Source of the DNA: Myxococcales bacterium
GTDB lineage: Bacteria; Myxococcota; B64-G9
Assembly (NCBI GenBank): GCA_012798435.1
Contig: JAAZNF010000092.1
Location: 1 to 64,000, forward strand
Direction: 5' to 3'
Length of the DNA: 64,000 nt
In this document: piece by piece, positions 1-64,000 of the stretch
Layout: the number at the start of each line of letters is the position of its first letter
Numbering within the stretch: position 1 is the stretch's first letter
The notes under the pieces: model-generated
The model's database searches: none
What the model was told of the DNA's origin: nothing
The model's input: only the letters and a program-made list of their open reading frames with translations
Position numbers and translations under genes: made by a program

Positions 1-1
1 C

Positions 2-748
2 TGCATCGCGGCGGGCTGCATCTCCAACGATCGCTCGCTGCTCATCAACGGGGCGACGGGCTTCAAGGAGGACTGCACCATCAACGCCTCGGAGACGGAT
101 TTTCTCGTCGCCGGGACCCTGGACATCGCTCCGGCCTACGGGCCCAACTTCCCGCTGGTGTACTACAACGCCTTCAAGGTTCAGAACTTCCTGTACTCGA
201 CCAGCGGCGAGTCGCTGGACTCGAACAAGGTGCTGGTGGAGTGGGTCCGGGTCCGCCTGGAGTGGCTGCGGGGGAAGAACATCGCGGATCCCCAGCTCCA
301 GCTCGATCTGAACGCCATCGCCGCCACCCCGGAACAATCATTCCCGCTGTCGGGGGTGATCGACAGCGGCAGCGATGGCAAGCCCGGCACGTCCTGGATC
401 ACGATGAAACTGCTCGACTCGGTGGATGGTGACGTCCGCTCCCCGGGCTACCTGCTCAGCGACTTCTTCGCCAATCCCGACAACGTGACCTACGCCTCGA
501 ACCTCATCCTGGGCTTGCACATCCAGGTGGAGGGCACCACCACCGGCGGTCAGAACATCACCTCCAACGAGTTCATCTTTCCGGTCCAGTTCTGTTACGG
601 GTGTCTGGCCGCGGGCCGAAACGGCAGCGTGCCGGTCTACATGTGCTGCCAGGACACGCCATCGCTCACTGACGATTACTTCCCGTACTGCGGCGGCATC
701 CAGGATGCAAAGCCCACCTGCGAGGACTGCGACTCGACCACGCCCTAG
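2..748 (+). CDS. Secreted/surface protein of unknown function, C-terminal part (5' end outside window)
   Basis: The frame is open from base 2, so the first ATG/GTG inside the window is not the true start and only about the last 248 residues are visible. The protein has many Asn, Ser and Thr residues. Its cysteines cluster near the C-terminus (FCYGCLAAG, YMCCQD, then PTCEDC just before the stop), as in exported myxobacterial proteins stabilised by disulfides. I recognise no domain. There is no hydrophobic C-terminal sorting tail, so it is probably a soluble secreted protein or an N-terminally anchored lipoprotein. The function is unknown. GC-rich third positions and an uninterrupted frame support a real gene. 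Confidence 0.75.
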   Translation, partial: CIAAGCISNDRSLLINGATGFKEDCTINASETDFLVAGTLDIAPAYGPNFPLVYYNAFKVQNFLYSTSGESLDSNKVLVEWVRVRLEWLRGKNIADPQLQLDLNAIAATPEQSFPLSGVIDSGSDGKPGTSWITMKLLDSVDGDVRSPGYLLSDFFANPDNVTYASNLILGLHIQVEGTTTGGQNITSNEFIFPVQFCYGCLAAGRNGSVPVYMCCQDTPSLTDDYFPYCGGIQDAKPTCEDCDSTTP

Positions 749-946
749 CGAGTTTTTCGAAGGTGACGATTTTTCCTTTCTGAGGCAGATCTGGTCTCCC
801 GACGGGCACCTCGCATGTTGCCAGGAAGGTCACCTCATCGACCGAGAGGTCCGGGCGTCGAGCGCGAGCTTCCACGATGACGACCGTGAAACGAATTGGC
901 CGGTGCGCTCGGGTGGGGTCTGTCCGGTGGACGCTCGAATCAATCC

Positions 947-975
947 TTGACCGGGGTGGGCCGGGAATCTAGATT
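947..975 (+). promoter_or_regulatory. Sigma-70-type promoter of the response regulator-prmA-rsmE operon
   Basis: TTGACC at 947-952 and TAGATT at 970-975 are separated by 17 bases, close to the sigma-70 consensus. They lie just upstream of the ribosome binding site (GGAGGG at 984-989) of the response regulator gene. The -10 hexamer is half of a perfect 12-base palindrome (965-976). Confidence 0.55.
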
Positions 976-976
976 C
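965..976. promoter_or_regulatory. Perfect palindrome GAATCTAGATTC on the -10 element
   Basis: This 12-base perfect inverted repeat has no spacer and covers the predicted -10 element at 970-975. A dimeric repressor bound here would block transcription of the downstream operon. This is inferred from position and symmetry only. An XbaI-like centre (TCTAGA) in AT-rich DNA could also arise by chance. Confidence 0.35.
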
Positions 977-994
977 GAGATACGGAGGGACAGC

Positions 995-1393
995 GTGCCG
1001 CTGCGTATCCTGTGCATCGAGGATGACGCCGAGACCCGGGTGCTGCTGAAGCGGGCCCTCGAGGTCCAGGGAATGCAGGTGGACGCGGTCTGGGAAGGCG
1101 AGAAGGGTCTGGCGGCGGCGAAGAGCGGCCGTTTCGACTGCGTGCTTCTCGACATCATGATGCCGGGCCTCGATGGCTTCGGGGTGCTGGCCGAGCTGCG
1201 CCAGGATCCGCTCACCCGCGACGTGCCGGTGGTTGTGGTGACCGCCCGCGCCGACGCCGAGAGCCGCGAGCGCGCCATGTCGCTGGGGGCGAACGAGTAT
1301 GTCGTAAAACCCTTCAGCTTCGAGCGCCTGCGCCACATCATCCAGCACCTGGCCGCCGCCCGGGCCAAGCCGCCGGAGCCACCCCGCTCATGA
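995..1393 (+). CDS. Single-domain response regulator (CheY-like receiver)
   Basis: Receiver domain of 132 residues with no output domain. The acidic pair D10-D11, phospho-acceptor D53 in LLDIMMPG, T83 and K105 (VVKP) are all present, so phosphorylation should be intact. The GTG start at 995 was chosen because it follows GGAGGG with normal spacing and begins directly at the receiver beta-strand; a longer frame upstream adds unrelated residues. It overlaps prmA by four bases (ATGA), which suggests translational coupling. Stand-alone receivers act through protein partners (motility, phosphorelays). No histidine kinase is adjacent, so the cognate kinase is unknown. A short Pro-rich tail follows the domain. 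Confidence 0.9.
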   Translation: MPLRILCIEDDAETRVLLKRALEVQGMQVDAVWEGEKGLAAAKSGRFDCVLLDIMMPGLDGFGVLAELRQDPLTRDVPVVVVTARADAESRERAMSLGANEYVVKPFSFERLRHIIQHLAAARAKPPEPPRS

Positions 1394-2277
1394 CAGAGAT
1401 CCGGAAGGATCGGCACCTGCAGCTCCGTCTTCGCGCGCCGCTCGCTTGCGCCGAGGAGGTCTGCGAACGCCTGCTCGGCGTCGGGGCCAGTGGTGTGGAA
1501 TGGGTGGACGAGACCTGTCTGGACCGGCCCGCCGATCTATTGTCCGGCGAGGTCGAGCTGCGCTTCTCCTTCGGCCCAGGCGCGGGCGGGCAGGCAGATC
1601 TGCAAGATTGCGAGCGGCTTGTCGCCTTGGACGAACGGGTCCGCCTTGTGAGACAGGTCGAGCTCGACCCGGCCGACTGGGCCACCGCCTGGCGGGCGCA
1701 CCATCGCGCGGTGCGGGCGGGAAGGTTCTTCGTCCATCCCGAGTGGGTATCGGCCGCCGGGGAGGCCTGCCCGGTCCTGATCGACCCCGGCATGGCCTTC
1801 GGCACCGGGTTGCACCCCACCACGCGCATGTGCCTGCTGGGTCTGGACCGGGCGTTGCCGGCGCGGCGGGTGCTGGATCTCGGTTGCGGCTCCGGGGTTC
1901 TGGCGCTGGCGGCAGCCCGCGCAGGAGTCCCCGAGGTGTGGGCGGTGGACAACGACCCGGAGGCCTGTCGCGTCACGGCCGAGAACGCCGAGCGCAACGG
2001 CCTTGAGCGTGTGCTGACCATCCGGCAGGGGGATATCGAGACGGCAGAAGGGACGTTCGACCTGGTCCTCGCCAACATCCTCTCGGGGCCGCTGGTGGCG
2101 ATGGCTCCGGGAGTGGCAAGACGGATCGTCCCGGACGGCCGGGTGTTGCTCTCGGGCCTCTTGCAAGAGGAGGCACCGGAAGTCACCAGCGCCTACCGCG
2201 CCGTGGGCTTTCAACTGGAGCACGAACAGCACGAAGACGAGTGGGTCGCTCTGGCGATGCTGCGGGGAAAGACATGA
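1390..2277 (+). CDS. prmA: Ribosomal protein L11 methyltransferase
   Basis: PrmA uses S-adenosylmethionine to methylate ribosomal protein L11. The 295-residue protein has the expected N-terminal L11-recognition region followed by a Rossmann methyltransferase domain with motif I VLDLGCGSGVLAL, an acidic motif II (AVDNDP) and the post-motif LANILSGPL, matching the family's NxxxxPL signature. Its length equals that of typical bacterial PrmA (about 290). It overlaps the response regulator upstream by ATGA and rsmE downstream by ATGA, so the three genes should be co-transcribed and translationally coupled. The prmA-rsmE pairing is common in bacteria; the leading response regulator is less usual. 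Confidence 0.95.
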   Translation: MTEIRKDRHLQLRLRAPLACAEEVCERLLGVGASGVEWVDETCLDRPADLLSGEVELRFSFGPGAGGQADLQDCERLVALDERVRLVRQVELDPADWATAWRAHHRAVRAGRFFVHPEWVSAAGEACPVLIDPGMAFGTGLHPTTRMCLLGLDRALPARRVLDLGCGSGVLALAAARAGVPEVWAVDNDPEACRVTAENAERNGLERVLTIRQGDIETAEGTFDLVLANILSGPLVAMAPGVARRIVPDGRVLLSGLLQEEAPEVTSAYRAVGFQLEHEQHEDEWVALAMLRGKT

Positions 2278-2996
2278 GCCGGGTCCGGCTGCACCTCCCC
2301 GGCGAGCGGTTCCAGGAAGGGGTTGTGCTGCGCCAGGCGGAGCGGCACTACTTGTGTGACGTGCTGCGGCTCGGCGAGGGCGACGAGCTGGAGCTCTTCG
2401 ATGGCAGGAGCCGGCGCGCGCGGGCGCGGCTCGTTCGCGACGGGGAAGACTTTCGGCTGCGCCTGCTGTCCGTGACGGAGGAGCCGGCCAGCGCGAGGCA
2501 GGTGGTACTGGCGCTGGCGCTCATCAAGGCGCGCAGCCGGGAGGTCGCGCTGCGCATGGCGGTAGAACTGGGCGTGGCCGAATTCCGGCCGTTTGTCTCC
2601 GAGCGCTGTGTGGTGCGGGCGGGCGGCGGGAGCGGTCGGCTCGAGCGCGAGCGGCACATCGCGGCCGAGGCGGCGCGCCAGTGCGGGCGGGCCACGGTGC
2701 CTGAGGTTCACGCGCCGGTGACGCTCGACGAGATCCTGGCGCTTCCCGCGGAGCACCGCGTCATCCTGCAGGAGAACATCGTCGCCGAGCCGCTCGCATC
2801 CCTGGCTGCACGCCTTCCTCCGGGCCGGCTGCTCTTGCTGGTCGGGCCGGAGGGCGGCTTCTCCTCGGAAGAATTCGAGCGGGCGCTGGCGCGTGGCTTT
2901 CGCGCCGCTTCGCTCGGGACGCGGGTGCTGCGGGCCGACACCGCGGCGGTCGTGGCGGCGGCGCTGGGGGGCCTGGGCTCGGACGTTGCGTTGTAA
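2274..2996 (+). CDS. rsmE: 16S rRNA m3U1498 methyltransferase
   Basis: RsmE methylates N3 of U1498 in 16S rRNA. The 240-residue protein has an N-terminal PUA-like part and a C-terminal SPOUT (trefoil-knot) domain containing LLVGPEGGFSSEE and LGTRVLRADTA, the SAM-binding knot motifs. The usual RTETA is RADTA here. The ATG at 2274 overlaps the prmA stop (ATGA) and fits the family N-terminus (RVRLHLPGE). An upstream in-frame start would lie inside prmA. It is the last gene of the operon. No clear intrinsic terminator follows. Confidence 0.93.
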   Translation: MSRVRLHLPGERFQEGVVLRQAERHYLCDVLRLGEGDELELFDGRSRRARARLVRDGEDFRLRLLSVTEEPASARQVVLALALIKARSREVALRMAVELGVAEFRPFVSERCVVRAGGGSGRLERERHIAAEAARQCGRATVPEVHAPVTLDEILALPAEHRVILQENIVAEPLASLAARLPPGRLLLLVGPEGGFSSEEFERALARGFRAASLGTRVLRADTAAVVAAALGGLGSDVAL

Positions 2997-3012
2997 TCCG
3001 TGGTGACAACGC

Positions 3013-3131
3013 CTACGGCTGCCAGCCGGCCAGGCGCGCCATCAGCACCCAGTAGGCCTTGGCCAGGCGGATGTTGCCGCCCTTGCCGCACTCCGGCTCG
3101 ATGAAAGGATGGAACGACGGCGCCTGTCCCC
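3013..3131 (-). pseudogene. C-terminal remnant of a decayed gene
   Basis: On the minus strand a short frame ending at a TAG at 3013-3015 encodes about 34 residues with good GC-rich codon structure (it includes PFIEPECGKG and ends ARLAGWQP). It has no start codon of its own and runs upstream directly into repeat DNA at 3115-3143. It looks like the tail of a larger gene whose 5' part was lost when the repeats arrived or through decay. The family is not recognised. Confidence is limited because the segment is so short. Confidence 0.4.
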
Positions 3132-3224
3132 ATTGTTTGTTGTGAAAAGACGGAAAAGACGGGGCCTGTCCCCATTAATTGTTGTGGTATTATAGGGGTT
3201 TATTTGTGGGGCTGTCCCCATGTG
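3115..3224. repeat. Three copies of a GGGGCCTGTCCCC-type intergenic repeat
   Basis: The core CCTGTCCCCATT recurs at 3123-3134 and 3165-3176, each followed by an AT-rich stretch ending TTGTTGTG. A third, shorter version (GGGGCTGTCCCCAT) lies at 3208-3221. Copies are spaced 42-47 bases apart. The core is an imperfect inverted repeat (GGGG-cctgt-CCCC). A related single copy lies at 56011-56025. Such GGGGACAGGCCCC repeats resemble REP-like elements mobilised by REP-associated tyrosine transposases; no transposase gene is in this window. The interval from rsmE to the TetR gene holds only this and the gene remnant. Confidence 0.65.
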
Positions 3225-3258
3225 CACTCAAGCACGCCAGGTTGTCAGTGGTGAAAAT

Positions 3259-3304
3259 GAACGTTCGTTATTTTTCTTGACTAGATCGGTGGACGTGATA
3301 TGGC
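3259..3304 (+). promoter_or_regulatory. Promoter and possible TetR operator upstream of the TetR gene
   Basis: GAACGTTC at 3259-3266 is a perfect 8-base palindrome, continuing as AACG-tt-CGTT to 3269. Just downstream, TTGACT (3277-3282) and TATGGC (3299-3304) form a plausible promoter with a 16-base spacer. TetR family repressors commonly bind such palindromes next to their own promoter, so autoregulation is likely. This is inferred from sequence only. Confidence 0.35.
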
Positions 3305-3338
3305 TTGCGTCCTCTTTCGGAAGCGAAAGGAACGATCA

Positions 3339-4052
3339 ATGCAGACCAGGAGCGCGGGACGGACGAAAGGGCTCGAACCCGGTGGAGAGATCTTCCTGGG
3401 TTCTCCGCGGGTTGCTGACGCCGGGAGCCGCGGCGAGCGGACCGTGCGAGCGATCCTGGATTCCGCGCGGGAGCTGTTCATCTCGCAGGGCTACCATGGC
3501 ACCGGCATCCGCGAGGTGGCCGCCGCCGCCGGGCTCACCGTCGGCGCGGTCTACAACCATTTCTCGGGCAAGGAGGCTCTCTTCGATCGGGTGTTTTTGG
3601 AAAACAACCCGTTTGGTTTGCTTCCCGACGTTCTCGCAAGCGCCCAGGGCGCCACCGTCGAGGAAACGCTGCGCGACGTCGCAGTGCGCTTGAGTCACAG
3701 GCTGCAACAGCGCCGCGATCTTTTGCGCCTCGTGTTCATCGAGCTTCTGGAGTTCAATGGCCGGCACATCCCGGCCACCATCGCCCGCAACGCGGAGGCG
3801 GTGTCGCAGTTTCTAGAACGGCTGCACTTGACGGGAGGTGCGAGCCTGCGCCCGTTGCCGCCGCTCTTGCTCATGCGGACCTTCCTGGGCCTGCTGTCGG
3901 CCTGGTTTTTTACGGACACCCTCTTCAAGGACGAGCTGCCGGCCTCGTTGGCCGGCCTGCGGATCGAGGACGCGGTCGAGGTGTTCCTCCACGGGGCCCT
4001 GGTGCCGATCTCCGCCGCGACCGCTGCTCCCCTCTCTGCCCAACCGGAGTGA
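3339..4052 (+). CDS. TetR/AcrR family transcriptional regulator
   Basis: The 237-residue protein has an N-terminal TetR helix-turn-helix (about residues 28-75), visible as AILDSARELFISQGY, IREVAAAAGLTVGAVYNHF and GKEALFDRVF, followed by an all-helical ligand-binding domain. The ATG at 3339 was preferred over an in-frame ATG at 3300 because AAAGGA precedes it. It ends three bases before the large dehydratase-activase gene, so the two are probably one operon and the regulator may sense a CoA-linked or lipid ligand. The ligand cannot be read from the sequence. A palindrome upstream (3259-3269) suggests autoregulation. Confidence 0.9.
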   Translation: MQTRSAGRTKGLEPGGEIFLGSPRVADAGSRGERTVRAILDSARELFISQGYHGTGIREVAAAAGLTVGAVYNHFSGKEALFDRVFLENNPFGLLPDVLASAQGATVEETLRDVAVRLSHRLQQRRDLLRLVFIELLEFNGRHIPATIARNAEAVSQFLERLHLTGGASLRPLPPLLLMRTFLGLLSAWFFTDTLFKDELPASLAGLRIEDAVEVFLHGALVPISAATAAPLSAQPE

Positions 4053-4055
4053 GCC

Positions 4056-7000
4056 ATGCGTTTCTTGGGAATCGACATCGGATCCACCAGCGTGAAAGCC
4101 GTCCTGCTCGACGGCCTCAGCGAGTCCTGGCATGACATCGTCGCCCACGAGGGAGCCATCCCCGAGACGCTGCTGGAGATCTTGCGGCGCCGGGGGGTGG
4201 ACGGTGACCTCTCCGCGGTGGTCACCGGCAACGCCGGCCGGCAGCAGGTGCGCTGCGCTCAGGCCATCCTGCCGCTCGCCATCGAGTCCGCGCTGGCCGC
4301 CATCGGCGAGCGGGCCCGGGCGGTGGTGTCGCTGGGCGGGGAGTCGCTGTGCGTGTACATGCTCTCCGCCGACGGCCGCATCCAGAACACGCTCGCCGGC
4401 GACAAGTGCGCCGCCGGCACCGGAGAGTTCTTCCGCCAGCAGCTTCGGCGCATGGACCTGGGAATGGATTGCCTGTCCGGCATCCCCGACGAGACCCGCT
4501 GCCATTCCCTGTCGGCGCGCTGCTCGGTGTTCATGAAGAGCGACTGCACCCACAAGCTGAACAAGAAAGAGGCCACCAAGGAGGAGATCGTGGTCTCGCT
4601 GGCCGACGTCATGGCCAGCAAGGCCGCCGAGTTCCTGACCCGGGCCCGCATCGAGAGCGGCCGGGTCCTGCTCATCGGCGGCGTCACCCAGAACCGCTTC
4701 CTGCTGCGCCTGCTCAAGCAGAAGCTGCCACAGCTCGAGCTGGTGGTCCCGGCGCAGGCCCCCTACTTCGAGGCCTTCGGCGCCGCGCACCTGGCCACCG
4801 AGCACGGCGAGAGACTGCCGCCACGTTCGGCGTTGTTCGCCGGCGGGGTGGTGGGGTTCGAGCACTACCCGCCGCTCTCCGAGGCGTTGCCGCGGGTGCG
4901 CCGCATCGAGGCGCGCCGCGGCCGTGTGCGGCCGGAGGGAGAGTACATCCTGGGCATCGACGGCGGCTCCACCACCACCAAGGCCGTGCTGGTGGACGCG
5001 CACACCCGCGAGATCTGCGCCGCCTTCTACGGCCGCACCCACGGCGATCCGGTCGAGGCGCTGCGGGGGGTGCTTTGCGAGATTCGCGCCCAGGTGCGCG
5101 AGCAGATCGGCGCTGCCCCCATCCGCATCCCGCTGGCCGCCACCACCGGCTCCTCCCGCGAGGTGCTGGGCGTGTTCGCGAAGACCCGCGGGGTGTACAA
5201 CGAGATCATCGCCCATACCGTGGGCACCACCCACTTCCAGCCCGAGATCGACACCATCTTCGAGATCGGTGGCCAGGATGCCAAGTACGTGCTGGTGCAG
5301 AACGGCGTGCCCATCGACTACGCCATGAACGAGGCCTGCAGCGCCGGCACCGGCTCCTTCATCGAGGAGTCCGCCCGCGGCGATCTGAACATCGCCAGCG
5401 CCCCGGAGATCGGCCCCATCGCGCTCCGTAGCCGCGCCCCGCTCAAGTTCGGCGAGCACTGCTCGGCCTTCATCAACTCGGACATCCGCGCCGCCATCCA
5501 GCAGGGGGCGGAGCGCGCCGATATCACCGCCGGGATCATTTTCTCCATCGTCTCCAACTACCTCAACCGGGTGGTGGGCAACCGCACCGTGGGCCAGGCC
5601 ATCGTGCTCCAGGGGGGCGTGGCCAAGAACCCGGCCGTGCCGGCCGCCTTCGCCACCGTGCTGGGCAAACCCATCACCGTCCCGCCCGAGCCCGAGCTGC
5701 TGGGCGCCTTCGGGGTGGCGCTGCTTGCGCAGCAGAAGCACGCCGCGGGCGAGCTTCCGGCCGGCGACTACTCCCTCGACGAATTGATCGCGCGTAAGAT
5801 CGAAAACGGCAAGACCTTCCTGTGCCAGGCCTGCGAGAACCGCTGCCCCATCCGCACGCTCATCGTGAGCGGCAATCGCACCTTCTTCGGCGGGCGTTGC
5901 AACAAGTACGCCAACCTGCGCAAGTCCGTCGAGATGAGCGCGGTGGACGACTTCGTGGCCCTGCGCGAGCGGCTGCTGTTCTCGGAGTACGCTCCCGACC
6001 CCATGACCCTGCGGCCTCGTTGCACACAGACGGTCGGCGTGCCGCGGGCCTTCACCGTGCACACCCTGTGGCCGCTGTACTCGTGGTTCTTCCATTCGCT
6101 GGGGGTGCGGGCGGTGCTCTCGGAAGCGAGCCTCAAGGAGGGCGTGCAGCGCGCCGAGGCGGCCTACTGCCTGCCCGGCGAGCTGGCCCACGGCATGACC
6201 GCGGATCTTCTGCGGCGCGGGGTGGACTACCTGTTCGTTCCCCACCTCAAGAACCTGCCCAGCCTGGAGCCGGATCTGGTGGCCACGCTGTGCCCCATCA
6301 CCCAGGGGCTGCCATACTACCTGCGCCCCGCCTTCGAGATCGCCGACGAGCGGCTGCTTAGGCCCGTGCTGGACTTCTCGGGCGGCATGGAGGCGGGCGT
6401 GGGCGCCTTCGAGGACCTCGCCGAGCGGTTGGGCTTCTCACGAGCCGAGGGGCGGGCGGCCTTCCAGGTGGGTCTCGCCCGGCAGCGCGACTTCTGGGCG
6501 CGCCTGCGGCAGATCGGGGAGGAGGTGCTCGCCCAGGCCGAGCGCGGCGACCGGCCGGTCATCGCCCTGTTCGGCCGCCCCTACAACGCCTTCAACCCCG
6601 AGGCGAACATGGGCGTGCCGCGCAAGTTCGCCACCCGCGGGTACCGGGTGCTGCCCTTCGATTTCTTCCCCGTCGGAGACGAGGCCATCACCTACAACAT
6701 GTACTGGTACTACGGGCAGCTCAACCTGAAGGCCGCCCGCCGGGTGAAGCAGCACCCCAACCTCTTTTTATGCTACATCTCCAACTTCGGGTGCGCGCCG
6801 GACAGCTTCATGCTGCACTTCATCCGCTGGTTCATGGGGGCGAAGCCCTACCTGGTGCTCGAGTTCGATAGCCACACCGCCGACGCCGGCATCGACACCC
6901 GCATCGAGGCCTTCCTGGACATCATCGACGGCTACCGGCGCCAGGCGGGCGGCGCGCGCGCGGAGAGGGAGCCGCTGCGCTACACCGTCGATCTGTGCGG

Positions 7001-8429
7001 CGCGAACACGCGCATCGTGGACCGGCGGACCGGCGAGCGCATCCCGCTCTCCGATCCGAGGGTCACGGTGATCTACCCCTCGATGGGCAACATGGCCAGC
7101 GAGGCCTGCGCCGCCATCACCCGCGCGCAGGGCATCCGCTCCGAGGCGCTGCCCGAGCCGGACGTGCAGACCACCCAGCTCGCCCGCAACGTGGCCTCCG
7201 GCAAGGAGTGCATCCCCACCCTGCTGGTGCTGGGGCAGATGCTGCGGCGGCTGATGGACCGGCCACCGGCTCCCGAGGAGATCCTGGCGGTGGTGGTCCC
7301 CAAGACCACCGGGCCGTGCCGCACCGGCCAGTACGGGCCCTTCTACGAGGGCATCCTGCGCGACCTGGGGATCGACAACGTGGCCATCCTGTACCTCTCC
7401 TCGGACAACGCCTACTCCGAGCTGGGGCAGGGGTTCACCCTGCTGGCCTGGTACGCGCTGGTGCTGTCGGACTTCTTCAAGGACATGGAGACCGCGCTCA
7501 CCATCCTGGCCAAGGACCGGGCGGCGGCGCTCGAGGTGCTGCGCTCGGTGTGGAACGGCGCGCTCGACATCCTGGGCCACGACATCGATCGGCTATACCC
7601 CTACCTCGAATCCCAGGTGCCGCGGCTCGCCGCCATCCCCCGCCGCGGGCGGCTCGAGGATCTCCCCAGGGTGCTGGTGGTCGGGGAGATCTACGTGCGC
7701 CGAGACGACTACTCGGTGCGGGAGCTCGTCACTCACCTGGCCGAGAACGGCATCCTGGGCAAGGTCACCGGCATCGCCGAGTGGATCAACTACTGCAACT
7801 ACCTGCGGGACAAGGAGCTGCGGCGCCGGTGGGCCAGACTGCCCTTCTACCGCTGGCCGTTGGCCAAGGGCTTCGGCGAGTGGCTGGGCCTGAAGGTCAC
7901 CCGGCGCATCAGCGCCGCCATCGAGGAGCGGCTGCGGGACATCCTCGAGCCCGGCGGGTTGCTCCCCCACGTGCCCCACGACATGGAGCGCATCATGGCC
8001 GACGTGGATCAGGTGACCCACGTGGAGTTCGAGACCGAGGCCACCATCTCCTCGCTGGTGAGCCGGGTGGCCATCGCCGAAGGCTACGACGGCGTGGCCG
8101 CCATCGCCCCGTTCGCCTGCTTGCCGGGGCGTCTCATCCGGGCCATTTTGGAGCCGCACTTCCGCAGGCACGCCGTACCGTACATCACGCTCGAGAACGA
8201 CGGCCTGCGCTACCCGCCCAACACGCTCTCGCGGCTCGAGATCTTCATGCTGAACGTGCTGCGGCGAAAGCGCGACGGGTACTACGCCGTATCCGCCGCC
8301 CGCCCCAGCCAGGCGCGAGCCGCCTCCCAGGCGGTGCTCAAAGCCGACCTGCGCCTGCTGGACCGGCGCGCCGCGCTCCCGCCCCCAGGCCAGGTGCGCG
8401 ACCTTCCCCCGCCCGCCGCGCCGGCCTGA
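4056..8429 (+). CDS. Giant 2-hydroxyacyl-CoA dehydratase activase-type protein (two BadF/BadG ATPase domains plus DUF2229 and HgdB-like regions)
   Basis: This 1457-residue protein has two tandem ASKHA ATPase domains of the BadF/BadG/BcrA/HgdC family. The first starts at residue 1 (GIDIGSTSVKAVLLD, with CAAGTGEF and later SARCSVFMKSDC). The second starts near residue 297 (LGIDGGSTTTKAVLVD, GGQDAKYV, CSAGTGSF, HCSAFINSDI). In HgdC-type activases the Cys of each pair ligates a [4Fe-4S] cluster at the dimer interface; both domains keep both Cys. A Cys cluster near residue 590 (CQACENRC, then GGRCNKY) opens the DUF2229 region, followed by HgdB-like segments. Related large proteins are common in anaerobes, and the substrate is generally unknown. 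It follows TetR by three bases, with GGAG before the ATG. Confidence 0.9.
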   Translation: MRFLGIDIGSTSVKAVLLDGLSESWHDIVAHEGAIPETLLEILRRRGVDGDLSAVVTGNAGRQQVRCAQAILPLAIESALAAIGERARAVVSLGGESLCVYMLSADGRIQNTLAGDKCAAGTGEFFRQQLRRMDLGMDCLSGIPDETRCHSLSARCSVFMKSDCTHKLNKKEATKEEIVVSLADVMASKAAEFLTRARIESGRVLLIGGVTQNRFLLRLLKQKLPQLELVVPAQAPYFEAFGAAHLATEHGERLPPRSALFAGGVVGFEHYPPLSEALPRVRRIEARRGRVRPEGEYILGIDGGSTTTKAVLVDAHTREICAAFYGRTHGDPVEALRGVLCEIRAQVREQIGAAPIRIPLAATTGSSREVLGVFAKTRGVYNEIIAHTVGTTHFQPEIDTIFEIGGQDAKYVLVQNGVPIDYAMNEACSAGTGSFIEESARGDLNIASAPEIGPIALRSRAPLKFGEHCSAFINSDIRAAIQQGAERADITAGIIFSIVSNYLNRVVGNRTVGQAIVLQGGVAKNPAVPAAFATVLGKPITVPPEPELLGAFGVALLAQQKHAAGELPAGDYSLDELIARKIENGKTFLCQACENRCPIRTLIVSGNRTFFGGRCNKYANLRKSVEMSAVDDFVALRERLLFSEYAPDPMTLRPRCTQTVGVPRAFTVHTLWPLYSWFFHSLGVRAVLSEASLKEGVQRAEAAYCLPGELAHGMTADLLRRGVDYLFVPHLKNLPSLEPDLVATLCPITQGLPYYLRPAFEIADERLLRPVLDFSGGMEAGVGAFEDLAERLGFSRAEGRAAFQVGLARQRDFWARLRQIGEEVLAQAERGDRPVIALFGRPYNAFNPEANMGVPRKFATRGYRVLPFDFFPVGDEAITYNMYWYYGQLNLKAARRVKQHPNLFLCYISNFGCAPDSFMLHFIRWFMGAKPYLVLEFDSHTADAGIDTRIEAFLDIIDGYRRQAGGARAEREPLRYTVDLCGANTRIVDRRTGERIPLSDPRVTVIYPSMGNMASEACAAITRAQGIRSEALPEPDVQTTQLARNVASGKECIPTLLVLGQMLRRLMDRPPAPEEILAVVVPKTTGPCRTGQYGPFYEGILRDLGIDNVAILYLSSDNAYSELGQGFTLLAWYALVLSDFFKDMETALTILAKDRAAALEVLRSVWNGALDILGHDIDRLYPYLESQVPRLAAIPRRGRLEDLPRVLVVGEIYVRRDDYSVRELVTHLAENGILGKVTGIAEWINYCNYLRDKELRRRWARLPFYRWPLAKGFGEWLGLKVTRRISAAIEERLRDILEPGGLLPHVPHDMERIMADVDQVTHVEFETEATISSLVSRVAIAEGYDGVAAIAPFACLPGRLIRAILEPHFRRHAVPYITLENDGLRYPPNTLSRLEIFMLNVLRRKRDGYYAVSAARPSQARAASQAVLKADLRLLDRRAALPPPGQVRDLPPPAAPA

Positions 8430-8444
8430 GGGGGCGCCGGGGTA

Positions 8445-8816
8445 TCAACCCGGTTCTTGCCAGCCGTACTCTTTCCGGAGAGCGTCCACCTCTTCGTCCG
8501 CGAGTTCCTCCTCCTCGCCGCCGGCGAGGTGGCGTTCACCGCAGCCGTCCTCGATGTTGATGGCCAGCGCCTCGCCCCCTGTGGCGTGTTGGGCGTACAG
8601 GCGGAGCACATCACTGGAGATCTCGAAGCACGAGTAGGGCATCGAGCCTCGCGCGTCCACCTCGAGCACCGTCCCCGACCACTTCAATTCCGACTCGCAT
8701 AAGAGATTGTCCTCGTGATCCTGGTACCCTTCCTCGGCGAGCTCCTTCCTGGCCGCTTTGATGGCGGCCTTGTCCGCGAACTCCAGCCGCGCCTTGAACC
8801 AGTACTCCATGCTCAT
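8445..8816 (-). CDS. Small hypothetical protein, acidic C-terminus
   Basis: This 123-residue soluble protein of unknown function begins MSMEYWFKARLEF and has a strongly acidic Glu-rich segment near residues 95-112. There is no signal peptide or membrane helix. The ATG at 8816 is supported by GGAAAGGAG about seven bases upstream; an ATG two codons later is possible. It lies 33 bases after the two-helix membrane protein on the same strand, so the two probably form one operon. The gene ends tail-to-tail with the dehydratase-activase gene, with a weak hairpin at 8437-8453 between them. Confidence 0.75.
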   Translation of the reverse strand: MSMEYWFKARLEFADKAAIKAARKELAEEGYQDHEDNLLCESELKWSGTVLEVDARGSMPYSCFEISSDVLRLYAQHATGGEALAINIEDGCGERHLAGGEEEELADEEVDALRKEYGWQEPG

Positions 8817-8849
8817 GAAAACTCTCCTTTCCGAGAGGTCGGCCAGCCG

Positions 8850-9257
8850 TTAGGTCTTCGGCGGCGGCAGCACGGCCGTGACCTTCCCGCCCTCGTAGCG
8901 GGCGCCGCATCCGCCGGCACGCTGGTGCATCTCGTTGGCCAGGTGGTACCAGCGCTGCACGCCGTTCTCCAGGCGGAAGTAGTGGACCAGGTAGGCCGAG
9001 AGCAGCCCGATGAAGAGCAGCGAGAGCAAGAGGCCCGGCCAGGTGGGCCGGACGATCGAGAAGCCCAGGACCAGGAGAAAGAACGTGGCGACAAAAAGGG
9101 TCACGAGGAGGTGGATGAGCCGCTCGTTCTGCATGCGTCGCATCTGGGTCTCGTGGAACGCGAGCAGCGCCTCCCAGCGCTCGGGCGGGTGCTCGCCGTA
9201 TTGGCCGGCGAGCAGCGCGCGGATGAAGGACTCGTGCAGGCGAAGGTACTCCCACAT
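8850..9257 (-). CDS. Small membrane protein with two transmembrane helices
   Basis: This 135-residue protein has a soluble N-terminal helical region, then two hydrophobic helices (around residues 57-79 and 83-105) joined by a very short Pro-containing turn. A basic, Cys/Gly-containing C-terminal tail of about 30 residues follows. The ATG at 9257 was chosen because AAGGGAGG lies just upstream; the longer open frame upstream has no ribosome binding site. The family is not recognised. It is divergent from the C39-like gene, sharing a 106-base intergenic region, and is probably co-transcribed with the small acidic protein downstream. Confidence 0.75.
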   Translation of the reverse strand: MWEYLRLHESFIRALLAGQYGEHPPERWEALLAFHETQMRRMQNERLIHLLVTLFVATFFLLVLGFSIVRPTWPGLLLSLLFIGLLSAYLVHYFRLENGVQRWYHLANEMHQRAGGCGARYEGGKVTAVLPPPKT

Positions 9258-9328
9258 CTTGCGCCTCCCTTGCGGTTGGGTCAGAGAATCCCGCACCCGC
9301 GCCGGTCTCGTCAAGGCTCCAAAACTGG

Positions 9329-9357
9329 TTCTGGAACGCATTCAGGAGTGGTAGAAT
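9329..9357 (+). promoter_or_regulatory. Promoter with -10 seven bases before the start codon (possible leaderless mRNA)
   Basis: TAGAAT at 9352-9357 is a good -10 element, with a weak TTCTGG 17 bases upstream. The start codon at 9364 lies exactly where transcription would begin. The only Shine-Dalgarno-like string (AGGAG at 9344-9348) is upstream of the -10 and so would not be transcribed. Confidence 0.4.
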
Positions 9358-9363
9358 ACGCAC

Positions 9364-11355
9364 ATGCGCTGGCGCGGGTTCCATCCGGCGGCATGCACGC
9401 TCATCGGGCTTTCGATGCTTGGTTGGGGTGGCGTGAGAGCGGCCGAGGTCGTCATCTTCGGCCCGGACGAGACAAGGCTCGGCGCCGTGCCCGTCGAGAG
9501 CGCCATCATCGACCGGGTGGAGGCGGCGTTGGCGCCCGGTGGCAAGGAGGCCGCCGCCAGCGTGCAGCACGGACGCTTCGGGGGAGCTTCGTTGTATCTC
9601 CTCGATGCCGGACAGCCACCGCGGATCCTGCTTGAGGCCGGTGCGGAGGAGTCGCTTTCCGATCCGGTCTGGAACGAGGACGGCTCGTCCGTAGCCGTGG
9701 TGATCCGGGGACCGGCCCGGCGCCTTCCGGGCGAGCGGGCGCTGCGCCAGGGGGGCGGCTTGTGGCTGTGCCGGAAGACGGTTTCGGGAGCCTGGCCCTG
9801 CGATCGGCTCGGGGACGACGAGGACCTGTGGCGGCCGGTGATGTTCGGGGCGGACGACAACCTGTTGGTCGCGCGCATCCTGCCCGGCGACCTCATCGCG
9901 CTCGAGCCCGCCTGGCTCGACCTCGGCACCGGCCGTCCGCGCCGAAGCCCCTGGCCCGGGTCACCCGTCTCGCTCTCTGCCCCCGAGCCTTATCCTCCGC
10001 CCGTGTCGCCGCGCGATCTGCCGCAAGCGGCGCCCGACCAGCCGCTGGCCATGCCCTACATCCACCAGGTGTACGACACCCCCAACGATTTCAACGGCAA
10101 CTGGGCCTGCGGCCCGACCTCGACCCTGATGGCCATCCAGCACTTCGGCCGTCTGCCGGCCTGGCCGGTCACGGTCGACATCCCGTCGCCCCACACCTCG
10201 GACTATGGCGCCTACGTCTCCCGCACCTACACCGCCTTCGGCTCGACCTTCGACCGGGTGCAGAACGACGCCTCCGGCCGGCCGGCCACCGGCGCCTACG
10301 GCTGGTGCACCGAGGACGGCGCGGCCTGGGCCTGGCGCATGCAGGACTACGCCAAGCGTCACAACCTGAGCTCGGACTTCGACGGCTCGGCCACCTTCGC
10401 CGAGGTGCAGGCGGCTCTCGACGCGGGCAAGGTGGTGCCCCTCTCGACGCAGCTCACCAGCGCCGGCCACATCATCACCGTGAAGGGCTACACCGCGGAC
10501 GGACGGCTCATCACCAACGACCCCTACGGTGACAAGAACCAGGGCTACATGAACTACCACGGCGAGGGCGCGCTCTACACCTGGGCCCAGGTGGGTTCGA
10601 AGTGGTTCATCACCGTCTACGGCGACGGGGCCATCGAGAGCGACGACGCCGCCTTCGTCGCCCAGAGCGTCGCCGACGGCACCCACTTCTTGCCCAACGC
10701 GACGTTTGCGCAGCGCTGGACGTTGCGAAACTCCGGCACCACCACCTGGACCCGCGCCGGCAACTACCTTCTCACCTACGACGGCGAGGAGCGCTACTCG
10801 GCCCCGGAACAGATCCTGCTCCCCGAAGGCGTCAGCGTGGCCCCGGGCCAGACCTGGGAGTTCGAAGTCCCCATGACGGCGCCCGCCACGCCGGGGAACT
10901 ACCGCGGCTACTTCCGTATGGACCGTTACGGCGTTCACCGCTTCGGGACGCGGGTGTACCTGGACGTGGTGGTGGACGAATACCCGGACGCGGACGGAGA
11001 CGGCCACCGGGCCGACGTGGACTGCGACGACAGGGATGGGCAGATCCACCCCGGCGCCGACGAACTCTGCGACGGGCGCGACCAGGACTGCGACGGCGAG
11101 ACGGACGAGGGGTGCGCGGAGGAAGAACCCCCCCAGGCCGACGGCGGCGACGGGAGCGGGGCGGACGGTGGTGACGGTGGCGCCGACGGTGACGGCGGCG
11201 CGGAGATCACCGTGGTGGGCGGCTGCGGCTGCGCGGGCGCGGGGCGGGTAGACGGCGCATGGGGCGGGGTGCTGCTTCCTCTGCTCGCGCTCACCGCACT
11301 GCGGCGACATCGCTCGACAGCTCGATCATCATCCGTTACTCGTGTTCGATCTTGA
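9364..11355 (+). CDS. Secreted C39-like peptidase with NBR1-type Ig domain, MopE-like motif and MYXO-CTERM-like tail
   Basis: This 663-residue protein has a signal peptide (residues 1-26). An N-terminal region resembles a beta-propeller. A papain-fold C39-like peptidase domain runs from about residue 230 to 400, with C249 in WACGPTSTLMA, H369 in SAGHIITVKGY and N385-D386 in TNDPYG as the likely catalytic residues. An NBR1-type Ig domain (about 424-540; RWTLRNSGTTTW) follows, then a MopE-type metal-binding repeat (DADGDG, DCDD, CDGRDQDCDG). A Gly/Asp/Ala spacer leads to GGCGCAG, a hydrophobic helix and RRHR. It is probably surface-displayed and cleaves peptides outside the cell. Its last codons overlap the convergent gene by 20 bases. 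Confidence 0.85.
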   Translation: MRWRGFHPAACTLIGLSMLGWGGVRAAEVVIFGPDETRLGAVPVESAIIDRVEAALAPGGKEAAASVQHGRFGGASLYLLDAGQPPRILLEAGAEESLSDPVWNEDGSSVAVVIRGPARRLPGERALRQGGGLWLCRKTVSGAWPCDRLGDDEDLWRPVMFGADDNLLVARILPGDLIALEPAWLDLGTGRPRRSPWPGSPVSLSAPEPYPPPVSPRDLPQAAPDQPLAMPYIHQVYDTPNDFNGNWACGPTSTLMAIQHFGRLPAWPVTVDIPSPHTSDYGAYVSRTYTAFGSTFDRVQNDASGRPATGAYGWCTEDGAAWAWRMQDYAKRHNLSSDFDGSATFAEVQAALDAGKVVPLSTQLTSAGHIITVKGYTADGRLITNDPYGDKNQGYMNYHGEGALYTWAQVGSKWFITVYGDGAIESDDAAFVAQSVADGTHFLPNATFAQRWTLRNSGTTTWTRAGNYLLTYDGEERYSAPEQILLPEGVSVAPGQTWEFEVPMTAPATPGNYRGYFRMDRYGVHRFGTRVYLDVVVDEYPDADGDGHRADVDCDDRDGQIHPGADELCDGRDQDCDGETDEGCAEEEPPQADGGDGSGADGGDGGADGDGGAEITVVGGCGCAGAGRVDGAWGGVLLPLLALTALRRHRSTARSSSVTRVRS

Positions 11356-12358
11356 TGGTCTCGGCGATTGCGCGCAGCGGGGCCAGGGCGGCCTCGCCGG
11401 CGGCAGACAAAAATAGATGCAAGAACAGCCCCTTGGCTCCGGGGTGCGGCAGGATGGCCTCGGTGGTGGCGGCCGGTCCCCGGCTCCAGGTGTGCCACTC
11501 GACCTCCTGGCCCAGGAGCTTTCCCTTGGCGGTGGAGAACTCGAGCTTCTCGTCTCTCGCCTGCTTGTGCTGGTAGCTGGGGTGGCCGCCCAGGTAGATG
11601 CCGATCGAGGCGCCGGGCTCTCCCAGGACGCTCACCCGCCGCAGCCGGTACACGGAGAAGTCCGGCCCCTGTTGCGTGGTGGCCACGAAACCCGCCGGGA
11701 CGTCCAGGGCCAAGAAGTCCTTGTCGCCGGCCCCCGCAAAGCGCTTCTTTCCCGCCGAAAGGTCCAACCTCTTGGCGCCGGCGCCGATCGTCTGCGCCAC
11801 GCTCTTCGCCAGTGCGGTGCAGCCTCCCAGGTCCTTGGCCCCGGCCGGGTTGACGTAGAAGGCCAGCATCTGGACCGTGCCGTCGGCGCTCTCGACGTAG
11901 GCGGCCAGCACCAGGATGGCCTCGCGCGAGAGATCGTGTTTGCCGGGGATGGCCAGCCGGGCGTCCTGGAGCGGCTTTGGAACCGGCAGCGGCTCCACCT
12001 TCGCGCCCTGGGCCATGTCGCCCCACTTGGCCACGTCGGCCGCGACGGCCTTGGCCAGGTCGCCGCCGGACGTCGCGAACAACTCCCACGCCATGAGCAC
12101 CAGGCGTTCGTTGCCGGCGTCCAGCACCACCCGGGTCTCCTCGGTCAACGCCTCCGGTGCCGCCATGATGCTATGCTGCCTTCCCTCCACCCGGGCCTTC
12201 TCCGGCATGCGGACCTGGAGCCGGCCGCCCAGAAGCTCGGTGACCTGTTTGCCCGGCTTGTGCTTTCCCAGCTCCTGGCCCTGGGTGGCGCCGGCCCAAA
12301 AGAGCAGCATGAGCCCTCCCGCGCAGGCGAACCCCCGTCCGATTTTTTCGCAGAGCAT
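11336..12358 (-). CDS. Exported protein of unknown function
   Basis: This 340-residue protein has a signal peptide (MLCEKIGRGF followed by a hydrophobic core, cleaved near residue 28, ATQGQ). The rest is soluble with alternating beta and alpha character and a basic mature N-terminus; no known domain is recognised. The ATG at 12358 was chosen because AAGGAG lies six bases upstream and it gives a proper signal peptide. A much longer open frame extends upstream only because it shadows the LCCL gene. It lies 29 bases downstream of the LCCL-domain gene on the same strand, so the two form a probable operon of exported proteins. Confidence 0.75.
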   Translation of the reverse strand: MLCEKIGRGFACAGGLMLLFWAGATQGQELGKHKPGKQVTELLGGRLQVRMPEKARVEGRQHSIMAAPEALTEETRVVLDAGNERLVLMAWELFATSGGDLAKAVAADVAKWGDMAQGAKVEPLPVPKPLQDARLAIPGKHDLSREAILVLAAYVESADGTVQMLAFYVNPAGAKDLGGCTALAKSVAQTIGAGAKRLDLSAGKKRFAGAGDKDFLALDVPAGFVATTQQGPDFSVYRLRRVSVLGEPGASIGIYLGGHPSYQHKQARDEKLEFSTAKGKLLGQEVEWHTWSRGPAATTEAILPHPGAKGLFLHLFLSAAGEAALAPLRAIAETIKIEHE

Positions 12359-12387
12359 TCGACACTCCTTCTTGGGCGGCATCGATT

Positions 12388-13023
12388 TTACTGTTCGACC
12401 TTGACCGGTTCCATCACGAAGCTCACCGGCCAGGGGCCGTAAGGCTGGCTGGTGACACCGTGCTGGGTGCTGCCGGCGAACTTCTGTTGGGAGCCGAGTA
12501 CCCGCACCCGCACCAGGCCCTTCTGCCCCGGCATGAGCAACCCGGCGTGGACCGCGGCCGTGCCCAGGTGGGAGTCGGCGGTGTACACCTCGCTGCCCCA
12601 CACCGAACCCCGGGTCGAGCCGCGCACCTCGTAGATCATGGTCTTGCCGATGTCCTCCTCGCTGAGGTGGAGCACGCCCGGGTCGGGAAGGATGCCCAGT
12701 GCCCGCCGCGCCGCCTCGCGCACGGCCACCGCCTCGTCCAGGGCGCCGGCCCGGGTGAGTTTGTCCTGGAGCGCGCGCAGCTTGCGGGCCGCCGCCTGCC
12801 GCGCCGGGAGCAGCTCCCGCTCGGAGGCCTCGCGCAGGGGGCGGACCTTCTGCTCCAGGCGCTCCTGGGCCTCGCGCTCCTTTTGCAGGAGTTCCTCCAA
12901 CACCGCCCGCGCCTCCGGCGGCAGCGCCTCGTCCTCCTGGGCCAGGGCGAGCGGCGGGAGAAGAAACGCAGTGACGAAGACGGCGGCCCACCCCATCGAG
13001 AGTTTTCGGAAGCTGCTTTTCAT
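12388..13023 (-). CDS. Exported LCCL-domain protein with N-terminal coiled coil
   Basis: This 211-residue protein has a signal peptide (ending LALAQ), a charged Glu/Arg-rich helical segment predicted as a coiled coil (about residues 35-110), then an LCCL domain (about 125-205). The LCCL domain is recognisable from VWGSEVYTADSHLGTAAVHAG and the late GSTQHGVTSQPYG followed by an aromatic strand. LCCL domains are known mainly from eukaryotic extracellular proteins and from some bacteria, where they are thought to bind ligands or polysaccharides. The ATG at 13023 follows AAGGAGG. The gene leads a two-gene operon with the exported protein downstream. Confidence 0.8.
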   Translation of the reverse strand: MKSSFRKLSMGWAAVFVTAFLLPPLALAQEDEALPPEARAVLEELLQKEREAQERLEQKVRPLREASERELLPARQAAARKLRALQDKLTRAGALDEAVAVREAARRALGILPDPGVLHLSEEDIGKTMIYEVRGSTRGSVWGSEVYTADSHLGTAAVHAGLLMPGQKGLVRVRVLGSQQKFAGSTQHGVTSQPYGPWPVSFVMEPVKVEQ

Positions 13024-13147
13024 GACCACCCTCCTTGTGGGAACCCCCGCATCATACACCAACCGCCGGGCCGCTCCACGGTGAAATTCGTACGCACGGA
13101 AAGGCCGCCGGATCTACATGACCTGACAGGTATCGATCTCTGGATGG

Positions 13148-14086
13148 CTAATGCAGGTGGGAACCGACGGCTTGCCGGTTCCGGAAGAACGCCCGCAGGG
13201 CGCGGGCGGCCAGGGCGGCGGCCCGATAGCCGAACACCAGCCAGAAGGCCGTCGTTCCCCAGGCGGCGAGCGGGGCCAGGTAGCCGAGGAGCGGCAGCAG
13301 CGAGTATCCATGGTAGGCGGTGAGGTGCGAGAGGAAGACCCGCGCCAGGTAGAGGGGCTCGAAGCGCCTTCTCGCCTTGCGGTCGATAACGAACTCGTAG
13401 AAGAACTCGTCCTTTCGCGATACCGCCTCGTCATGGTTGGCGTGGAGGGTGTTCAGCACCTCGATGGTGAGGAGCGCGCCCAGCCAGGGGACGGCCACCA
13501 GGCCCTCCTCCAGGAGCCGCAGCGCGAACACCAGGTACAACAGAAGGTGCGAGAGCATGTCGACCACGTAGGAGTCGAGGAAGCGTCGCAGCTGCATGCG
13601 CTCGCGCGGGCGCAGGTGCGCGGGGAGGGGCTCGACCGAGAAGCCGGTGGCCACCCCGTCGGCGATGTCGAAGACCACCACCAAAAACGAGCACAAGACG
13701 CCCGCCCACAGGTGCCCCGCGAGGAGCAACCAGGCCCCGGCGAACGCCCAGGGCAGGGCGAAGAGCGGTGTCCACTCGAAGGGGATCTTCAGCGCGTGAT
13801 AGACGCGCCCCACGATGGCGCCGAGCGCCACCTTGGGCCACACCACCGCGCGCAGGCGGATCGCGCCCTCGGGCGCCGACAGCTTCATGGTCTGGCGGTG
13901 GGCGAAGCGTACCGCCTCGATGATGAAGGCCAGGATGGATCCTTGTGAACTTACGGCGGACTTTCCGTTGCCGCTGACATTCGAACCGGATGCCTCGCAC
14001 GGCGGAAGACAGTTTGTTTTTTGGGCCAGCGTGTTCATGCCGGGACACAAGAGCAAACATGATGCCAGGATCACCGGATCTCGCAT
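13148..14086 (-). CDS. CDP-alcohol phosphatidyltransferase-like membrane protein
   Basis: This multi-helix membrane protein carries a divergent CDP-alcohol phosphotransferase signature: DIADGVATG followed, after a longer insert than usual, by RRFLDSYVVDMLSH, giving the expected Asp quartet (D-x2-DG ... D-x3-D). Such enzymes transfer a phosphoalcohol from CDP-alcohol to a second alcohol in lipid synthesis; the substrate cannot be predicted. The start is uncertain. The first 50 or so residues from 14086 have atypical codon use and no ribosome binding site, and the conserved part begins near 13890-13940 (an ATG lies at 13888). The usual AR after DG is replaced by AT. Confidence 0.65.
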   Translation of the reverse strand: MRDPVILASCLLLCPGMNTLAQKTNCLPPCEASGSNVSGNGKSAVSSQGSILAFIIEAVRFAHRQTMKLSAPEGAIRLRAVVWPKVALGAIVGRVYHALKIPFEWTPLFALPWAFAGAWLLLAGHLWAGVLCSFLVVVFDIADGVATGFSVEPLPAHLRPRERMQLRRFLDSYVVDMLSHLLLYLVFALRLLEEGLVAVPWLGALLTIEVLNTLHANHDEAVSRKDEFFYEFVIDRKARRRFEPLYLARVFLSHLTAYHGYSLLPLLGYLAPLAAWGTTAFWLVFGYRAAALAARALRAFFRNRQAVGSHLH

Positions 14087-14238
14087 GACCGGGGGCGCCG
14101 CGGGCGTATCTGCCTGGAAAGGCGGTGCTTCTTACCTTGGTGAAGATGCGCTGGGATGGCATGGCGGCCCGCGCTCTCGGTGTGGTGTGGATTCACACGA
14201 AAGGCGGATTTCGCACAGTGAGAGCGAGACCCCGCCTG

Positions 14239-14267
14239 TTGGCAACGCGGGCCGATTGGGTTAGCGT
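14239..14267 (+). promoter_or_regulatory. Putative promoter of the C25 protease gene
   Basis: TTGGCA (14239-14244) and TAGCGT (14262-14267) have a 17-base spacer and lie 30 bases upstream of the start codon at 14297, which has GGAGG at about 14288. The match to consensus is moderate. Confidence 0.35.
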
Positions 14268-14296
14268 GCTTCTCTGGGGGGAGCGCGGAGGTCCCG

Positions 14297-17200
14297 ATGC
14301 GGTTCGTATTCGTGCTTAGCGTTCTTTCGATTCTCGGCTCTGTGACGCCAGCCGGAGCGGATGAGATCTCGGTGCAGCTCGAGTTCGGGGCTCCGACCTT
14401 CGAGCCGGGGCCGTACGGCGAGGTCGCCCGCGTCGAGCGCGCCGAGCCGCACGGGCTGCCGGGAGAGCCGCTCCTGCCGGTCCGCACCGTCCGCGTCCTC
14501 CTGCCGCCCGGCCACGTGGCCCTGGAGGCGTGGCTCGAGGACGTGCGCCTCGAGACCGTGCCTGGTAGCCACCGCATCGCCCCCGCGCCGCGGCCCTTCC
14601 CGTACTCCCGGCCCGATCTCTGGCGCCCGCCGGTGGCCCGGCCGGACATCTACCAGGCCGCCGGCGTATTCCCGAAAGAGTGGACGCGGCTACTCCCGGT
14701 CCAGCTCTGGCACGGGTTCGCCATCCAGGAGGTCCAGGTCCATCCGTTGCGTGTCGAGCCCACGACCGGCCGGATCACCCGACTCGTCTCCGCCCGGCTG
14801 GCAGTGCTCACCGCGCCGAAGGCGCCGCCGGCCCTCCCGAGTCACGCGACCGCCCGTGACCGGGCGCGGGTTCTCTCCCGGCTCGACGAGTCCAGCGCAA
14901 TCGGTCGGTACTCTTCGGGCCCGGCGCGCACCGGCGCGAAGCTCGATCCGGCCGACTTCCCGCTCGTGATCGTGACCCCGGAGGCCTTCACGAACATCGG
15001 AAGCTCGAACTCGTTGGAGGCGTTGCGCGATGCCCGCATCGCCGGCGGCATCGGCGCCACCATCGTCACCCTGGAGTGGATCCGGCAGAATTACGCCGGC
15101 GCGACTCCCGCGGGCGGCAGCGATGACGCGACGAGGGTGCGCGAGTTCATCGCCGACGCCTACCGCGACTGGAACACACGCTACGTCATCCTGGTGGGCG
15201 ACGCCGACGCGGCGGACGTGGGCGGGGAGAGCGGCGACGAGTTGCTTCCGGCGCGGAAGCTGCGCGCCAGCATCTACCTGGAGAGCGGCGAGGTGCCGGA
15301 CGACATCCCGGCGGATCTCTACTATGCCTGCCTGGACGGGAGCTTCGACGAGAACCGCAACGGCGTCTACGGCGAGGCGACGGACGGGCCGGACGGCGGA
15401 GAGGTGGACCTGTACGCCGAGGTGGCCGTGGGCCGCGCGCCGGCGGACAGCGCCACCGAGGTCGAGCACTTCGTGGAGAAGACGCTCGCCTATTCCGCGG
15501 CCGCGGGACAGCGCCTCAAGGAGGTGTGGCTGCTCGGCGAGTACCTGTGGGACGGCCCGAACGGGCCGGAGTTCGGCGGGACCTCGATGGACGAGCTGTG
15601 GCACGGCGCGAGCGTGGGCGGCTACACCACCGTGGGGTTCGACGCCCAGCCGTTCTTCACTCCGCACACGCTCTATGACGCCCTGAACTCCGAATGGAGC
15701 CCCGCCGATCTCATCGCCGTGCTGGAGTCCGCGCCGCACATCGTGAACCACCTGGGCCACTCCAACGAGTACTACAACATGAAACTCATGACCTCCGACG
15801 TGGACCGGCTCACCAACCCCGCCCCGTTCCTGGCCTATTCCCAGGGGTGTATCGCCGGGGCCTTCGACAACCAGGATCCACCCGACATCGGCGGCGAAGT
15901 GTACCCGCTGGACTGCATGGCCGAGCACTTCCTGCTGGCCCCGCACGCGGCCTTTGCCGTCATCATGAACGCCCGCTACGGCCTGGGCTCGTACGGCACC
16001 ACCGACTCCCCCAGCCAGCGCTTCAACCGGCAGTTCTGGGACGCCTTCTTCGGCGAGGGCATGCGCACCTTCGGCGAGGCCTTCAATGACAGCAAGCACG
16101 ACAACGCCAGCTGGATATCCTGGGACGACTCGTTTCGCTGGGTGGGCTACGAACTCAACTACTTCGGCGACCCCACCCTGGTGCTCAAGAAGAACCTGGG
16201 CACCGATCGCCCGCTCATCGCGGTCTACCCGGCCGAGGCCTCGTTCTTCGCCAGCGAGGGCGCCGATCCGGCGCCACGGACCATCCTGATCCAGAACGAC
16301 GGCGTGGGCAGCCTCACCTTCTCGGCCAGCTCCGATCAGCCGTGGCTCGAGGCGGTCCCCGCGACCGGCACAGCGCCCCAGAACGTGGACGTCCAGGTGC
16401 ACGTGGCCGGGCTCTCGCCGGGCGAGTACCAGGGACAGTTGACCTTCCAAAGCCCCGAGGCCGAGAACGGCGCGGTGGTTTTTCCGGTGGGGCTTCGCGT
16501 GGTCAGCGTGCCCGAGGTGCGTGTCCCCCACACCGAGGAGTTGCCGCGCGTGGACGGGTTCATCTCGGCCGAGGAGTACGAGCGGGCGGTGGCCCTGACG
16601 CTCGGTCCGGAGCCCGGGACGGCCACGCTGTACCTGGTGGCCGGCGGCGGCAAGTTCTACGCCGCCATGGACGACCGGGCCGCAACCGGCGGCGGCGACT
16701 ACGACCAGTTCCGCCTGTATTTCGACCGCAACCTGGATGGAGTGTGGCCCCCTCAGGCGGCAGAGGACGGCGAGTTCATCGGCTCCCCCGACCGCTCCTA
16801 CTACTTTCCGTTGTTCAACGCGGGGCAGGGGGTCACCGGGCCGGACTCCCCGGAGATGGACCCGACGGGTTTCCTGGCGGCCTTCGGTTTCACCGACCAC
16901 CGCATGTTCGAGATGTCGGTGGATCTTACGGCCAGCCACCTGGACGTGGGGCCCGAGGGGCGCTTCGGGGCCTACATCCAGAGCCGCGGGCGGACCTCCG
17001 ACGGGACTCGCGTCACCTCGCGCTGGCCCCAGGACGTTCCATCGCTGGACGACCAGCGCTTCTTCGGCGTGCTGGACCTGGCCATCGAGGGTGCCGAGAT
17101 CCGCGTCACACCCGAGCCGCTCCTCTTCTCCTGCGTCCATACCCGTGACGTTCCCGCACCGCAGGACATCCGGGTGACCGAAAAGGACGATCTGCCCCTG

Positions 17201-18457
17201 GCCATCACGGCATCTTCGTCGGCGAGCTGGCTCTCGGTCGAGCCCGCCGGGGGCGAGACGCCGCTTGCGCTCCGAGTGCGCGTGGACCCGACGGGGCTCG
17301 TTCCCAGGACCTACCAGGCGGTGGTGAGCATCGCGGCGGATGGCGCCTGGAACAGTCCCCACCGCGTGCGCGTGGAGCTGGAGGTCCAGCCGCTCCCGGC
17401 GCGCGTCAAGGTCGAGCCGGATCGGTTTTCGCTGACGGTGGCCCAGGACACGCCCGACCCGTTGCTCCCCGTGACTATCTCCAACCTGGGCGGGCGGGCG
17501 CTCTCGTACACTTCGAGCGGGGATGCCTTCCTTTCGCTGGAACCGCCTTCAGGCCTGGTGGGCCCCGGCGGCGCCCTCGAGGTCAGACTGCGGGTGAAGG
17601 TTGCCTCGCTCGCCATGGGCAGCCAGACCGGCGCCATCGTCATCACCGATCCTCAGGCCGAGGGTGAGCCGGGACGAATCGAGGTGGAAGCGCTACTGGA
17701 GCCGGCCCGCCCGGTGCCGCCGGCGACCGATTTGAGAATCCAGCCCGGGGACGGAAGCCTGGCGCTCTCCTGGTCCATGCCGGACGACCCGTTGGCGAGC
17801 GGCGTGCGAATCCAGCGCGCCCTGGACGTCGCCCCGACCGGGGCCGCCACCGGCGACACCGTGTTCCAGGGCAAGGCCATCGCCTACCTCGATCGGGGAT
17901 TGCAGAACGGCCAGCGCTACTGCTACAGCGTGTTCAGCTACGACGCGGGCGGCCGTTACGGCGCGCCGGCCAAGGGCTGCGCCGTCGCCGGGGAGAACCA
18001 CGCTCCGCCCGGGCCCGAGCTGGTCTCGCCGGCAGACGGGGCCGAGCTGGACAACGCGCCGTTTCTGGTCTGCCGGACGGTGGCCGACCCCGACGGAGAT
18101 CCGCTCGAGTACGTCTTCCGCCTGACCGGCCCCGATGGGCAAGAGCTCGAGAGCGGGCTCGGCGAGGTGTGGGAGGGGCAGGTTTCGTTCCGCCCCACGG
18201 TGCCGCTCGCGCGCAACGTGAACTACACCTGGCAAGTCCAGGCGCGTGATCCGAAGGGCCTGATGGGTCTTTCCGAGCAGCGGACCTTCTGGCTGCGGGC
18301 GCAGCCAGATGGTGGTGTGCCCGATGGCGGAACGGATCCTGGCGACGGCGGCGGCTGTGGTTGCGGAGGCGCTCCGACGCCCGCCGGCGGGGTGGGGCTT
18401 CTCGGTCTTCTTCTCGCGCTCACGCGACACTTGACGCGGGCGCGCCTCCCATTATGA
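14297..18457 (+). CDS. Gingipain-like (C25) cysteine protease with BACON-like, FN3-like and Ig-like domains and MYXO-CTERM-like tail
   Basis: This 1386-residue protein has a signal peptide (residues 1-22), a propeptide-like N-terminus and a C25 catalytic domain (about residues 215-630). The catalytic pair is H485/H488 in NHLGHS and C518 in SQGCIAGAFD, about the His-Cys spacing of gingipains. BACON-like beta domains follow (SSDQPWLEAVPATGTAP and a second copy near 970-1060), flanking a CBM9-like beta domain (about 750-930). Next come an FN3-like domain, a cadherin/Ig-like domain and GGGCGCGGAP with a hydrophobic helix and Arg-containing tail. It is likely a surface-anchored protease. A paralogue lies at 33522-36941. 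The start follows GGAGG. Confidence 0.88.
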   Translation: MRFVFVLSVLSILGSVTPAGADEISVQLEFGAPTFEPGPYGEVARVERAEPHGLPGEPLLPVRTVRVLLPPGHVALEAWLEDVRLETVPGSHRIAPAPRPFPYSRPDLWRPPVARPDIYQAAGVFPKEWTRLLPVQLWHGFAIQEVQVHPLRVEPTTGRITRLVSARLAVLTAPKAPPALPSHATARDRARVLSRLDESSAIGRYSSGPARTGAKLDPADFPLVIVTPEAFTNIGSSNSLEALRDARIAGGIGATIVTLEWIRQNYAGATPAGGSDDATRVREFIADAYRDWNTRYVILVGDADAADVGGESGDELLPARKLRASIYLESGEVPDDIPADLYYACLDGSFDENRNGVYGEATDGPDGGEVDLYAEVAVGRAPADSATEVEHFVEKTLAYSAAAGQRLKEVWLLGEYLWDGPNGPEFGGTSMDELWHGASVGGYTTVGFDAQPFFTPHTLYDALNSEWSPADLIAVLESAPHIVNHLGHSNEYYNMKLMTSDVDRLTNPAPFLAYSQGCIAGAFDNQDPPDIGGEVYPLDCMAEHFLLAPHAAFAVIMNARYGLGSYGTTDSPSQRFNRQFWDAFFGEGMRTFGEAFNDSKHDNASWISWDDSFRWVGYELNYFGDPTLVLKKNLGTDRPLIAVYPAEASFFASEGADPAPRTILIQNDGVGSLTFSASSDQPWLEAVPATGTAPQNVDVQVHVAGLSPGEYQGQLTFQSPEAENGAVVFPVGLRVVSVPEVRVPHTEELPRVDGFISAEEYERAVALTLGPEPGTATLYLVAGGGKFYAAMDDRAATGGGDYDQFRLYFDRNLDGVWPPQAAEDGEFIGSPDRSYYFPLFNAGQGVTGPDSPEMDPTGFLAAFGFTDHRMFEMSVDLTASHLDVGPEGRFGAYIQSRGRTSDGTRVTSRWPQDVPSLDDQRFFGVLDLAIEGAEIRVTPEPLLFSCVHTRDVPAPQDIRVTEKDDLPLAITASSSASWLSVEPAGGETPLALRVRVDPTGLVPRTYQAVVSIAADGAWNSPHRVRVELEVQPLPARVKVEPDRFSLTVAQDTPDPLLPVTISNLGGRALSYTSSGDAFLSLEPPSGLVGPGGALEVRLRVKVASLAMGSQTGAIVITDPQAEGEPGRIEVEALLEPARPVPPATDLRIQPGDGSLALSWSMPDDPLASGVRIQRALDVAPTGAATGDTVFQGKAIAYLDRGLQNGQRYCYSVFSYDAGGRYGAPAKGCAVAGENHAPPGPELVSPADGAELDNAPFLVCRTVADPDGDPLEYVFRLTGPDGQELESGLGEVWEGQVSFRPTVPLARNVNYTWQVQARDPKGLMGLSEQRTFWLRAQPDGGVPDGGTDPGDGGGCGCGGAPTPAGGVGLLGLLLALTRHLTRARLPL

Positions 18458-18458
18458 T
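18431..18458 (+). promoter_or_regulatory. Near-consensus promoter giving a probable leaderless mRNA
   Basis: TTGACG (18431-18436) and TATGAT (18453-18458) are separated by 16 bases. The ATG of the next gene (18465) begins seven bases after the -10, where transcription should start, and no Shine-Dalgarno sequence lies between. The promoter is embedded in the end of the protease gene, and the protease stop codon TGA (18455-18457) is part of the -10. Confidence 0.5.
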
Positions 18459-18464
18459 CGGGCC

Positions 18465-18761
18465 ATGTCGATCAAACGAACCAAACATTATTCCCGAACC
18501 CCTCGTGAGCGTGACAGCGACGAGCCGGAGAGCATGTTCTCCTTGCGGCCGAAGGCCGTGGAGAAACAGTGGGACTGGGCCAACCAGGTCGCCGGCCAGC
18601 CGGACACGGCATTCACCGCCTACTCGGCCAAAACCGCCTTCGGCGAGTCGGCGCTGCTCTTGCACCCCGTTTTCGGCAAGGGCATCGTGACCGCGGTGGA
18701 CGGCAAGCGCATCGAGGTCCTGTTCCAGGACGGACGGCGCAAACTGGTCCACGCCTCCTGA
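18465..18761 (+). CDS. Small conserved-type protein with Tudor/KOW-like C-terminus
   Basis: This 98-residue soluble protein has a basic N-terminus rich in Arg and Ser and a C-terminal strand-rich segment (HPVFGKGIVTAVDG, VLFQDGRRKLVHA). The segment resembles the Tudor/KOW-like module at the end of UvrD/PcrA-type helicases and some RNA polymerase-associated proteins. A nucleic-acid or polymerase-binding role is therefore possible but unproven. The start has no ribosome binding site and sits at the predicted transcription start, so the mRNA is probably leaderless. Its stop overlaps the start of the DUF192 gene (TGATG), so the two are translationally coupled. Confidence 0.75.
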   Translation: MSIKRTKHYSRTPRERDSDEPESMFSLRPKAVEKQWDWANQVAGQPDTAFTAYSAKTAFGESALLLHPVFGKGIVTAVDGKRIEVLFQDGRRKLVHAS

Positions 18762-19123
18762 TGGGCGAGGGCGGATCCCTGCAAGCGCGCAACCTCGATC
18801 GCGGCACTCTGCTCGCCGAACGAGTGGAGCGGGCCGAGCGCTGGGGTGCACGCCTGCGCGGCCTGCTGGGCCGGGACGGTCTCGCCGAGGGGGAGGGGTT
18901 GTTCATCCGGCCCTGCACCTCCATCCATAGTTGCTTCATGCGCTTCGTCTTCGACGCGGTGTTTCTCGGCAAGGACGGCCGGGTGTGCCACCTCATATCG
19001 CGCATGCGCCCGTGGCGTTTCTCGCGCCTGGTGCTGGACGCGGAGGGGGTGCTGGAGCTTCCCGCCGGCGTCATCGAAAAGAGCGGCACGCGCCTGGGCG
19101 ACCGGGTCGAGCTTGCGCCCTGA
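18761..19123 (+). CDS. DUF192 family protein
   Basis: This 120-residue DUF192 protein has the family signatures RLRGLLGRDGL, the central IRPCTSIHSCFMRF and FDAVFLGKDGRV, and the closing LELPAGVIEKSG. The function of the family is unknown; many members are exported, but no signal peptide is visible here. The start overlaps the stop of the small upstream gene by one base (TGATG), so the pair is translated by coupling. A longer in-frame open reading frame upstream is a shadow of the previous gene. Confidence 0.88.
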   Translation: MGEGGSLQARNLDRGTLLAERVERAERWGARLRGLLGRDGLAEGEGLFIRPCTSIHSCFMRFVFDAVFLGKDGRVCHLISRMRPWRFSRLVLDAEGVLELPAGVIEKSGTRLGDRVELAP

Positions 19124-19222
19124 TCCTCGCGAGATGTGCCTTACGCCCAAGTGATTCCCGATCGTTTTACATACCCCCACGACGCGGCGGATGCCTGACC
19201 ACCTGTTGTTGTCGTGGGGCAC

Positions 19223-19260
19223 GCCTGGCTGCGCTGGCTCTGGCGGCCCCGCAGCCAGGC
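19223..19260. terminator. Perfect 11-base stem-loop between converging genes
   Basis: GCCTGGCTGCG (19223-19233) and CGCAGCCAGGC (19250-19260) are perfect inverse complements around a 16-base loop. They lie between the DUF192 gene and the end of serS, where a bidirectional transcription barrier would be useful. No T-run follows, so intrinsic termination is uncertain and the hairpin may act in mRNA 3'-end protection. Confidence 0.4.
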
Positions 19261-19399
19261 GCCACGTCGAGTGACAAGACCCTCATGCAACATGAGGAGC
19301 TACGCAGGGAAATGCCCCAGGGAATGTCGCCGCCGGGTCGGTGCGAGGGGCGACGCGCGCGCCGCGGAAGGCCAGCGCATGCGCGGCTGCCCGCGCCTG

Positions 19400-20674
19400 T
19401 CACTTTCCGATGCGCTCGAAGCCGGTGTAGGGACGCAGCGCCTCGGGGATCGTCACCGAGCCGTCGGCCTGCTGGTAGTTCTCCAGGATGGCGGCCAGGG
19501 TGCGGCCCACCGCCAGGCCCGAGCCGTTCAGGGTGTGCACCAGCTCGGGCTTGGCGCTGCTCTCGCGCCGGAAGCGGATGCGGGCGCGGCGCGCCTGGAA
19601 GTCCTCGAAGTTGGAGCAGGAGGAGATCTCCACGAAACGCCCCTGCCCCGGCATCCACACCTCGAGATCGTAGGTCTTGGCCGCGGAGAAGCCGAGGTCG
19701 CCGCCGCACAGCGCCACCACCCGGTAGGAGAGCCCGAGGCGCCGCAGCACGTCCTCGGCGTCCGCGGTGAGCCGCTCCAGCTCGTCGTAGGAGGTGCGGG
19801 GATCGGCGAACTTCACCAGCTCGACCTTGTCGAACTGGTGCTGCCGGGTAAGCCCGCGGGTGTCGCGCCCGGCCGCCCCCGCCTCGCGGCGGAAACACGG
19901 CGTGTAGGCCACGTATCGGAGGGGAAGGCGGGCGCCGTCCAGGATCTCGTCGCGATGCAGGTTGGTGACCGGCACCTCGGCGGTGGGGATGAGGAAGTAC
20001 TCGGGCGCGGTGGTCTTGAAGGCCTCCTCCTCGAACTTCGGCAGCTGCCCGGTGCCGGCCATGGCCTCGCGCTGCACCAGGAAGGGTGGCAGCACCTCGG
20101 TGTAGCCGTGCTCGCGGGTGTGCAGGTCCAGCATGAACTGGATCAGCGCTCGCTCGAGGCGCGCCCCCGCACCCCACAGCACCGTGAAGCGCGAGCCCGA
20201 GAGCTTGGCCCCGCGCTCGAAGTCGAGGATGCCGAGCTCGGTCCCGAGGTCCCAGTGCGGCCGCGCGGTGAAGGAGAATGCTGGCGCCTGGCCCACCGCT
20301 CGCACCACCGGGTTCTCTTCGGAGCTCGTTCCCGGCGGCACCGTCTCGTGGGGCAGGTTGGGGATGAACAGCAGAAGCTCCTCCAGCTCGGTCTCGAGCT
20401 GCTTGATCTCGTCGTCGAGCTGTTTTTGCCGGGCGGATTTCTCCTTGAGCTCGAGGCGCAGCGTCTGCGCGCCCGTGGGGTCGGACTTGAGCAGGTCCTT
20501 CATCCGCTCGCCCGCGAGCTTCTGCTCGTGGCGCAGGCTCTCGCTGTCCCGGATGAGGGCGCGGCGGCGCGCGCCCAGCTCGGCCAGGCGCTCGGCGTCC
20601 TTGACCGGGCCGCGCAGGGACAGGCGGCGTTTGACGTCCTCCAATTTGTCTGTGACCAGGCGCAGGTCGAGCAT
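19400..20674 (-). CDS. serS: Seryl-tRNA synthetase
   Basis: Class II synthetase that charges tRNA-Ser with serine in the cytoplasm. The 424-residue protein has the N-terminal antiparallel coiled-coil arm (about residues 25-105, rich in Leu, Glu and Lys) and the catalytic core with motif 2 ([19 protein letters not shown], then [12 protein letters not shown]) and motif 3 ([18 protein letters not shown]). The length matches the family (about 425). The ATG is four bases after the stop of the TPR protein, so serS is the third gene of a Crp-like/TPR/serS operon. No T-box or other leader is visible. Confidence 0.96.
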
Positions 20675-20678
20675 GGCG

Positions 20679-23600
20679 TCACTCGTTTCTCAGGTATTCG
20701 ATCTCGTCCTTGACCTCTTCGGCGTCCGGGGCGTCCGGGCGCAGCTGCAAGTACTTCCGGAACTCGGCGATGGCCCCCTTGACGTTGTTGCTGGCCTTGT
20801 AGACGTGGCCCAGGTAGTAGTGCGGCATGGGATCCTGGGGCTCGGCCTTGATGGCCGCCAGATAGTGCTTGACCGCCTGGGCCTTCCGGCCCAGGTCGTC
20901 GTAGGTGCGCCCCAGACGGTAGGCCAGGCCGGGGATACCGGGGTTCTTGGCGTAGGCCTTGCTGTAGGATGTCAGCGCCTGGGCGAACTTTCCCTGCTTG
21001 GTGTAGGCGTCGCCGATGTTGACCAGCACCGAGAGGTTGGCCGGCTGCTCCCGCGCCACCCGCTGGAAGTGCTGGATGGCCTCCTCGAATTGCTGCCGTT
21101 CGGCCAGGGCCTGGCCGAGGAAGTTCAGCGCGTCGATGAAGTCCGGGCGCAGCTTCACCGCCAGGCGCAGCTCCTCGATGGCGTCCAGGGGTTGGTCCAT
21201 GACGAGCAGGAGCTTCCCGATGGCGAAGCGCACCTCGGCGTTGTTCTTGTCGAGCTCGGCGGACTTGCGCAGGAGCTCCAGGGCCTGCTCGCGGCTGTCC
21301 TGGCGGGCGAACACCTGGCCCAGGTGGTAGAAGGCCTCCGCGTTCTGGGCGTTGATGCCCGTGGCGGTCTGGAAGTACTTGGTGGCCGCGGCCAGATCCC
21401 CGGCCGCCTCGGCGGCCACGCCGGCCCGCACGTACAGCCGGTCGTCCTTGGGGTTGGCCAGGATGGCCTTCTCGTACATGGCCAGCGCCTCGCGGTACTT
21501 CTTGGCCAGGAACAGGTTGTAGCCGTGCTCGTAGGCCAGGTCGGGGAAGCGCGGCGAGAGGGTGGCCACCTTCTCGTAGGCGGCGGAGGCCTGCGCGTAC
21601 TCGCCTTTCTCGCGGAAGGTGTTGCCCATGTTGAAGTGGGCCACCGGGAGCTCCGGGTCGAGTTTGAGCGCCTGCTCGAACTCCTCCTGCGCCAGGCGCA
21701 GGTTCTTCTGCGCGAAGTACACCTCGCCCAGCCCGTTGTGGACCAGCGGCGAGCGCGGGTTCTGCCGCACCGCCTCGCTCAGGATGGCCAGCGCCTCCGC
21801 CAATTTTCCGGTACGAAGTTGCAGTTTGGCCATGGCCACGCGCGCGTCCAGAAACTGCGGCGAGAGCTTGGCGGCCTGCTCATACTGGCTCATGGCCTCC
21901 TCGGGCCGGCCCAGGTCCTCGGCGATCTTGCCCAGGTAGAACAGCGGTCGCGGATCCTCCTTGGCGCTCTTGCTCACCTCCTCGAGCAGCAGCTTGGCCT
22001 TGACGATGTCGCCGTTCTGCCACATGGAGCGGCCCTTGCCGATCAGGGCGTCGGTGTTCTGCGGCTCCATGCTCAGGGCCTTCTCGAACATGCCCTGCGC
22101 CTTGGCGAACTCTCCCATGTCCAAGTAGAAGCTCCCCAGGGCGGCCAGGTACTCGGCGCGCTCGGGCATGAGCTGGGCGGCGCTGTTGAGGTCCTGCACC
22201 ACCTTCTCGTAATCGTGGCGGCGCAGGTTGAGGCGAGAGCGCAAGAAGTGCGCCTTGGCCTGCTCGGACGGAGCGAGCTCCGCGAAGTAGCGGCCGAAGA
22301 CCAGGTCGATGAGCCGCGCCCCCTCCGCGTCGTCCCCCTTCACCGCGATCAGGATCTGCGCCTGCTCCAGGGCGGAGCTGATGTGCCGGGGGTTCTTCTC
22401 CAGCGCCTTCTGGTAGAAGAGCAGGGCGTTGTCGAAATCCCCTTGCAGCGACTGGACCTCGCCCAGGGCGTGGAAGGCCTTGGCGAAGTCGGGGTCCAGC
22501 ACCACCGCACGGTCCAACACGCGGGCGGCCTCGGCCCAGTTCTTCTGGTAGGCATGGGCCCAGCCGGCCAAGAACAGCGCTTCCTTGTCGCGGGAGTTCT
22601 CCCCGATGAGCGGTTGCAGGGTAGCCGCGGCCTGGGCCGGGTTGGCCAGGATGTCCAGCGCCGCGCGCACCTTGACGGTCTCGGGCGCGTTCGAGGACTC
22701 CTGGTTGAGCTGCGTCAGCACCTCCCGGGCGCGCTTGAGGTACACCTCGTTGGCTCCGTAGTTGCGCAGCATGGCCGCGTAGGATAGCCCCAGATAGTAG
22801 AGGTTCTCCATCGAGTCGTCCCCGCTGCGTAGCGCGTTCTCCATCTCCTCGATCACCGAGCGATAGCCGGCGGCGGTGTCCAGAAAGAAGTTCGCGCGCA
22901 CCCCGACCCCGGGACCCTCGGCGCCCGGCTCGCTGGTGACCCCGCCACCGCTGCCGGAACGAGCGCCGCCGCCGGTGAGCAGCCGCACTCCGAAGAAGCC
23001 GAACCGCGTGAACCCCAGGCCCACGCCCACCAGCAAGAACAGTCCCACCGCCCCCACGAGGATGTAGATCAGCTTGCCACGGCGCGCGGGCTTTTCTTCC
23101 GGTGGGGGCTCGGCGAACTCGAGGCCCTTGGGGGCGATGATCTCCCCCTCTTCGTCCTCGTCGAGCCCCTGCACGGTCGCGCTGGATGGGGAGGGCGGGG
23201 CCGCCGCGCTGATGGGTTCCTCCATGAGCTGGCGGATGGTGTCGGCGAACTCCTCGAAGGCGCCCAGGGGCTTGTAATTGAGCCCGTCACTCGAAGCTTC
23301 CTCGTTGCCCATGAGCTGGTGCTCGGCCAGCATGCGGTTGATGGTGTTCGAATCGAACGGGCCGAACACCTTGCCGCTCTTGCGCCGGATGCGGTAGCGG
23401 GTCTGCCCGCCATCCTCGCTGGGGGCGGGCTCGGAGCCGATGTCGTGGTCGATGAAGTCGAAGATCTCGCCTTCCGCGCCGGGGGTCGGTTGGGGCTGGC
23501 CGCGCGGCGACACCCCGGGGAGCGAGGAGGTCGGTGTCGGCGGCAGCGAGGACGAGCGCGCCTTGCCGATGGGCGGCAGCGAGGAACTGGCCGGCGGTGC

Positions 23601-23864
23601 GGCGATGGGCGGGGGCGGTGCCATGGAGGGGATCTCTTCCGGCAGGTCCAGCTCCAAATTGTCCTGCCCCGGCTTGGGGGCCGGTTCGTCCTGGATCTGC
23701 ACCTCGCCGAAATCGAAGAGCTCCCCGGCGGTGGCCGGCGCGTTCTCCCGGGCCACGATGAAGGTCGCCGAACAGCGTGGGCACTTCACCTGGAGCCCCT
23801 CGGGGGGCACCCGGGATTCGTCGATGTTGTACTCCGAACGGCATTTCTCGCAGCGAACCTTCAT
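20679..23864 (-). CDS. Zinc-ribbon, GYF domain, transmembrane helix and TPR-array protein (gliding-machinery-like architecture)
   Basis: This 1061-residue protein opens with an MJ0042-type zinc ribbon (C5, C8, C28, C31). A Pro-rich linker, a GYF_2 domain (about residues 155-213; [15 protein letters not shown]) and one transmembrane helix (about 266-287) follow. About 20 TPR repeats (about 335-1055, helix pairs with periodic A, G, Y and P) should be on the periplasmic side. Zinc ribbon plus GYF plus one helix is reminiscent of the Myxococcus gliding protein GltJ (AgmX), and long TPR arrays occur in other gliding and envelope scaffolds. The assignment to motility is inference. Its start overlaps the Crp-like gene by ATGA and it leads into serS. 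Confidence 0.85.
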
Positions 23865-24745
23865 GGCGACTCCGTGGCGGGCTCACCGGAAACGTGGCCC
23901 TCGAAACGCTTCTTGAGGCGGAGGTAGGTCTCGTACGCGGTGGGAAACTCGGGCCAGCCGTCGCGCGCGTCCAGGTGGCGGCGCATGACCCGGCGGGTCA
24001 GCACCTCCACCTCGGCCAGGCTGAGGCCCGAGACGTCGGCCAGGTCCTCGGGGATGATCGGATCCATGCGGCGCTTGAGCTCGCAGTAACGGCGGAACTC
24101 GACCAGGTCCTTCTCGCCGGCCACCCACAGGCGGCCCTCCGCGTCCCGGCCCAGGATCCCCGCCTGCCACAGGCGGGCCGCCACCCAGCGCCCCTGCGAA
24201 GGGAGCAGGCCGGCGGTGGCGGTGAGCAGCGCGTCCTCCGCGGCGGTGAGCGCAAGCCGTCGGCGGCCATCGGGGAGGACTTCGCCGGAGGCGGCCAGGC
24301 GTTCCAGCGCCTGGGCCATCCGTGTCAGGGGATCGCTCCCCACCTGATCGGCCAGGCGCTGGTAGAGGTCGCTCAGGCGCGCCCCCAGGCGCTCGAACAC
24401 GCGGCGGCGGAGCGGCTCGCTCTCGTTGACCGCCTTGAGAAACCGCGCCCGGTCGATCGACAGCAAGCGGCTCTCGCGGGCCGCCACCGCCCCGACCGCG
24501 CGCCGGTCGCCGAGCAGCGCCTCCTCGCCAAAGAAGTCGCCTTCCCGGAGCATGGCCAGGCACAGCGCCTCGCCCCGGACGGTCTTTTGCAGGTGGATCT
24601 CGCCCCGCTGCACCAGATAGACCTCGCGCGGTTCGTCCCCCTCCCGGAACAGTACCGTCCCGGCCGGGACCGTGCGCGAGAGTTGTTCTTCCAGGACCTC
24701 GAGTTCCACCGTCCGGGCCTTTCTGCTTGGCGAAACCGGCGTCAT
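23861..24745 (-). CDS. Crp/Fnr-like cyclic-nucleotide-binding-domain protein
   Basis: This 294-residue protein has an N-terminal cyclic-nucleotide-binding beta-roll (about residues 12-125; VPAGTVLFREGD, GDFFGEEALLG, RLLSIDRARF). An alpha-helical C-terminus with a Leu/Arg-rich segment may be a degenerate winged helix, but no classic Crp DNA-recognition helix is obvious. It may be a regulator or a ligand-sensing adaptor. The start at 24745 is a choice: the longer frame from 24826 adds non-conserved residues, and no strong ribosome binding site is seen. It overlaps the TPR gene by four bases and is divergent from the MopE-like lipoprotein gene. Confidence 0.82.
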   Translation of the reverse strand: MTPVSPSRKARTVELEVLEEQLSRTVPAGTVLFREGDEPREVYLVQRGEIHLQKTVRGEALCLAMLREGDFFGEEALLGDRRAVGAVAARESRLLSIDRARFLKAVNESEPLRRRVFERLGARLSDLYQRLADQVGSDPLTRMAQALERLAASGEVLPDGRRRLALTAAEDALLTATAGLLPSQGRWVAARLWQAGILGRDAEGRLWVAGEKDLVEFRRYCELKRRMDPIIPEDLADVSGLSLAEVEVLTRRVMRRHLDARDGWPEFPTAYETYLRLKKRFEGHVSGEPATESP

Positions 24746-24818
24746 TGAACCACACGAGGTGAACGGAATCAAGCGGCGGAGCCATGGAGCAGCGGTGGAG
24801 AACACCCATAGAAAAACA

Positions 24819-24847
24819 TTGAACATTCCGCGAGATTGCTTTAGACT
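24819..24847 (+). promoter_or_regulatory. Promoter of the MopE-like lipoprotein gene
   Basis: TTGAAC (24819-24824) and TAGACT (24842-24847) are separated by 17 bases, 28 bases upstream of the ATG at 24876, which has GGGAGGT before it. Confidence 0.45.
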
Positions 24848-24875
24848 CGCCGCGTCAAATCACGGGAGGTTCGAG

Positions 24876-26375
24876 ATGAGGCTGATCAGCGCGGTAGTGG
24901 TTCTGGCTCTGTTGGCGGGCTGCTCGGGCGGCGGCGACACCTGCAACGGCGTGGGTGAGCGCGAGTGCAACGGCGTGTGCGTGGACACCAACACGGACAA
25001 GCAGAATTGCGGTGGTTGCGGCAACACCTGCGGCGGTACGGCCACCTGCGAGGCCGGCCGTTGCGTCTGCTCCGGTGGCCTCGATTACTGCAACGGCGCC
25101 TGCGTGAACTACCAGACCGACCGGCAGAACTGCGGCGGGTGCCAGGCACCCTGCCAGAGCGGCCAGCAGTGCCAGGCGGGCAAGTGCGTCACCGCCTACG
25201 AAGAGACCTGCGACGGCGTGGACAACGACCTCGACGGGCAGACCGATGAGGACGCGAACGGCCAGCCGCTCAAGCGGGCCTGCGACAACCTGTGCGGCCC
25301 CGGCACCGAGACCTGTCAGAGCGGAAAGTACCAGAACTGCACCGCCCCGGCCCCGAAGGACGAGACCTGCAACGAGAAGGACGACGACTGCGACGGGCTC
25401 ACCGACGATGGCGTGACCACCACCTGGTACAACGACTGGGATCTCGACGGCTACGGTGACCCCGATCTGGCCTACGCGGTGCAGGCCTGCTCCAAACCGG
25501 CGGATGGCTCCGGCCCGGACGCTTCCAACTACGTCGCCGACCACACCGACTGCGACGACGGCTACTCGGGGCGCGACGAGGGGAAGCTCATCCACCCGGG
25601 CGCCACCGAGGCCTGCGACGACGTCGACAACAACTGCGACGGCAACGTGGACGAGGGTTGCAACTGCGTGGTCGGCAACCAGCGCCCCTGCGGCACCGAC
25701 GTGGGCGAGTGCAATCCCGGCACGCAGACCTGCGTCAACCTGGGCGGCGGGCCGGAGTGGGGCGCCTGCGGCGGCACAGGCTACGTTCCGCCCCAGCCGA
25801 CCGAGACCTGCAACGGCAAGGACGACGACTGCGACGGCCATACCGACGAGGAGATGGCCGACGACCTGTACGAGGCCAACGACACTTGCCAGGGGGCGCG
25901 GGTGCTGCCCGATCTCTTCCAGGAGGAGAACATCGCCGTGGCGGACCTCACGCTGTACCACGGCACCGGCACCGTCAAGGACTCCGACTGGTTCAAGGTG
26001 CGAGCCATCGAGGGACAGAACCTCGAGTGCACCACCCACCCCATGGAACCGCAGTGCGGGTTCGTGTTCCAGGCCACCTTCCACATCCCCGAGGGCGCGT
26101 CCAAGGACGCGTACCAGCTGTGCGTGTACGGCACGGCGAGCTGCGGCTCCATCAACGACAACAACACCTTCTGCACCACCGCCGCGAACTGGAACGACAC
26201 CGAGAAGGTGTACCTGCTGGCGCTGTCCTTCGAGGGCACCTGCTGGCTCGACGATAGCTGGGACTTCCTGGTCGAGGTGAAGTACGCCACCCCGGAGGCG
26301 GCCCAGAGCTGCAAGCCCTACGACCTGCGCTTCGACTTCTCCTGGCAGGGTAGCATCCAGGATCCGTGCCCCTAG
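24876..26375 (+). CDS. Lipoprotein with MopE-type metal-binding repeats and EGF-like Cys modules
   Basis: This 499-residue protein has a lipobox (LALLAGC, acylated C16). The N-terminal Cys-rich region holds two repeats of the type NCGGC...C...C...C (residues about 45-110). Next come four Asp/Cys metal-binding motifs ([33 protein letters not shown] through [20 protein letters not shown]) like the Methylococcus MopE copper-associated motif, and a C-terminal beta-rich domain of about 170 residues. It is probably anchored in the outer membrane or at the surface and may bind calcium or copper. The ATG at 24876 has GGGAGGT upstream; longer frames are spurious. Confidence 0.85.
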
Positions 26376-26412
26376 CCCACCTTGCGCATCACCGGCGCGG
26401 CCCAGATTCCGC

Positions 26413-26440
26413 TTGACACCGGGCGGGCGGCGCGTAGAAT
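26413..26440 (+). promoter_or_regulatory. Promoter of rpmE
   Basis: TTGACA (26413-26418) and TAGAAT (26435-26440) with a 16-base spacer lie 50 bases upstream of the rpmE start. This is the best -35/-10 match to the sigma-70 consensus that I found in the window. Confidence 0.6.
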
Positions 26441-26490
26441 CCTCCCCCGCCGCGCAAGACGGCGCGGTATTCGAAGTCGAGGTGTTTTCG

Positions 26491-26742
26491 ATGAAGGACG
26501 GCATTCACCCCAAGTACCAGGAAGCCACCGTGGAGTGCGCCTGCGGCGCCGTGATCAAGACCCGCTCCACCCGCGGCAGCTTCAAGATTGACATCTGCTC
26601 CAAGTGCCACCCCTTCTTCACCGGCAAGCAGAAGCTGGTGGACTCGGCCGGCCGGGTGGAGCGCTTCCGGCGCAAGTACGGCCTCACCGAGGGCGCGGCC
26701 AAGCCCGAGGCCAAGCCTGAGGCCAAGGAGGCCGAGAAGTAG
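26491..26742 (+). CDS. rpmE: 50S ribosomal protein L31 (zinc-binding type) with acidic/Lys tail
   Basis: This 83-residue L31 has a zinc ribbon (C16, C18, C36, C39). It has the family motifs [16 protein letters not shown] and [13 protein letters not shown]. An unusual C-terminal Ala/Lys/Glu/Pro tail of about 15 residues extends beyond the typical 66-70. The ATG follows GAGGTG. The order rpmE-DUF1385-prfA-prmC is a commonly conserved translation cluster. L31 of this type is replaced by a zinc-free paralogue under zinc starvation in some bacteria; no paralogue is seen in this window. Confidence 0.94.
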
Positions 26743-26794
26743 CCGCCCCCCGCCCGGGGCCGCATCTCGGCGCGCGTTCGCTTCGACCCATGCA

Positions 26795-26831
26795 GGCCCG
26801 CTGGACTTGGCGTTCCGGCGGGCCTTTTCTT
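26795..26831 (+). terminator. Intrinsic terminator/attenuator between rpmE and the DUF1385 gene
   Basis: GGCCCGCTGG (26795-26804) pairs with CCGGCGGGCC (26815-26824) with one G-T wobble, followed by TTTTCTTT. It lies directly before the ribosome binding site (GGAG, 26833-26836) of the DUF1385 gene. Downstream genes of the cluster must be expressed by read-through, so the element may also work as an attenuator. Confidence 0.65.
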
Positions 26832-26841
26832 TGGAGCTTCC

Positions 26842-27915
26842 ATGGATGCCGGGCAACTGCTGGGTGGGCAGGCGGTGCTGGAGGGCGTGATGATGCGCTC
26901 CTCGCGCAGCCTGGCTGTGGCGGTGCGGCGCGCCGACGGCAGCCTCAGCGTGCGCGAGTCGCCCTGGCGCAGGCTCGCCCCCGGCAAGCGCTTCCTGCGC
27001 TGGCCGCTCTTGCGCGGCGGGGTGGTCCTGGTCGAATCGCTCATGAACGGCATGTCCGCCCTCAACTTCTCGGCCCGCCTGGCGCTGGAGGACGAGGAGG
27101 CCAAGCGGCCGACGCAGAAAATCGGCGCGGGCGCGCCCTCTGCCGCGCCGGCCGAGGCCAAGGTGCGCTCCGATCTCGCCGCGCACCTCACCGTGGTCCT
27201 GGGAATTGCCTTCGGCGTGGGGCTTTTCATCGCGCTACCGCACCTGGCGGTGTGGTTGGGGAGCTCGGCCCTGGGCCGGGAGCTCAGTGTGCGCGACTTC
27301 GCCTTCCACGCCGTGACCGGCGCGGTGAAGTTCCTGGTCTTCGTGGGGTACATCGCGGCCATCTCGCTTTTTTCCGACGTGCGCAAGGTGTTCGCCTACC
27401 ACGGGGCCGAGCACCAGAGCATCCACGCCCTCGAGGCGGGCCAGCCGCTGACCGTCGAGAGCGCCCGGACGCACTCGCCGCTGCACCCACGCTGCGGGAC
27501 GACGTTCCTCATCCTGGTCATCGCCATGTCCATCCTGGTGTTCTCCCTGGTCTTCCCGCCGCTCTTGTGGTGGCTGGGCGAGCCCACCGGCATCGGTTGG
27601 TTGGATCAGATCATCTACATCCTGATCAAGCTCCCGCTGCTGCTGCCCATCGCCGGGCTGGCCTACGAGCTGCAGCGTTTCACCGCGCGGCGGATGGGCC
27701 GCGCCTGGGCACGGGCGCTGGCCTGGCCCGGCCTCTTCTTGCAGCGCCTCACCACCCGGCGCGCCGCGGACGACCAATTGGAGACGGCGCTGGCGGCGCT
27801 GCACAAGTGCCTGTGGCGCGAGCGCCGCCCGGCCGAAGAAGAGATCCGGGCCGAGGCGGTGGAACGCCACAGGAGCTATCAGGACTTCCTGGAGGCGTTG
27901 ACGAAGGGCGCCTGA
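26842..27915 (+). CDS. DUF1385 family membrane protein
   Basis: This 357-residue DUF1385 (YqhQ-like) membrane protein has several hydrophobic segments (about residues 112-135, 150-175, 210-265). It has the conserved signatures GGQAVLEGVMMRS near the N-terminus and YHGAEHQSIHALE with THSPLHPRCGTTF in the middle; the His/Glu/Cys residues suggest a metal site. The molecular function of the family is unknown, but the gene is often located beside rpmE and prfA as here. It starts 17 bases after the rpmE terminator stem with GGAG before the ATG, and is followed by prfA 18 bases later. Confidence 0.9.
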   Translation: MDAGQLLGGQAVLEGVMMRSSRSLAVAVRRADGSLSVRESPWRRLAPGKRFLRWPLLRGGVVLVESLMNGMSALNFSARLALEDEEAKRPTQKIGAGAPSAAPAEAKVRSDLAAHLTVVLGIAFGVGLFIALPHLAVWLGSSALGRELSVRDFAFHAVTGAVKFLVFVGYIAAISLFSDVRKVFAYHGAEHQSIHALEAGQPLTVESARTHSPLHPRCGTTFLILVIAMSILVFSLVFPPLLWWLGEPTGIGWLDQIIYILIKLPLLLPIAGLAYELQRFTARRMGRAWARALAWPGLFLQRLTTRRAADDQLETALAALHKCLWRERRPAEEEIRAEAVERHRSYQDFLEALTKGA

Positions 27916-27933
27916 GCGGCGCGGAGGTGCGGC

Positions 27934-29001
27934 GTGTTTGCCCGGCTGGCCGAGGTGGAAGAGCGGTTCGAGGAGCTATCGCGGCAACTCGCCGACCCGG
28001 CGGTGTTCTCCGATCCAGCCAAGCTCCAGCAGGTGGCCAAGGAGCGCAAGGGCCTCGAAGAGCTGGTGGCGGCCTACCGCGAGTACCGGCAGGTGGAGCG
28101 CACCATCGCCGAGAACCGCGAGCTGGCCGCGGGGGCCGACCGGGAGCTGGCGAATCTCGCCCAGGAGGAGCTGCCGGGGCTGCAGCGCCGGATGGAGGAG
28201 CTCACCGGGCGGCTCAAGCTGCTGCTGCTGCCGCAGGATCCGCTCGACGAGAAGAACATCCTGCTCGAGATCCGCGCCGGGACGGGAGGCGAGGAGGCGG
28301 CGCTGTTCGCGGCGGATCTCTTCCGCATGTACCAGCGCTTCGCCGAGCGGCGGCACTGGCGGGTGGAGCTCATGAGCGAGAGCCTGGCGGCCGCCGGTGG
28401 CTTCAAGGAGATCGTAGTGCTCATCTCGGGCGAGAAGGTGTACAGCCGCCTCAAGTACGAGGGCGGGGTCCACCGGGTGCAGCGGGTGCCGGTGACCGAG
28501 GCCCAGGGGCGCATCCACACCTCCACCGTCACGGTGGCGGTGCTGCCCGAGGCCGACGAGGTCGAGGTGGAGCTGCCCGAGAAGGACCTCGAGATCAGCG
28601 TATGCCGCGCTGGCGGCCCGGGCGGCCAGGGGGTCAACACCACCGACAGCGCGGTGATCATCACCCACATCCCCACGGGACTCACCGTGCGCTGCCAGGA
28701 CGAACGCTCCCAGCAGAAGAACAAGGCCAAGGCCAAGAAGATCCTGCTGGCGCGCCTGTACGAGCAGAAGCGGGAGGCGCAGGAGCGCGAGCGGACCCAG
28801 AGCCGGCGCAGCATGGTGGGCGGCGGAGAGCGGGCCGAGAAGATCCGCACCTACAACTTTCCGCAGAACCGCCTGACCGACCACCGCATCGGGCTGACCC
28901 TGCACAAGCTCGACCGTGTCATGGAGGGCGAGCTGGACGAGGTGCTGGACCACCTGCACGCCTTCTTCCAGGCCGAGGCGCTCAAGGGGGAGACCGCCTG
29001 A
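27934..29001 (+). CDS. prfA: Peptide chain release factor 1
   Basis: RF1 recognises UAA and UAG stop codons and triggers release of the finished peptide. The 355-residue protein has the coiled-coil N-terminal domain ([20 protein letters not shown]), the tripeptide anticodon motif PVT (within [14 protein letters not shown]) and the catalytic GGQ loop ([12 protein letters not shown]). A GTG start at 27934 is supported by GGAGG six bases upstream. Its stop codon TGA overlaps the predicted CTG start of prmC, whose product methylates the GGQ glutamine of release factors, so the two enzymes are translationally coupled. Confidence 0.96.
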
Positions 29002-29852
29002 GCGCTCCGCTCACCCTGCTCGCCGCCTTGCAGCGGGCCGAGGAGTTCCTCCAGCGCAAGGGTGTGGCCTCCCCCCGGCTGGACGCCCAGGTGTTGCTGG
29101 CCCACCGCCTGGGGCTTACGCGTCTTCAGCTCTACCTGCGCTTCGAGCAGCCGCTCTCCACCGCCGAACAGGACGACCTGCGGGAGCTTCTGCGCCGGCG
29201 CGCGGCGGGAGAGCCGGTGGCCTACCTCACCGGCGAGAAGGAGTTCTACTCGCTGCCGTTCCGGGTGGATGAGCGGGTGCTCATTCCGCGGCCGGACTCC
29301 GAGACCCTGGTGGACGCGGCGCGCGAGGTCTTCTCCGACGCCGCGCCGGCCTCCATCGCCGACGTCGGCACCGGCAGCGGCTGCCTGCTGTGCGCGCTGG
29401 CCCGCGAGTTCTCCCGGTGTGAGGGCGTGGGTGTCGACAGCGACGCGGGCGCCCTGGAGGTCGCCGCGCACAACGCCCGGGCGCTGGGCCTGGCGGAGCG
29501 GGTGCGGTTCGTCCAGGGCGACCTGCTTGACGGCGTGGCCGGTTCCTTCGAGTTGGTCGTGGCCAACCTGCCGTACGTGCCCACCGACGAGATCGAACGG
29601 CTGTCGCCCGAGGTGCGCAGGGAGCCGCGCGGCGCGCTGGACGGCGGCCCGGACGGGCTCGATCTCATCCGCCGGCTCGTCCCGCAGGCCTTCGCCAGAC
29701 TCGCGGCGCACGGCTGGTTGCTCTTGGAAGTGGGACAGGGTCAGGCGCTGGCCGTGGGCGAGCTGCTTTCCGCGGCGGGCTTTGCTGGACTTCGGAGCTG
29801 GAACGATCTCTCAGGGATCGAACGGGTGGTGGGGGGGCGCCGGCCGGATTAG
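28998..29852 (+). CDS. prmC: Release factor glutamine methyltransferase (possible CTG start)
   Basis: PrmC methylates the Gln of the GGQ motif in RF1/RF2. The frame contains the SAM-binding motif [15 protein letters not shown] and an NPPY-type catalytic motif, here NLPY (VVANLPYVP), an altered second position. The beginning resembles other PrmC ([13 protein letters not shown]). There is no ATG or GTG at the expected place. The best supported start is CTG at 28998, five bases after AAGGGGGAG and overlapping the prfA stop. An alternative is TTG at 29028, which would cut conserved residues. With the CTG start the protein is 284 residues, close to the usual 277. Confidence 0.85.
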
Positions 29853-30208
29853 CCGTCGGGGCCGCCGGATTCCATGATCACCTTGCGGATGTGCTCGGCC
29901 AGGACCTGGGAGCCGTCGCCCTCCATGCGCACCAGGCGCAGCTCGACTCCGGCGGTGCTGGGATCGACGCCACGGGCGGCGGCCTCGTCGAGGGAGAGGG
30001 CGCGGCGCACCTCGGTGTGCGCGACGATGGCGCGACCGTCGACCGCGAAGCGTACCACCACCGGTTGGCCGGCTTCCAGGACCAGCGAGCCGGGCACGAA
30101 GACGCCTCCCGGCGACACGAAGATCGATGCCAGCCGGTGGGTGGCGCGGGAGGCCTCCAGGGTCACCGGCACCTGGAGCAGCGTCCACTTTTCCTTGCGA
30201 ATCGGCAT
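29849..30208 (-). CDS. PilZ-domain-like protein
   Basis: This 119-residue protein resembles the myxobacterial PilZ paralogues (TIGR02266 type). It has an initial basic strand (VPVTLEASR), SPGGVFVPG, EAGQPVVVRF, AHTEVRRAL and a closing GVELRLVRM. The canonical RxxxR c-di-GMP motif of PilZ is not clear, so it may not bind c-di-GMP. The ATG at 30208 was chosen for the upstream AGGTGG; a longer frame from 30232 is possible. It converges with prmC, overlapping it by four bases. Confidence 0.7.
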   Translation of the reverse strand: MPIRKEKWTLLQVPVTLEASRATHRLASIFVSPGGVFVPGSLVLEAGQPVVVRFAVDGRAIVAHTEVRRALSLDEAAARGVDPSTAGVELRLVRMEGDGSQVLAEHIRKVIMESGGPDG

Positions 30209-30241
30209 CTGCGACCACCTTACCCCCGCCATGGAGGCGGG

Positions 30242-31063
30242 TCAAGAAAGCGACGAACGATGGCCGGCGAGGACCGGCTCGAGCGCGCTCAACACGCTCT
30301 GACGCACCGCCTGGTCGGTGAACACCGGCAGGTTTCCGGGCACGCGGGCCAGGGGAATGCCCGCGACGGCCAGGCGGCGCAGGGCGGGTTCGGCCTTCTC
30401 GGCGAACTCGCGCAGCCGCGAGCGGATCTTCTCCTCGGTGTCGTCCGAGCGCAGCACCACCGGCGTGCCGCAGGCGCTGCATCGCCCGCCGGGCGCGGGC
30501 GGCTTGAACTCCAGGTGGAAGACCTTGCCGCAGCCCGGCTTGGGGCAGATGCGCCGGCCGGTGGTGCGGGCCACGATGGCCTCGTCGTCGCCTTCGACGA
30601 GCAGCACCACATCGATGTGTCGGCCCAACTCACGGCACAGCGAGAGCAAGAAGTCGGCCTGCTCCGGCGTGCGCGGGTAGCCGTCCAGGACCAGGCCGCG
30701 GCCGCCCGCGGCGCGAAAGGCCGCGGCGAAGAGCGCGTTGGTGATGGGGTCGGGGACGAACTTTCCCGCGTCCACGAAGTGCCCGGCCAGGAATCCCAGG
30801 CGCGCATCCTCCGGCTCCACGCCCGCCTCCCGGGCCGGGCGCAGTAGGGCCTCCCGGATGCGATCGTCGGGGGCGAATGTGCCGTCCACCAGCAGGACGC
30901 TCCGGTCCACGCGCTCGCGGACCTTGGCCCAGGCGCCCAGGTACTGGCGGAAGATGTTGCCGGTGGAGAGTTGGGTGAGCTTGTACTCGGATAGCAGCAC
31001 GTCGATGCGCGGCTGCTTGCCGGCGCCGCTCTTGCCGGCGACCACGATGTTCTGGATGTCCAT
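30242..31063 (-). CDS. adk: Adenylate kinase-like protein with insertion and zinc-type LID
   Basis: Adenylate kinase converts AMP plus ATP into two ADP. The 273-residue protein is longer than usual (about 215). The phosphate-binding loop reads AGKSGAGKQPR instead of GPPGAGKGT. LSTGNIFRQY is a variant of the AMP-binding LSTGDMLR. About 45 extra residues (near 50-95) precede GKFVPDPITNALF. LVLDGYPRTPEQADFL is the LDGFPRT motif. The LID carries four Cys (CPKPGC, then CSACG), as in zinc-binding LIDs. It may be a standard Adk or a specialised nucleoside monophosphate kinase. The start follows ATG at 31063 with a GGAGG-like site. Confidence 0.8.
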   Translation of the reverse strand: MDIQNIVVAGKSGAGKQPRIDVLLSEYKLTQLSTGNIFRQYLGAWAKVRERVDRSVLLVDGTFAPDDRIREALLRPAREAGVEPEDARLGFLAGHFVDAGKFVPDPITNALFAAAFRAAGGRGLVLDGYPRTPEQADFLLSLCRELGRHIDVVLLVEGDDEAIVARTTGRRICPKPGCGKVFHLEFKPPAPGGRCSACGTPVVLRSDDTEEKIRSRLREFAEKAEPALRRLAVAGIPLARVPGNLPVFTDQAVRQSVLSALEPVLAGHRSSLS

Positions 31064-31203
31064 GCGACCTCCCGGTTTGGCGGCACGGTAGCGCGAGCGG
31101 CGCCGCTTGGCAAGGCCGAAGCTCGACCGTCATCCAGGGCAGAACGGCGAGATCCGAAGGGATCGCGACCCACGCTTGCGAAGGCCGAGCAGATGCTACG
31201 CAA

Positions 31204-31234
31204 TCAAAGTCGCGCGCGAACGCGCTGGCTTTGA
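31204..31234 (-). terminator. Hairpin downstream of comF
   Basis: TCAAAG (31204-31209) pairs with CTTTGA (31229-31234), enclosing an inner stem GCGCG/CGCGC (31212-31216 and 31221-31225) and a CGAA loop. It lies about 70 bases downstream of the comF stop, within the 240-base interval to adk where I see nothing else. There is no long U-run, so its role as a terminator is tentative. Confidence 0.4.
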
Positions 31235-31305
31235 CGGCCCCGCCTTCGCGCAGCAGTCAGCCTGGGGGACATCCATCGACGAGGGAGGAAATGCCGTCGT
31301 CGCCT

Positions 31306-32070
31306 TCATGTCGGTGGGATGTCCGGCGGCGGGGTGCGGGCGGCGGTGACGGCGAGTACCTCGGAAGCGCCGCCGGCGCGGAGCACCCGGGCGCACTCCG
31401 CCAGGGTGGCGCCGGTGGTGGCGGTGTCGTCCACCAGGCACACCCGGCGGCCGGCGAAGGGGTGGCGGCGGTGCAGGGCGAAGGCGCCGCGCACATTCTG
31501 CGCTCGCGCGGAGATACCGGCCGCCCGGCCCTGGGGCGGGGTGGGGCGCACGCGCCGGAGTTGGGAGAGCGAGAGCGGCAAGCGCAGGCGCCGGGACAGG
31601 CGCCGGGACAGGCGCCGGGCCAGCCAGGCTGCCTGGTTGAAACCGCGCTGGCGCAGGCGGGAGCGATGCAGGGGCACCGGCACCAGGATGTCGGGCGGGG
31701 GAGAGAAGGCGAGCAGCAACGGCTCCATCTCGTCCGCCAGCCAGTCGCCGAGCTCCAGCCGGCCGGAGAGCTTGAAGGCGGTGAGCGCCGCGGCGGCGGC
31801 GTTCTCGAAGAACAGGGCCGAGCGGATGCGCACCGGCGGAGGCTCGGCGCGGCAGGCGGCGCAGCGCTCGGAGCCGTATGTCGGCTGGCCGCACATGTCG
31901 CACAGCGGAGGTTCGGGGCGCCGCATTTCCGCCAGGCACTCGGGGCACAGGCAGCTCCGCCGGTCTTCGAGCAGGGCACAGCACACCGAGCAGGCGGGCG
32001 GCAGCAAGAGATCCAGCCATCCCCCGGCTGCGGCCGCGGCCAGCTCCCGCAGCGCGCGGGCCGCCCTCAT
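31306..32070 (-). CDS. ComF family phosphoribosyltransferase-like protein
   Basis: ComF proteins are competence-associated phosphoribosyltransferase-fold proteins. The 254-residue protein has an N-terminal zinc-ribbon-like Cys region (CSVCC, CLCPEC, CDMCG, CAAC; eight or more Cys), VPVPLHRSRLRQRGFNQA, and the C-terminal PRPP loop VCLVDDTATTGATLAECARVLR. The ATG at 32070 overlaps the rsfS stop by ATGA with GGAGAGG upstream. A short in-frame tandem repeat (SRRL) at about residues 143-160 comes from a repeated 12-base unit. DNA uptake function is known in Gram-positives; here the role is uncertain. Confidence 0.88.
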   Translation of the reverse strand: MRAARALRELAAAAAGGWLDLLLPPACSVCCALLEDRRSCLCPECLAEMRRPEPPLCDMCGQPTYGSERCAACRAEPPPVRIRSALFFENAAAAALTAFKLSGRLELGDWLADEMEPLLLAFSPPPDILVPVPLHRSRLRQRGFNQAAWLARRLSRRLSRRLRLPLSLSQLRRVRPTPPQGRAAGISARAQNVRGAFALHRRHPFAGRRVCLVDDTATTGATLAECARVLRAGGASEVLAVTAARTPPPDIPPT

Positions 32071-32474
32071 GCATCCTCTCCCACGGGGTGTTCCACGGTG
32101 TCGGGCCACAGGTGATCGAGATCGTACAGCTCGCGCACCGGCTCCTGCAGGATGTGCACCACGGCGTCGCCGAAGTCGAGCAGCACCCACTGTCCCGCGT
32201 CCACGCCCTCGACGCCGAGGGGACGCCGCTTCTTCTCCCGCATGGACTCGATCAGGTGCTCGGCCAGGGCGCGGGCGTGGCGTTCGTTGCCGGCGCTGGC
32301 CAGCAGCACGAAGTCGGTGTACGAACAGTGCGCTCCGATGTCCAGCAGGCGCATGCGGCGGGCCTTCTTCTCCTCGAGCAGGTGGGCCAGCTCCCGCGCC
32401 AGTGAGAGCGAGCTGGCTGGGGATGGGGTAAGGTGCTTTTCGGGCTTGCGACGGGAAGAAGAATTGCGACGCAT
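32067..32474 (-). CDS. rsfS: Ribosome silencing factor RsfS
   Basis: RsfS binds ribosomal protein L14 and blocks subunit joining under nutrient stress. The 135-residue protein has the family core: ARELAHLLEEKKARRMRLLDI, CSYTDFVLLASAGNERHARALAEHL, EGVDAGQWVLLDFGDAVVHI and the final YDLDHLW. A basic N-terminal extension (MRRNSSSRRKPEKH) of about 30 residues precedes it. ATG at 32474 is the likely start; GTG at 32486 is an alternative. It lies eight bases after a lipoprotein stop and overlaps comF by four bases. In many bacteria rsfS is beside nadD; here nadD is absent. Confidence 0.93.
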   Translation of the reverse strand: MRRNSSSRRKPEKHLTPSPASSLSLARELAHLLEEKKARRMRLLDIGAHCSYTDFVLLASAGNERHARALAEHLIESMREKKRRPLGVEGVDAGQWVLLDFGDAVVHILQEPVRELYDLDHLWPDTVEHPVGEDA

Positions 32475-32482
32475 GCGGGTTC

Positions 32483-33487
32483 TCACGGGTTGGGGGTGGA
32501 GAGCGGCGCAGTCACGCCCGCGGGCGGACCCAGGGTCGAGGTGAAGCCCTTGCCGAAGTAGAAGTCCAGCACCCGGTTGTTGGTGACCTCGCGCTGGGGA
32601 ATGGGTTTCACCTCGCCGGGTGCCGGGGGCGGGATGAGTGGCGGGTTGCCGAATCCGTCGGCCACGAACCGGGTAGAAACCTCCAGGGTGATGGCTCCGC
32701 CGTCGGGGGTCTCCGCCACCAGCGAACCCGTCAGCTCGGCCAAGAGCAGCGCGCCGGAATCGGTGTCCACCGCCACCGTGCCGCGAAGCTCGCGGGGCCG
32801 CAGTCGATCCCGAAAGCGCTCTGCCTCGGCGGGGGTCTCCTCCACCGGGTACACGTACTTCTTCACGCCGGGCGGGACCGCCGGTGGGGCCGGGGTGCCG
32901 GGCAGGCGAGGCTCGCCCGCGGCCAGCGCGACGGAGAACTTGGCCGCGTCCCGGCCGTGGTGACGGAACACCCCCTGCTTGGCGAAGCTCCACCGCCCCC
33001 GGAACAGTCGATAGATCGCGGCCACGGCGCCGAAGGCCTGCTCGCGGTACTTGTCGGGGTCGCCCAGCAGCGTGTCCCGCTCGTGGTAGGGGCCCCAGCG
33101 GTTCTTGAGAAAGAAACGCCCGCCCGAGAACACCGCCTCGAAGCCGTGCCCGGCGTCGTTCTCCACCTTGACGCGGAAGTCTCCGTTCTGGGCGGTGACG
33201 ATGGTGTCCGTTTCGACGAGGGAGAGGCGCTCGTCACTGCCGGCCATCTGGTAGCGCACCTCGGCCTGGCAGCGGTGTGCCCCCAGACGCCGCGCCGCCT
33301 CGGCCTGGCTCATCAAAAAGATGCGGTCGGCGACGGTGGGGTTTTCGGGCAGTGAAAAGGCGTCCAGCGGCGCGAGCTTGGGGAGTTCCAGCGCGCCTCG
33401 TCCCTGGAAGTGCTCGAGGTGGCGCTCGCGCTTCTCGCCGCAGGCGGCGAAGAGCAAGCATAGCAGGAAGAATCCTGAGCGTCTCAT
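32483..33487 (-). CDS. Lipoprotein of unknown function
   Basis: This 334-residue protein begins with a typical lipoprotein signal (MRRSGFFLLCLLFAAC, acylated C16). The mature part is beta-rich and Pro-containing, with a Pro/Ala/Gly linker (about 205-225); no known domain is recognised. An N-terminal region (about 40-150) and a C-terminal region (about 225-320) may be two related beta domains of the LolA/LolB or outer-membrane lipoprotein-sorting type, but this is a guess. The gene is first in an operon with rsfS and comF and lies 34 bases from the end of the second C25 protease gene. Confidence 0.8.
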   Translation of the reverse strand: MRRSGFFLLCLLFAACGEKRERHLEHFQGRGALELPKLAPLDAFSLPENPTVADRIFLMSQAEAARRLGAHRCQAEVRYQMAGSDERLSLVETDTIVTAQNGDFRVKVENDAGHGFEAVFSGGRFFLKNRWGPYHERDTLLGDPDKYREQAFGAVAAIYRLFRGRWSFAKQGVFRHHGRDAAKFSVALAAGEPRLPGTPAPPAVPPGVKKYVYPVEETPAEAERFRDRLRPRELRGTVAVDTDSGALLLAELTGSLVAETPDGGAITLEVSTRFVADGFGNPPLIPPPAPGEVKPIPQREVTNNRVLDFYFGKGFTSTLGPPAGVTAPLSTPNP

Positions 33488-33521
33488 GCGGCGATGAGAA
33501 TGCCTCAGGACGCGCCCGGGG

Positions 33522-36500
33522 TCAACCGCGAACTGGATTTCTCCGACGGAGAGCGACGAGCAGGAAGACGGCCAGCGTCAGCCCGCCCGAGGACGAGGTT
33601 TGACAGCCGCCCCCGCTCTCGTCCACCGGGTCCACCCGCAGGGTGACCGGCACCGTGCGGCCCGGCGCGCCCGGCGCGGTGAAGAGCAGCAATCCCGAGT
33701 AGGAGCCCGCCGGTTGCGCGGACACCGACACCGACACCACTCCGTCCCCGCTCCCCGAGGCGGGCGCGGCCGAGAGCCAGTTGCCGGCGGCGAGCACGGT
33801 CCAGTCGAGCGCGCCACCCCCCGCGTTGCGGACCGCGAGCGCCTGCGGGTCGGGCGCGGCGGTGCCTTCGCGCATCGAAAAGTCGAGCCGCTCGGGCGAG
33901 AGCGAGAAGGCGGGAGGGGGTTCCACCACCTCGAAGGCTATCGGCACCGCCAGCGGCGAGTTCTTGGCGCCGGCGGCGGTGATCCACAGGGTGGCGACGT
34001 AGTTTCCGGGGTCGAGGCCCGTGGCGTCCGCCTGGACATCCAGCACCGCGGGTAGGGTGCCCTGCGCCGGTTCGAGGTGGAGCCAGGGTTGGTCGGAGGA
34101 GACGCTGAACGCCAGAGCTGCGGCGGTGGTGGCGCTGAGGTGCAGCAGCTGGACCGCGGTGGGGCCGAGCCCGGCTTGCTGCTGGAAAACAAGCGACGAC
34201 GGTCGTGCCATGAGCACGTCGGGCTCGAGGCCCAACGCCATGTTGGCCAGGAAGGCCGCGTCGTCGATCTCGCCCACCGAGGAGGGCCAGAAGCCGACCA
34301 TGGGGTAGGCGCCGCCCTGGTAGTCGAAGTACTCCAGCATGAAGCCGAAGGAGTCCCCCGGCGCCCGTTTCAGGTAGCTCTGCTGCATGTCGATGCGCGC
34401 CTCCACGATGCGCGAGCCGGCCTGCATGCCGAAGGCCGCCTGGACGCCCGGCGGGTTGTACTCGACCGGTCCCGTGGTGAAGCCGTTGCCGGCGTTGTAG
34501 GCGGTCTGGAAAGTGGTGGTCCCCTCGCCGTAGAAGCCGAACACCCCTTCGCTTCCGGGCGCGGCCGGCCAGCGATCGTCGTTGTCGTTGTCGAAGAGCA
34601 GGATGAGCGCATCGCTCGTCTCGGGGGTGGGATCGTCGAGCAAGCGCAGGCCCAGGTACAGGTAGCGGCCGTCGTGGACCATCTTGCCCACCGAGTAACC
34701 GGGGGCCACCAGCCCCACGTCCATGAAGGCCGCCTCCGGGTACTCGTCGTCGCCGATCGTTCCATCGAGCACCGGCGGTGCGGCCACGAAGGGGACGGCC
34801 CGGTCCGCCACCTCCAGCACGAAGAGCTGGACCGGCACCGTCTGGGGCGAGTTCTGGGCCGCAGGGCAGCGGATGCTCAGCGAGCCCGCGAAGTAGCCCG
34901 GCGCCATGCCCTGGATGTCCGCCTGCAAGGTGAGCTCGGCCGGGGCGGTCCCCGAAGCGGGGGTGACCTCCAGCCAGGGCTGATCGGCCGAGGCGGTGAA
35001 GGCGAGCTCGCCGCCACCGTCGTTGCGCACGTGGATGCGCTGCGGGTACGACTTCGCATCACCGGCCCGGGCCACCAGTTGCACCGGCCCGGCCGGGAGC
35101 CCGATGAGCGGGGTGTCGCTCTGCGAGGTGTGGATGGCGAGGGCCGGATCGCCGAACAGGGTGAGCGAGTAGAGCTGCCAGCGCACGTAGCGGTCGGCCG
35201 CGAAGGCGGCGGCTTCGATGCGCGAGCGGTTGTGGATCTCGCCGAGGCGGTGCAGGCCATGGCCGAACACCGCGTCCCAGAAGGTGCGCTGCAAGAGATC
35301 CCCCACGCCGAAGCGGGTGAACATCACCACCCCGAAGGCGCCGTGCGCGCCGAGGAGCAGGTGCTCGGCGAACGAGTCCTGCGGGCTCACCCGGTTCTCG
35401 GAGTAGACCGGGTCGAGGCGGTTGTCGAACGAGCCCGGGTAACAGCCGCCGCTGTAGTCGAAGAAGGCAAATTCGTTCTCCAGCCGCTGGTCCAAGACGT
35501 CGCAGTTGAGGCGCATGTTGTCGTTGGTCATGGAGTGGCCCACGTGGTTCAAGAGGTGGACGCCGCCGTTCAGCACCGCCAGGATCTCGTCTTGGGTCCA
35601 CTCGTCGTGGCCGGTCATGGGCTCGCACAGGCGGTGGATCTCGAAGAAGGCGCTGTCTGCGAAGCCGCGGGTGGGGATGCCCTCCGCGGCCGAACCGTCG
35701 ATCAACATGTCCAGCATCTCGCAGCCGAACGCCCCCGGGGCCAGGATCTCGCCCGCGAACCAGGCGCTCTTCAGGCCGTCGTCGCGGCGCGGCGCGTACT
35801 CAAGCGTCTTCTTCACGAAGTGGGCGATCTCGGCGCAGCTATCGGCCGGGGCGCGGCCCACGGCGATGTCCGGCAGCAGGTCCGGCTCGTCGTCCTCCTC
35901 GCCGAAGACGCGGTTGCGGTTCTTGTCGAAGTCGCCGTCCAGGGCCGCGTAGTACAGGTCGGAGACCAGATTGAGCTCCGGCCCGCCGTAGTCGATGTCG
36001 CCCCACAGGCCGCGGGCGGGGACGATGGGGGATTCGGTCTCGCCGCCCACCACCGCCAGATCGGCGTCCCCGGCCAGGAGCACGAAGTCGCTGCCGCGCT
36101 CGTGGTACTCGCGGGCGATGAAGGCGCGCAGCTTCTCGGCGTCGTCGCCTTCCGAGAAGGCGGCGCGCACCTCGTCCATGGTGACGAGGCGGGCCGGCAA
36201 GCCTTCCGCGGTGCGGGCCGCGGCGAGCGCCTGCAGGTTGTCGGGGCCGGGGCAGCTCTCCAGGCCGGCCCCGGTCACGATGAGGTAGCGCGTCTCGCCG
36301 TCCTTGGCCGGGGGGCGGACGGGGTACGCCGAGAGCGTCTTGGGGTTCTCCACGAGATCCGAAAGCCAGGCGAGATCGCGCTCCCGGCCACGGTAGGTCG
36401 GGGGAAGGTTCTTGCCCGGCGCGGTGGTGACGCGCAGCTCCACGCGAAAGATCTGGCGGAGCTCGCCGGATCGCGGCCGGTACTCGAGCGGCCGCAGCAG

Positions 36501-36941
36501 CACGGGGAGGATGGGCACGCCGCGCGAGAACTGGACGCTGGCGGGTTCGACCCGTGCGGTCGGGTGGGGCCGTTCGCCGAGGTACAGATCCAGGTCCGGC
36601 TGGGTGAACGGGCGCAGCCCGCGGTGGCTGGTGGGGTACTTTCGCTGCGCCGGGAAGATCACGTGGCTGCCCGGCAGGATGCCCTCGGAGAGGACGCGGG
36701 TCTCGACGGTAAGCAGCGCTTCGTTCGGCGGCAGGGCCACCATGATGGCCCGCGCGGGGAGCTCCGGCGCGCCGGGCCGGCCGGACGGCTCGTAGCCCGG
36801 AATGCGCGCGTGGGTGAAGCCCTGGGCGTCCTGCGCGAGATCCGCCGCCGGCACGTCGATGACAAGCTCGACCACTCCGGCCGAGACGGTCAGGGGAAGG
36901 AGCGCCAGCACACACGGGACGAAGAGCAGCTTGGGTTTCAT
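33522..36941 (-). CDS. Gingipain-like (C25) cysteine protease with BACON-like domains and C-terminal hydrophobic sorting tail
   Basis: This 1139-residue protein has a signal peptide (residues 1-21, ending VSAG). A propeptide-like region and a C25 catalytic domain (about 190-600) follow, with H466/H469 in NHVGHS and C500 in YSGGCYPGSFD. Then come a BACON-like domain (SADQPWLEVTPASGTAP), a CBM9-like region (about 750-930) and two more BACON-like copies. Its end (GGGCQTSSSGG, hydrophobic helix, RRR) is a MYXO-CTERM-like tail. It is the paralogue of 14297-18457, with the same domain order but lacking the FN3 and Ig parts. GGAGG precedes the ATG. Confidence 0.87.
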   Translation of the reverse strand: MKPKLLFVPCVLALLPLTVSAGVVELVIDVPAADLAQDAQGFTHARIPGYEPSGRPGAPELPARAIMVALPPNEALLTVETRVLSEGILPGSHVIFPAQRKYPTSHRGLRPFTQPDLDLYLGERPHPTARVEPASVQFSRGVPILPVLLRPLEYRPRSGELRQIFRVELRVTTAPGKNLPPTYRGRERDLAWLSDLVENPKTLSAYPVRPPAKDGETRYLIVTGAGLESCPGPDNLQALAAARTAEGLPARLVTMDEVRAAFSEGDDAEKLRAFIAREYHERGSDFVLLAGDADLAVVGGETESPIVPARGLWGDIDYGGPELNLVSDLYYAALDGDFDKNRNRVFGEEDDEPDLLPDIAVGRAPADSCAEIAHFVKKTLEYAPRRDDGLKSAWFAGEILAPGAFGCEMLDMLIDGSAAEGIPTRGFADSAFFEIHRLCEPMTGHDEWTQDEILAVLNGGVHLLNHVGHSMTNDNMRLNCDVLDQRLENEFAFFDYSGGCYPGSFDNRLDPVYSENRVSPQDSFAEHLLLGAHGAFGVVMFTRFGVGDLLQRTFWDAVFGHGLHRLGEIHNRSRIEAAAFAADRYVRWQLYSLTLFGDPALAIHTSQSDTPLIGLPAGPVQLVARAGDAKSYPQRIHVRNDGGGELAFTASADQPWLEVTPASGTAPAELTLQADIQGMAPGYFAGSLSIRCPAAQNSPQTVPVQLFVLEVADRAVPFVAAPPVLDGTIGDDEYPEAAFMDVGLVAPGYSVGKMVHDGRYLYLGLRLLDDPTPETSDALILLFDNDNDDRWPAAPGSEGVFGFYGEGTTTFQTAYNAGNGFTTGPVEYNPPGVQAAFGMQAGSRIVEARIDMQQSYLKRAPGDSFGFMLEYFDYQGGAYPMVGFWPSSVGEIDDAAFLANMALGLEPDVLMARPSSLVFQQQAGLGPTAVQLLHLSATTAAALAFSVSSDQPWLHLEPAQGTLPAVLDVQADATGLDPGNYVATLWITAAGAKNSPLAVPIAFEVVEPPPAFSLSPERLDFSMREGTAAPDPQALAVRNAGGGALDWTVLAAGNWLSAAPASGSGDGVVSVSVSAQPAGSYSGLLLFTAPGAPGRTVPVTLRVDPVDESGGGCQTSSSGGLTLAVFLLVALRRRNPVRG

Positions 36942-37021
36942 CGTGCGCCTCCATGGAATGTTCATCACCTGGGCCACTGTCCTATCGACCGTGCCAGCCG
37001 GAAGAAATGGGAACACAATTT

Positions 37022-37900
37022 TTATCCGGCACAGGGCCAGTTCGCGGGCGGGGCCTGCCCGGGGGCGAGCGCGGAGTGGGCGGTCACCGAGATCAGGGTG
37101 ATGTCGGTGCACACGCCGCCGGGTTGTTCCATGCGCTGATAGGTGTAGGTGAGGGAGCGGCCGTCGGGGGCGCACTCGAACACCCAGTCGGTGGGCACCT
37201 CGTCGGGCGGCACCTCCAGGCTCTCGGCGCCGCCGTCGTGCATGGGGGGAGTCTCCTGGCACATCTGGTACTGCAGGCTCGGCAGCGGGTAGAGGGTGAC
37301 GAACAGCTCGACGTCCGGGGGGAGCCACTGTCCCCGGCCGGGCCCGGTCCAGTGGTAGATGTTCAGGCCGGGCTTCACCACGGAGATGTCGGAGAGATCC
37401 CCTTCGAACTCGTAGAGGGAGTAGGACTCCAGCGGGCCGAGGATGAAGTCGATAGGTTCCACCGTTCCCGGCGGCAGCAGGTCGAGGCGGTGATTGTGGT
37501 TGCGGTCGTCGTAGAACAGCAGACCCCCGATGGCCACCCGTAGATCGCGGCCGGCGAGCGCGGGGTCGAGGATCTCGGCCGGGTGGAGGACTTCCTGGGG
37601 TGGCAGGCGGGGGAAGCCGATGGCGAACCGGCCCGCCTGGCTCGGATCGATGCGGGCGTCCTGGGCCACGTTGGCCACCGAGCCGTAGCCCTGGAGGTCG
37701 AGGGTCTCGATCCACACCGCCGCGGCCCGCAGGCTCGAAGTGTCGATCTGCTCCGAGCCCAGGTAGATGCGGCCGCGGATGGTCCACAGCGCCGCGCCCT
37801 CGTGGCCGGGAGGGAACAGGGCCTCGCAGCCCAGGCCGAGCGCAAGCAGCAGTACCAGCATCGGCCGGATCGGCACAGGGATGGCGATGAAACCGCTCAC
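37022..37900 (-). CDS. Putative lipoprotein of unknown function
   Basis: This 292-residue protein has a hydrophobic N-terminus with a lipobox-like LALGLGC (Cys at about residue 25 of the GTG-start version). It is beta-rich and no family is recognised. A segment DDRNHNHRLD resembles an Asp/Asn calcium-binding loop. The start is uncertain because no ribosome binding site is visible before GTG at 37900; an ATG at 37861 directly precedes the hydrophobic stretch. It ends 80 bases upstream of the protease start on the same strand, so the two may be co-transcribed. Confidence 0.7.
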   Translation of the reverse strand: MSGFIAIPVPIRPMLVLLLALGLGCEALFPPGHEGAALWTIRGRIYLGSEQIDTSSLRAAAVWIETLDLQGYGSVANVAQDARIDPSQAGRFAIGFPRLPPQEVLHPAEILDPALAGRDLRVAIGGLLFYDDRNHNHRLDLLPPGTVEPIDFILGPLESYSLYEFEGDLSDISVVKPGLNIYHWTGPGRGQWLPPDVELFVTLYPLPSLQYQMCQETPPMHDGGAESLEVPPDEVPTDWVFECAPDGRSLTYTYQRMEQPGGVCTDITLISVTAHSALAPGQAPPANWPCAG

Positions 37901-37940
37901 GGGGAGAGGCTACACCAATGCCCGCTCGCGCGCCAGGCGC

Positions 37941-39533
37941 TCAGTAGCGATACAGGAGGTCCAGCGCGCCTCGTAACGAAGGAACGGCGTCGAGCGTCTC
38001 GCCCTCCGATGCGGCTCGCTCCGCTCCCAGCAGCGAGGAGCGCAGGCCGAGGCGCAGGGAAAGCCGGGAGGAGAGCGGCAGCCGGTACGAGAGGTCCAGG
38101 CAGCCGCCGAGAGCGAGCCCGAGCCGGGTGGTTCGATCCGGGACTTCGATGCCAGCCTTTCGCAGTCGCGCGGCGTCCCGGTTGAGACGCGCCTGGTGTA
38201 CCAGCAGAGCCTCGAACCCGCCCGCCAGGTCCAGCCGGCCCGGCCCGGCGAAGAAGCGGAAGGCCAGCAGCGCGCTGGCCGAGAGCGACACTTCTTCGGT
38301 CTGGAATGGCTCATGCTCGTAGCGGGCCACGCCCAGGCCCACGTCGCCGGCGACGACCAGACCTCCGAAGGCTCGTTCCAGAGACAGGCGTGGCCCCTGG
38401 CGCGCCACCCACTCGCCGGCGAAGCGATCCATGCGCAGCTCGTAGCCCAACCCGAACGCCAGGGGGTGGAGATCGAGGCGCCCGCCCCGCCGCGCCACCA
38501 CCTCGTAGGGCCGCTCGGCAAAGTCGCTGGCCGAAAGCCGGTGTCGGCCGCCGAACGGCAGCTCCACCTCGGCCACCGAGAAACGATCCCGGTCGCGCCG
38601 CTGCACCAGCAGCCGCCCCGGCGGCACCGCCAGCGAGAGCGGCTGCGCGGGCGAGGCTACCGCCTCCGCGACCAGCGCGCCGGAGGGCTGGACAAAGACC
38701 AGGTAGCGCGACTCGGGGCCGGCGGGCAGGATGAGCGAGGCCGAGGCCACGGCGGGCTCGGTGAGCACCAGTTCGCCGAAGCCCGAGAGTTCCAGGTCGA
38801 AGGCGGGCCGCTGGGGCGAACTCCCGCCACCGGCGGCGTGCCGCACGGTCTGGCGGAAGGCGAAGGTGTAGGCCTCGAGCAGCGTCACTCGGCCGTCGCC
38901 ATCCAGATCGCCCGCGCCGCGCAAGCCCGAGAGCCAGTAGTGGGTGAACACCGCCCCGCCCAGGGCGTCCGACTCGTGCGCGGGCTCGCCCTGCTGGGTG
39001 GACTGGATCACCACCACCCCGGCGGCGCTGGTGGAGGGCAGTACCCCGATGTCGAAACTGGGCGCGGGGCGTACACCCCGCCGGGTCGCCGCGCGCTCGA
39101 TCTGGCAGGCGTCGAGCACCACCAGCTTGATCCCCGCGGGGAGCAGGCGCAGCCGCTCCATGAGCCGCGCTCGCGCCAACGGTTCCTCGGCCAGGTGGAG
39201 GTTGTCCCGATCGCCATGGCCGGCGAAGTAGAAGATCACCGTGGCGGCACGGGCCGCCAGGATGTTCTGCCGCAGGCGCTCCTCGAGGTGGAGGATGGCC
39301 CGCTCCACGGCGGCACCGTCCGGGCCGCGCAGCAGGATCAGATCCTCGGGCCGCACCCTCCCCAGATCGAGCAGGATGCGGGCGAAGCGCTCGGCGTCCC
39401 GCTCGGCGAAGCGCAACGGATCCTCGTCGGGCTCGCCCAGGTTGTGGCCGATCACCAGCGCCAGCCGCCACTCGGCCCGGGCCGTGGGTGCCAGCAGGAC
39501 AAGGCTCGCGGCCAGCAGCAGGCGAGCGCTCAC
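37941..39533 (-). CDS. Exported caspase-fold (C14) peptidase with predicted outer-membrane beta-barrel C-terminus
   Basis: This 530-residue protein has a signal peptide (residues 1-20, TARAEW). A caspase-like domain follows (about 22-250) with H106 in YFAGHGD and C143 in VVLDACQ, the His-Cys dyad of clan CD. An EF-hand-like loop lies near residue 215 (DLDGDGRVTLLEA). From about residue 270 the sequence is a series of amphipathic beta-strands, and the protein ends LDLLYRY with an aromatic terminal residue, as outer-membrane barrels do. The GTG at 39533 overlaps the anti-sigma stop (GTGA). It is the third gene of the sigma/anti-sigma/caspase operon. Confidence 0.82.
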   Translation of the reverse strand: MSARLLLAASLVLLAPTARAEWRLALVIGHNLGEPDEDPLRFAERDAERFARILLDLGRVRPEDLILLRGPDGAAVERAILHLEERLRQNILAARAATVIFYFAGHGDRDNLHLAEEPLARARLMERLRLLPAGIKLVVLDACQIERAATRRGVRPAPSFDIGVLPSTSAAGVVVIQSTQQGEPAHESDALGGAVFTHYWLSGLRGAGDLDGDGRVTLLEAYTFAFRQTVRHAAGGGSSPQRPAFDLELSGFGELVLTEPAVASASLILPAGPESRYLVFVQPSGALVAEAVASPAQPLSLAVPPGRLLVQRRDRDRFSVAEVELPFGGRHRLSASDFAERPYEVVARRGGRLDLHPLAFGLGYELRMDRFAGEWVARQGPRLSLERAFGGLVVAGDVGLGVARYEHEPFQTEEVSLSASALLAFRFFAGPGRLDLAGGFEALLVHQARLNRDAARLRKAGIEVPDRTTRLGLALGGCLDLSYRLPLSSRLSLRLGLRSSLLGAERAASEGETLDAVPSLRGALDLLYRY

Positions 39534-40276
39534 GGTGCCTCCGGATCCAGCAGGAGCTGGTGCGCCACGCCTTCCAGGGTGCGGCCTTGCCGCACCGCGA
39601 ACTCCGCCTCGACGAGCAAGCTGTCGATGGCGAAGGGCGCCGGGCGGATCACCAGCAGTAGCCGCGCCGGCGCGCCGCCTTCCAGCGCCGCCGAACCCGG
39701 CAGGAAGGACGTGCCCGCGATCTCGAATGGGGGCGCGGCGCGGGATGCCGGTAGCACCGGCAGGGCCCGGGCGCTCTCCAGTGCCACCAGGGCGGCGTAG
39801 GCGCGCTGTCCCGGAGGCAGCGCGATCTCGTAGCGCAGCCGATCGCCCGGCCGGGGACGATGGTCGCCGAGGAGCGCGCGCTGTCCTTCTCGTTCCAGAT
39901 ACACCCGGACCACCGCTGCGGCGCCGCGCCAGCGCTCGCCCTCCGCGGCCGGGCGCCACAGCAGCACCGCGATCAGCAGCAGGGCGGCGGTGGCGGAGGC
40001 GGCCAGCAAGAACGGCCAGCGGGGCCGGGGCGCTGCGCCTGACGCGGCACGGGCCAACACGCTGGCGGCGAAGGTCGCCGGCGGCGAGCGCGCCTCGAGC
40101 GCCTCCTGTTCTCCTCGGCACGCCTCGACATACTCCTCGCAGGCGCGGCAGGATGCCAGGTGGTCTGCGATGCGCTTCCACTCTTCGCCCGACGCTTCCT
40201 GCGCCAGCCAGCGCTCCAGATCCCGGCGTGGCGGGTGCCCGGTGCGGCCATCGAAATCGGAAAGCAAGACATGCAT
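39530..40276 (-). CDS. Zinc-finger (HxxxCxxC) anti-sigma factor, single-pass membrane protein
   Basis: This 248-residue protein has the zinc-binding anti-sigma motif H39, C43, C46 (DHLASCRAC) in a short cytoplasmic domain and one transmembrane helix (about residues 87-107, LLAASATAALLLIAVLLW). A periplasmic beta-rich domain of about 140 residues may sense an extracytoplasmic signal. The ATG at 40276 follows AAGGGA by nine bases; an upstream in-frame ATG at 40285 abuts that sequence and is less likely. The gene lies 57 bases after the ECF sigma factor and overlaps the caspase gene by four bases (GTGA). Confidence 0.85.
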   Translation of the reverse strand: MHVLLSDFDGRTGHPPRRDLERWLAQEASGEEWKRIADHLASCRACEEYVEACRGEQEALEARSPPATFAASVLARAASGAAPRPRWPFLLAASATAALLLIAVLLWRPAAEGERWRGAAAVVRVYLEREGQRALLGDHRPRPGDRLRYEIALPPGQRAYAALVALESARALPVLPASRAAPPFEIAGTSFLPGSAALEGGAPARLLLVIRPAPFAIDSLLVEAEFAVRQGRTLEGVAHQLLLDPEAP

Positions 40277-40333
40277 CGCGTCCATTCCCTTCGTCTGGTT
40301 AGACCGAGATGGCATGGGTATTTGGGAACTCGG

Positions 40334-40870
40334 TCAAGTCCTGGCACCGGATTTCCACCGGACGGCCCGTTCAGCGAGCGCCCGGAGTTTCTTTCCCACC
40401 GTGCGCCGCGACCAGCCGAGCTCCACGGCGATCCGCTCCTGCGGCAAGCCGTCCAGGTAGTGCAGCAGAGCCAGGCGTTTCAACTTGTCGGGCAGCCGAT
40501 GGAAGAACCGCCCCAGCACCTCGCGCGCCTCCGAGCCGAGAGCCTCGTCGATGGGCGTCGGTTCTCGCGCCAGCGCCGCCTCGTCCACCGGCTCCTCGCG
40601 CCGCCGCCGGCGTAGCCGGTCGAAACAGCAGCGCTCGGCGGTGCGGTAGAGCCAGGACAGCGGCACCCGCTCGCCCTCCAGGCTGGCGCCGTACCTGAGC
40701 AGGCGCATGAACACCTCTTGCAGGGCGTCCTCGGCCTCGGCGGGATCGCGCAGGAGAAGCCGGCAGCGGCGCAGCACCAGCGCGCCACAGCGCCGGTACA
40801 GTTCGGCGATCGCCGCTTCGTCCAGGGGCGGGCGCGGTGGCTTGATGGGAAATGCCAACCCGGGCACCAT
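40334..40870 (-). CDS. ECF-type RNA polymerase sigma factor
   Basis: This 178-residue sigma factor has region 2 (RRCGALVLRRCRLLLRD, EDALQEVFMRLL, SWLYRTAERCCFDRLRRRR) and region 4 (LPDKLKRLALLHYLDGLPQE, IAVELGWSRRTVGKKLRALAERA) and no region 3, as expected of the ECF group. The gene begins the sigma/anti-sigma/caspase operon and probably activates its own promoter after release from the zinc anti-sigma. The start at 40870 is chosen as the first Met close to the conserved part; no strong ribosome binding site is visible, so it could be a few codons later. Confidence 0.88.
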   Translation of the reverse strand: MVPGLAFPIKPPRPPLDEAAIAELYRRCGALVLRRCRLLLRDPAEAEDALQEVFMRLLRYGASLEGERVPLSWLYRTAERCCFDRLRRRRREEPVDEAALAREPTPIDEALGSEAREVLGRFFHRLPDKLKRLALLHYLDGLPQERIAVELGWSRRTVGKKLRALAERAVRWKSGART

Positions 40871-40989
40871 GTTCGGCCGGGACGTTAGCCGACAGGCTAT
40901 GGAGACGCAAGCGCCCGTGGGGTCAGTGGCATCCACACGCGAGATCTGCTAGCGTCATTCCGGCCGCTATGATCATCGGGAGGCTCCGC

Positions 40990-41851
40990 ATGCGGGCGTG
41001 GACGTTGACTTTGCTGCTCGTCGTGACAGGTTGCGGCGCCGGTGCGCCCCTGAGCTCCGACGACGTGGTGTCGCTGCGCATCCTGCCGGCCGAGATCGAC
41101 CTGTACCTGCTCCTCGAAGCGCAGCTCACCTTCGAATCGCGCACCCTGGACGGGCAGGTGAAGGACGTGGTCGCGAGCCCGGACCTCGATATTTTGGCCA
41201 CTGACCCCGAGGTCGTCCGGCTCGCCGGGCCGGGGCGGATCCAGGGCGCCGCGGCCGGGCGCACGCGGCTGGTGGCGTACTTCGGTGGCCGCCAGGCCGT
41301 CGGCGAGGTGCGGGTGGCGGACGGCGTTCTGGAGGGCATCATCGCCGAGCCCGCCCGGTTGGAGCTCGAAGTCGGACAGCACCGCACGGTGGGCCTGCGG
41401 GGCAGGGTGAGCGACGGAAGCCTGCTGGACATATCCTCGGGTGCGGTGGGCACCCGGTACCGACTGGACAACCCCGGGGTGGCGGCGGTGACCACGGATG
41501 GATGGATCTTTGGCCTGGGCGAGGGCATGGCCACCCTGGTGGCCGAGCATTCCGTCTTTCGCCTGGAGATCCCGGTCCAGGTCGTCGGCCCCGGGCCGCA
41601 CCTGGTGAGCCTGGAGGTGTCTCCCCCGTCGCTGGCGCTGCGGGTGGCCGAGGAGGTCCAACTCGTGGTGAGCGGGCTGTACGACGATGGCAGCCGGCGC
41701 GACGTCAGCGGCGATCCGGCCACCACGTTCATGAGCTCCGACACCGCGGTGGTCGAGGCCGCCGCCACCGGCCGGGTGCGGGCCCGCGGCAAGGGAAGTG
41801 CCGTGGTCACGGTGGGCCACGGCCTGCTGCTGGTGCGCGTGCCGGCGTCGG

Positions 41852-41862
<11 letters not shown>
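40990..41862 (+). CDS. Lipoprotein with bacterial Ig-like (Big_2) domains
   Basis: This 290-residue lipoprotein has a lipobox LVVTGC (C15). It contains three Big_2-type immunoglobulin-like repeats (about residues 25-105, 110-205, 210-290), each opening with a SLRILP/AEPARLELEV/SLEVSPPSLALRV strand and ending in a TRLVAYFGG/ATLVAEHS/AVVTVGHG strand. The ATG at 40990 was chosen because GGGAGG lies six bases upstream; ATG at 40969 is less well spaced. It is likely surface exposed. The gene is divergent from the ECF sigma operon and overlaps the beta-helix gene by 11 bases at its end. Confidence 0.83.
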
Positions 41863-44347
<2,485 letters not shown>

Positions 44348-44430
44348 GCCAGCCTCCTGTGTCTCGCAGGGAAACTACGTCGAACGAACATGGGTTCCCG
44401 GAGAGGGTCATTTCCTTCCCGAGGGGAGGG

Positions 44431-46683
44431 TCAGGTGTCGATGCGGCACTCGACGCCGGGGATGACGCCCCGGTTGTTGTGCTCGCGGCACTCGTTGTGC
44501 TCACCGGCCGGTTGCGCCCCGCCCCCGGCGTCGTCGGCCACCACGTGGATGTCCAGCGGCGTGTCGATGGGTGGGTCGCGCCACCAGAACTCCACCACCT
44601 CGCCCTCGCCGGGCATGAGGTTGAGGGTGGTGCGCACGGTGCCGAGCAAGGTCCCGCCGGCGCGTGGGTCGCCCCGGTAGAAGCTCACCGGCACGCCGGC
44701 GCGCACCGACTGGGTGCCGCGGTTGACGATGAAGGCGAACAGGCGCAAGCCGTCGACCCGGCAGTTGCCCGCGGGCAGGTAGCCCAGGCCTCGGGCGGCG
44801 AGGTCCGGCGCGTCGAACAACCCTTCGCCCTGGGCGTTTTGGCGGAAGTTGTTGAGCCAGGAGATCTTCCAGTTCTGCGGCGCGACCGCCGGGATGGCGC
44901 CGCTCTCCTGCACGTTGGTGACGGAGTAGGCGTGCTGGTTCCAGATGCGGCGGGTGTTCACCCAGTTGTCCTGGGCGTCGCCGAACACTCGCACCCCCTT
45001 GAACTTCTGCGGCGCGTCCGCCATGAGGTCGTTCTGGGCGATCACGATCTCCGCCTTGTGATCGCCGTCCACGTCGGCGATGACCGGGTACTCGCAGGCG
45101 GTGAGCGAGCTGTGGGGCTGCTGGTACAGCACCGCCCCGTCGGAGCCGCGCAGCACGCGCAGGAAGAGCTCGTCGGCGTACACCACCTCGGCCCGGTGAT
45201 CGCCCTCGAAGTCGAACACCGCCGAGCCGGTGATGTTGGAACTACCGTCGCGGCTCTGGATGTGCCACAGCACGCTGCCCATGCTGTCCAGCACGATGTA
45301 GATGTTGGAGCCCGCCACCCCGATCTCGGGTTTGCCGTCGCCGTCGAAGTCGGCGATGGTGGGAGGGCCGAGCAGGCCGCAGTCCGGCGCGCAGCCGCAC
45401 TCGCGCGCGAGGTCCGAGCCGGGCTTCAGCCAGATGATGTTGGTGCGCTCCGGGTGGGCCGGGTCGGGGGTGAAGTTGGCGCTCTGCAGCCGCACCGAGC
45501 CCCGCGCCACCACCACCACCTCCGGCCGGCCGTCGCCGGTGAAGTCGGCCAGGCCCACGAAGCCGTCTCCCAGACCGGTGTCGTAGCGCACCGTGCCATC
45601 GAAGGCGTAGAGCGTGTCCCCGGTGACGATCTCCATCTTGCCGTCGTCGTCCACGTCGGCCGGTACCGCGAAGGGCGCGCTGGCGTGGGTGCGGTAGTTG
45701 TCGCCGGCGGAGCCGTCGCGGTGCCAGCGCAGGTTGCCGTCGGCGTCGACGACGTTCGCGCCGATGACGATCTCCGGCGGGCCCTCCCCGTCCACGTTGG
45801 CGATGGCCGGCCCGCCCCAGCTGGTGACGAGCAGGTCGGTCTGGGTCTGCCACTTGAAGGTCCCGTCGCCTTCGAAGCAGATGAGGTCCCGCCCGCCGCT
45901 CTTGGCGGTCACGATCTCCGGCCGGCCGTCGCCATCCAGGTCGCCGGCGGCGATGTTGCTCACCGGGTGGGTGGCGTAGTCGGGGTGGGTGATGCTGTAT
46001 AGCGGTTGTCCGCTGTCGCCGGCGACCGCACGCAGCACGCCGTCACGGGTGTAGCCGGAATCCGCGCGGAAGGAGTTGAAGATCACCGCTGGCACCACGA
46101 AGTCCGCCGCGCCGGCCCGCCCGGTGAGGTCGATCACCACGGGGGTCATCATGACCTCATCCCACTCCGGCGCGTCCAGTGGCTTCTCCCACACCCACTC
46201 CTCGCGGGGGGTGAAGGCACCTACGGGCGGGATGTACTCGCATACGTTGTCGTCCGCGGGCCGGGCACCCGCCGGCACGCAGCCTTGCAGCTCGGGAACG
46301 CAGAAGCGATCGTCGACGCACTCGTCGAACGCGCCGGTCTGGCAGTCGGGATCGGGCTCCACGATCACGCAGTAGCCGTTCCAGCACACCTCCCGACCCA
46401 CGCAGTCATCGGGTCCGTTGCAGCGGGGCAGGGGGCCGGTGTCCCAGCCGGATCCGCCGTCACCGCCGCCCCCGTCGCCGCCGTCCGGACCGCCGCCGTC
46501 CGGCCAGGTACAGTGGCCACGGAAGCAGATCATCCCATCGGGGCAGTCGGCGGTGATGCCGCAGGGCGGCCCGAGCGCGTCCTCGCAGTCGCAGGCCCAC
46601 AAGGCGCAGGCCGCGGCGAAGGCGAGGGGCCATAAGAGGGCGGGCCGGTGAAGCCGGCTCCCCTCCGCGCCCTTCCGCGACAC
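44431..46683 (-). CDS. FG-GAP/VCBS-repeat lipoprotein with Cys modules
   Basis: This protein of about 750 residues has a lipoprotein-type signal (ALLWPLAFAAACALWAC; C31 if the start is GTG at 46683). Two modules follow: C-x5-C-x5-C-x4-C in CGITADCPDGMICFRGHC, and the same pattern in CNGPDDCVGREVCWNGYC, flanking a Gly/Asp-rich linker. The main body is a beta-propeller of FG-GAP-type repeats, seen as DLDGDGRPEIV, DVDDDGKMEIV, DFTGDGRPEVV, DFDGDGKPEIG and DVDGDHKAEIV, calcium-binding loops. The C-terminal part (about 650-750) is an Ig-like domain. ATG at 46743 is the alternative start. Confidence 0.83.
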   Translation of the reverse strand: MSRKGAEGSRLHRPALLWPLAFAAACALWACDCEDALGPPCGITADCPDGMICFRGHCTWPDGGGPDGGDGGGGDGGSGWDTGPLPRCNGPDDCVGREVCWNGYCVIVEPDPDCQTGAFDECVDDRFCVPELQGCVPAGARPADDNVCEYIPPVGAFTPREEWVWEKPLDAPEWDEVMMTPVVIDLTGRAGAADFVVPAVIFNSFRADSGYTRDGVLRAVAGDSGQPLYSITHPDYATHPVSNIAAGDLDGDGRPEIVTAKSGGRDLICFEGDGTFKWQTQTDLLVTSWGGPAIANVDGEGPPEIVIGANVVDADGNLRWHRDGSAGDNYRTHASAPFAVPADVDDDGKMEIVTGDTLYAFDGTVRYDTGLGDGFVGLADFTGDGRPEVVVVARGSVRLQSANFTPDPAHPERTNIIWLKPGSDLARECGCAPDCGLLGPPTIADFDGDGKPEIGVAGSNIYIVLDSMGSVLWHIQSRDGSSNITGSAVFDFEGDHRAEVVYADELFLRVLRGSDGAVLYQQPHSSLTACEYPVIADVDGDHKAEIVIAQNDLMADAPQKFKGVRVFGDAQDNWVNTRRIWNQHAYSVTNVQESGAIPAVAPQNWKISWLNNFRQNAQGEGLFDAPDLAARGLGYLPAGNCRVDGLRLFAFIVNRGTQSVRAGVPVSFYRGDPRAGGTLLGTVRTTLNLMPGEGEVVEFWWRDPPIDTPLDIHVVADDAGGGAQPAGEHNECREHNNRGVIPGVECRIDT

Positions 46684-46795
46684 CCCCCCCCGCGCTGGCT
46701 GGCAGCGCCCCGCGGTCGATTGCGCCAGAGAAAGCTCGTCCATGAAACGGGAGCTTCGCGTGGACATGCGATATGGACCTCCGGGATCGGCCGAT

Positions 46796-48091
46796 TCACC
46801 CCAGGTACTTGGCGAACTGGCGCAGCAGGTCACGGATCAGGTCGGCCACGTTCACGCGGTTGCGTCGGGCGATCTCGTGCAGGCGCAGGTAGAGCTCGCG
46901 ATCCATCTCCACCTCCACCGACAGGTGGCACTCCTGCTGCACCTCCACCTCGGCCTGCAACCGATCGGTTCCCTGGCGCACCGCTTGCTGCACCTTGCGG
47001 CTGCCGGTCCCCTTGCGCCGGAGCAGCGGATCGGGTTCGGGCTCCTCGAGCGGAGCGGCCGGCGACTCCGGCGCGGGGTCGGCGGGCTCCTCCTCGGCCG
47101 TGGGCGCGGGCGGAAGATCTGTCGAGGCCGAGCCGGCCCGGCTCTCCTTGGCCAGCTCCTCGGCGAAGAGTTGGCGGATGAAGTTGGAGAGGTGGATGGC
47201 CGAAGGGTTGAACTCGTGGTGGGACAGGAACTGCTCGATGTCGTACTGCATGTCCCAGGCGCTCTGGTAGCGCTCCTCGCGGTTGCGGCTCAGCGCGCGG
47301 TTGAGGATGGCCTCCACCGGCGCCGGCAGGCCCTCGCAGAAGTAGCTGGGCGGGTAGATGCGGCCCTCGACCACCGCCCGGATGATGTCCGCGTCGGCAC
47401 CGCCCGAGAACAACTTGTGGCCCGTGACCCACTCGTACAGCACCACCCCCAGGCTGAAGATGTCCGAGCGGTGGTCCAGGCTGCGCCCGGTGATCTGCTC
47501 CGGGCTCATATAGGAGAGCTTGCCCTTGATCTCGCCGGTGCGGGTCTCGCTGAGCAGGTTCTCGGCCCGGGCGATGCCGAAGTCCAGGATCTTCACCTCC
47601 CCGTCGAAGGACACCATGATGTTCTCGGGGGTCACGTCGCGGTGCACGATGTTCAGCGGGTGGCCCTCGTCGTCGCTCAAGCGGTGGGCGTAGTACAGGC
47701 CCTCGCAGGCCGAGGCGGCGATGCGCAGCGAGTACTCCAGCGGGAAGGGGATCTTGCGCGATTCCGAGCGGGCCAGCACCGAGCGCATGTCCCGGCCGTG
47801 CACGTACTCCATCGACAAGAAGTAGCACTTGCCGATGCGGCCCAGGTCGTAGATCTGCACGATGTTGGAGTGGTTGAGCTGGGCCACCAGCCGCGCCTCG
47901 TTGAGGAACATCTTGACGAATTCCTCGTTGTCCGAAAGGTGCGGCCGGATGCGCTTGATGACGATCTTCTTGCTGAAGCCCTGCATGCCCTCCTGGCGGG
48001 CCAGGAAGATCTCGGCCATCCCGCCCACCGCCAGCCGGGAGAGCAGGGTGTACTTGCCAAAGCGCTGGGCTCTCTGACCTTCCGCGCTCAT
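46796..48091 (-). CDS. Hanks-type Ser/Thr protein kinase with C-terminal ribbon-helix-helix-like segment
   Basis: This 431-residue protein has an N-terminal kinase domain (residues 14-285). Visible features are the Gly loop AVGGMA (20-26), catalytic Lys K46 (VIKRI), HRDVTPEN with D152 and N157, DFGIAR with D170, and MSPEQ. The domain is followed by a Pro/Glu-rich linker (about 305-360). The last 35 residues (LYLRLHEIARRNRVNVADLIRDLLRQFAKYL) look like a ribbon-helix-helix fold or a short dimerisation helix pair. No transmembrane helix is seen, so it is probably soluble. It lies eight bases downstream of the zinc-ribbon membrane gene, on the same strand. Confidence 0.88.
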   Translation of the reverse strand: MSAEGQRAQRFGKYTLLSRLAVGGMAEIFLARQEGMQGFSKKIVIKRIRPHLSDNEEFVKMFLNEARLVAQLNHSNIVQIYDLGRIGKCYFLSMEYVHGRDMRSVLARSESRKIPFPLEYSLRIAASACEGLYYAHRLSDDEGHPLNIVHRDVTPENIMVSFDGEVKILDFGIARAENLLSETRTGEIKGKLSYMSPEQITGRSLDHRSDIFSLGVVLYEWVTGHKLFSGGADADIIRAVVEGRIYPPSYFCEGLPAPVEAILNRALSRNREERYQSAWDMQYDIEQFLSHHEFNPSAIHLSNFIRQLFAEELAKESRAGSASTDLPPAPTAEEEPADPAPESPAAPLEEPEPDPLLRRKGTGSRKVQQAVRQGTDRLQAEVEVQQECHLSVEVEMDRELYLRLHEIARRNRVNVADLIRDLLRQFAKYLG

Positions 48092-48098
48092 GCGTCCT

Positions 48099-49175
48099 TC
48101 ATCCCGGTCGAACGGCGGTCCACAGGGCGAAGATCAGCCAGGCGGCGCCGAAGAAGGCGGTCCCGGCCCAGAGCTCCGGGATCTCCAGGGTCTCGGCGGC
48201 GATGGCGCTGGCCGCGCCGAGCGCCCCATGGATGAGCAGCAACACCACCACCTTGTCCCACTTTCCCACCGGGTGCTCGCCGGCCAGGATCTTGCCGCTG
48301 TGGGCGTCGAACAGGATGCGGTAGTTCTTGCCGCGATAACGGTAGGGGAGTTCCCAGACGGGGAGGAACACGAGGTCGCTGCCTTGGAGATCCACGCGCA
48401 CGTGCACGCTGGTGACCCGGTCGGCCTTGCGCTTGCACTCCTTGCGGAAGAACTCCACGATCTGCTCGTGGGCGTGAAGCTCGGCCTGGGCCCGGGGCAC
48501 CTGGCCGCTCAGGATGGTGAATCCGGGGACCTGGTCCAGATCGAAGTCCTGCCGGCCCTGGCCGACGTCCACGCCCTCGCCGTGGCCCATGAGATCCACG
48601 CCGGGGCTGGGGAGGTTGCCCAGCCCACGCCCGGCGACGAAACCGCCCCAGTCGGGGACCAGGCTGGCCCCCCCCGGCGAGATGGCCGGGAGCCCGAACA
48701 CCTGCTTGGTGGGGCCGGCGGCGCTCACCGGCCAGCAGCTGGTGTGGTTCTCGCGGCCTTCGACCCGTTGCCACACCCCGCCGCCGCGGCCGGTGGACTG
48801 GCGGTTCTGGCCGATCCAGTGCACCTCGGCCTCCATCCATATTCCCCACAGCGGCACCACGAACCCCCGCGCCTGGCCGATCTCCGCCTTGCGATCGAGA
48901 TCGGCGGCCTTGAAGAACCCTCGCGCCATCCACTCCCGGGCGGCGTCGGCGAGCTTCTCCCTGGGAAGGCGCACCGGAAGCAGGGTGCGCTTGACCGTGA
49001 GCGGGCTCAGCGCCGGGCCCTCGTCCCGGTTCAGGATGTAGCTCGAGCCGCAGTAGGCGCAGGTGACCAGATGATCGTCCCGCCGCAGCGTGATCGGCGC
49101 GGCGCAGCTCTGGCACTTGACCAGCCGGCCGGGCCGGCCCGTCGCGGAAGGCTCCTGGCTCTTTACGGGCTCCAT
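48099..49175 (-). CDS. Zinc-ribbon membrane protein of unknown function
   Basis: This 358-residue protein begins with a zinc ribbon (CQSC at about 21-24, CAYCG at about 39-43) separated by a basic region. A soluble mixed alpha/beta domain follows (about 55-300; Trp-, Gly- and His-rich). A hydrophobic C-terminal stretch forms two transmembrane helices (about 312-333 and 337-354). The family is not recognised. The ATG at 49175 is the first in the frame. It is probably an operon leader for the kinase that starts seven bases after its stop. The kinase may phosphorylate it or act on the same pathway; this is inference. Confidence 0.8.
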   Translation of the reverse strand: MEPVKSQEPSATGRPGRLVKCQSCAAPITLRRDDHLVTCAYCGSSYILNRDEGPALSPLTVKRTLLPVRLPREKLADAAREWMARGFFKAADLDRKAEIGQARGFVVPLWGIWMEAEVHWIGQNRQSTGRGGGVWQRVEGRENHTSCWPVSAAGPTKQVFGLPAISPGGASLVPDWGGFVAGRGLGNLPSPGVDLMGHGEGVDVGQGRQDFDLDQVPGFTILSGQVPRAQAELHAHEQIVEFFRKECKRKADRVTSVHVRVDLQGSDLVFLPVWELPYRYRGKNYRILFDAHSGKILAGEHPVGKWDKVVVLLLIHGALGAASAIAAETLEIPELWAGTAFFGAAWLIFALWTAVRPG

Positions 49176-49247
49176 GGATCCAGCTTAGGGCTCCCAGGCG
49201 CGAGGGATCAAGTTTCCATGGCCTGCTTTGCCTGAATTTCCACCTGC

Positions 49248-49276
49248 TTGCATTCGTCGGCGAGACAGGTTAGGGT
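49248..49276 (+). promoter_or_regulatory. Putative promoter of the Cys-rich lipoprotein gene
   Basis: TTGCAT (49248-49253) and TAGGGT (49271-49276) have a 17-base spacer and lie about 40 bases upstream of the ATG at 49319, which has AGAGGAG upstream. The match is moderate. Confidence 0.35.
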
Positions 49277-49318
49277 TCCAGGCAGATTGGCCATCTGCCC
49301 ATATCAGAGGAGAAAGCC

Positions 49319-49825
49319 ATGAGAAAGACACTGTGGGTCGTGGGAGTTCTGGCTCTGGCGGTCGCGGTGATAAGCGCGGGTTGCGGCGGTGCCCGCCAGG
49401 TCGAGAGCTGCGACGAGTGCCGCGAGGGGGCCTCGTACCTGGGGACCGAGTTCTGCGTGTACGGGCAGGGGTTCAGCGGCGGCTATCACCTCTACTGCGC
49501 CAAGGGCTGTTACTCCGACGCGGATTGTCTGGCCGACTACTGGTGCATGCCCATGGTGGACCAGGGCACGCCCTACAGCCACGATTACATGCAGTGGGTG
49601 TGCATGCCGCGCTCCTATTACAACGAGGGGCGCACCTACTACGTGTCCAGCTGCGTGGGCGATCCCTGTCCGGTCAGCATGACCTGCATCGACTCCTCGA
49701 CCGGCGAGCACTTCTGTTCGGATTCGTGTATCGCCAACAGCGACTGCGTCAGCGGTTGCTGCTACTCCGATGGCATGGGCGGCAAGTGGTGCGTGCCCTG
49801 GACCGGGTATTGCAGCGTGCCCTGA
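49319..49825 (+). CDS. Small Cys-rich lipoprotein
   Basis: This 168-residue lipoprotein has a lipobox VISAGC (C22) after a short positively charged n-region. The mature protein has about 18 cysteines, arranged in pairs and in runs (CYSDADCLADYWC, CIANSDCVSGCC), so it is probably disulfide-rich in the periplasm or at the surface. The pattern resembles the C-x5-C-x5-C-x4-C modules of the FG-GAP lipoprotein and CcsA. The function is unknown. AGAGGAG precedes the ATG at normal spacing. Confidence 0.82.
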   Translation: MRKTLWVVGVLALAVAVISAGCGGARQVESCDECREGASYLGTEFCVYGQGFSGGYHLYCAKGCYSDADCLADYWCMPMVDQGTPYSHDYMQWVCMPRSYYNEGRTYYVSSCVGDPCPVSMTCIDSSTGEHFCSDSCIANSDCVSGCCYSDGMGGKWCVPWTGYCSVP

Positions 49826-50158
49826 TGGTTCTTTAGGGTCTGCGACGGGCCACGCAATCCGGCCCGGTTTGCGCCATGGCACGCCGGGCACCGGTGTGGG
49901 AAGGTGAGCGTGGCGCGCTCTACCGCGAGCGTATAGCGGTCAAGTGGCGGCGAGGATTTATTTCTTGACAGGTCGGGAACAACCTGTCACATTGCGTATG
50001 GCAAGGAGGTAGTGGCGAGGTTGTCGTCTCGGGTAGACCTTCCTCGGGGGCGGGTCAACCAAAATTGAAAGGCCGGCAGGAACCGGCGAGACAGCCCTGA
50101 AGGCCGGAGGCGGGATGTTCCGCCGCCGGGCAGAAGGGCCGCAGCAAGGAGAAGAAGA
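49826..50158 (+). promoter_or_regulatory. Non-coding interval with long 5' leader of the cold-shock gene
   Basis: No gene is supported in this 333-base interval. Its first 140 bases show nothing clear. From 49965 it carries a promoter-like TTGACA inside a perfect inverted repeat, followed by about 150 bases of leader up to the start at 50159, with AAGGAGAAG as ribosome binding site (50147-50155). Long structured leaders are typical of cold-shock genes, where they control mRNA stability and translation with temperature. The structure itself was not computed. Confidence 0.45.
49966..49989. promoter_or_regulatory. Perfect 8-base inverted repeat over the cold-shock promoter
   Basis: TGACAGGT (49966-49973) and ACCTGTCA (49982-49989) form an exact inverted repeat with an eight-base spacer. 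The left arm is inside TTGACA (49965-49970), a plausible -35. This places an operator-like site, or the start of an RNA hairpin, on the promoter of the cold-shock gene. No clear -10 follows at 17 bases (CACATT). Confidence 0.45.
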
Positions 50159-50359
50159 ATGGCAACCGGTAGGGTGAAGTGGTTCAACGATGCGAAGGGC
50201 TATGGGTTCATCGAGCAGGAGAACGGCGAAGACGTATTCGTCCACTTCTCTTCGATCCAGTCCGAGGGCTTCAAGTCCCTCAAGGAAGGTGACACGGTGC
50301 AGTTCGAGGTCGCCGAGGGCCCCAAGGGCCTCCAGGCTCGGAACGTGGTGAAGGTCTGA
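50159..50359 (+). CDS. Cold-shock-domain protein (CspA family)
   Basis: This 66-residue single-stranded nucleic acid-binding protein keeps the RNP1 motif KGYGFI and RNP2 VFVHF, with the family opening ([12 protein letters not shown]) and ending (PKGLQARNV). It acts as an RNA chaperone, expressed either on cold shock or constitutively in growth. The start ATG has AAGGAGAAG upstream. It is monocistronic and closed by a strong terminator (50380-50411). The long upstream leader fits regulation of this type of gene. Confidence 0.96.
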
Positions 50360-50379
50360 ACGCGAACAGCGCAGACTCG

Positions 50380-50411
50380 ACCGGGCCGGGAAACCGGCCC
50401 GGTTTTTTTTT
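50380..50411 (+). terminator. Intrinsic terminator of the cold-shock gene
   Basis: A perfect 10-base stem (ACCGGGCCGG at 50380-50389 and CCGGCCCGGT at 50394-50403) with GAAA tetraloop is followed by nine T residues (50403-50411). The T-run includes the stop codon region of the convergent histidine kinase gene. It is the strongest terminator in the window. Confidence 0.92.
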
Positions 50412-52182
50412 ACCCGGAGAGCCGTTTCGGTAGCCACACCCTAAAGCGCGCCCCGCCCTCGGGGGGATTGTCGGCCTGGATCCGGCCGTCGTGCTCGCGC
50501 ACGATCTTGTGGACCAGCGAGAGTCCCAGGCCGGTGCCGCCCTCCTTGCCCATGGTCACGAAGGATTCGAACAGCCGGTCCCGGATGGCCTCGGGGATGC
50601 CGGGCCCGGTGTCGGCGAAGGTGAGCCGGACCTCCTCGCCCTCCTCGTCCACCTGGATGGTGAAGCGCCCGCCGCCCGGCATGGCCTCGCGGGCGTTGCG
50701 GGCCAGGTTGATGACCAGGCGCCGCAGCTTGCCTTCGTCGGCGCGGATGGCGCCGCCGTAGCGATCCTGGATGTCCAGCACGACGCCGGAGATGGCCAGC
50801 TCGCGCGAGAGCACCTCCTTGAGATCGGCGAACAGCCGGTGCAGGTACACCTTCTGGAGCAAGAGGTGGCTCTCGCCGCGGGCGAACGACAGCACCTCCT
50901 GGACCATGCGGTTCAGAAAGTCGAACTGCGACAGCACGCGCTCGCTCTGCTGGCGGCGGGTCTGGGCGTCCTCCTCCTCGGCCATGAGCTGGACGTAGCC
51001 CGAGATGATGGTGAGCGGTGTGCGCAGGTCGTGGATCACGCCCGACAGCGCCTGGCCGATGCCGGCCAGCCGGGTGGCCTTCTCCAGCTCCTCGCGGTGG
51101 CGCCCGATCTGGATGGCCGAGGCGGCCTGGCCGGCGATCACCGTGCACAGCTTCTCGTCATGCTCGGTGAAGTCGCCGTCCCGCCGGTTGAGGAACTCGA
51201 TGGCCCCGATGGTCTGGCCCGCCTGCTGGAGCGGGACCGCCATCAGGTTGCGCACCGAGAAATGCAAGCGGTCCGACAGCGCCTTGAGGTGGCGCGGATC
51301 CTCGTCCGGCCGGTTGACCCGGGCCGCCTGCCCGTGATCGGCCACCCAGCCGGCCACGCCGGCGCCGCGGGGCAGGTGCAGCCGGCGCACCAGCTCCTCC
51401 GCGCCGCCCGCCACCGAGGCGAAGATGAGTTCGTTCTGCTCCGGACCCGAAAACAACAGGATCGAGCCGGCCTCGCAGTTCAGGAGCTCGTCCGCCTGGC
51501 GCAGCAGGCGCGCCAGCATCTCGGACAGCGAGTCGGCGGAGGCGATCTCCATCTCCAGCCGGTACAGCACGTCCAGCTCCTCCACCCGGCGGGCCAGCGC
51601 CTCCTGGGCTTCCACCAGCTCCAGCTGCCGCGCAAGCAGCCGGATCACCAGCGAGGCGTTCTCGACCGCGATGGCCACCTGGGAGGAGACGGCCTCCAGC
51701 AGCCGCTCGTCTTCCAGGGTGAAGTGGCCGGAGGTGCGGTTGAGCACCTGGATCACCCCCAGCACGTTGCCCTTGCCGCCACGCATGGGGACGGAGAGGA
51801 GGCTACGGGTGCGATAGCCGGTCTTTCGGTCCACCTCCGGGTCGAAGCGCTCGTCCTGGTAGGCGTCCTTGAGGTTGATGGTCTTGCCGTGCCGCGCGGT
51901 CCAGCCGGCGATGCCCTGTCCCAACGGCAGGCGGATCTCGCGGACGTCGGCCCCCAGCGCCACCTTGGACCAGATCTCCTGGCGCGCCTCGTCCACCAGA
52001 AAGATGGTGGCCCGCTCGGCCTCGGTGAGGCGGGTGACCAGCGCGGCCACCCGCCGCAGCAGCTCGTCGAGATCGTGCACCGCGGTCAAGGAACGCCCGA
52101 CCTCGACCATGGCCTGCGTTCGCGCCTCGGCGCGCGCGAGCTGCTGGTCCCCGTCTCTTTTGGCGGTTGTCCGTTTCGGCAT
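50410..52182 (-). CDS. GAF-domain sensor histidine kinase
   Basis: This 590-residue protein has two GAF domains (about residues 30-170 and 205-355), a dimerisation/phospho-acceptor region with SGVIHDLRTPLTIISGY, and an HATPase core with the N box VINLARNAREAMP, G1 ADTGPGIPE and later GTGLGLS. There is no transmembrane helix, so it is a cytosolic sensor of small ligands. No response regulator is adjacent. It begins 15 bases after the polA stop, so the pair is likely co-transcribed; the reason for this pairing is unknown. Confidence 0.93.
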   Translation of the reverse strand: MPKRTTAKRDGDQQLARAEARTQAMVEVGRSLTAVHDLDELLRRVAALVTRLTEAERATIFLVDEARQEIWSKVALGADVREIRLPLGQGIAGWTARHGKTINLKDAYQDERFDPEVDRKTGYRTRSLLSVPMRGGKGNVLGVIQVLNRTSGHFTLEDERLLEAVSSQVAIAVENASLVIRLLARQLELVEAQEALARRVEELDVLYRLEMEIASADSLSEMLARLLRQADELLNCEAGSILLFSGPEQNELIFASVAGGAEELVRRLHLPRGAGVAGWVADHGQAARVNRPDEDPRHLKALSDRLHFSVRNLMAVPLQQAGQTIGAIEFLNRRDGDFTEHDEKLCTVIAGQAASAIQIGRHREELEKATRLAGIGQALSGVIHDLRTPLTIISGYVQLMAEEEDAQTRRQQSERVLSQFDFLNRMVQEVLSFARGESHLLLQKVYLHRLFADLKEVLSRELAISGVVLDIQDRYGGAIRADEGKLRRLVINLARNAREAMPGGGRFTIQVDEEGEEVRLTFADTGPGIPEAIRDRLFESFVTMGKEGGTGLGLSLVHKIVREHDGRIQADNPPEGGARFRVWLPKRLSG

Positions 52183-52197
52183 GAATCGCCTCTCGGC

Positions 52198-54882
52198 TCA
52201 GTGCGCCTCGTCCCAGTTCTTTCCCCAGGCGATGTCCACCGTCAAGGGGACCATGAGGCGCGCCGCGCCTTCCATCTTCTCGCGCACCAGCGCCTGGAGC
52301 ACGCCGAGCTCTTCCTCGGGCGCCTCGAACAACAGCTCGTCGTGGACCTGCAGCACCATGCGCGAGCGCAGCGAGCGCGCCGTGAGCTCGCGGTGGATGT
52401 CGATCATGGCCCGCTTGATGACGTCGGCGGCGGTGCCCTGGACCGGGGTGTTCTGGGCCATGCGCTCGGCGTTGGCGCGCACGCCGGGGTTGGGGCTGTC
52501 GATGTCGGGGAGCCGGCGCCGCCGCCCGAACAGGGTGGACACCGCCTTGTCGCGCCGCGCCGCCTCGTGCATGGCCGCGACCCACTCCCACACCCGCGGG
52601 TACGAGGCGTGGTGCTGGTCGATGATCTGCTGGGCCCGCGCCCGCGGCACGCCGAGCTGGCGCGCCAGGTTGAAGGCCCCCTGGCCGTAGACGATGCCGA
52701 AGTTCACCGCCTTGGCCTGGCGCCGCTGCTCGGAGGTCACCGCGTCGATGGCGGCGCCGAAGATGGCGGAGGCGGTGCGGGCGTGGATGTCCTCGCCGCG
52801 CCGGAAGGCGTCGCAGAAGGCCTCATCCTGCGACAGATGGGCCAGGATGCGCAGCTCCACCTGGTTGTAGTCGGCCGACAGCAGCGCGCAGCCGGGCGCG
52901 GCCACGAAGGCCGAGCGGATGCGCCGCCCCAACTCGGTGCGCACCGGGATGTTCTGCAAGTTGGGGTCGGAGGAGGACAGCCGGCCAGTGGCGGTCACCG
53001 CCTGGTTGAAGCTGGTGTGCAGGCGGCCGCTCTCGGGGTCGAGCATCTGCGGCAGCACGTCCACGTAGGTCGATTGGAGCTTGGCCAGCTGGCGGTGGTT
53101 CAGGATCTCGGCCGGGAGTTCGTGCGTGGCGGCCAGCCCCTCCAGCACCTCGGAGTCGGTGGAGGCCCCGCTCTTGCCCTTGCGCCCCGGCGAGAGCTTC
53201 AGCTCCTCGAACAGGATCTTGCGAAGCTGGACGGGCGAATTGAGGTTGAACTCGTGCCCGGCCAGCGCGTACGCGCGCTCGGCGATGCGCTGCAATTCGC
53301 GCGCGAGCTCCTTGCCCATCTCGTGGAGGCGCTCGGTGTCGATGCGCACCCCGGCCAGCTCCATGTCGCGGAGCACCGGCACCAGCGGCAGCTCCAGCTC
53401 GCGCAGCAGCGGCTCCAGCCCTTCGGTGCGCACCCGCGGCAGCAAGAGGTTCCACAGGCGCAGGGCGAAGTCGGCGTCCTCTCCCGAGTAGGCGGCGGCG
53501 CGCTCGACGGGGACCTCGGCGAAGGGGATCTGGTTTTTACCCTTGCCGGTCACGTCCTCGTAGGTGAGCGGCGTCAGGCCGAGGAACTCGCGGGTCAGGC
53601 TGTCCAGGGAATGGCTGTTGCGGCCCGGATCGAGCACGTACGAGGCCAGCATGACGTCGCCGCCCACCGGCTCCAGCCGGAGGCCGTGCCGGTGGAGCAG
53701 CACGATGGCGTCGTACTTGAGGTTCTGGCCCAGGATGGCGACGCGGCCGCCCTCGAACAGGCGGCGCAGGCCCGCCACCACGACCTCGGCCGCGAGCTGC
53801 CGCGGCGCGTCCGGCCCGCGGTGGGCCACCGGGACGTAGCAGGCGTCGCCCTCGGCGCAGCTCAGGCTCACGCCCACCAGTTCGGCACGCACGGCCGAAA
53901 GCGAGGTGGTCTCGAGATCGAGCGCGCACACACCGGCCTTCTCGATGCGAGAGAGCTCGCGATCGAAATCCTCCCGCGACAGGATGATTCGGTAGCGGCC
54001 GGTCTCCGCGCGCGGCCGCTCCAGAAACAGCGAGCGGGCCAGCTCGGACATCTCGAACTCGGCCAGGAAGGCCCGCAGGGCCTCCGGCTCCGGCGGGCGC
54101 ACCGAAAGGTCGGAGAGCGAGAGCGGCAACGGCACGGCGCGGTTCAGGGTGACCAGGCGCAGCGACAGGCGCGCCGCCTCCGCCTCGCTCATCAACCGCT
54201 CGCGCAGCTTGCCGGGCTTCATGCTCGGGGCGGCGGCGAGCACCTCCTCCAGGGAGCCGTGCTCCGCGAGCAGCCGCGCGGCGGTCTTCTCGCCCACGCC
54301 AGAGACGCCCGGCACGTTGTCGGAGCTGTCGCCCATGAGGGCCAGCAGATCGGCGATACGCTCGGGCGGCACGCCCATCTTCTCCTGCACCGCCTGCGGG
54401 TCGTAGCGGGCGCCCTTCATGGGGTCCAGCATGGTGACGCCCGGTCCGACGAGCTGCATCAGGTCCTTGTCGCCGGAGACGATGACCACGGGATGTCCGG
54501 CCTGGCGCGCCGCCTCGGCCAGCGTGGCGATGACGTCATCGCCCTCGACGCCGGGGACCTCCACCAGGGGCAGGTTGAGTGCGCGCACCGCCCGGCGCAC
54601 GATGGGGAACTGCGCGCGCAGGTCGTCGGGCGGCGGCGGACGGTGGGCCTTGTAGTCCGCGAACATCTCGTGACGGAAGGTCCGGCCGCCGGCGTCGAAG
54701 ACCGCGGCCAGAAGCTCGGGCCGCTCGTCTTCCAATAGTCGCAGTAGCATGCGGGCGGTGCCGAACACGGCGTTGGTCGGCACCCCCTGGCTGGTGGAGA
54801 GCTTCTGGATGGCGTGGTAGGCGCGGAAGATATAGGCGCTCCCGTCCACCAGGTACACGGCCGGCTTTCCCTTTTCGGACAT
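52198..54882 (-). CDS. polA: DNA polymerase I
   Basis: This 894-residue protein has the three standard parts. A 5'-3' exonuclease occupies about residues 8-260 (YLVDGSAYIFRAYHA, FDAGGRTFRHEMFADYKAHR, EGDDVIATLA, VSGDKDLMQLVG). A 3'-5' proofreading domain appears intact: LDLETTSL (ExoI, D and E), GQNLKYDAI (ExoII) and YSGEDADFAL (ExoIII). The polymerase domain has motif A SADYNQVELRILAHL, motif B RRQAKAVNFGIVYGQG and motif C LQVHDELLFEAP. It fills gaps after Okazaki fragment removal and repair. The ATG at 54882 gives the family N-terminus; longer upstream frames are spurious. Confidence 0.96.
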   Translation of the reverse strand: MSEKGKPAVYLVDGSAYIFRAYHAIQKLSTSQGVPTNAVFGTARMLLRLLEDERPELLAAVFDAGGRTFRHEMFADYKAHRPPPPDDLRAQFPIVRRAVRALNLPLVEVPGVEGDDVIATLAEAARQAGHPVVIVSGDKDLMQLVGPGVTMLDPMKGARYDPQAVQEKMGVPPERIADLLALMGDSSDNVPGVSGVGEKTAARLLAEHGSLEEVLAAAPSMKPGKLRERLMSEAEAARLSLRLVTLNRAVPLPLSLSDLSVRPPEPEALRAFLAEFEMSELARSLFLERPRAETGRYRIILSREDFDRELSRIEKAGVCALDLETTSLSAVRAELVGVSLSCAEGDACYVPVAHRGPDAPRQLAAEVVVAGLRRLFEGGRVAILGQNLKYDAIVLLHRHGLRLEPVGGDVMLASYVLDPGRNSHSLDSLTREFLGLTPLTYEDVTGKGKNQIPFAEVPVERAAAYSGEDADFALRLWNLLLPRVRTEGLEPLLRELELPLVPVLRDMELAGVRIDTERLHEMGKELARELQRIAERAYALAGHEFNLNSPVQLRKILFEELKLSPGRKGKSGASTDSEVLEGLAATHELPAEILNHRQLAKLQSTYVDVLPQMLDPESGRLHTSFNQAVTATGRLSSSDPNLQNIPVRTELGRRIRSAFVAAPGCALLSADYNQVELRILAHLSQDEAFCDAFRRGEDIHARTASAIFGAAIDAVTSEQRRQAKAVNFGIVYGQGAFNLARQLGVPRARAQQIIDQHHASYPRVWEWVAAMHEAARRDKAVSTLFGRRRRLPDIDSPNPGVRANAERMAQNTPVQGTAADVIKRAMIDIHRELTARSLRSRMVLQVHDELLFEAPEEELGVLQALVREKMEGAARLMVPLTVDIAWGKNWDEAH

Positions 54883-54929
54883 GCCGGCACGGTATCCGCC
54901 GCCACCCGAGGTGTCAACCCGCGGGTGAG

Positions 54930-55211
54930 TCAATGAACGGCAGGCATGGCGTCGCCGGCGTTCAGTGGCCCGAAATGCTGGCGCAGTTCCCACAGGCGCA
55001 CATACATGGCCTTGGCCTCGGCCTCGCGCGGTCCCCGGTAGCTTCCGAGCCGGGAGAGCAACCGGTCGGCGGCCTCGAGGATGCTCGGGATGAGCAGGCA
55101 GGTCATCGGCGGGAAGGCCGCTCGCGCGAGCCACGGCTCGATCCGGGACTGTTCCCGGGCCAGCGCGTCGATCTCGTCGAGAAATCCATCTAAAAACTCT
55201 ATCCGTCGCAT
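54930..55211 (-). CDS. Small hypothetical helical protein
   Basis: This 93-residue protein is predicted mostly helical and contains a Leu-rich stretch (LLIPSILEAADRLLSRLG). It has no signal peptide. The ATG at 55211 follows AAGGAG by six bases and is preferred to the longer open frame upstream. It lies 47 bases upstream of the polA start on the same strand and may be co-transcribed with it. The function is unknown. Confidence 0.72.
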   Translation of the reverse strand: MRRIEFLDGFLDEIDALAREQSRIEPWLARAAFPPMTCLLIPSILEAADRLLSRLGSYRGPREAEAKAMYVRLWELRQHFGPLNAGDAMPAVH

Positions 55212-55299
55212 GCGGCACTCCTTGTCAGAGTCTGGCCCAGGATGGCACCAGGGTCTGACAATTTCGCCGCTGTGCACCGGGAGGGGACCCCTTCGCCGT

Positions 55300-55935
55300 T
55301 TATGACAGGGCGGCCTGGATCCGCGCATGCCTTCTTCGCGCCAGGACGGCGTCGAGGATGGCGATCGAGAGGAGCACCCCCGGGACGATGCCCCAGAAAC
55401 CGCCGAAGGCCCAGACCATGATGGCCGGGTCCAGGATGACGCCGGAGCCGGGGACGAACGCCAGGAAGGGCGCGGGCCACAGGATGATCAGGGCGCCGAG
55501 ATGGGACCAGGTGAAGGCGCGCGGCGGCGCCAGCAGGCGCAGGAAGAGGTACAGCAGCAGCTGCGCGGACAGCATGGTCGAGCCGCCGAGGTAGATGGCG
55601 ACTCCCGTGAGGTTGAGCACTTCGCCCTCGTCGGAGTTCGGGTCGTGGTAGGGGAGCGCGAGCGCCAGGATCGCCAGCAGGGCCAGCGCGCCGGTCGTCC
55701 ACGAGACGGGCGCAAGGCGCATTGAAAAATCGGGCCGCACCTTTCGCCACAGGACGAAAAGCAGGCGCGCAAAACCAAAGAACACGAGCATCACCAGCGG
55801 GGAGGCGAGCAGCATGGCCCGGCCGATCTCCTCGCTGTTGGGCCCGCAACCGCCGGCGCCGAGAGCCAGGATGGGAAGCGCCGCCGCCGGGCCGGGCCGG
55901 GAGATGCGTTCGGAAAAAATCCGCTTGATTTTCAT
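55300..55935 (-). CDS. Multi-pass membrane protein of unknown function
   Basis: This 211-residue protein has about five hydrophobic segments (residues about 38-60, 78-95, 110-133, 145-160, 170-193) and short charged loops. Its N-terminus (MKIKRIFSERISRPGPAAALPILALGAGGC) has a lipobox-like GAGGC, so it could be either a lipoprotein or a membrane protein with a signal-like first helix. No family is recognised. It is divergent from the RND operon, sharing a 207-base intergenic region that holds a GGGGCCTGTCCCC repeat copy. Confidence 0.75.
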   Translation of the reverse strand: MKIKRIFSERISRPGPAAALPILALGAGGCGPNSEEIGRAMLLASPLVMLVFFGFARLLFVLWRKVRPDFSMRLAPVSWTTGALALLAILALALPYHDPNSDEGEVLNLTGVAIYLGGSTMLSAQLLLYLFLRLLAPPRAFTWSHLGALIILWPAPFLAFVPGSGVILDPAIMVWAFGGFWGIVPGVLLSIAILDAVLARRRHARIQAALS

Positions 55936-56010
55936 GCGGGTACGCTAGACGACCCCCCCTGGATTGTCAAAATGACGAGCGCCTGACGACCTTGAACCCA
56001 CGGGAACCCA

Positions 56011-56025
56011 CGGGGCCTGTCCCCG
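56011..56025. repeat. Single copy of the GGGGCCTGTCCCC-type repeat
   Basis: CGGGGCCTGTCCCCG matches the repeat family clustered at 3115-3224 and is a near-palindrome with five-base arms. It lies in the divergent region before the RND efflux genes. Confidence 0.55.
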
Positions 56026-56142
56026 CTGTCTGACATCGGGGTGTTGAAGTGTTTGTCCTTGTTTTTCGGTGAGTTGCCGTATCGTAAAAGAAACCTTGTC
56101 GCAATCTGCCGGCGGACCTATATTGCCGCCCGGAGGACGTCC

Positions 56143-57291
56143 ATGAACCTCTCACGAAATGCCGGCTCGCTCTTGCTGGTTCTCGCATCGCTAGTCGCCC
56201 AGTTTTCGCCGGGGTGTTCGCCGGGGCAGGGGGCCGAGGCGAAGAAGGCCGAGGAGCCGGGCAAACCCGTCCGGGTCGAGCTCGTCGGCCGGATCAACAT
56301 GGACGAGGTGCTCACCTATGTCGCCGACCTCGTGCCGTACACCGAGGTCAAGGTCTATTCGCCGGTGCCGGACCGCATCCTGTACTTCCCCTGGAAGAAC
56401 GGCGACGAGATCAAGGCGGGGCAGCAGGTGGCGCTGATCCGCAAGGAGGGCCTGGACAAAGGGCTGGAGCAGATCGCCGCCCAGCTCGAGGTCATCGACG
56501 TGCAGATCCAGAACCTCAAATCCGATCTCGATCGCTCGAAGGGCCTGCTCAAGGCCGGCGCCATCACCCAGGCGGTGTACGACCGGACCGAGGCCCAGTA
56601 CCTGGCCGCGCTGGGACAGAAGCGCTCGCTCGAGGCCGGCCGCGGCCAACTGGCGGCGACCGCCAGCAACGCCATCCTCACCGCCCCCATCACCGGCGTG
56701 GTGGCGAACAAGATGCTGGAGCAGGGGGACATCGCCTCGCCGCAGTTCCCGCTGTGCCGCATCATGGCCATCGACCGGCTCAAGGCCAACCTGCGCCTGA
56801 TCGAGACGGACGTCCACAAGGTGCGCCTGGGCCAGGAGGTGGTGCTGCGCATGGACTGCTGCCCGGACCGAACCTTCACGGGCAAGATCACCCGCATCTA
56901 CCCGTACCTGGAGCGCGAGACCCGCACCAACACGGTCGAGGTCACCGTCGACAACCCGGTCGACGACAAGGCCGGTGGCCGCCTGCTCAAGCCGGGGATG
57001 TACGGGACCGCGGAGATCACCGTGTCCCGGCGCGACAACGTGGTGGCCGTCCCCGAGCCGGCGCTGCTGCTCGACAACGAGCTTCTGGAGAAGCAAAAGA
57101 GCGGCGAGCGCCTGCGCCGGGCCTTCGTGGTGGAGGGCAACACGGCCCGCGCGCGCCTGGTGCGCCTGGGCGCCCGCAACGGCACGCGCTACGAGGTGCT
57201 GGAGGGGCTGGCCGAGGGTGAGCGGGTGGTGGTGCGCGGCCAGCACCAGCTCAAGGATGGCCAGAAGGTGGAGATCGTGGAGGCCCGATGA
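56143..57291 (+). CDS. RND efflux membrane fusion protein (periplasmic adaptor)
   Basis: This 382-residue adaptor of the HlyD/AcrA type links an RND pump to an outer membrane channel. It has an N-terminal signal with a possible lipid-attachment Cys (SPGC), a barrel-sandwich/lipoyl part, an alpha-helical hairpin (about 100-175, coiled-coil), the lipoyl half ILTAPITGVVA, a beta-barrel domain, and a membrane-proximal domain ending EGLAEGERVVVRG. The ATG at 56143 follows CGGAGG. It overlaps the pump gene by ATGA, so the two are translated together. No TolC-like gene is adjacent. Confidence 0.92.
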   Translation: MNLSRNAGSLLLVLASLVAQFSPGCSPGQGAEAKKAEEPGKPVRVELVGRINMDEVLTYVADLVPYTEVKVYSPVPDRILYFPWKNGDEIKAGQQVALIRKEGLDKGLEQIAAQLEVIDVQIQNLKSDLDRSKGLLKAGAITQAVYDRTEAQYLAALGQKRSLEAGRGQLAATASNAILTAPITGVVANKMLEQGDIASPQFPLCRIMAIDRLKANLRLIETDVHKVRLGQEVVLRMDCCPDRTFTGKITRIYPYLERETRTNTVEVTVDNPVDDKAGGRLLKPGMYGTAEITVSRRDNVVAVPEPALLLDNELLEKQKSGERLRRAFVVEGNTARARLVRLGARNGTRYEVLEGLAEGERVVVRGQHQLKDGQKVEIVEAR

Positions 57292-60200
57292 ACCTCTCCA
57301 GTCTCTCGGTGCGGCGGGGGGTGACCTTCGGGATGCTCTACCTCTTGGTGGTGGGGTTCGGGCTGTATTCGCTGGCCCGGCTCAACCTCGACCTGTTCCC
57401 GGACATCTCGTTCCCCTCGGTCATCGTCATCACCAACTACACTGGCGCCAGCCCCGAGGACATCGAAACCCTGGTCACCCGGCCGCTGGAGGGCGGGGTG
57501 GCCTCGGTCAAGAACGTGAAACGCGTGCTGTCCGAGTCCAAGAACGGCGTCTCCCTGGTCACCGCCGAGTTCGAGTGGGGCCACGACATGGAGCTCGCCG
57601 AGACCCACGTGCGCCGCGCGCTGGACCTGGTCAAGGGCCAGCTGCCCGAGGACGCCCAGGAGCCCATCGTCTTCGCCTTCGACCCGTCGCTGCAGCCGGT
57701 GGTCATGATGATGATCTCCGGGCCCTACCCGCTCGACGAGCTGCGGCGCATCGCCGAGCGCGAGATCCAGCCGCGCCTGGAGCGGCTGCCGGGCGTGGCC
57801 TCGGCCGAGGTGGCCGGCGGCCAGGAGCGCGAGATCCACGTGGTGCTGGACCCGGTGAAGCTGGAAGCGTTCGCCATCGACGTCAACGCCATCATCGGCG
57901 CCATCTACCAGGAGAACCTCCAGATCCCGGGCGGCTCGGTGGAGCAGGGCAGCCTGGACTTCACCGTCCACACCCTGGGCAAGTACCAGTCGGTCCAGGA
58001 GATCGGCGAGATCCTGGTCGGCATGAAGATGCTCCCCGGGGCCCCGCCCGAGCCGGTGCGCCTGAAGGAGGTGGCCCGCATCGAGGACACCTTCATCGAG
58101 AGCCAGCGCATCCTGGAGGTGGACGGCGAGCCCACCGTGTGGGTCATCATGCGCAAGCAGTCGGGCTCCAACACGGTGCGCACCTGTGAGACCATCTTGA
58201 AGGCGATGCCGCAGATCCTGCGCGACACCGGCGCCGACATCACCTACCGCATCCTGTGGGACCAGTCGGACGTGGTGAAGCTGGCCCTGGGCAACCTGTC
58301 CCAGTCGGCGCTGGTGGGCATCGTCATCTGTTTCTTCGTGCTGCTTTTTTTCCTGCTCAACATCCGCTCGGCGCTCATCGTCTCGACGGCCATCCCCATC
58401 TCGGTGATCGCCACCTTCGCGGTCATGGACCAGGCGCACATGACGCTGAACATCCTGTCCATGGCCGGGCTGTCGCTGGGGATCGGCATGCTGGTGGACA
58501 ACGCCATCGTGGTGCTGGAGAACATCTTTCGCCTGCGGCAGGAGGGCCTGAACCCCTGGCAGGCCGCCATCCGCGGCGCGGGGACAGTGGGGCTGGCGGT
58601 GACGGCCTCCACGCTCACCACCGTGGCGGTGTTCGTGCCGGTGCTGTTCGTGCCCGGCATCGCCGGGGTGTTGTTCCGTGACATGGCGGTCACCATCTGC
58701 TTTTCCCTGCTGGTGTCGCTGGTGGTGTCGCTCACTTTCATCCCGCTGGCCGCCTCGCGCCTGTTGGCCAGCGAACGGGCGGCGCGGCTGCTACAGCGGG
58801 CCCAGCGGCGCGACCTGCTGAAGGGATTCCGTCAAGGCTACCACCGGGTGCTCGGCTGGTTCTTGAACCGGCGCTGGATAGTGGGGGTGGGGTTGGTGGG
58901 CATCATCGCGCTCACCGTGGTCATGGGCCGGGCCATCCCCAAGGAGTTCATCTCCGCGGACGACCAGTCCTTCGTCTTCCTCCAGGTCGAGTCGGCCATC
59001 GGCAACAACCTCCAGACCGCCTACCTGGCGGTCAAGGAGGTCGAGAAACAGGTTCTGGAGCTGGTGCCGCCGAGCGAGCGCCGGCTGGTGGCGCTGGACG
59101 TGGGCGTGGGCAAGGGCTTCGTGTCCATCTTCTCCAAGGGTGTCCACGCCGGGACCATGCGGGTGATGCTGGTGCCAGTGAGCCAGCGCAAGCGCAGCCA
59201 GCAACAGATCGAGGACGATCTGCGCCAGAAGCTGCGTGTCCCGGGCGTCAAGATCACCATCGGGCCGCCGTTCAACCCCATGGGCGGGGAGGGCGACATC
59301 GAGATCCAGATCCGCGGCCACGACCTGGAGGCGTCACGCCGGGCCGGGCTCGAGCTGGAGGAGACGATCGGTGCCATGCCCGAGGTCAGCACCGTCAAGT
59401 TCTCGCTGGAGGATCAGAAGCCCGAGGTCCGCGTCCGCTTCGACCGGTCCAAGCTGGCCGAGCTGGGCGTCTCCAGTGCCGCGGCGAACACCGCCATCTC
59501 GGCGGCCTTCATGGGGCGCGCCGCCAGCCGCTACTCCGAGGAGGGTGACGAGTACGACATCCTGGTGCGGCTCGACAAGAAGTACCGGCTGGACGTCGAC
59601 CAGATCCGCCGCCTGCCGATCGCCTCGCGGGCGGGCGCGGTGATCCCGCTCATGAACATCGCCGATGTCCGCGAGGCGCTGGGCCCGGTGAACATCACAC
59701 GCCTCAACCAGGAGCGGGTGACCCGGCTCATCCTGTCGCTCAAGGCCGAGTACACGGACGAGGACGGCAAGCCGCAGCGCAAGGACCTGGCCCGTGCCAT
59801 CGAGCGGGTGGAGCGGGTGCTCAAGGCCTACCCCTGGCCCAAGGACTTCACCTGGTTCATCGGCGGCACGGCCGAGGACTTCCAGACCTCGTTCAAGTGG
59901 TTGGGGTTGGCGCTGATGGTGGCCATTTTCATCGTGTTCATGGTCATGGCCAGCCAGTTCGAGTCGCTGCGCCAGCCGTTCATCATCATGTTCACCGTGC
60001 CGCTGGCCGGGATTGGAGTGGTCATCATGTTTGCGCTCACCCAGACCCACCTGGACGTGTCCGCGCTCATCGGCATCATCATGCTGCCCGGGATCGTGGT
60101 GAACAACGGCATCGTGATGGTGGACGCGGCCAACCAGCTCCGCCAGCAGGGGTTGGATCGCAAGGCCGCCATCTGGCAGGCGGCGACCTTGCGCATGCGG

Positions 60201-60422
60201 CCGGTGCTGATGACCGCGCTCACCACCATCCTGGCCATGGTGCCACTGGCGCTGGGCATCGGCGAGGGCGCGGCCGACTGGATCGGCATGGCCCGGGCGG
60301 TGATCGGCGGCCTGGCCACGGCCACCGTCTTCACCCTGGTGGTGGTGCCGGTGATCTACACGCTATTCTCCGCCAAGGAGCTTACGCAGCGGCGCTACGA
60401 GGAGTCCCCGTCCGGCGAGTGA
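57288..60422 (+). CDS. RND-family efflux pump inner-membrane protein
   Basis: This 1044-residue pump has the RND architecture: an N-terminal helix (GMLYLLVVGFGLYSLARLNLD), porter segments (TRPLEGG), the central helix group with LGIGMLVDNAIVVLEN in which the Asp is the proton-relay residue, and the second half with PFIIMFTVPLAGIGVV and LPGIVVNNGIVMVD. Its length matches AcrB/MexB/CzcA-type pumps. The substrate is unknown; the VDN proton-relay sequence and the absence of Met/His clusters give no evidence for metal export. It begins inside the adaptor stop (ATGA). No terminator follows. Confidence 0.94.
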   Translation: MNLSSLSVRRGVTFGMLYLLVVGFGLYSLARLNLDLFPDISFPSVIVITNYTGASPEDIETLVTRPLEGGVASVKNVKRVLSESKNGVSLVTAEFEWGHDMELAETHVRRALDLVKGQLPEDAQEPIVFAFDPSLQPVVMMMISGPYPLDELRRIAEREIQPRLERLPGVASAEVAGGQEREIHVVLDPVKLEAFAIDVNAIIGAIYQENLQIPGGSVEQGSLDFTVHTLGKYQSVQEIGEILVGMKMLPGAPPEPVRLKEVARIEDTFIESQRILEVDGEPTVWVIMRKQSGSNTVRTCETILKAMPQILRDTGADITYRILWDQSDVVKLALGNLSQSALVGIVICFFVLLFFLLNIRSALIVSTAIPISVIATFAVMDQAHMTLNILSMAGLSLGIGMLVDNAIVVLENIFRLRQEGLNPWQAAIRGAGTVGLAVTASTLTTVAVFVPVLFVPGIAGVLFRDMAVTICFSLLVSLVVSLTFIPLAASRLLASERAARLLQRAQRRDLLKGFRQGYHRVLGWFLNRRWIVGVGLVGIIALTVVMGRAIPKEFISADDQSFVFLQVESAIGNNLQTAYLAVKEVEKQVLELVPPSERRLVALDVGVGKGFVSIFSKGVHAGTMRVMLVPVSQRKRSQQQIEDDLRQKLRVPGVKITIGPPFNPMGGEGDIEIQIRGHDLEASRRAGLELEETIGAMPEVSTVKFSLEDQKPEVRVRFDRSKLAELGVSSAAANTAISAAFMGRAASRYSEEGDEYDILVRLDKKYRLDVDQIRRLPIASRAGAVIPLMNIADVREALGPVNITRLNQERVTRLILSLKAEYTDEDGKPQRKDLARAIERVERVLKAYPWPKDFTWFIGGTAEDFQTSFKWLGLALMVAIFIVFMVMASQFESLRQPFIIMFTVPLAGIGVVIMFALTQTHLDVSALIGIIMLPGIVVNNGIVMVDAANQLRQQGLDRKAAIWQAATLRMRPVLMTALTTILAMVPLALGIGEGAADWIGMARAVIGGLATATVFTLVVVPVIYTLFSAKELTQRRYEESPSGE

Positions 60423-60660
60423 GGCGCAGTCGAGCAACCCAGCGCATTGACACGCTGCTCTTTCCAGTTGTGCCCAGGATCGGTTCGGAGGAGGAGGGTC
60501 GATCATCAACGGCGGTCGGCCGTCTCGATGCTCGGCAACCTGACCACCCCTTCTCAGCGATCCACCTCGTTGGCGGGGTGGCTGTACCGTCGGACCTGCA
60601 CGCCAAGGTCGGCGGCCTGATCGCCAGCCGCCTGGCCGCGCGAAGGCCATCGGCTCACGC

Positions 60661-61239
60661 CTACGCTGCCCACGCCTCGACCTGCTTCAGCAGCTCGTCA
60701 CGGCCGAGCCGGGTGCGTGAGGAGAAGGGGATGCCGGGGGCCGGCGTGCCGAGCGTTCGATCCAGGAGCTTCGCGGCGAGCTCGACCTGGCGCGGTTTGA
60801 GCTGGTCGGCCTTGGTCCACACCGCGCGCCAGGGGACATGGTGCGCCGAGAGGAGCGATAGCAGATCCCGGTCCAGCTCGTCGGGCTGGCGCCGGATGTC
60901 GAAGAGGGCCAAAAACCCCCGCAGCGGCCGGTTCGCCGAGAGATAGGCATCGACGAGGTCGCGCCAACGCACCATCTCGGCGCGTGGCACCTGGGCAAAG
61001 CCGTAGCCGGGCAGATCGACAAGCACGAAGCGACTCTCCACGGCGAAGAACACCAGGGCGCGGGTCTTGCCTGGCCGGCGCGCGGTGTGCGCCAGTTGAC
61101 GGACGCCGGTGAGGGTGTTGATCAGCGAGGACTTGCCGGCGTTGGAGCGCCCGGCGATGGCGATTTCGGGGAGCCCCGGTGGCGGGAAGGCCCCGGGGTG
61201 GGGCGCCACTCCCGATAGCTCGGCGCGCAGCGTCCGCAT
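60661..61239 (-). CDS. engB: Ribosome-biogenesis GTPase YsxC/EngB
   Basis: This 192-residue GTPase has G1 GRSNAGKS, G3 DLPGYG, G4 TKAD and G5 SSR motifs. It assists 50S subunit maturation, and its length is normal for the family. The ATG at 61239 follows immediately on the ccsA stop (stop and start adjacent), so it is translationally linked to the cytochrome assembly operon on the same strand. The 238 bases between the RND gene and this gene hold no other supported feature. Confidence 0.94.
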   Translation of the reverse strand: MRTLRAELSGVAPHPGAFPPPGLPEIAIAGRSNAGKSSLINTLTGVRQLAHTARRPGKTRALVFFAVESRFVLVDLPGYGFAQVPRAEMVRWRDLVDAYLSANRPLRGFLALFDIRRQPDELDRDLLSLLSAHHVPWRAVWTKADQLKPRQVELAAKLLDRTLGTPAPGIPFSSRTRLGRDELLKQVEAWAA

Positions 61240-62754
61240 TCACTCCCCCGCGCTGCCGTAGGTGTGCAGCCCGCTCCCGGTGAGGCCCAGGTTGACCCCC
61301 AGGAAGGTGAAGGCCACCACCAGAAAGCCCAGGATGGCGATGAGCACCGCCCGGCGCCCGCGCCAACCGTGGGTGATGCGCGCGTGCAGGAAGGCCGCGT
61401 ACACGATCCAGGTGATGAGCGACCAGGTCTCCTTGGGGTCCCAGCCCCAGGGTCGGCCCCAGGCGTAGTTGGCCCACACCGCGCCGGTGACGATGGTGAG
61501 CGTCATGAGCGGGAAGCCCGCCTGGATGGCCCGGTACACCATGCGATCGAGGGTCTCGGCCTCGGGCAATGCCTGCCGCAGCCGGTCCGCGCCCAGGATG
61601 AGCGCGCCCAGGAAGCCGCCGATGAGCAGGCCCAGGATCCACAGGGCGAAGGGGTAGGGCGCGGAGCGCAGGGATAGATAGCCGCCGCCCTCGAGCGGGC
61701 CGAGGCTCCCCCCCTCCAACACGGCCGAAAGCCCCGCGGCGAAGAGCAGCAGCACCGACCCGATGAGCGTTCCCGGTGCCACCCGGCGCGGCAAGAGGCC
61801 GGCGGGCAGGGCGTAGGCGAGGGCGGCGAGGAGCAGGAGCGAGAGCGCGATCAAACCGAACGTGGTCGCGGCCGGGAGCGCCGCACGCACCGTGCGGCCC
61901 TCCTCGTCCCGGAGAAACTCGGTGCGTTGCAGGCGGCAACGTCCCTGCTGGCAGCGATGCTCGCCCGGACACGGGGTATCCGCGTCGCAGGTTGTCTCGG
62001 AGACGCAGGCGTTCTCCTCGCAGCGGTAGGGGAGCAAGGCCCCGTGACAGTCCGCGGCGCTCTGGCACACGCCCGCCTCGCGCAGAAGAGGATAGGACAC
62101 GGGTTGGCTCCCGGGCCAGGGCACGCCGCCGGCCGCGCCCAGGATGGAAAGGACTCCCGCCGCCGCTGCGGCGATTCCCAGGGCGCGGTCGGAGACGCCG
62201 GTGGCGCGCAGGTGCAGCACCCCGGCCACCGCCGCCAGGAAGAAACAGGCGTAGCCGAGGAAGGCGGTGATCACGTGGATGTGCAGCCACCAGGACTGGA
62301 GCGCCGGGACCAGGGGGAGCACGTCGCGCTGGAGCTGGAGCGAGGCCAGCCCCATGGCCAGGTTCGCCAGCACCATGGCGGCCACGGTGAGCGGGAAGGC
62401 GGCGCGGCCCTTCCAGACGCGCTCGGCCACGAGCCCGGCCAGCACCAGCGCGAAGCCGAAGAACACCAGCGACTCGTACAGGTTGGTGAAGGGGGGGTGC
62501 CCCAGCCAGGCGGAGAAACGCTCGAACCCCTCCAGCGCCCGGCCGAGCGCGCGCTCCGAGGCCAGCACCTCGATGCGCCCGCCCTCGTACCAGCGCCAAC
62601 CCAGACCCAGGGCGTGGGCCGAGAGCCCCAGCCATCCCAGCAGAAGCACCAGCCGGCGCAGCCAGGCCTTCCGCGTGGCGAACGCGACCAGGGCGAGCAG
62701 GCACGCCGCGAGATACGCGGCGAAGGCCGCGCTGAAGAAGGTCTGGCTGGTCAC
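61240..62754 (-). CDS. ccsA: Cytochrome c assembly protein CcsA (CcsB-type) with Cys-rich periplasmic insertion
   Basis: This 504-residue multi-helix membrane protein has the heme-handling WWD signature ([23 protein letters not shown]) near residue 425-445, a conserved membrane His ([15 protein letters not shown]) and several further helices, as in the System II cytochrome c synthetase partner of ResB. Unusually, a loop at about residues 228-273 contains eight cysteines in two C-x5-C-x5/8-C-x4-C modules like those in nearby lipoproteins. The loop should be in the periplasm and could form disulfides. It overlaps resB by ATGA and abuts engB. Confidence 0.9.
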
Positions 62755-64000
62755 CGGGGCCCTCCCGTCGTTCGGGTCCGCAGACGTTCACCCACGTCCC
62801 GCTCGAACTCCTCCGCGCCCCGGCGCGCCCACAAAAACACCTCGAGCGTCCCCTGGGGCGTGGGCCGGATCCACAAGCGCCGGTGTGCGGGGCCGAAGGC
62901 GAGCAGCAAGCCGAAAAGGAGCAGCGCGCTCCCCAGCCACAGCACCGGCGGCGACGGGTCGCGGCTCACGCTCAGGACGGTGGCGTAGCCCGGCCGCACC
63001 GAAAGCAGCGAAAGCGCCGGCCGCGCGGGCAGGAGGACGGACAGGTCGAGCGGGTGGCGCAAAAAGAGCGGATATCGCTGGCGCCGGCCGTCCGGGTATT
63101 CGACCTCGATGCGGGCCAGGTCGCCGTGCGGCGTGCCCGTCTCGATGCCGTGCAGGCGGTAGCGGCCGCCATCGGGCGCGCGCAGGATCTCCTCTCCCGG
63201 CGCGAAGCTCACCTCGCGCGACCCGTCCCCATGGGGGAGCCGCAGGGTGGCCCGGTCGAGGGCGCGCACGGCCTGGTAGCTCGACTGGAACAGCCGGTAC
63301 CCCTCGCGCGCAAACGGCCGGTTCACCTCGAGCCGCGCGCGCTGGGGCGGCTGGCCGACGCCTGTGACCTCGATCTCGCTCACGTAGTGCCGCACCGCCA
63401 TGTCGCCCGGGGCGTAGCGCAGGATGGAAAAGTCCAGGCAGCGCACCCGGAAGGGGAGGTGCAGCATCTCGGAGCCGCCCTCGGGGAGCTGGACCTCGAC
63501 CGCGTCGCTCTCTTCGCCCGGTGCCAATGCCAGCGTTCCCTCCAGCGAGGCCACCTGGCCCAGGCCGCCGCCGAGCAGGATCACGATGATGCCGAGGTGT
63601 ACGAGCAGGAAGCCGGCCCGGCCGAGACGCCCCCGCTCGGCCAGCCAGAAGGCGCTGTTCTGTGCTGCGCGGCGAAGTGGCATTCCCGTGCGACGGCGCG
63701 CCTCGTCGATGGTCACCGGCCGGTCCCACGGGATCTCCAGCCGGCGTACCCCGGCCACCCCGGACGGCTCCGGCGGGCAGCGGGCGAGCTCCCGGCCCAG
63801 CGAGAAGAGGCGGGGCAGGGAGCAGGCGGTGAGGTTCAGCGAAAGGAGCAGGAGCAGCAGCGAGAACCACCACGAGTGGAACAGATCGAAGGCCCCGAAG
63901 AAAGAGAGCAACTGGAAGGCGACGGGCGAGTACATCCGCTCGAGGTGGAGCGCGCTCAGGCCGGGGGATTGGGGAAGCTGCGGGACGAACGTCCCCAGCA
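62751..64000 (-). CDS. resB: ResB-like cytochrome c biogenesis protein, C-terminal part (5' end outside window)
   Basis: The minus-strand frame stays open to the window end. The first ATG (63935) is not the start: upstream codons continue in frame as LGTFVPQLP...SALHLER, matching ResB's N-terminal region. The visible part (about 416 residues) contains a hydrophobic helix ([15 protein letters not shown]), a second helix ([19 protein letters not shown]), a large periplasmic domain and a final helix ([19 protein letters not shown]). It works with CcsA in System II cytochrome c maturation. It overlaps ccsA by four bases. No thioredoxin-like ResA gene is visible in the window. Confidence 0.88.

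Follow-up and report, generated by a model that had tools for sequence, protein, structure and literature searches.

The ECF sigma factor, anti-sigma and caspase genes of a Myxococcales bacterium (contig JAAZNF010000092.1; the 64,000-nucleotide stretch of DNA analysed is referred to here as the window) are one copy of a Myxococcota-wide cassette, composed of an ECF sigma factor, a membrane anti-sigma, an exported caspase predicted to be anchored in the outer membrane and often a lipoprotein. The reading that we favor, with moderate confidence, is that the cassette encodes an outer-membrane-anchored, periplasm-facing Arg/Lys protease equipped with its own envelope-sensing switch, and perhaps acting on the anti-sigma. 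The parts of the cassette, their conserved order, the intact catalytic residues, the predicted fold and the co-inheritance of the proteins were all established by computation.

The three genes lie on the minus strand of the window at the positions given in the original prediction, and the caspase gene, which had been described as overlapping the stop of the anti-sigma gene, begins with a GTG codon and overlaps it by 4 bp (39530-39533). The operon was at first taken to consist of these three genes; all are present, but the run extends further on the same strand through a lipoprotein gene, a gene for a C25 protease and a second lipoprotein-like gene, with intergenic gaps after the caspase gene of 40 bp, 80 bp and 34 bp, in that order. 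The features are as follows, all on the minus strand:

40334..40870, minus strand: ECF sigma factor gene, 178 aa, with Pfam Sigma70_r2 and Sigma70_r4_2 matches and relatives upstream of caspase genes.
39530..40276, minus strand: membrane anti-sigma gene, 248 aa, with a zinc-finger-type anti-sigma domain, one membrane helix and a predicted periplasmic beta domain (HxxxCxxC motif, AlphaFold2 model, Pfam matches of relatives).
40139..40162, minus strand: HxxxCxxC motif of the anti-sigma (His39, Cys43, Cys46), found in 54/78 relatives of the same layout.
39548..39919, minus strand: predicted periplasmic DUF4384-like domain of the anti-sigma, residues 120-243 (DUF4384 in relatives, beta fold in the model).
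37941..39533, minus strand: gene for the exported caspase and beta-barrel protein, 530 aa, GTG start (Pfam, alignment, AlphaFold2, Foldseek).
39471..39533, minus strand: signal peptide, residues 1-21, VSARLLLAASLVLLAPTARA; a hydrophobic N-terminal leader is present in the listed relatives.
38784..39470, minus strand: caspase (Peptidase_C14) domain, residues 22-250 (invariant residues, Foldseek).
39216-39218, 39111-39113 and 39105-39107, minus strand: catalytic-site codons for His106, Asp141 and Cys143, respectively, from the alignment of 74.
39036..39092, minus strand: disordered loop after the catalytic Cys, residues 148-166 (pLDDT <50; conserved K/R152 and G153), a candidate self-cleavage loop.
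38496..38768, minus strand: linking beta domain, residues 256-346 (AlphaFold2 strands, pLDDT mostly >90).
37947..38462, minus strand: predicted eight-stranded outer-membrane-type beta-barrel, residues 358-529, the last residue of the protein being Tyr (AlphaFold2, Foldseek, PF13505 in relatives, C-terminal aromatic bias).
37022..37900, minus strand: lipoprotein gene, 292 aa, with lipobox Cys25 at 37826-37828; the family is present at many caspase cassettes.
33522..36941, minus strand: gene for a gingipain-type protease (Peptidase_C25), 1139 aa (PF01364, 7e-41).
32483..33487, minus strand: second lipoprotein-like gene, 334 aa, with an LFAACG box read from the translation and no Pfam match; its membership in the operon is uncertain.

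About 100 related loci were gathered from Myxococcota genomes, and 74 caspase-barrel proteins were aligned. The gene order on which the operon prediction depended proved to be conserved: at 80 of the 98 Myxococcota loci whose upstream sequence was long enough a sigma gene lies no more than 1.1 kb upstream of the caspase gene, and so the arrangement in the window is not due to chance. An open reading frame with a membrane helix separates the sigma and caspase genes at 78 of those 80 loci, and carries the HxxxCxxC motif at 54 of the 78. The other 18 of the 98 have a caspase gene without a nearby upstream sigma gene, which counts against the favored reading. At a few loci a sigma-like gene flanks the caspase gene on its opposite side, and at one (L073) the sigma and anti-sigma genes are separated by a lipoprotein gene. 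Distance matrices between loci were strongly correlated for the caspase and sigma proteins (r=0.83) and for the caspase and anti-sigma proteins (r=0.84), compared with permutation maxima of about 0.12, indicating that the three are inherited together as a unit; such co-inheritance is expected of any operon and is no proof of contact between the proteins.

The arrangement had been expected to be unusual, an expectation that did not survive the genome survey. With at most eight candidates scored per genome, a caspase-barrel protein was found in 149/179 Myxococcota genomes at E<=1e-30, the best matches listed spanning almost the full profile, and many genomes carry multiple diversified copies. 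A genome-wide look for other copies had been suggested, and the genome of the window contains at least five further caspase loci. Most of the caspase relatives measure 470-556 aa and carry a leader at the N terminus. The closest relatives of the window cassette are at L072, L073, L007 and L074. A profile of the barrel built from the alignment of 74 matched 77/79 members of this size class, which is mainly a consistency check as 74 of these are in the alignment, and 0/20 longer members, which form a separate long subclass (690-790 aa). The long subclass keeps the sigma and anti-sigma genes though no barrel is detectable in it by profile; the coupling does not, then, depend on the barrel, a point against the favored reading. 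Two loci (L008 and L034) with a sigma gene, a membrane-helix open reading frame and a caspase gene, but without a barrel by profile, were placed outside the family.

The identification of the first gene as an ECF sigma factor was confirmed by a Pfam search, in which the protein matched Sigma70_r2 (3e-14) and Sigma70_r4_2 (1.3e-7); it comprises sigma regions 2 and 4 only within 178 aa, as is characteristic of the ECF group. An alternative upstream GTG start is possible at 40936.

The caspase protein matches Peptidase_C14 over residues 23-199 (2.2e-10; 41.1 bits against a cut-off of 21.4), as do all 74 aligned members, and its caspase part is preceded, as originally described from the sequence, by a signal peptide. 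The His106-Cys143 dyad noted in the window protein is invariant in 74/74 relatives, and the complete set of invariant residues is H106, D141, C143, E187, D209 and E220. Residue 152, within the disordered loop that follows the catalytic cysteine, is Lys or Arg in 73/74 sequences, and is followed by Gly153 in 74/74. The modelled caspase fold was matched by Foldseek to the caspase domain of MALT1 (E 1.2e-7, TMt 0.68) as well as to caspase-8, caspase-6 and metacaspases; a PDB sequence search with the protein gave no match, and in PHROGs the match was weak and to a family of unknown function. The invariant acids would fit a pocket for Arg or Lys, and the loop at Lys/Arg152 may be a site of self-cleavage, for which a basic site after the catalytic Cys is expected in orthocaspases. 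We predict, with good confidence, that the caspase-barrel protein is an active Arg/Lys protease. Assignment of the caspase to a defence system was considered and dropped, PADLOC having given only a weak "caspase" match.

The strand-rich C-terminal half had been likened to an outer-membrane barrel, and the structural model agrees; of the two results named in advance as telling against the prediction, a structure lacking a barrel and a gene order not shared elsewhere, neither was obtained. An AlphaFold2 model built from the alignment of 74 (pLDDT 91.5, pTM 0.85) places the caspase domain first, then the beta domain of residues 256-346, and then eight long strands of 14-20 residues within residues 358-529, and Foldseek matched this C-terminal part to Ail, NspA, OmpA, OmpX and OmpW, a barrel of the eight-stranded outer-membrane type. 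The protein combines a signal peptide, an even number of long antiparallel strands and a C-terminal aromatic residue; among its relatives 38/78 end in F, W or Y (36 of them in F), compared with 4.4% of the other open reading frames at the same loci, and three relatives match PF13505 (OMP_b-brl) directly. No single entry of the PDB match list contains both caspase and barrel, and in a BFVD search barrels and metacaspases likewise appeared as separate proteins. That the C-terminal part is instead a beta domain of soluble type, the whole being secreted or periplasmic with no membrane anchor, might be argued from the lack of a direct Pfam barrel match in the window protein and of the barrel profile in the long subclass, but is very improbable in view of the eight high-confidence strands, the Ail, NspA, OmpA and OmpX matches, the aromatic bias and the three PF13505 matches. 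The caspase-barrel protein is very likely to be an outer-membrane-anchored protease that faces the periplasm.

The anti-sigma has the HxxxCxxC motif and single membrane helix that were first read from its sequence (H39xxxC43xxC46; helix 87-107 in the AlphaFold2 model). The model (pLDDT 88.5) comprises helices over residues 17-78, the membrane helix and a beta domain at 122-243, and the location of the motif in the helical domain, in a gene beside that of its sigma factor, is that of a zinc-type class I anti-sigma. In Pfam searches 46/72 aligned relatives matched DUF4384 (best 1.9e-10) and 22/72 matched zf-HC2; the window anti-sigma itself matched neither, and the lack of a direct DUF4384 match counts against the favored reading. 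A Foldseek search with the anti-sigma model returned nothing <1e-3, with weak immunoglobulin-like matches only. DUF4384 is fused to caspase in 23 cyanobacterial orthocaspases (PMC8283722, Table 1), a hint of the fusion type that DUF4384 and caspases work together.

On the favored reading, the anti-sigma would retain the sigma factor at the inner membrane, its DUF4384-like domain would read the state of the envelope from the periplasm, and sigma, once freed, would transcribe its own operon. The caspase would be exported, its barrel inserted into the outer membrane and its caspase domain left hanging in the periplasm. Since an eight-stranded barrel has its two termini on the periplasmic side, the caspase domain should hang opposite the periplasmic domain of the anti-sigma. 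The protease would cut after Arg or Lys, possibly following self-cleavage at the Lys/Arg152 loop, and by analogy with FecI-FecR-FecA what the barrel-caspase and the lipoprotein detect is probably damage to the outer membrane or a ligand. The caspase would cut proteins there, with the cassette's own anti-sigma a leading candidate substrate, a proposal that we regard as less likely than not. More tentative still is a scheme of protease-based cell-surface signalling, in which the outer-membrane caspase might cut the DUF4384 domain of its partner anti-sigma and so free a dedicated sigma factor, with several such copies operating in parallel and insulated from one another in each myxobacterial cell.

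Many of the caspase genes are followed by a lipoprotein gene, of one of several families. The family found in the window occurs at no fewer than 17 cassettes, all 16 aligned members having the lipobox Cys, and the lipoprotein has no Lys at +2, the mark of inner-membrane lipoproteins in M. xanthus (PMC3222651); the invariant Cys and the missing +2 Lys both count for the favored reading. At L073 and L074 the same family is located upstream instead, and this change of side supports a functional link. The order caspase, lipoprotein, C25 protease is found in three genomes: that of the window and two more from the same family, at loci L163 and L146, where the caspase shares only about 25-30% identity with its window counterpart.

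This second clan-CD protease and the lipoprotein, arranged alike in three genomes, lend some weight to an account in which the caspase is an effector only: sigma and anti-sigma would switch on the caspase-barrel protein upon an envelope or social signal, and it would cut foreign or damaged outer-membrane proteins, as might happen during predation or when cells touch, with C25 as its partner and no feedback on the anti-sigma. Sigma operons do normally carry output genes, and multiple diversified copies per genome would suit such a role. We regard this account as unlikely, though worth serious consideration; it does not account for the position of the caspase gene immediately after that of the anti-sigma at most loci, or for the fusion of DUF4384 with caspase elsewhere (PMC8283722).

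The original prediction also looked to an ECF promoter upstream of position 40870, but no promoter was found for the window operon, and a sigma-70 promoter scan of the window region found none. Gibbs sampling of about 65 upstream regions of window-class sigma genes found no bipartite motif in common, hand patterns gave little, and the absence of a shared motif for this class counts against the reading of an envelope-sensing protease switch. Sigma genes of the long subclass are directly preceded, at nine loci with differing flanks, by GGTGACA-N13-CGGTGTT or a sequence one base away from it, and the pattern occurs 16 times in five genomes compared with 0 for the reversed pattern. Apart from cassette sigma genes, it stands before genes of TolQ/ExbB-like, outer-membrane-like, lipoprotein-like and response-regulator type, as judged from translations read by eye, which suggests that in the long subclass an envelope regulon is under the control of sigma, a point in favor of the favored reading.

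It had further been proposed that the locus is a cell-death module. Nothing in the analysis points specifically to death, and both "envelope stress" and "cell death" were guesses. A possible part for M. xanthus metacaspases in autolysis during development has been proposed (Asplund-Samuelsson et al. 2012, PMC3501461), but no toxin, pore former or nuclease was identified beside the cassette, several copies coexist in many genomes, and the protease is predicted to lie outside the cytoplasm, away from the usual death substrates, so that an envelope-triggered programmed cell death module is improbable.

The favored reading has parallels in known systems. FecI-FecR-FecA is ordered as sigma factor, one-helix anti-sigma and an outer-membrane barrel that has a domain in the periplasm, and the cassette resembles it in gene order, but has a small eight-stranded barrel joined to a caspase domain. 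Pfam scans of the cassette proteins and their relatives found no FecR or STN domain, and given this and the eight-stranded barrel the cassette is not a member of the FecR/FecA family. In the DegS/RseP - RseA - sigma-E pathway a membrane anti-sigma with a periplasmic part is coupled to a periplasm-facing protease; the cassette shares the former, and has in the latter its candidate trigger, but its protease is caspase-like and predicted to have its anchor in the outer membrane, and the gene for it belongs to the operon. With orthocaspases (Peptidase_C14) and the paracaspase MALT1 it shares the caspase fold, the His-Cys dyad and an Asp two residues before the Cys, of the putative basic-residue pocket type, and differs from them in its signal peptide and barrel fusion. 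The EACC2-caspase systems (PMC8195603, 2021) also have an ECF sigma factor in the neighborhood of the caspase gene, with the conflict-system parts EACC2, TRADD-N and TPR where the cassette has an anti-sigma, a barrel and a lipoprotein.

Bacterial caspase relatives have mostly been discussed as cytosolic immune or death proteases. For four of the five metacaspases of M. xanthus, and also in other myxobacteria, sigma-70 genes have been reported in the operon, and many membrane-class caspases may carry signal peptides (Asplund-Samuelsson et al. 2012, PMC3501461). The operons described there from Myxococcus xanthus, Anaeromyxobacter, Haliangium and Sorangium, with sigma and caspase in one operon and several copies per genome, are very probably of the same type as the cassette; the main text of that paper makes no mention of an anti-sigma, a barrel, or a periplasmic location or secretion of these proteins. 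We found no report in the open-access literature of the caspase-barrel fusion, its anti-sigma or the lipoprotein. The sigma-caspase operon has been known since 2012, while the predicted anchoring in the outer membrane and the gene set as a whole appear to be undescribed. If the favored reading is correct, part of caspase biology would move into envelope signalling, and a phylum-wide caspase family would gain a concrete candidate substrate, the anti-sigma, and a candidate partner, the lipoprotein. With four sigma-linked caspase operons in M. xanthus (PMC3501461) the idea is directly testable in that organism, and the cassette provides a testable idea of what a bacterial caspase may do outside the cytosol.

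Immediately beyond the lipoprotein gene of the cassette in the window lie two further genes, the second of which may be the operon's last:

33522-36941 (-), gingipain-type C25 protease with BACON domains, immediately 3' of the cassette lipoprotein gene
32483-33487 (-), second lipoprotein-like gene, 34 bp beyond the C25 gene

The placement of a C25 protease after the cassette lipoprotein gene is common to the window and to L163 and L146, related caspase loci from two other genomes. A distinct family of downstream lipoproteins, with a mature part beginning like CGGDFSN(E/D)DLEF, was found at L096, L098, L109, L137 and other loci of the same cluster (component 1).

The window's own genome also carries an apparently split paralogue, explicable by a frameshift, a broken gene or an assembly error:

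G000:C84:22622-23475 (L069 3946-4860), caspase-barrel paralogue, reading frame differing between caspase and barrel parts

The cassette layout varies, with a sigma-like gene 3' rather than 5' of the caspase gene at L067, L138, L148, L144 and L110. In the long-class cassettes L100, L101, L108 and L115 the anti-sigma and caspase genes are both present, and a sigma gene was undetectable. At L180, on the contig of L100, the promoter motif GGTGACA-N13-CGGTGTT precedes the anti-sigma gene.

The same motif stands immediately 5' of the sigma gene at L103, L104, L107, L112, L113, L117, L139, L141 and L154, and also ahead of TolQ/ExbB-, outer-membrane- and lipoprotein-type genes. The genes behind it are likely to constitute a sigma regulon, mostly that of the long caspase subclass.
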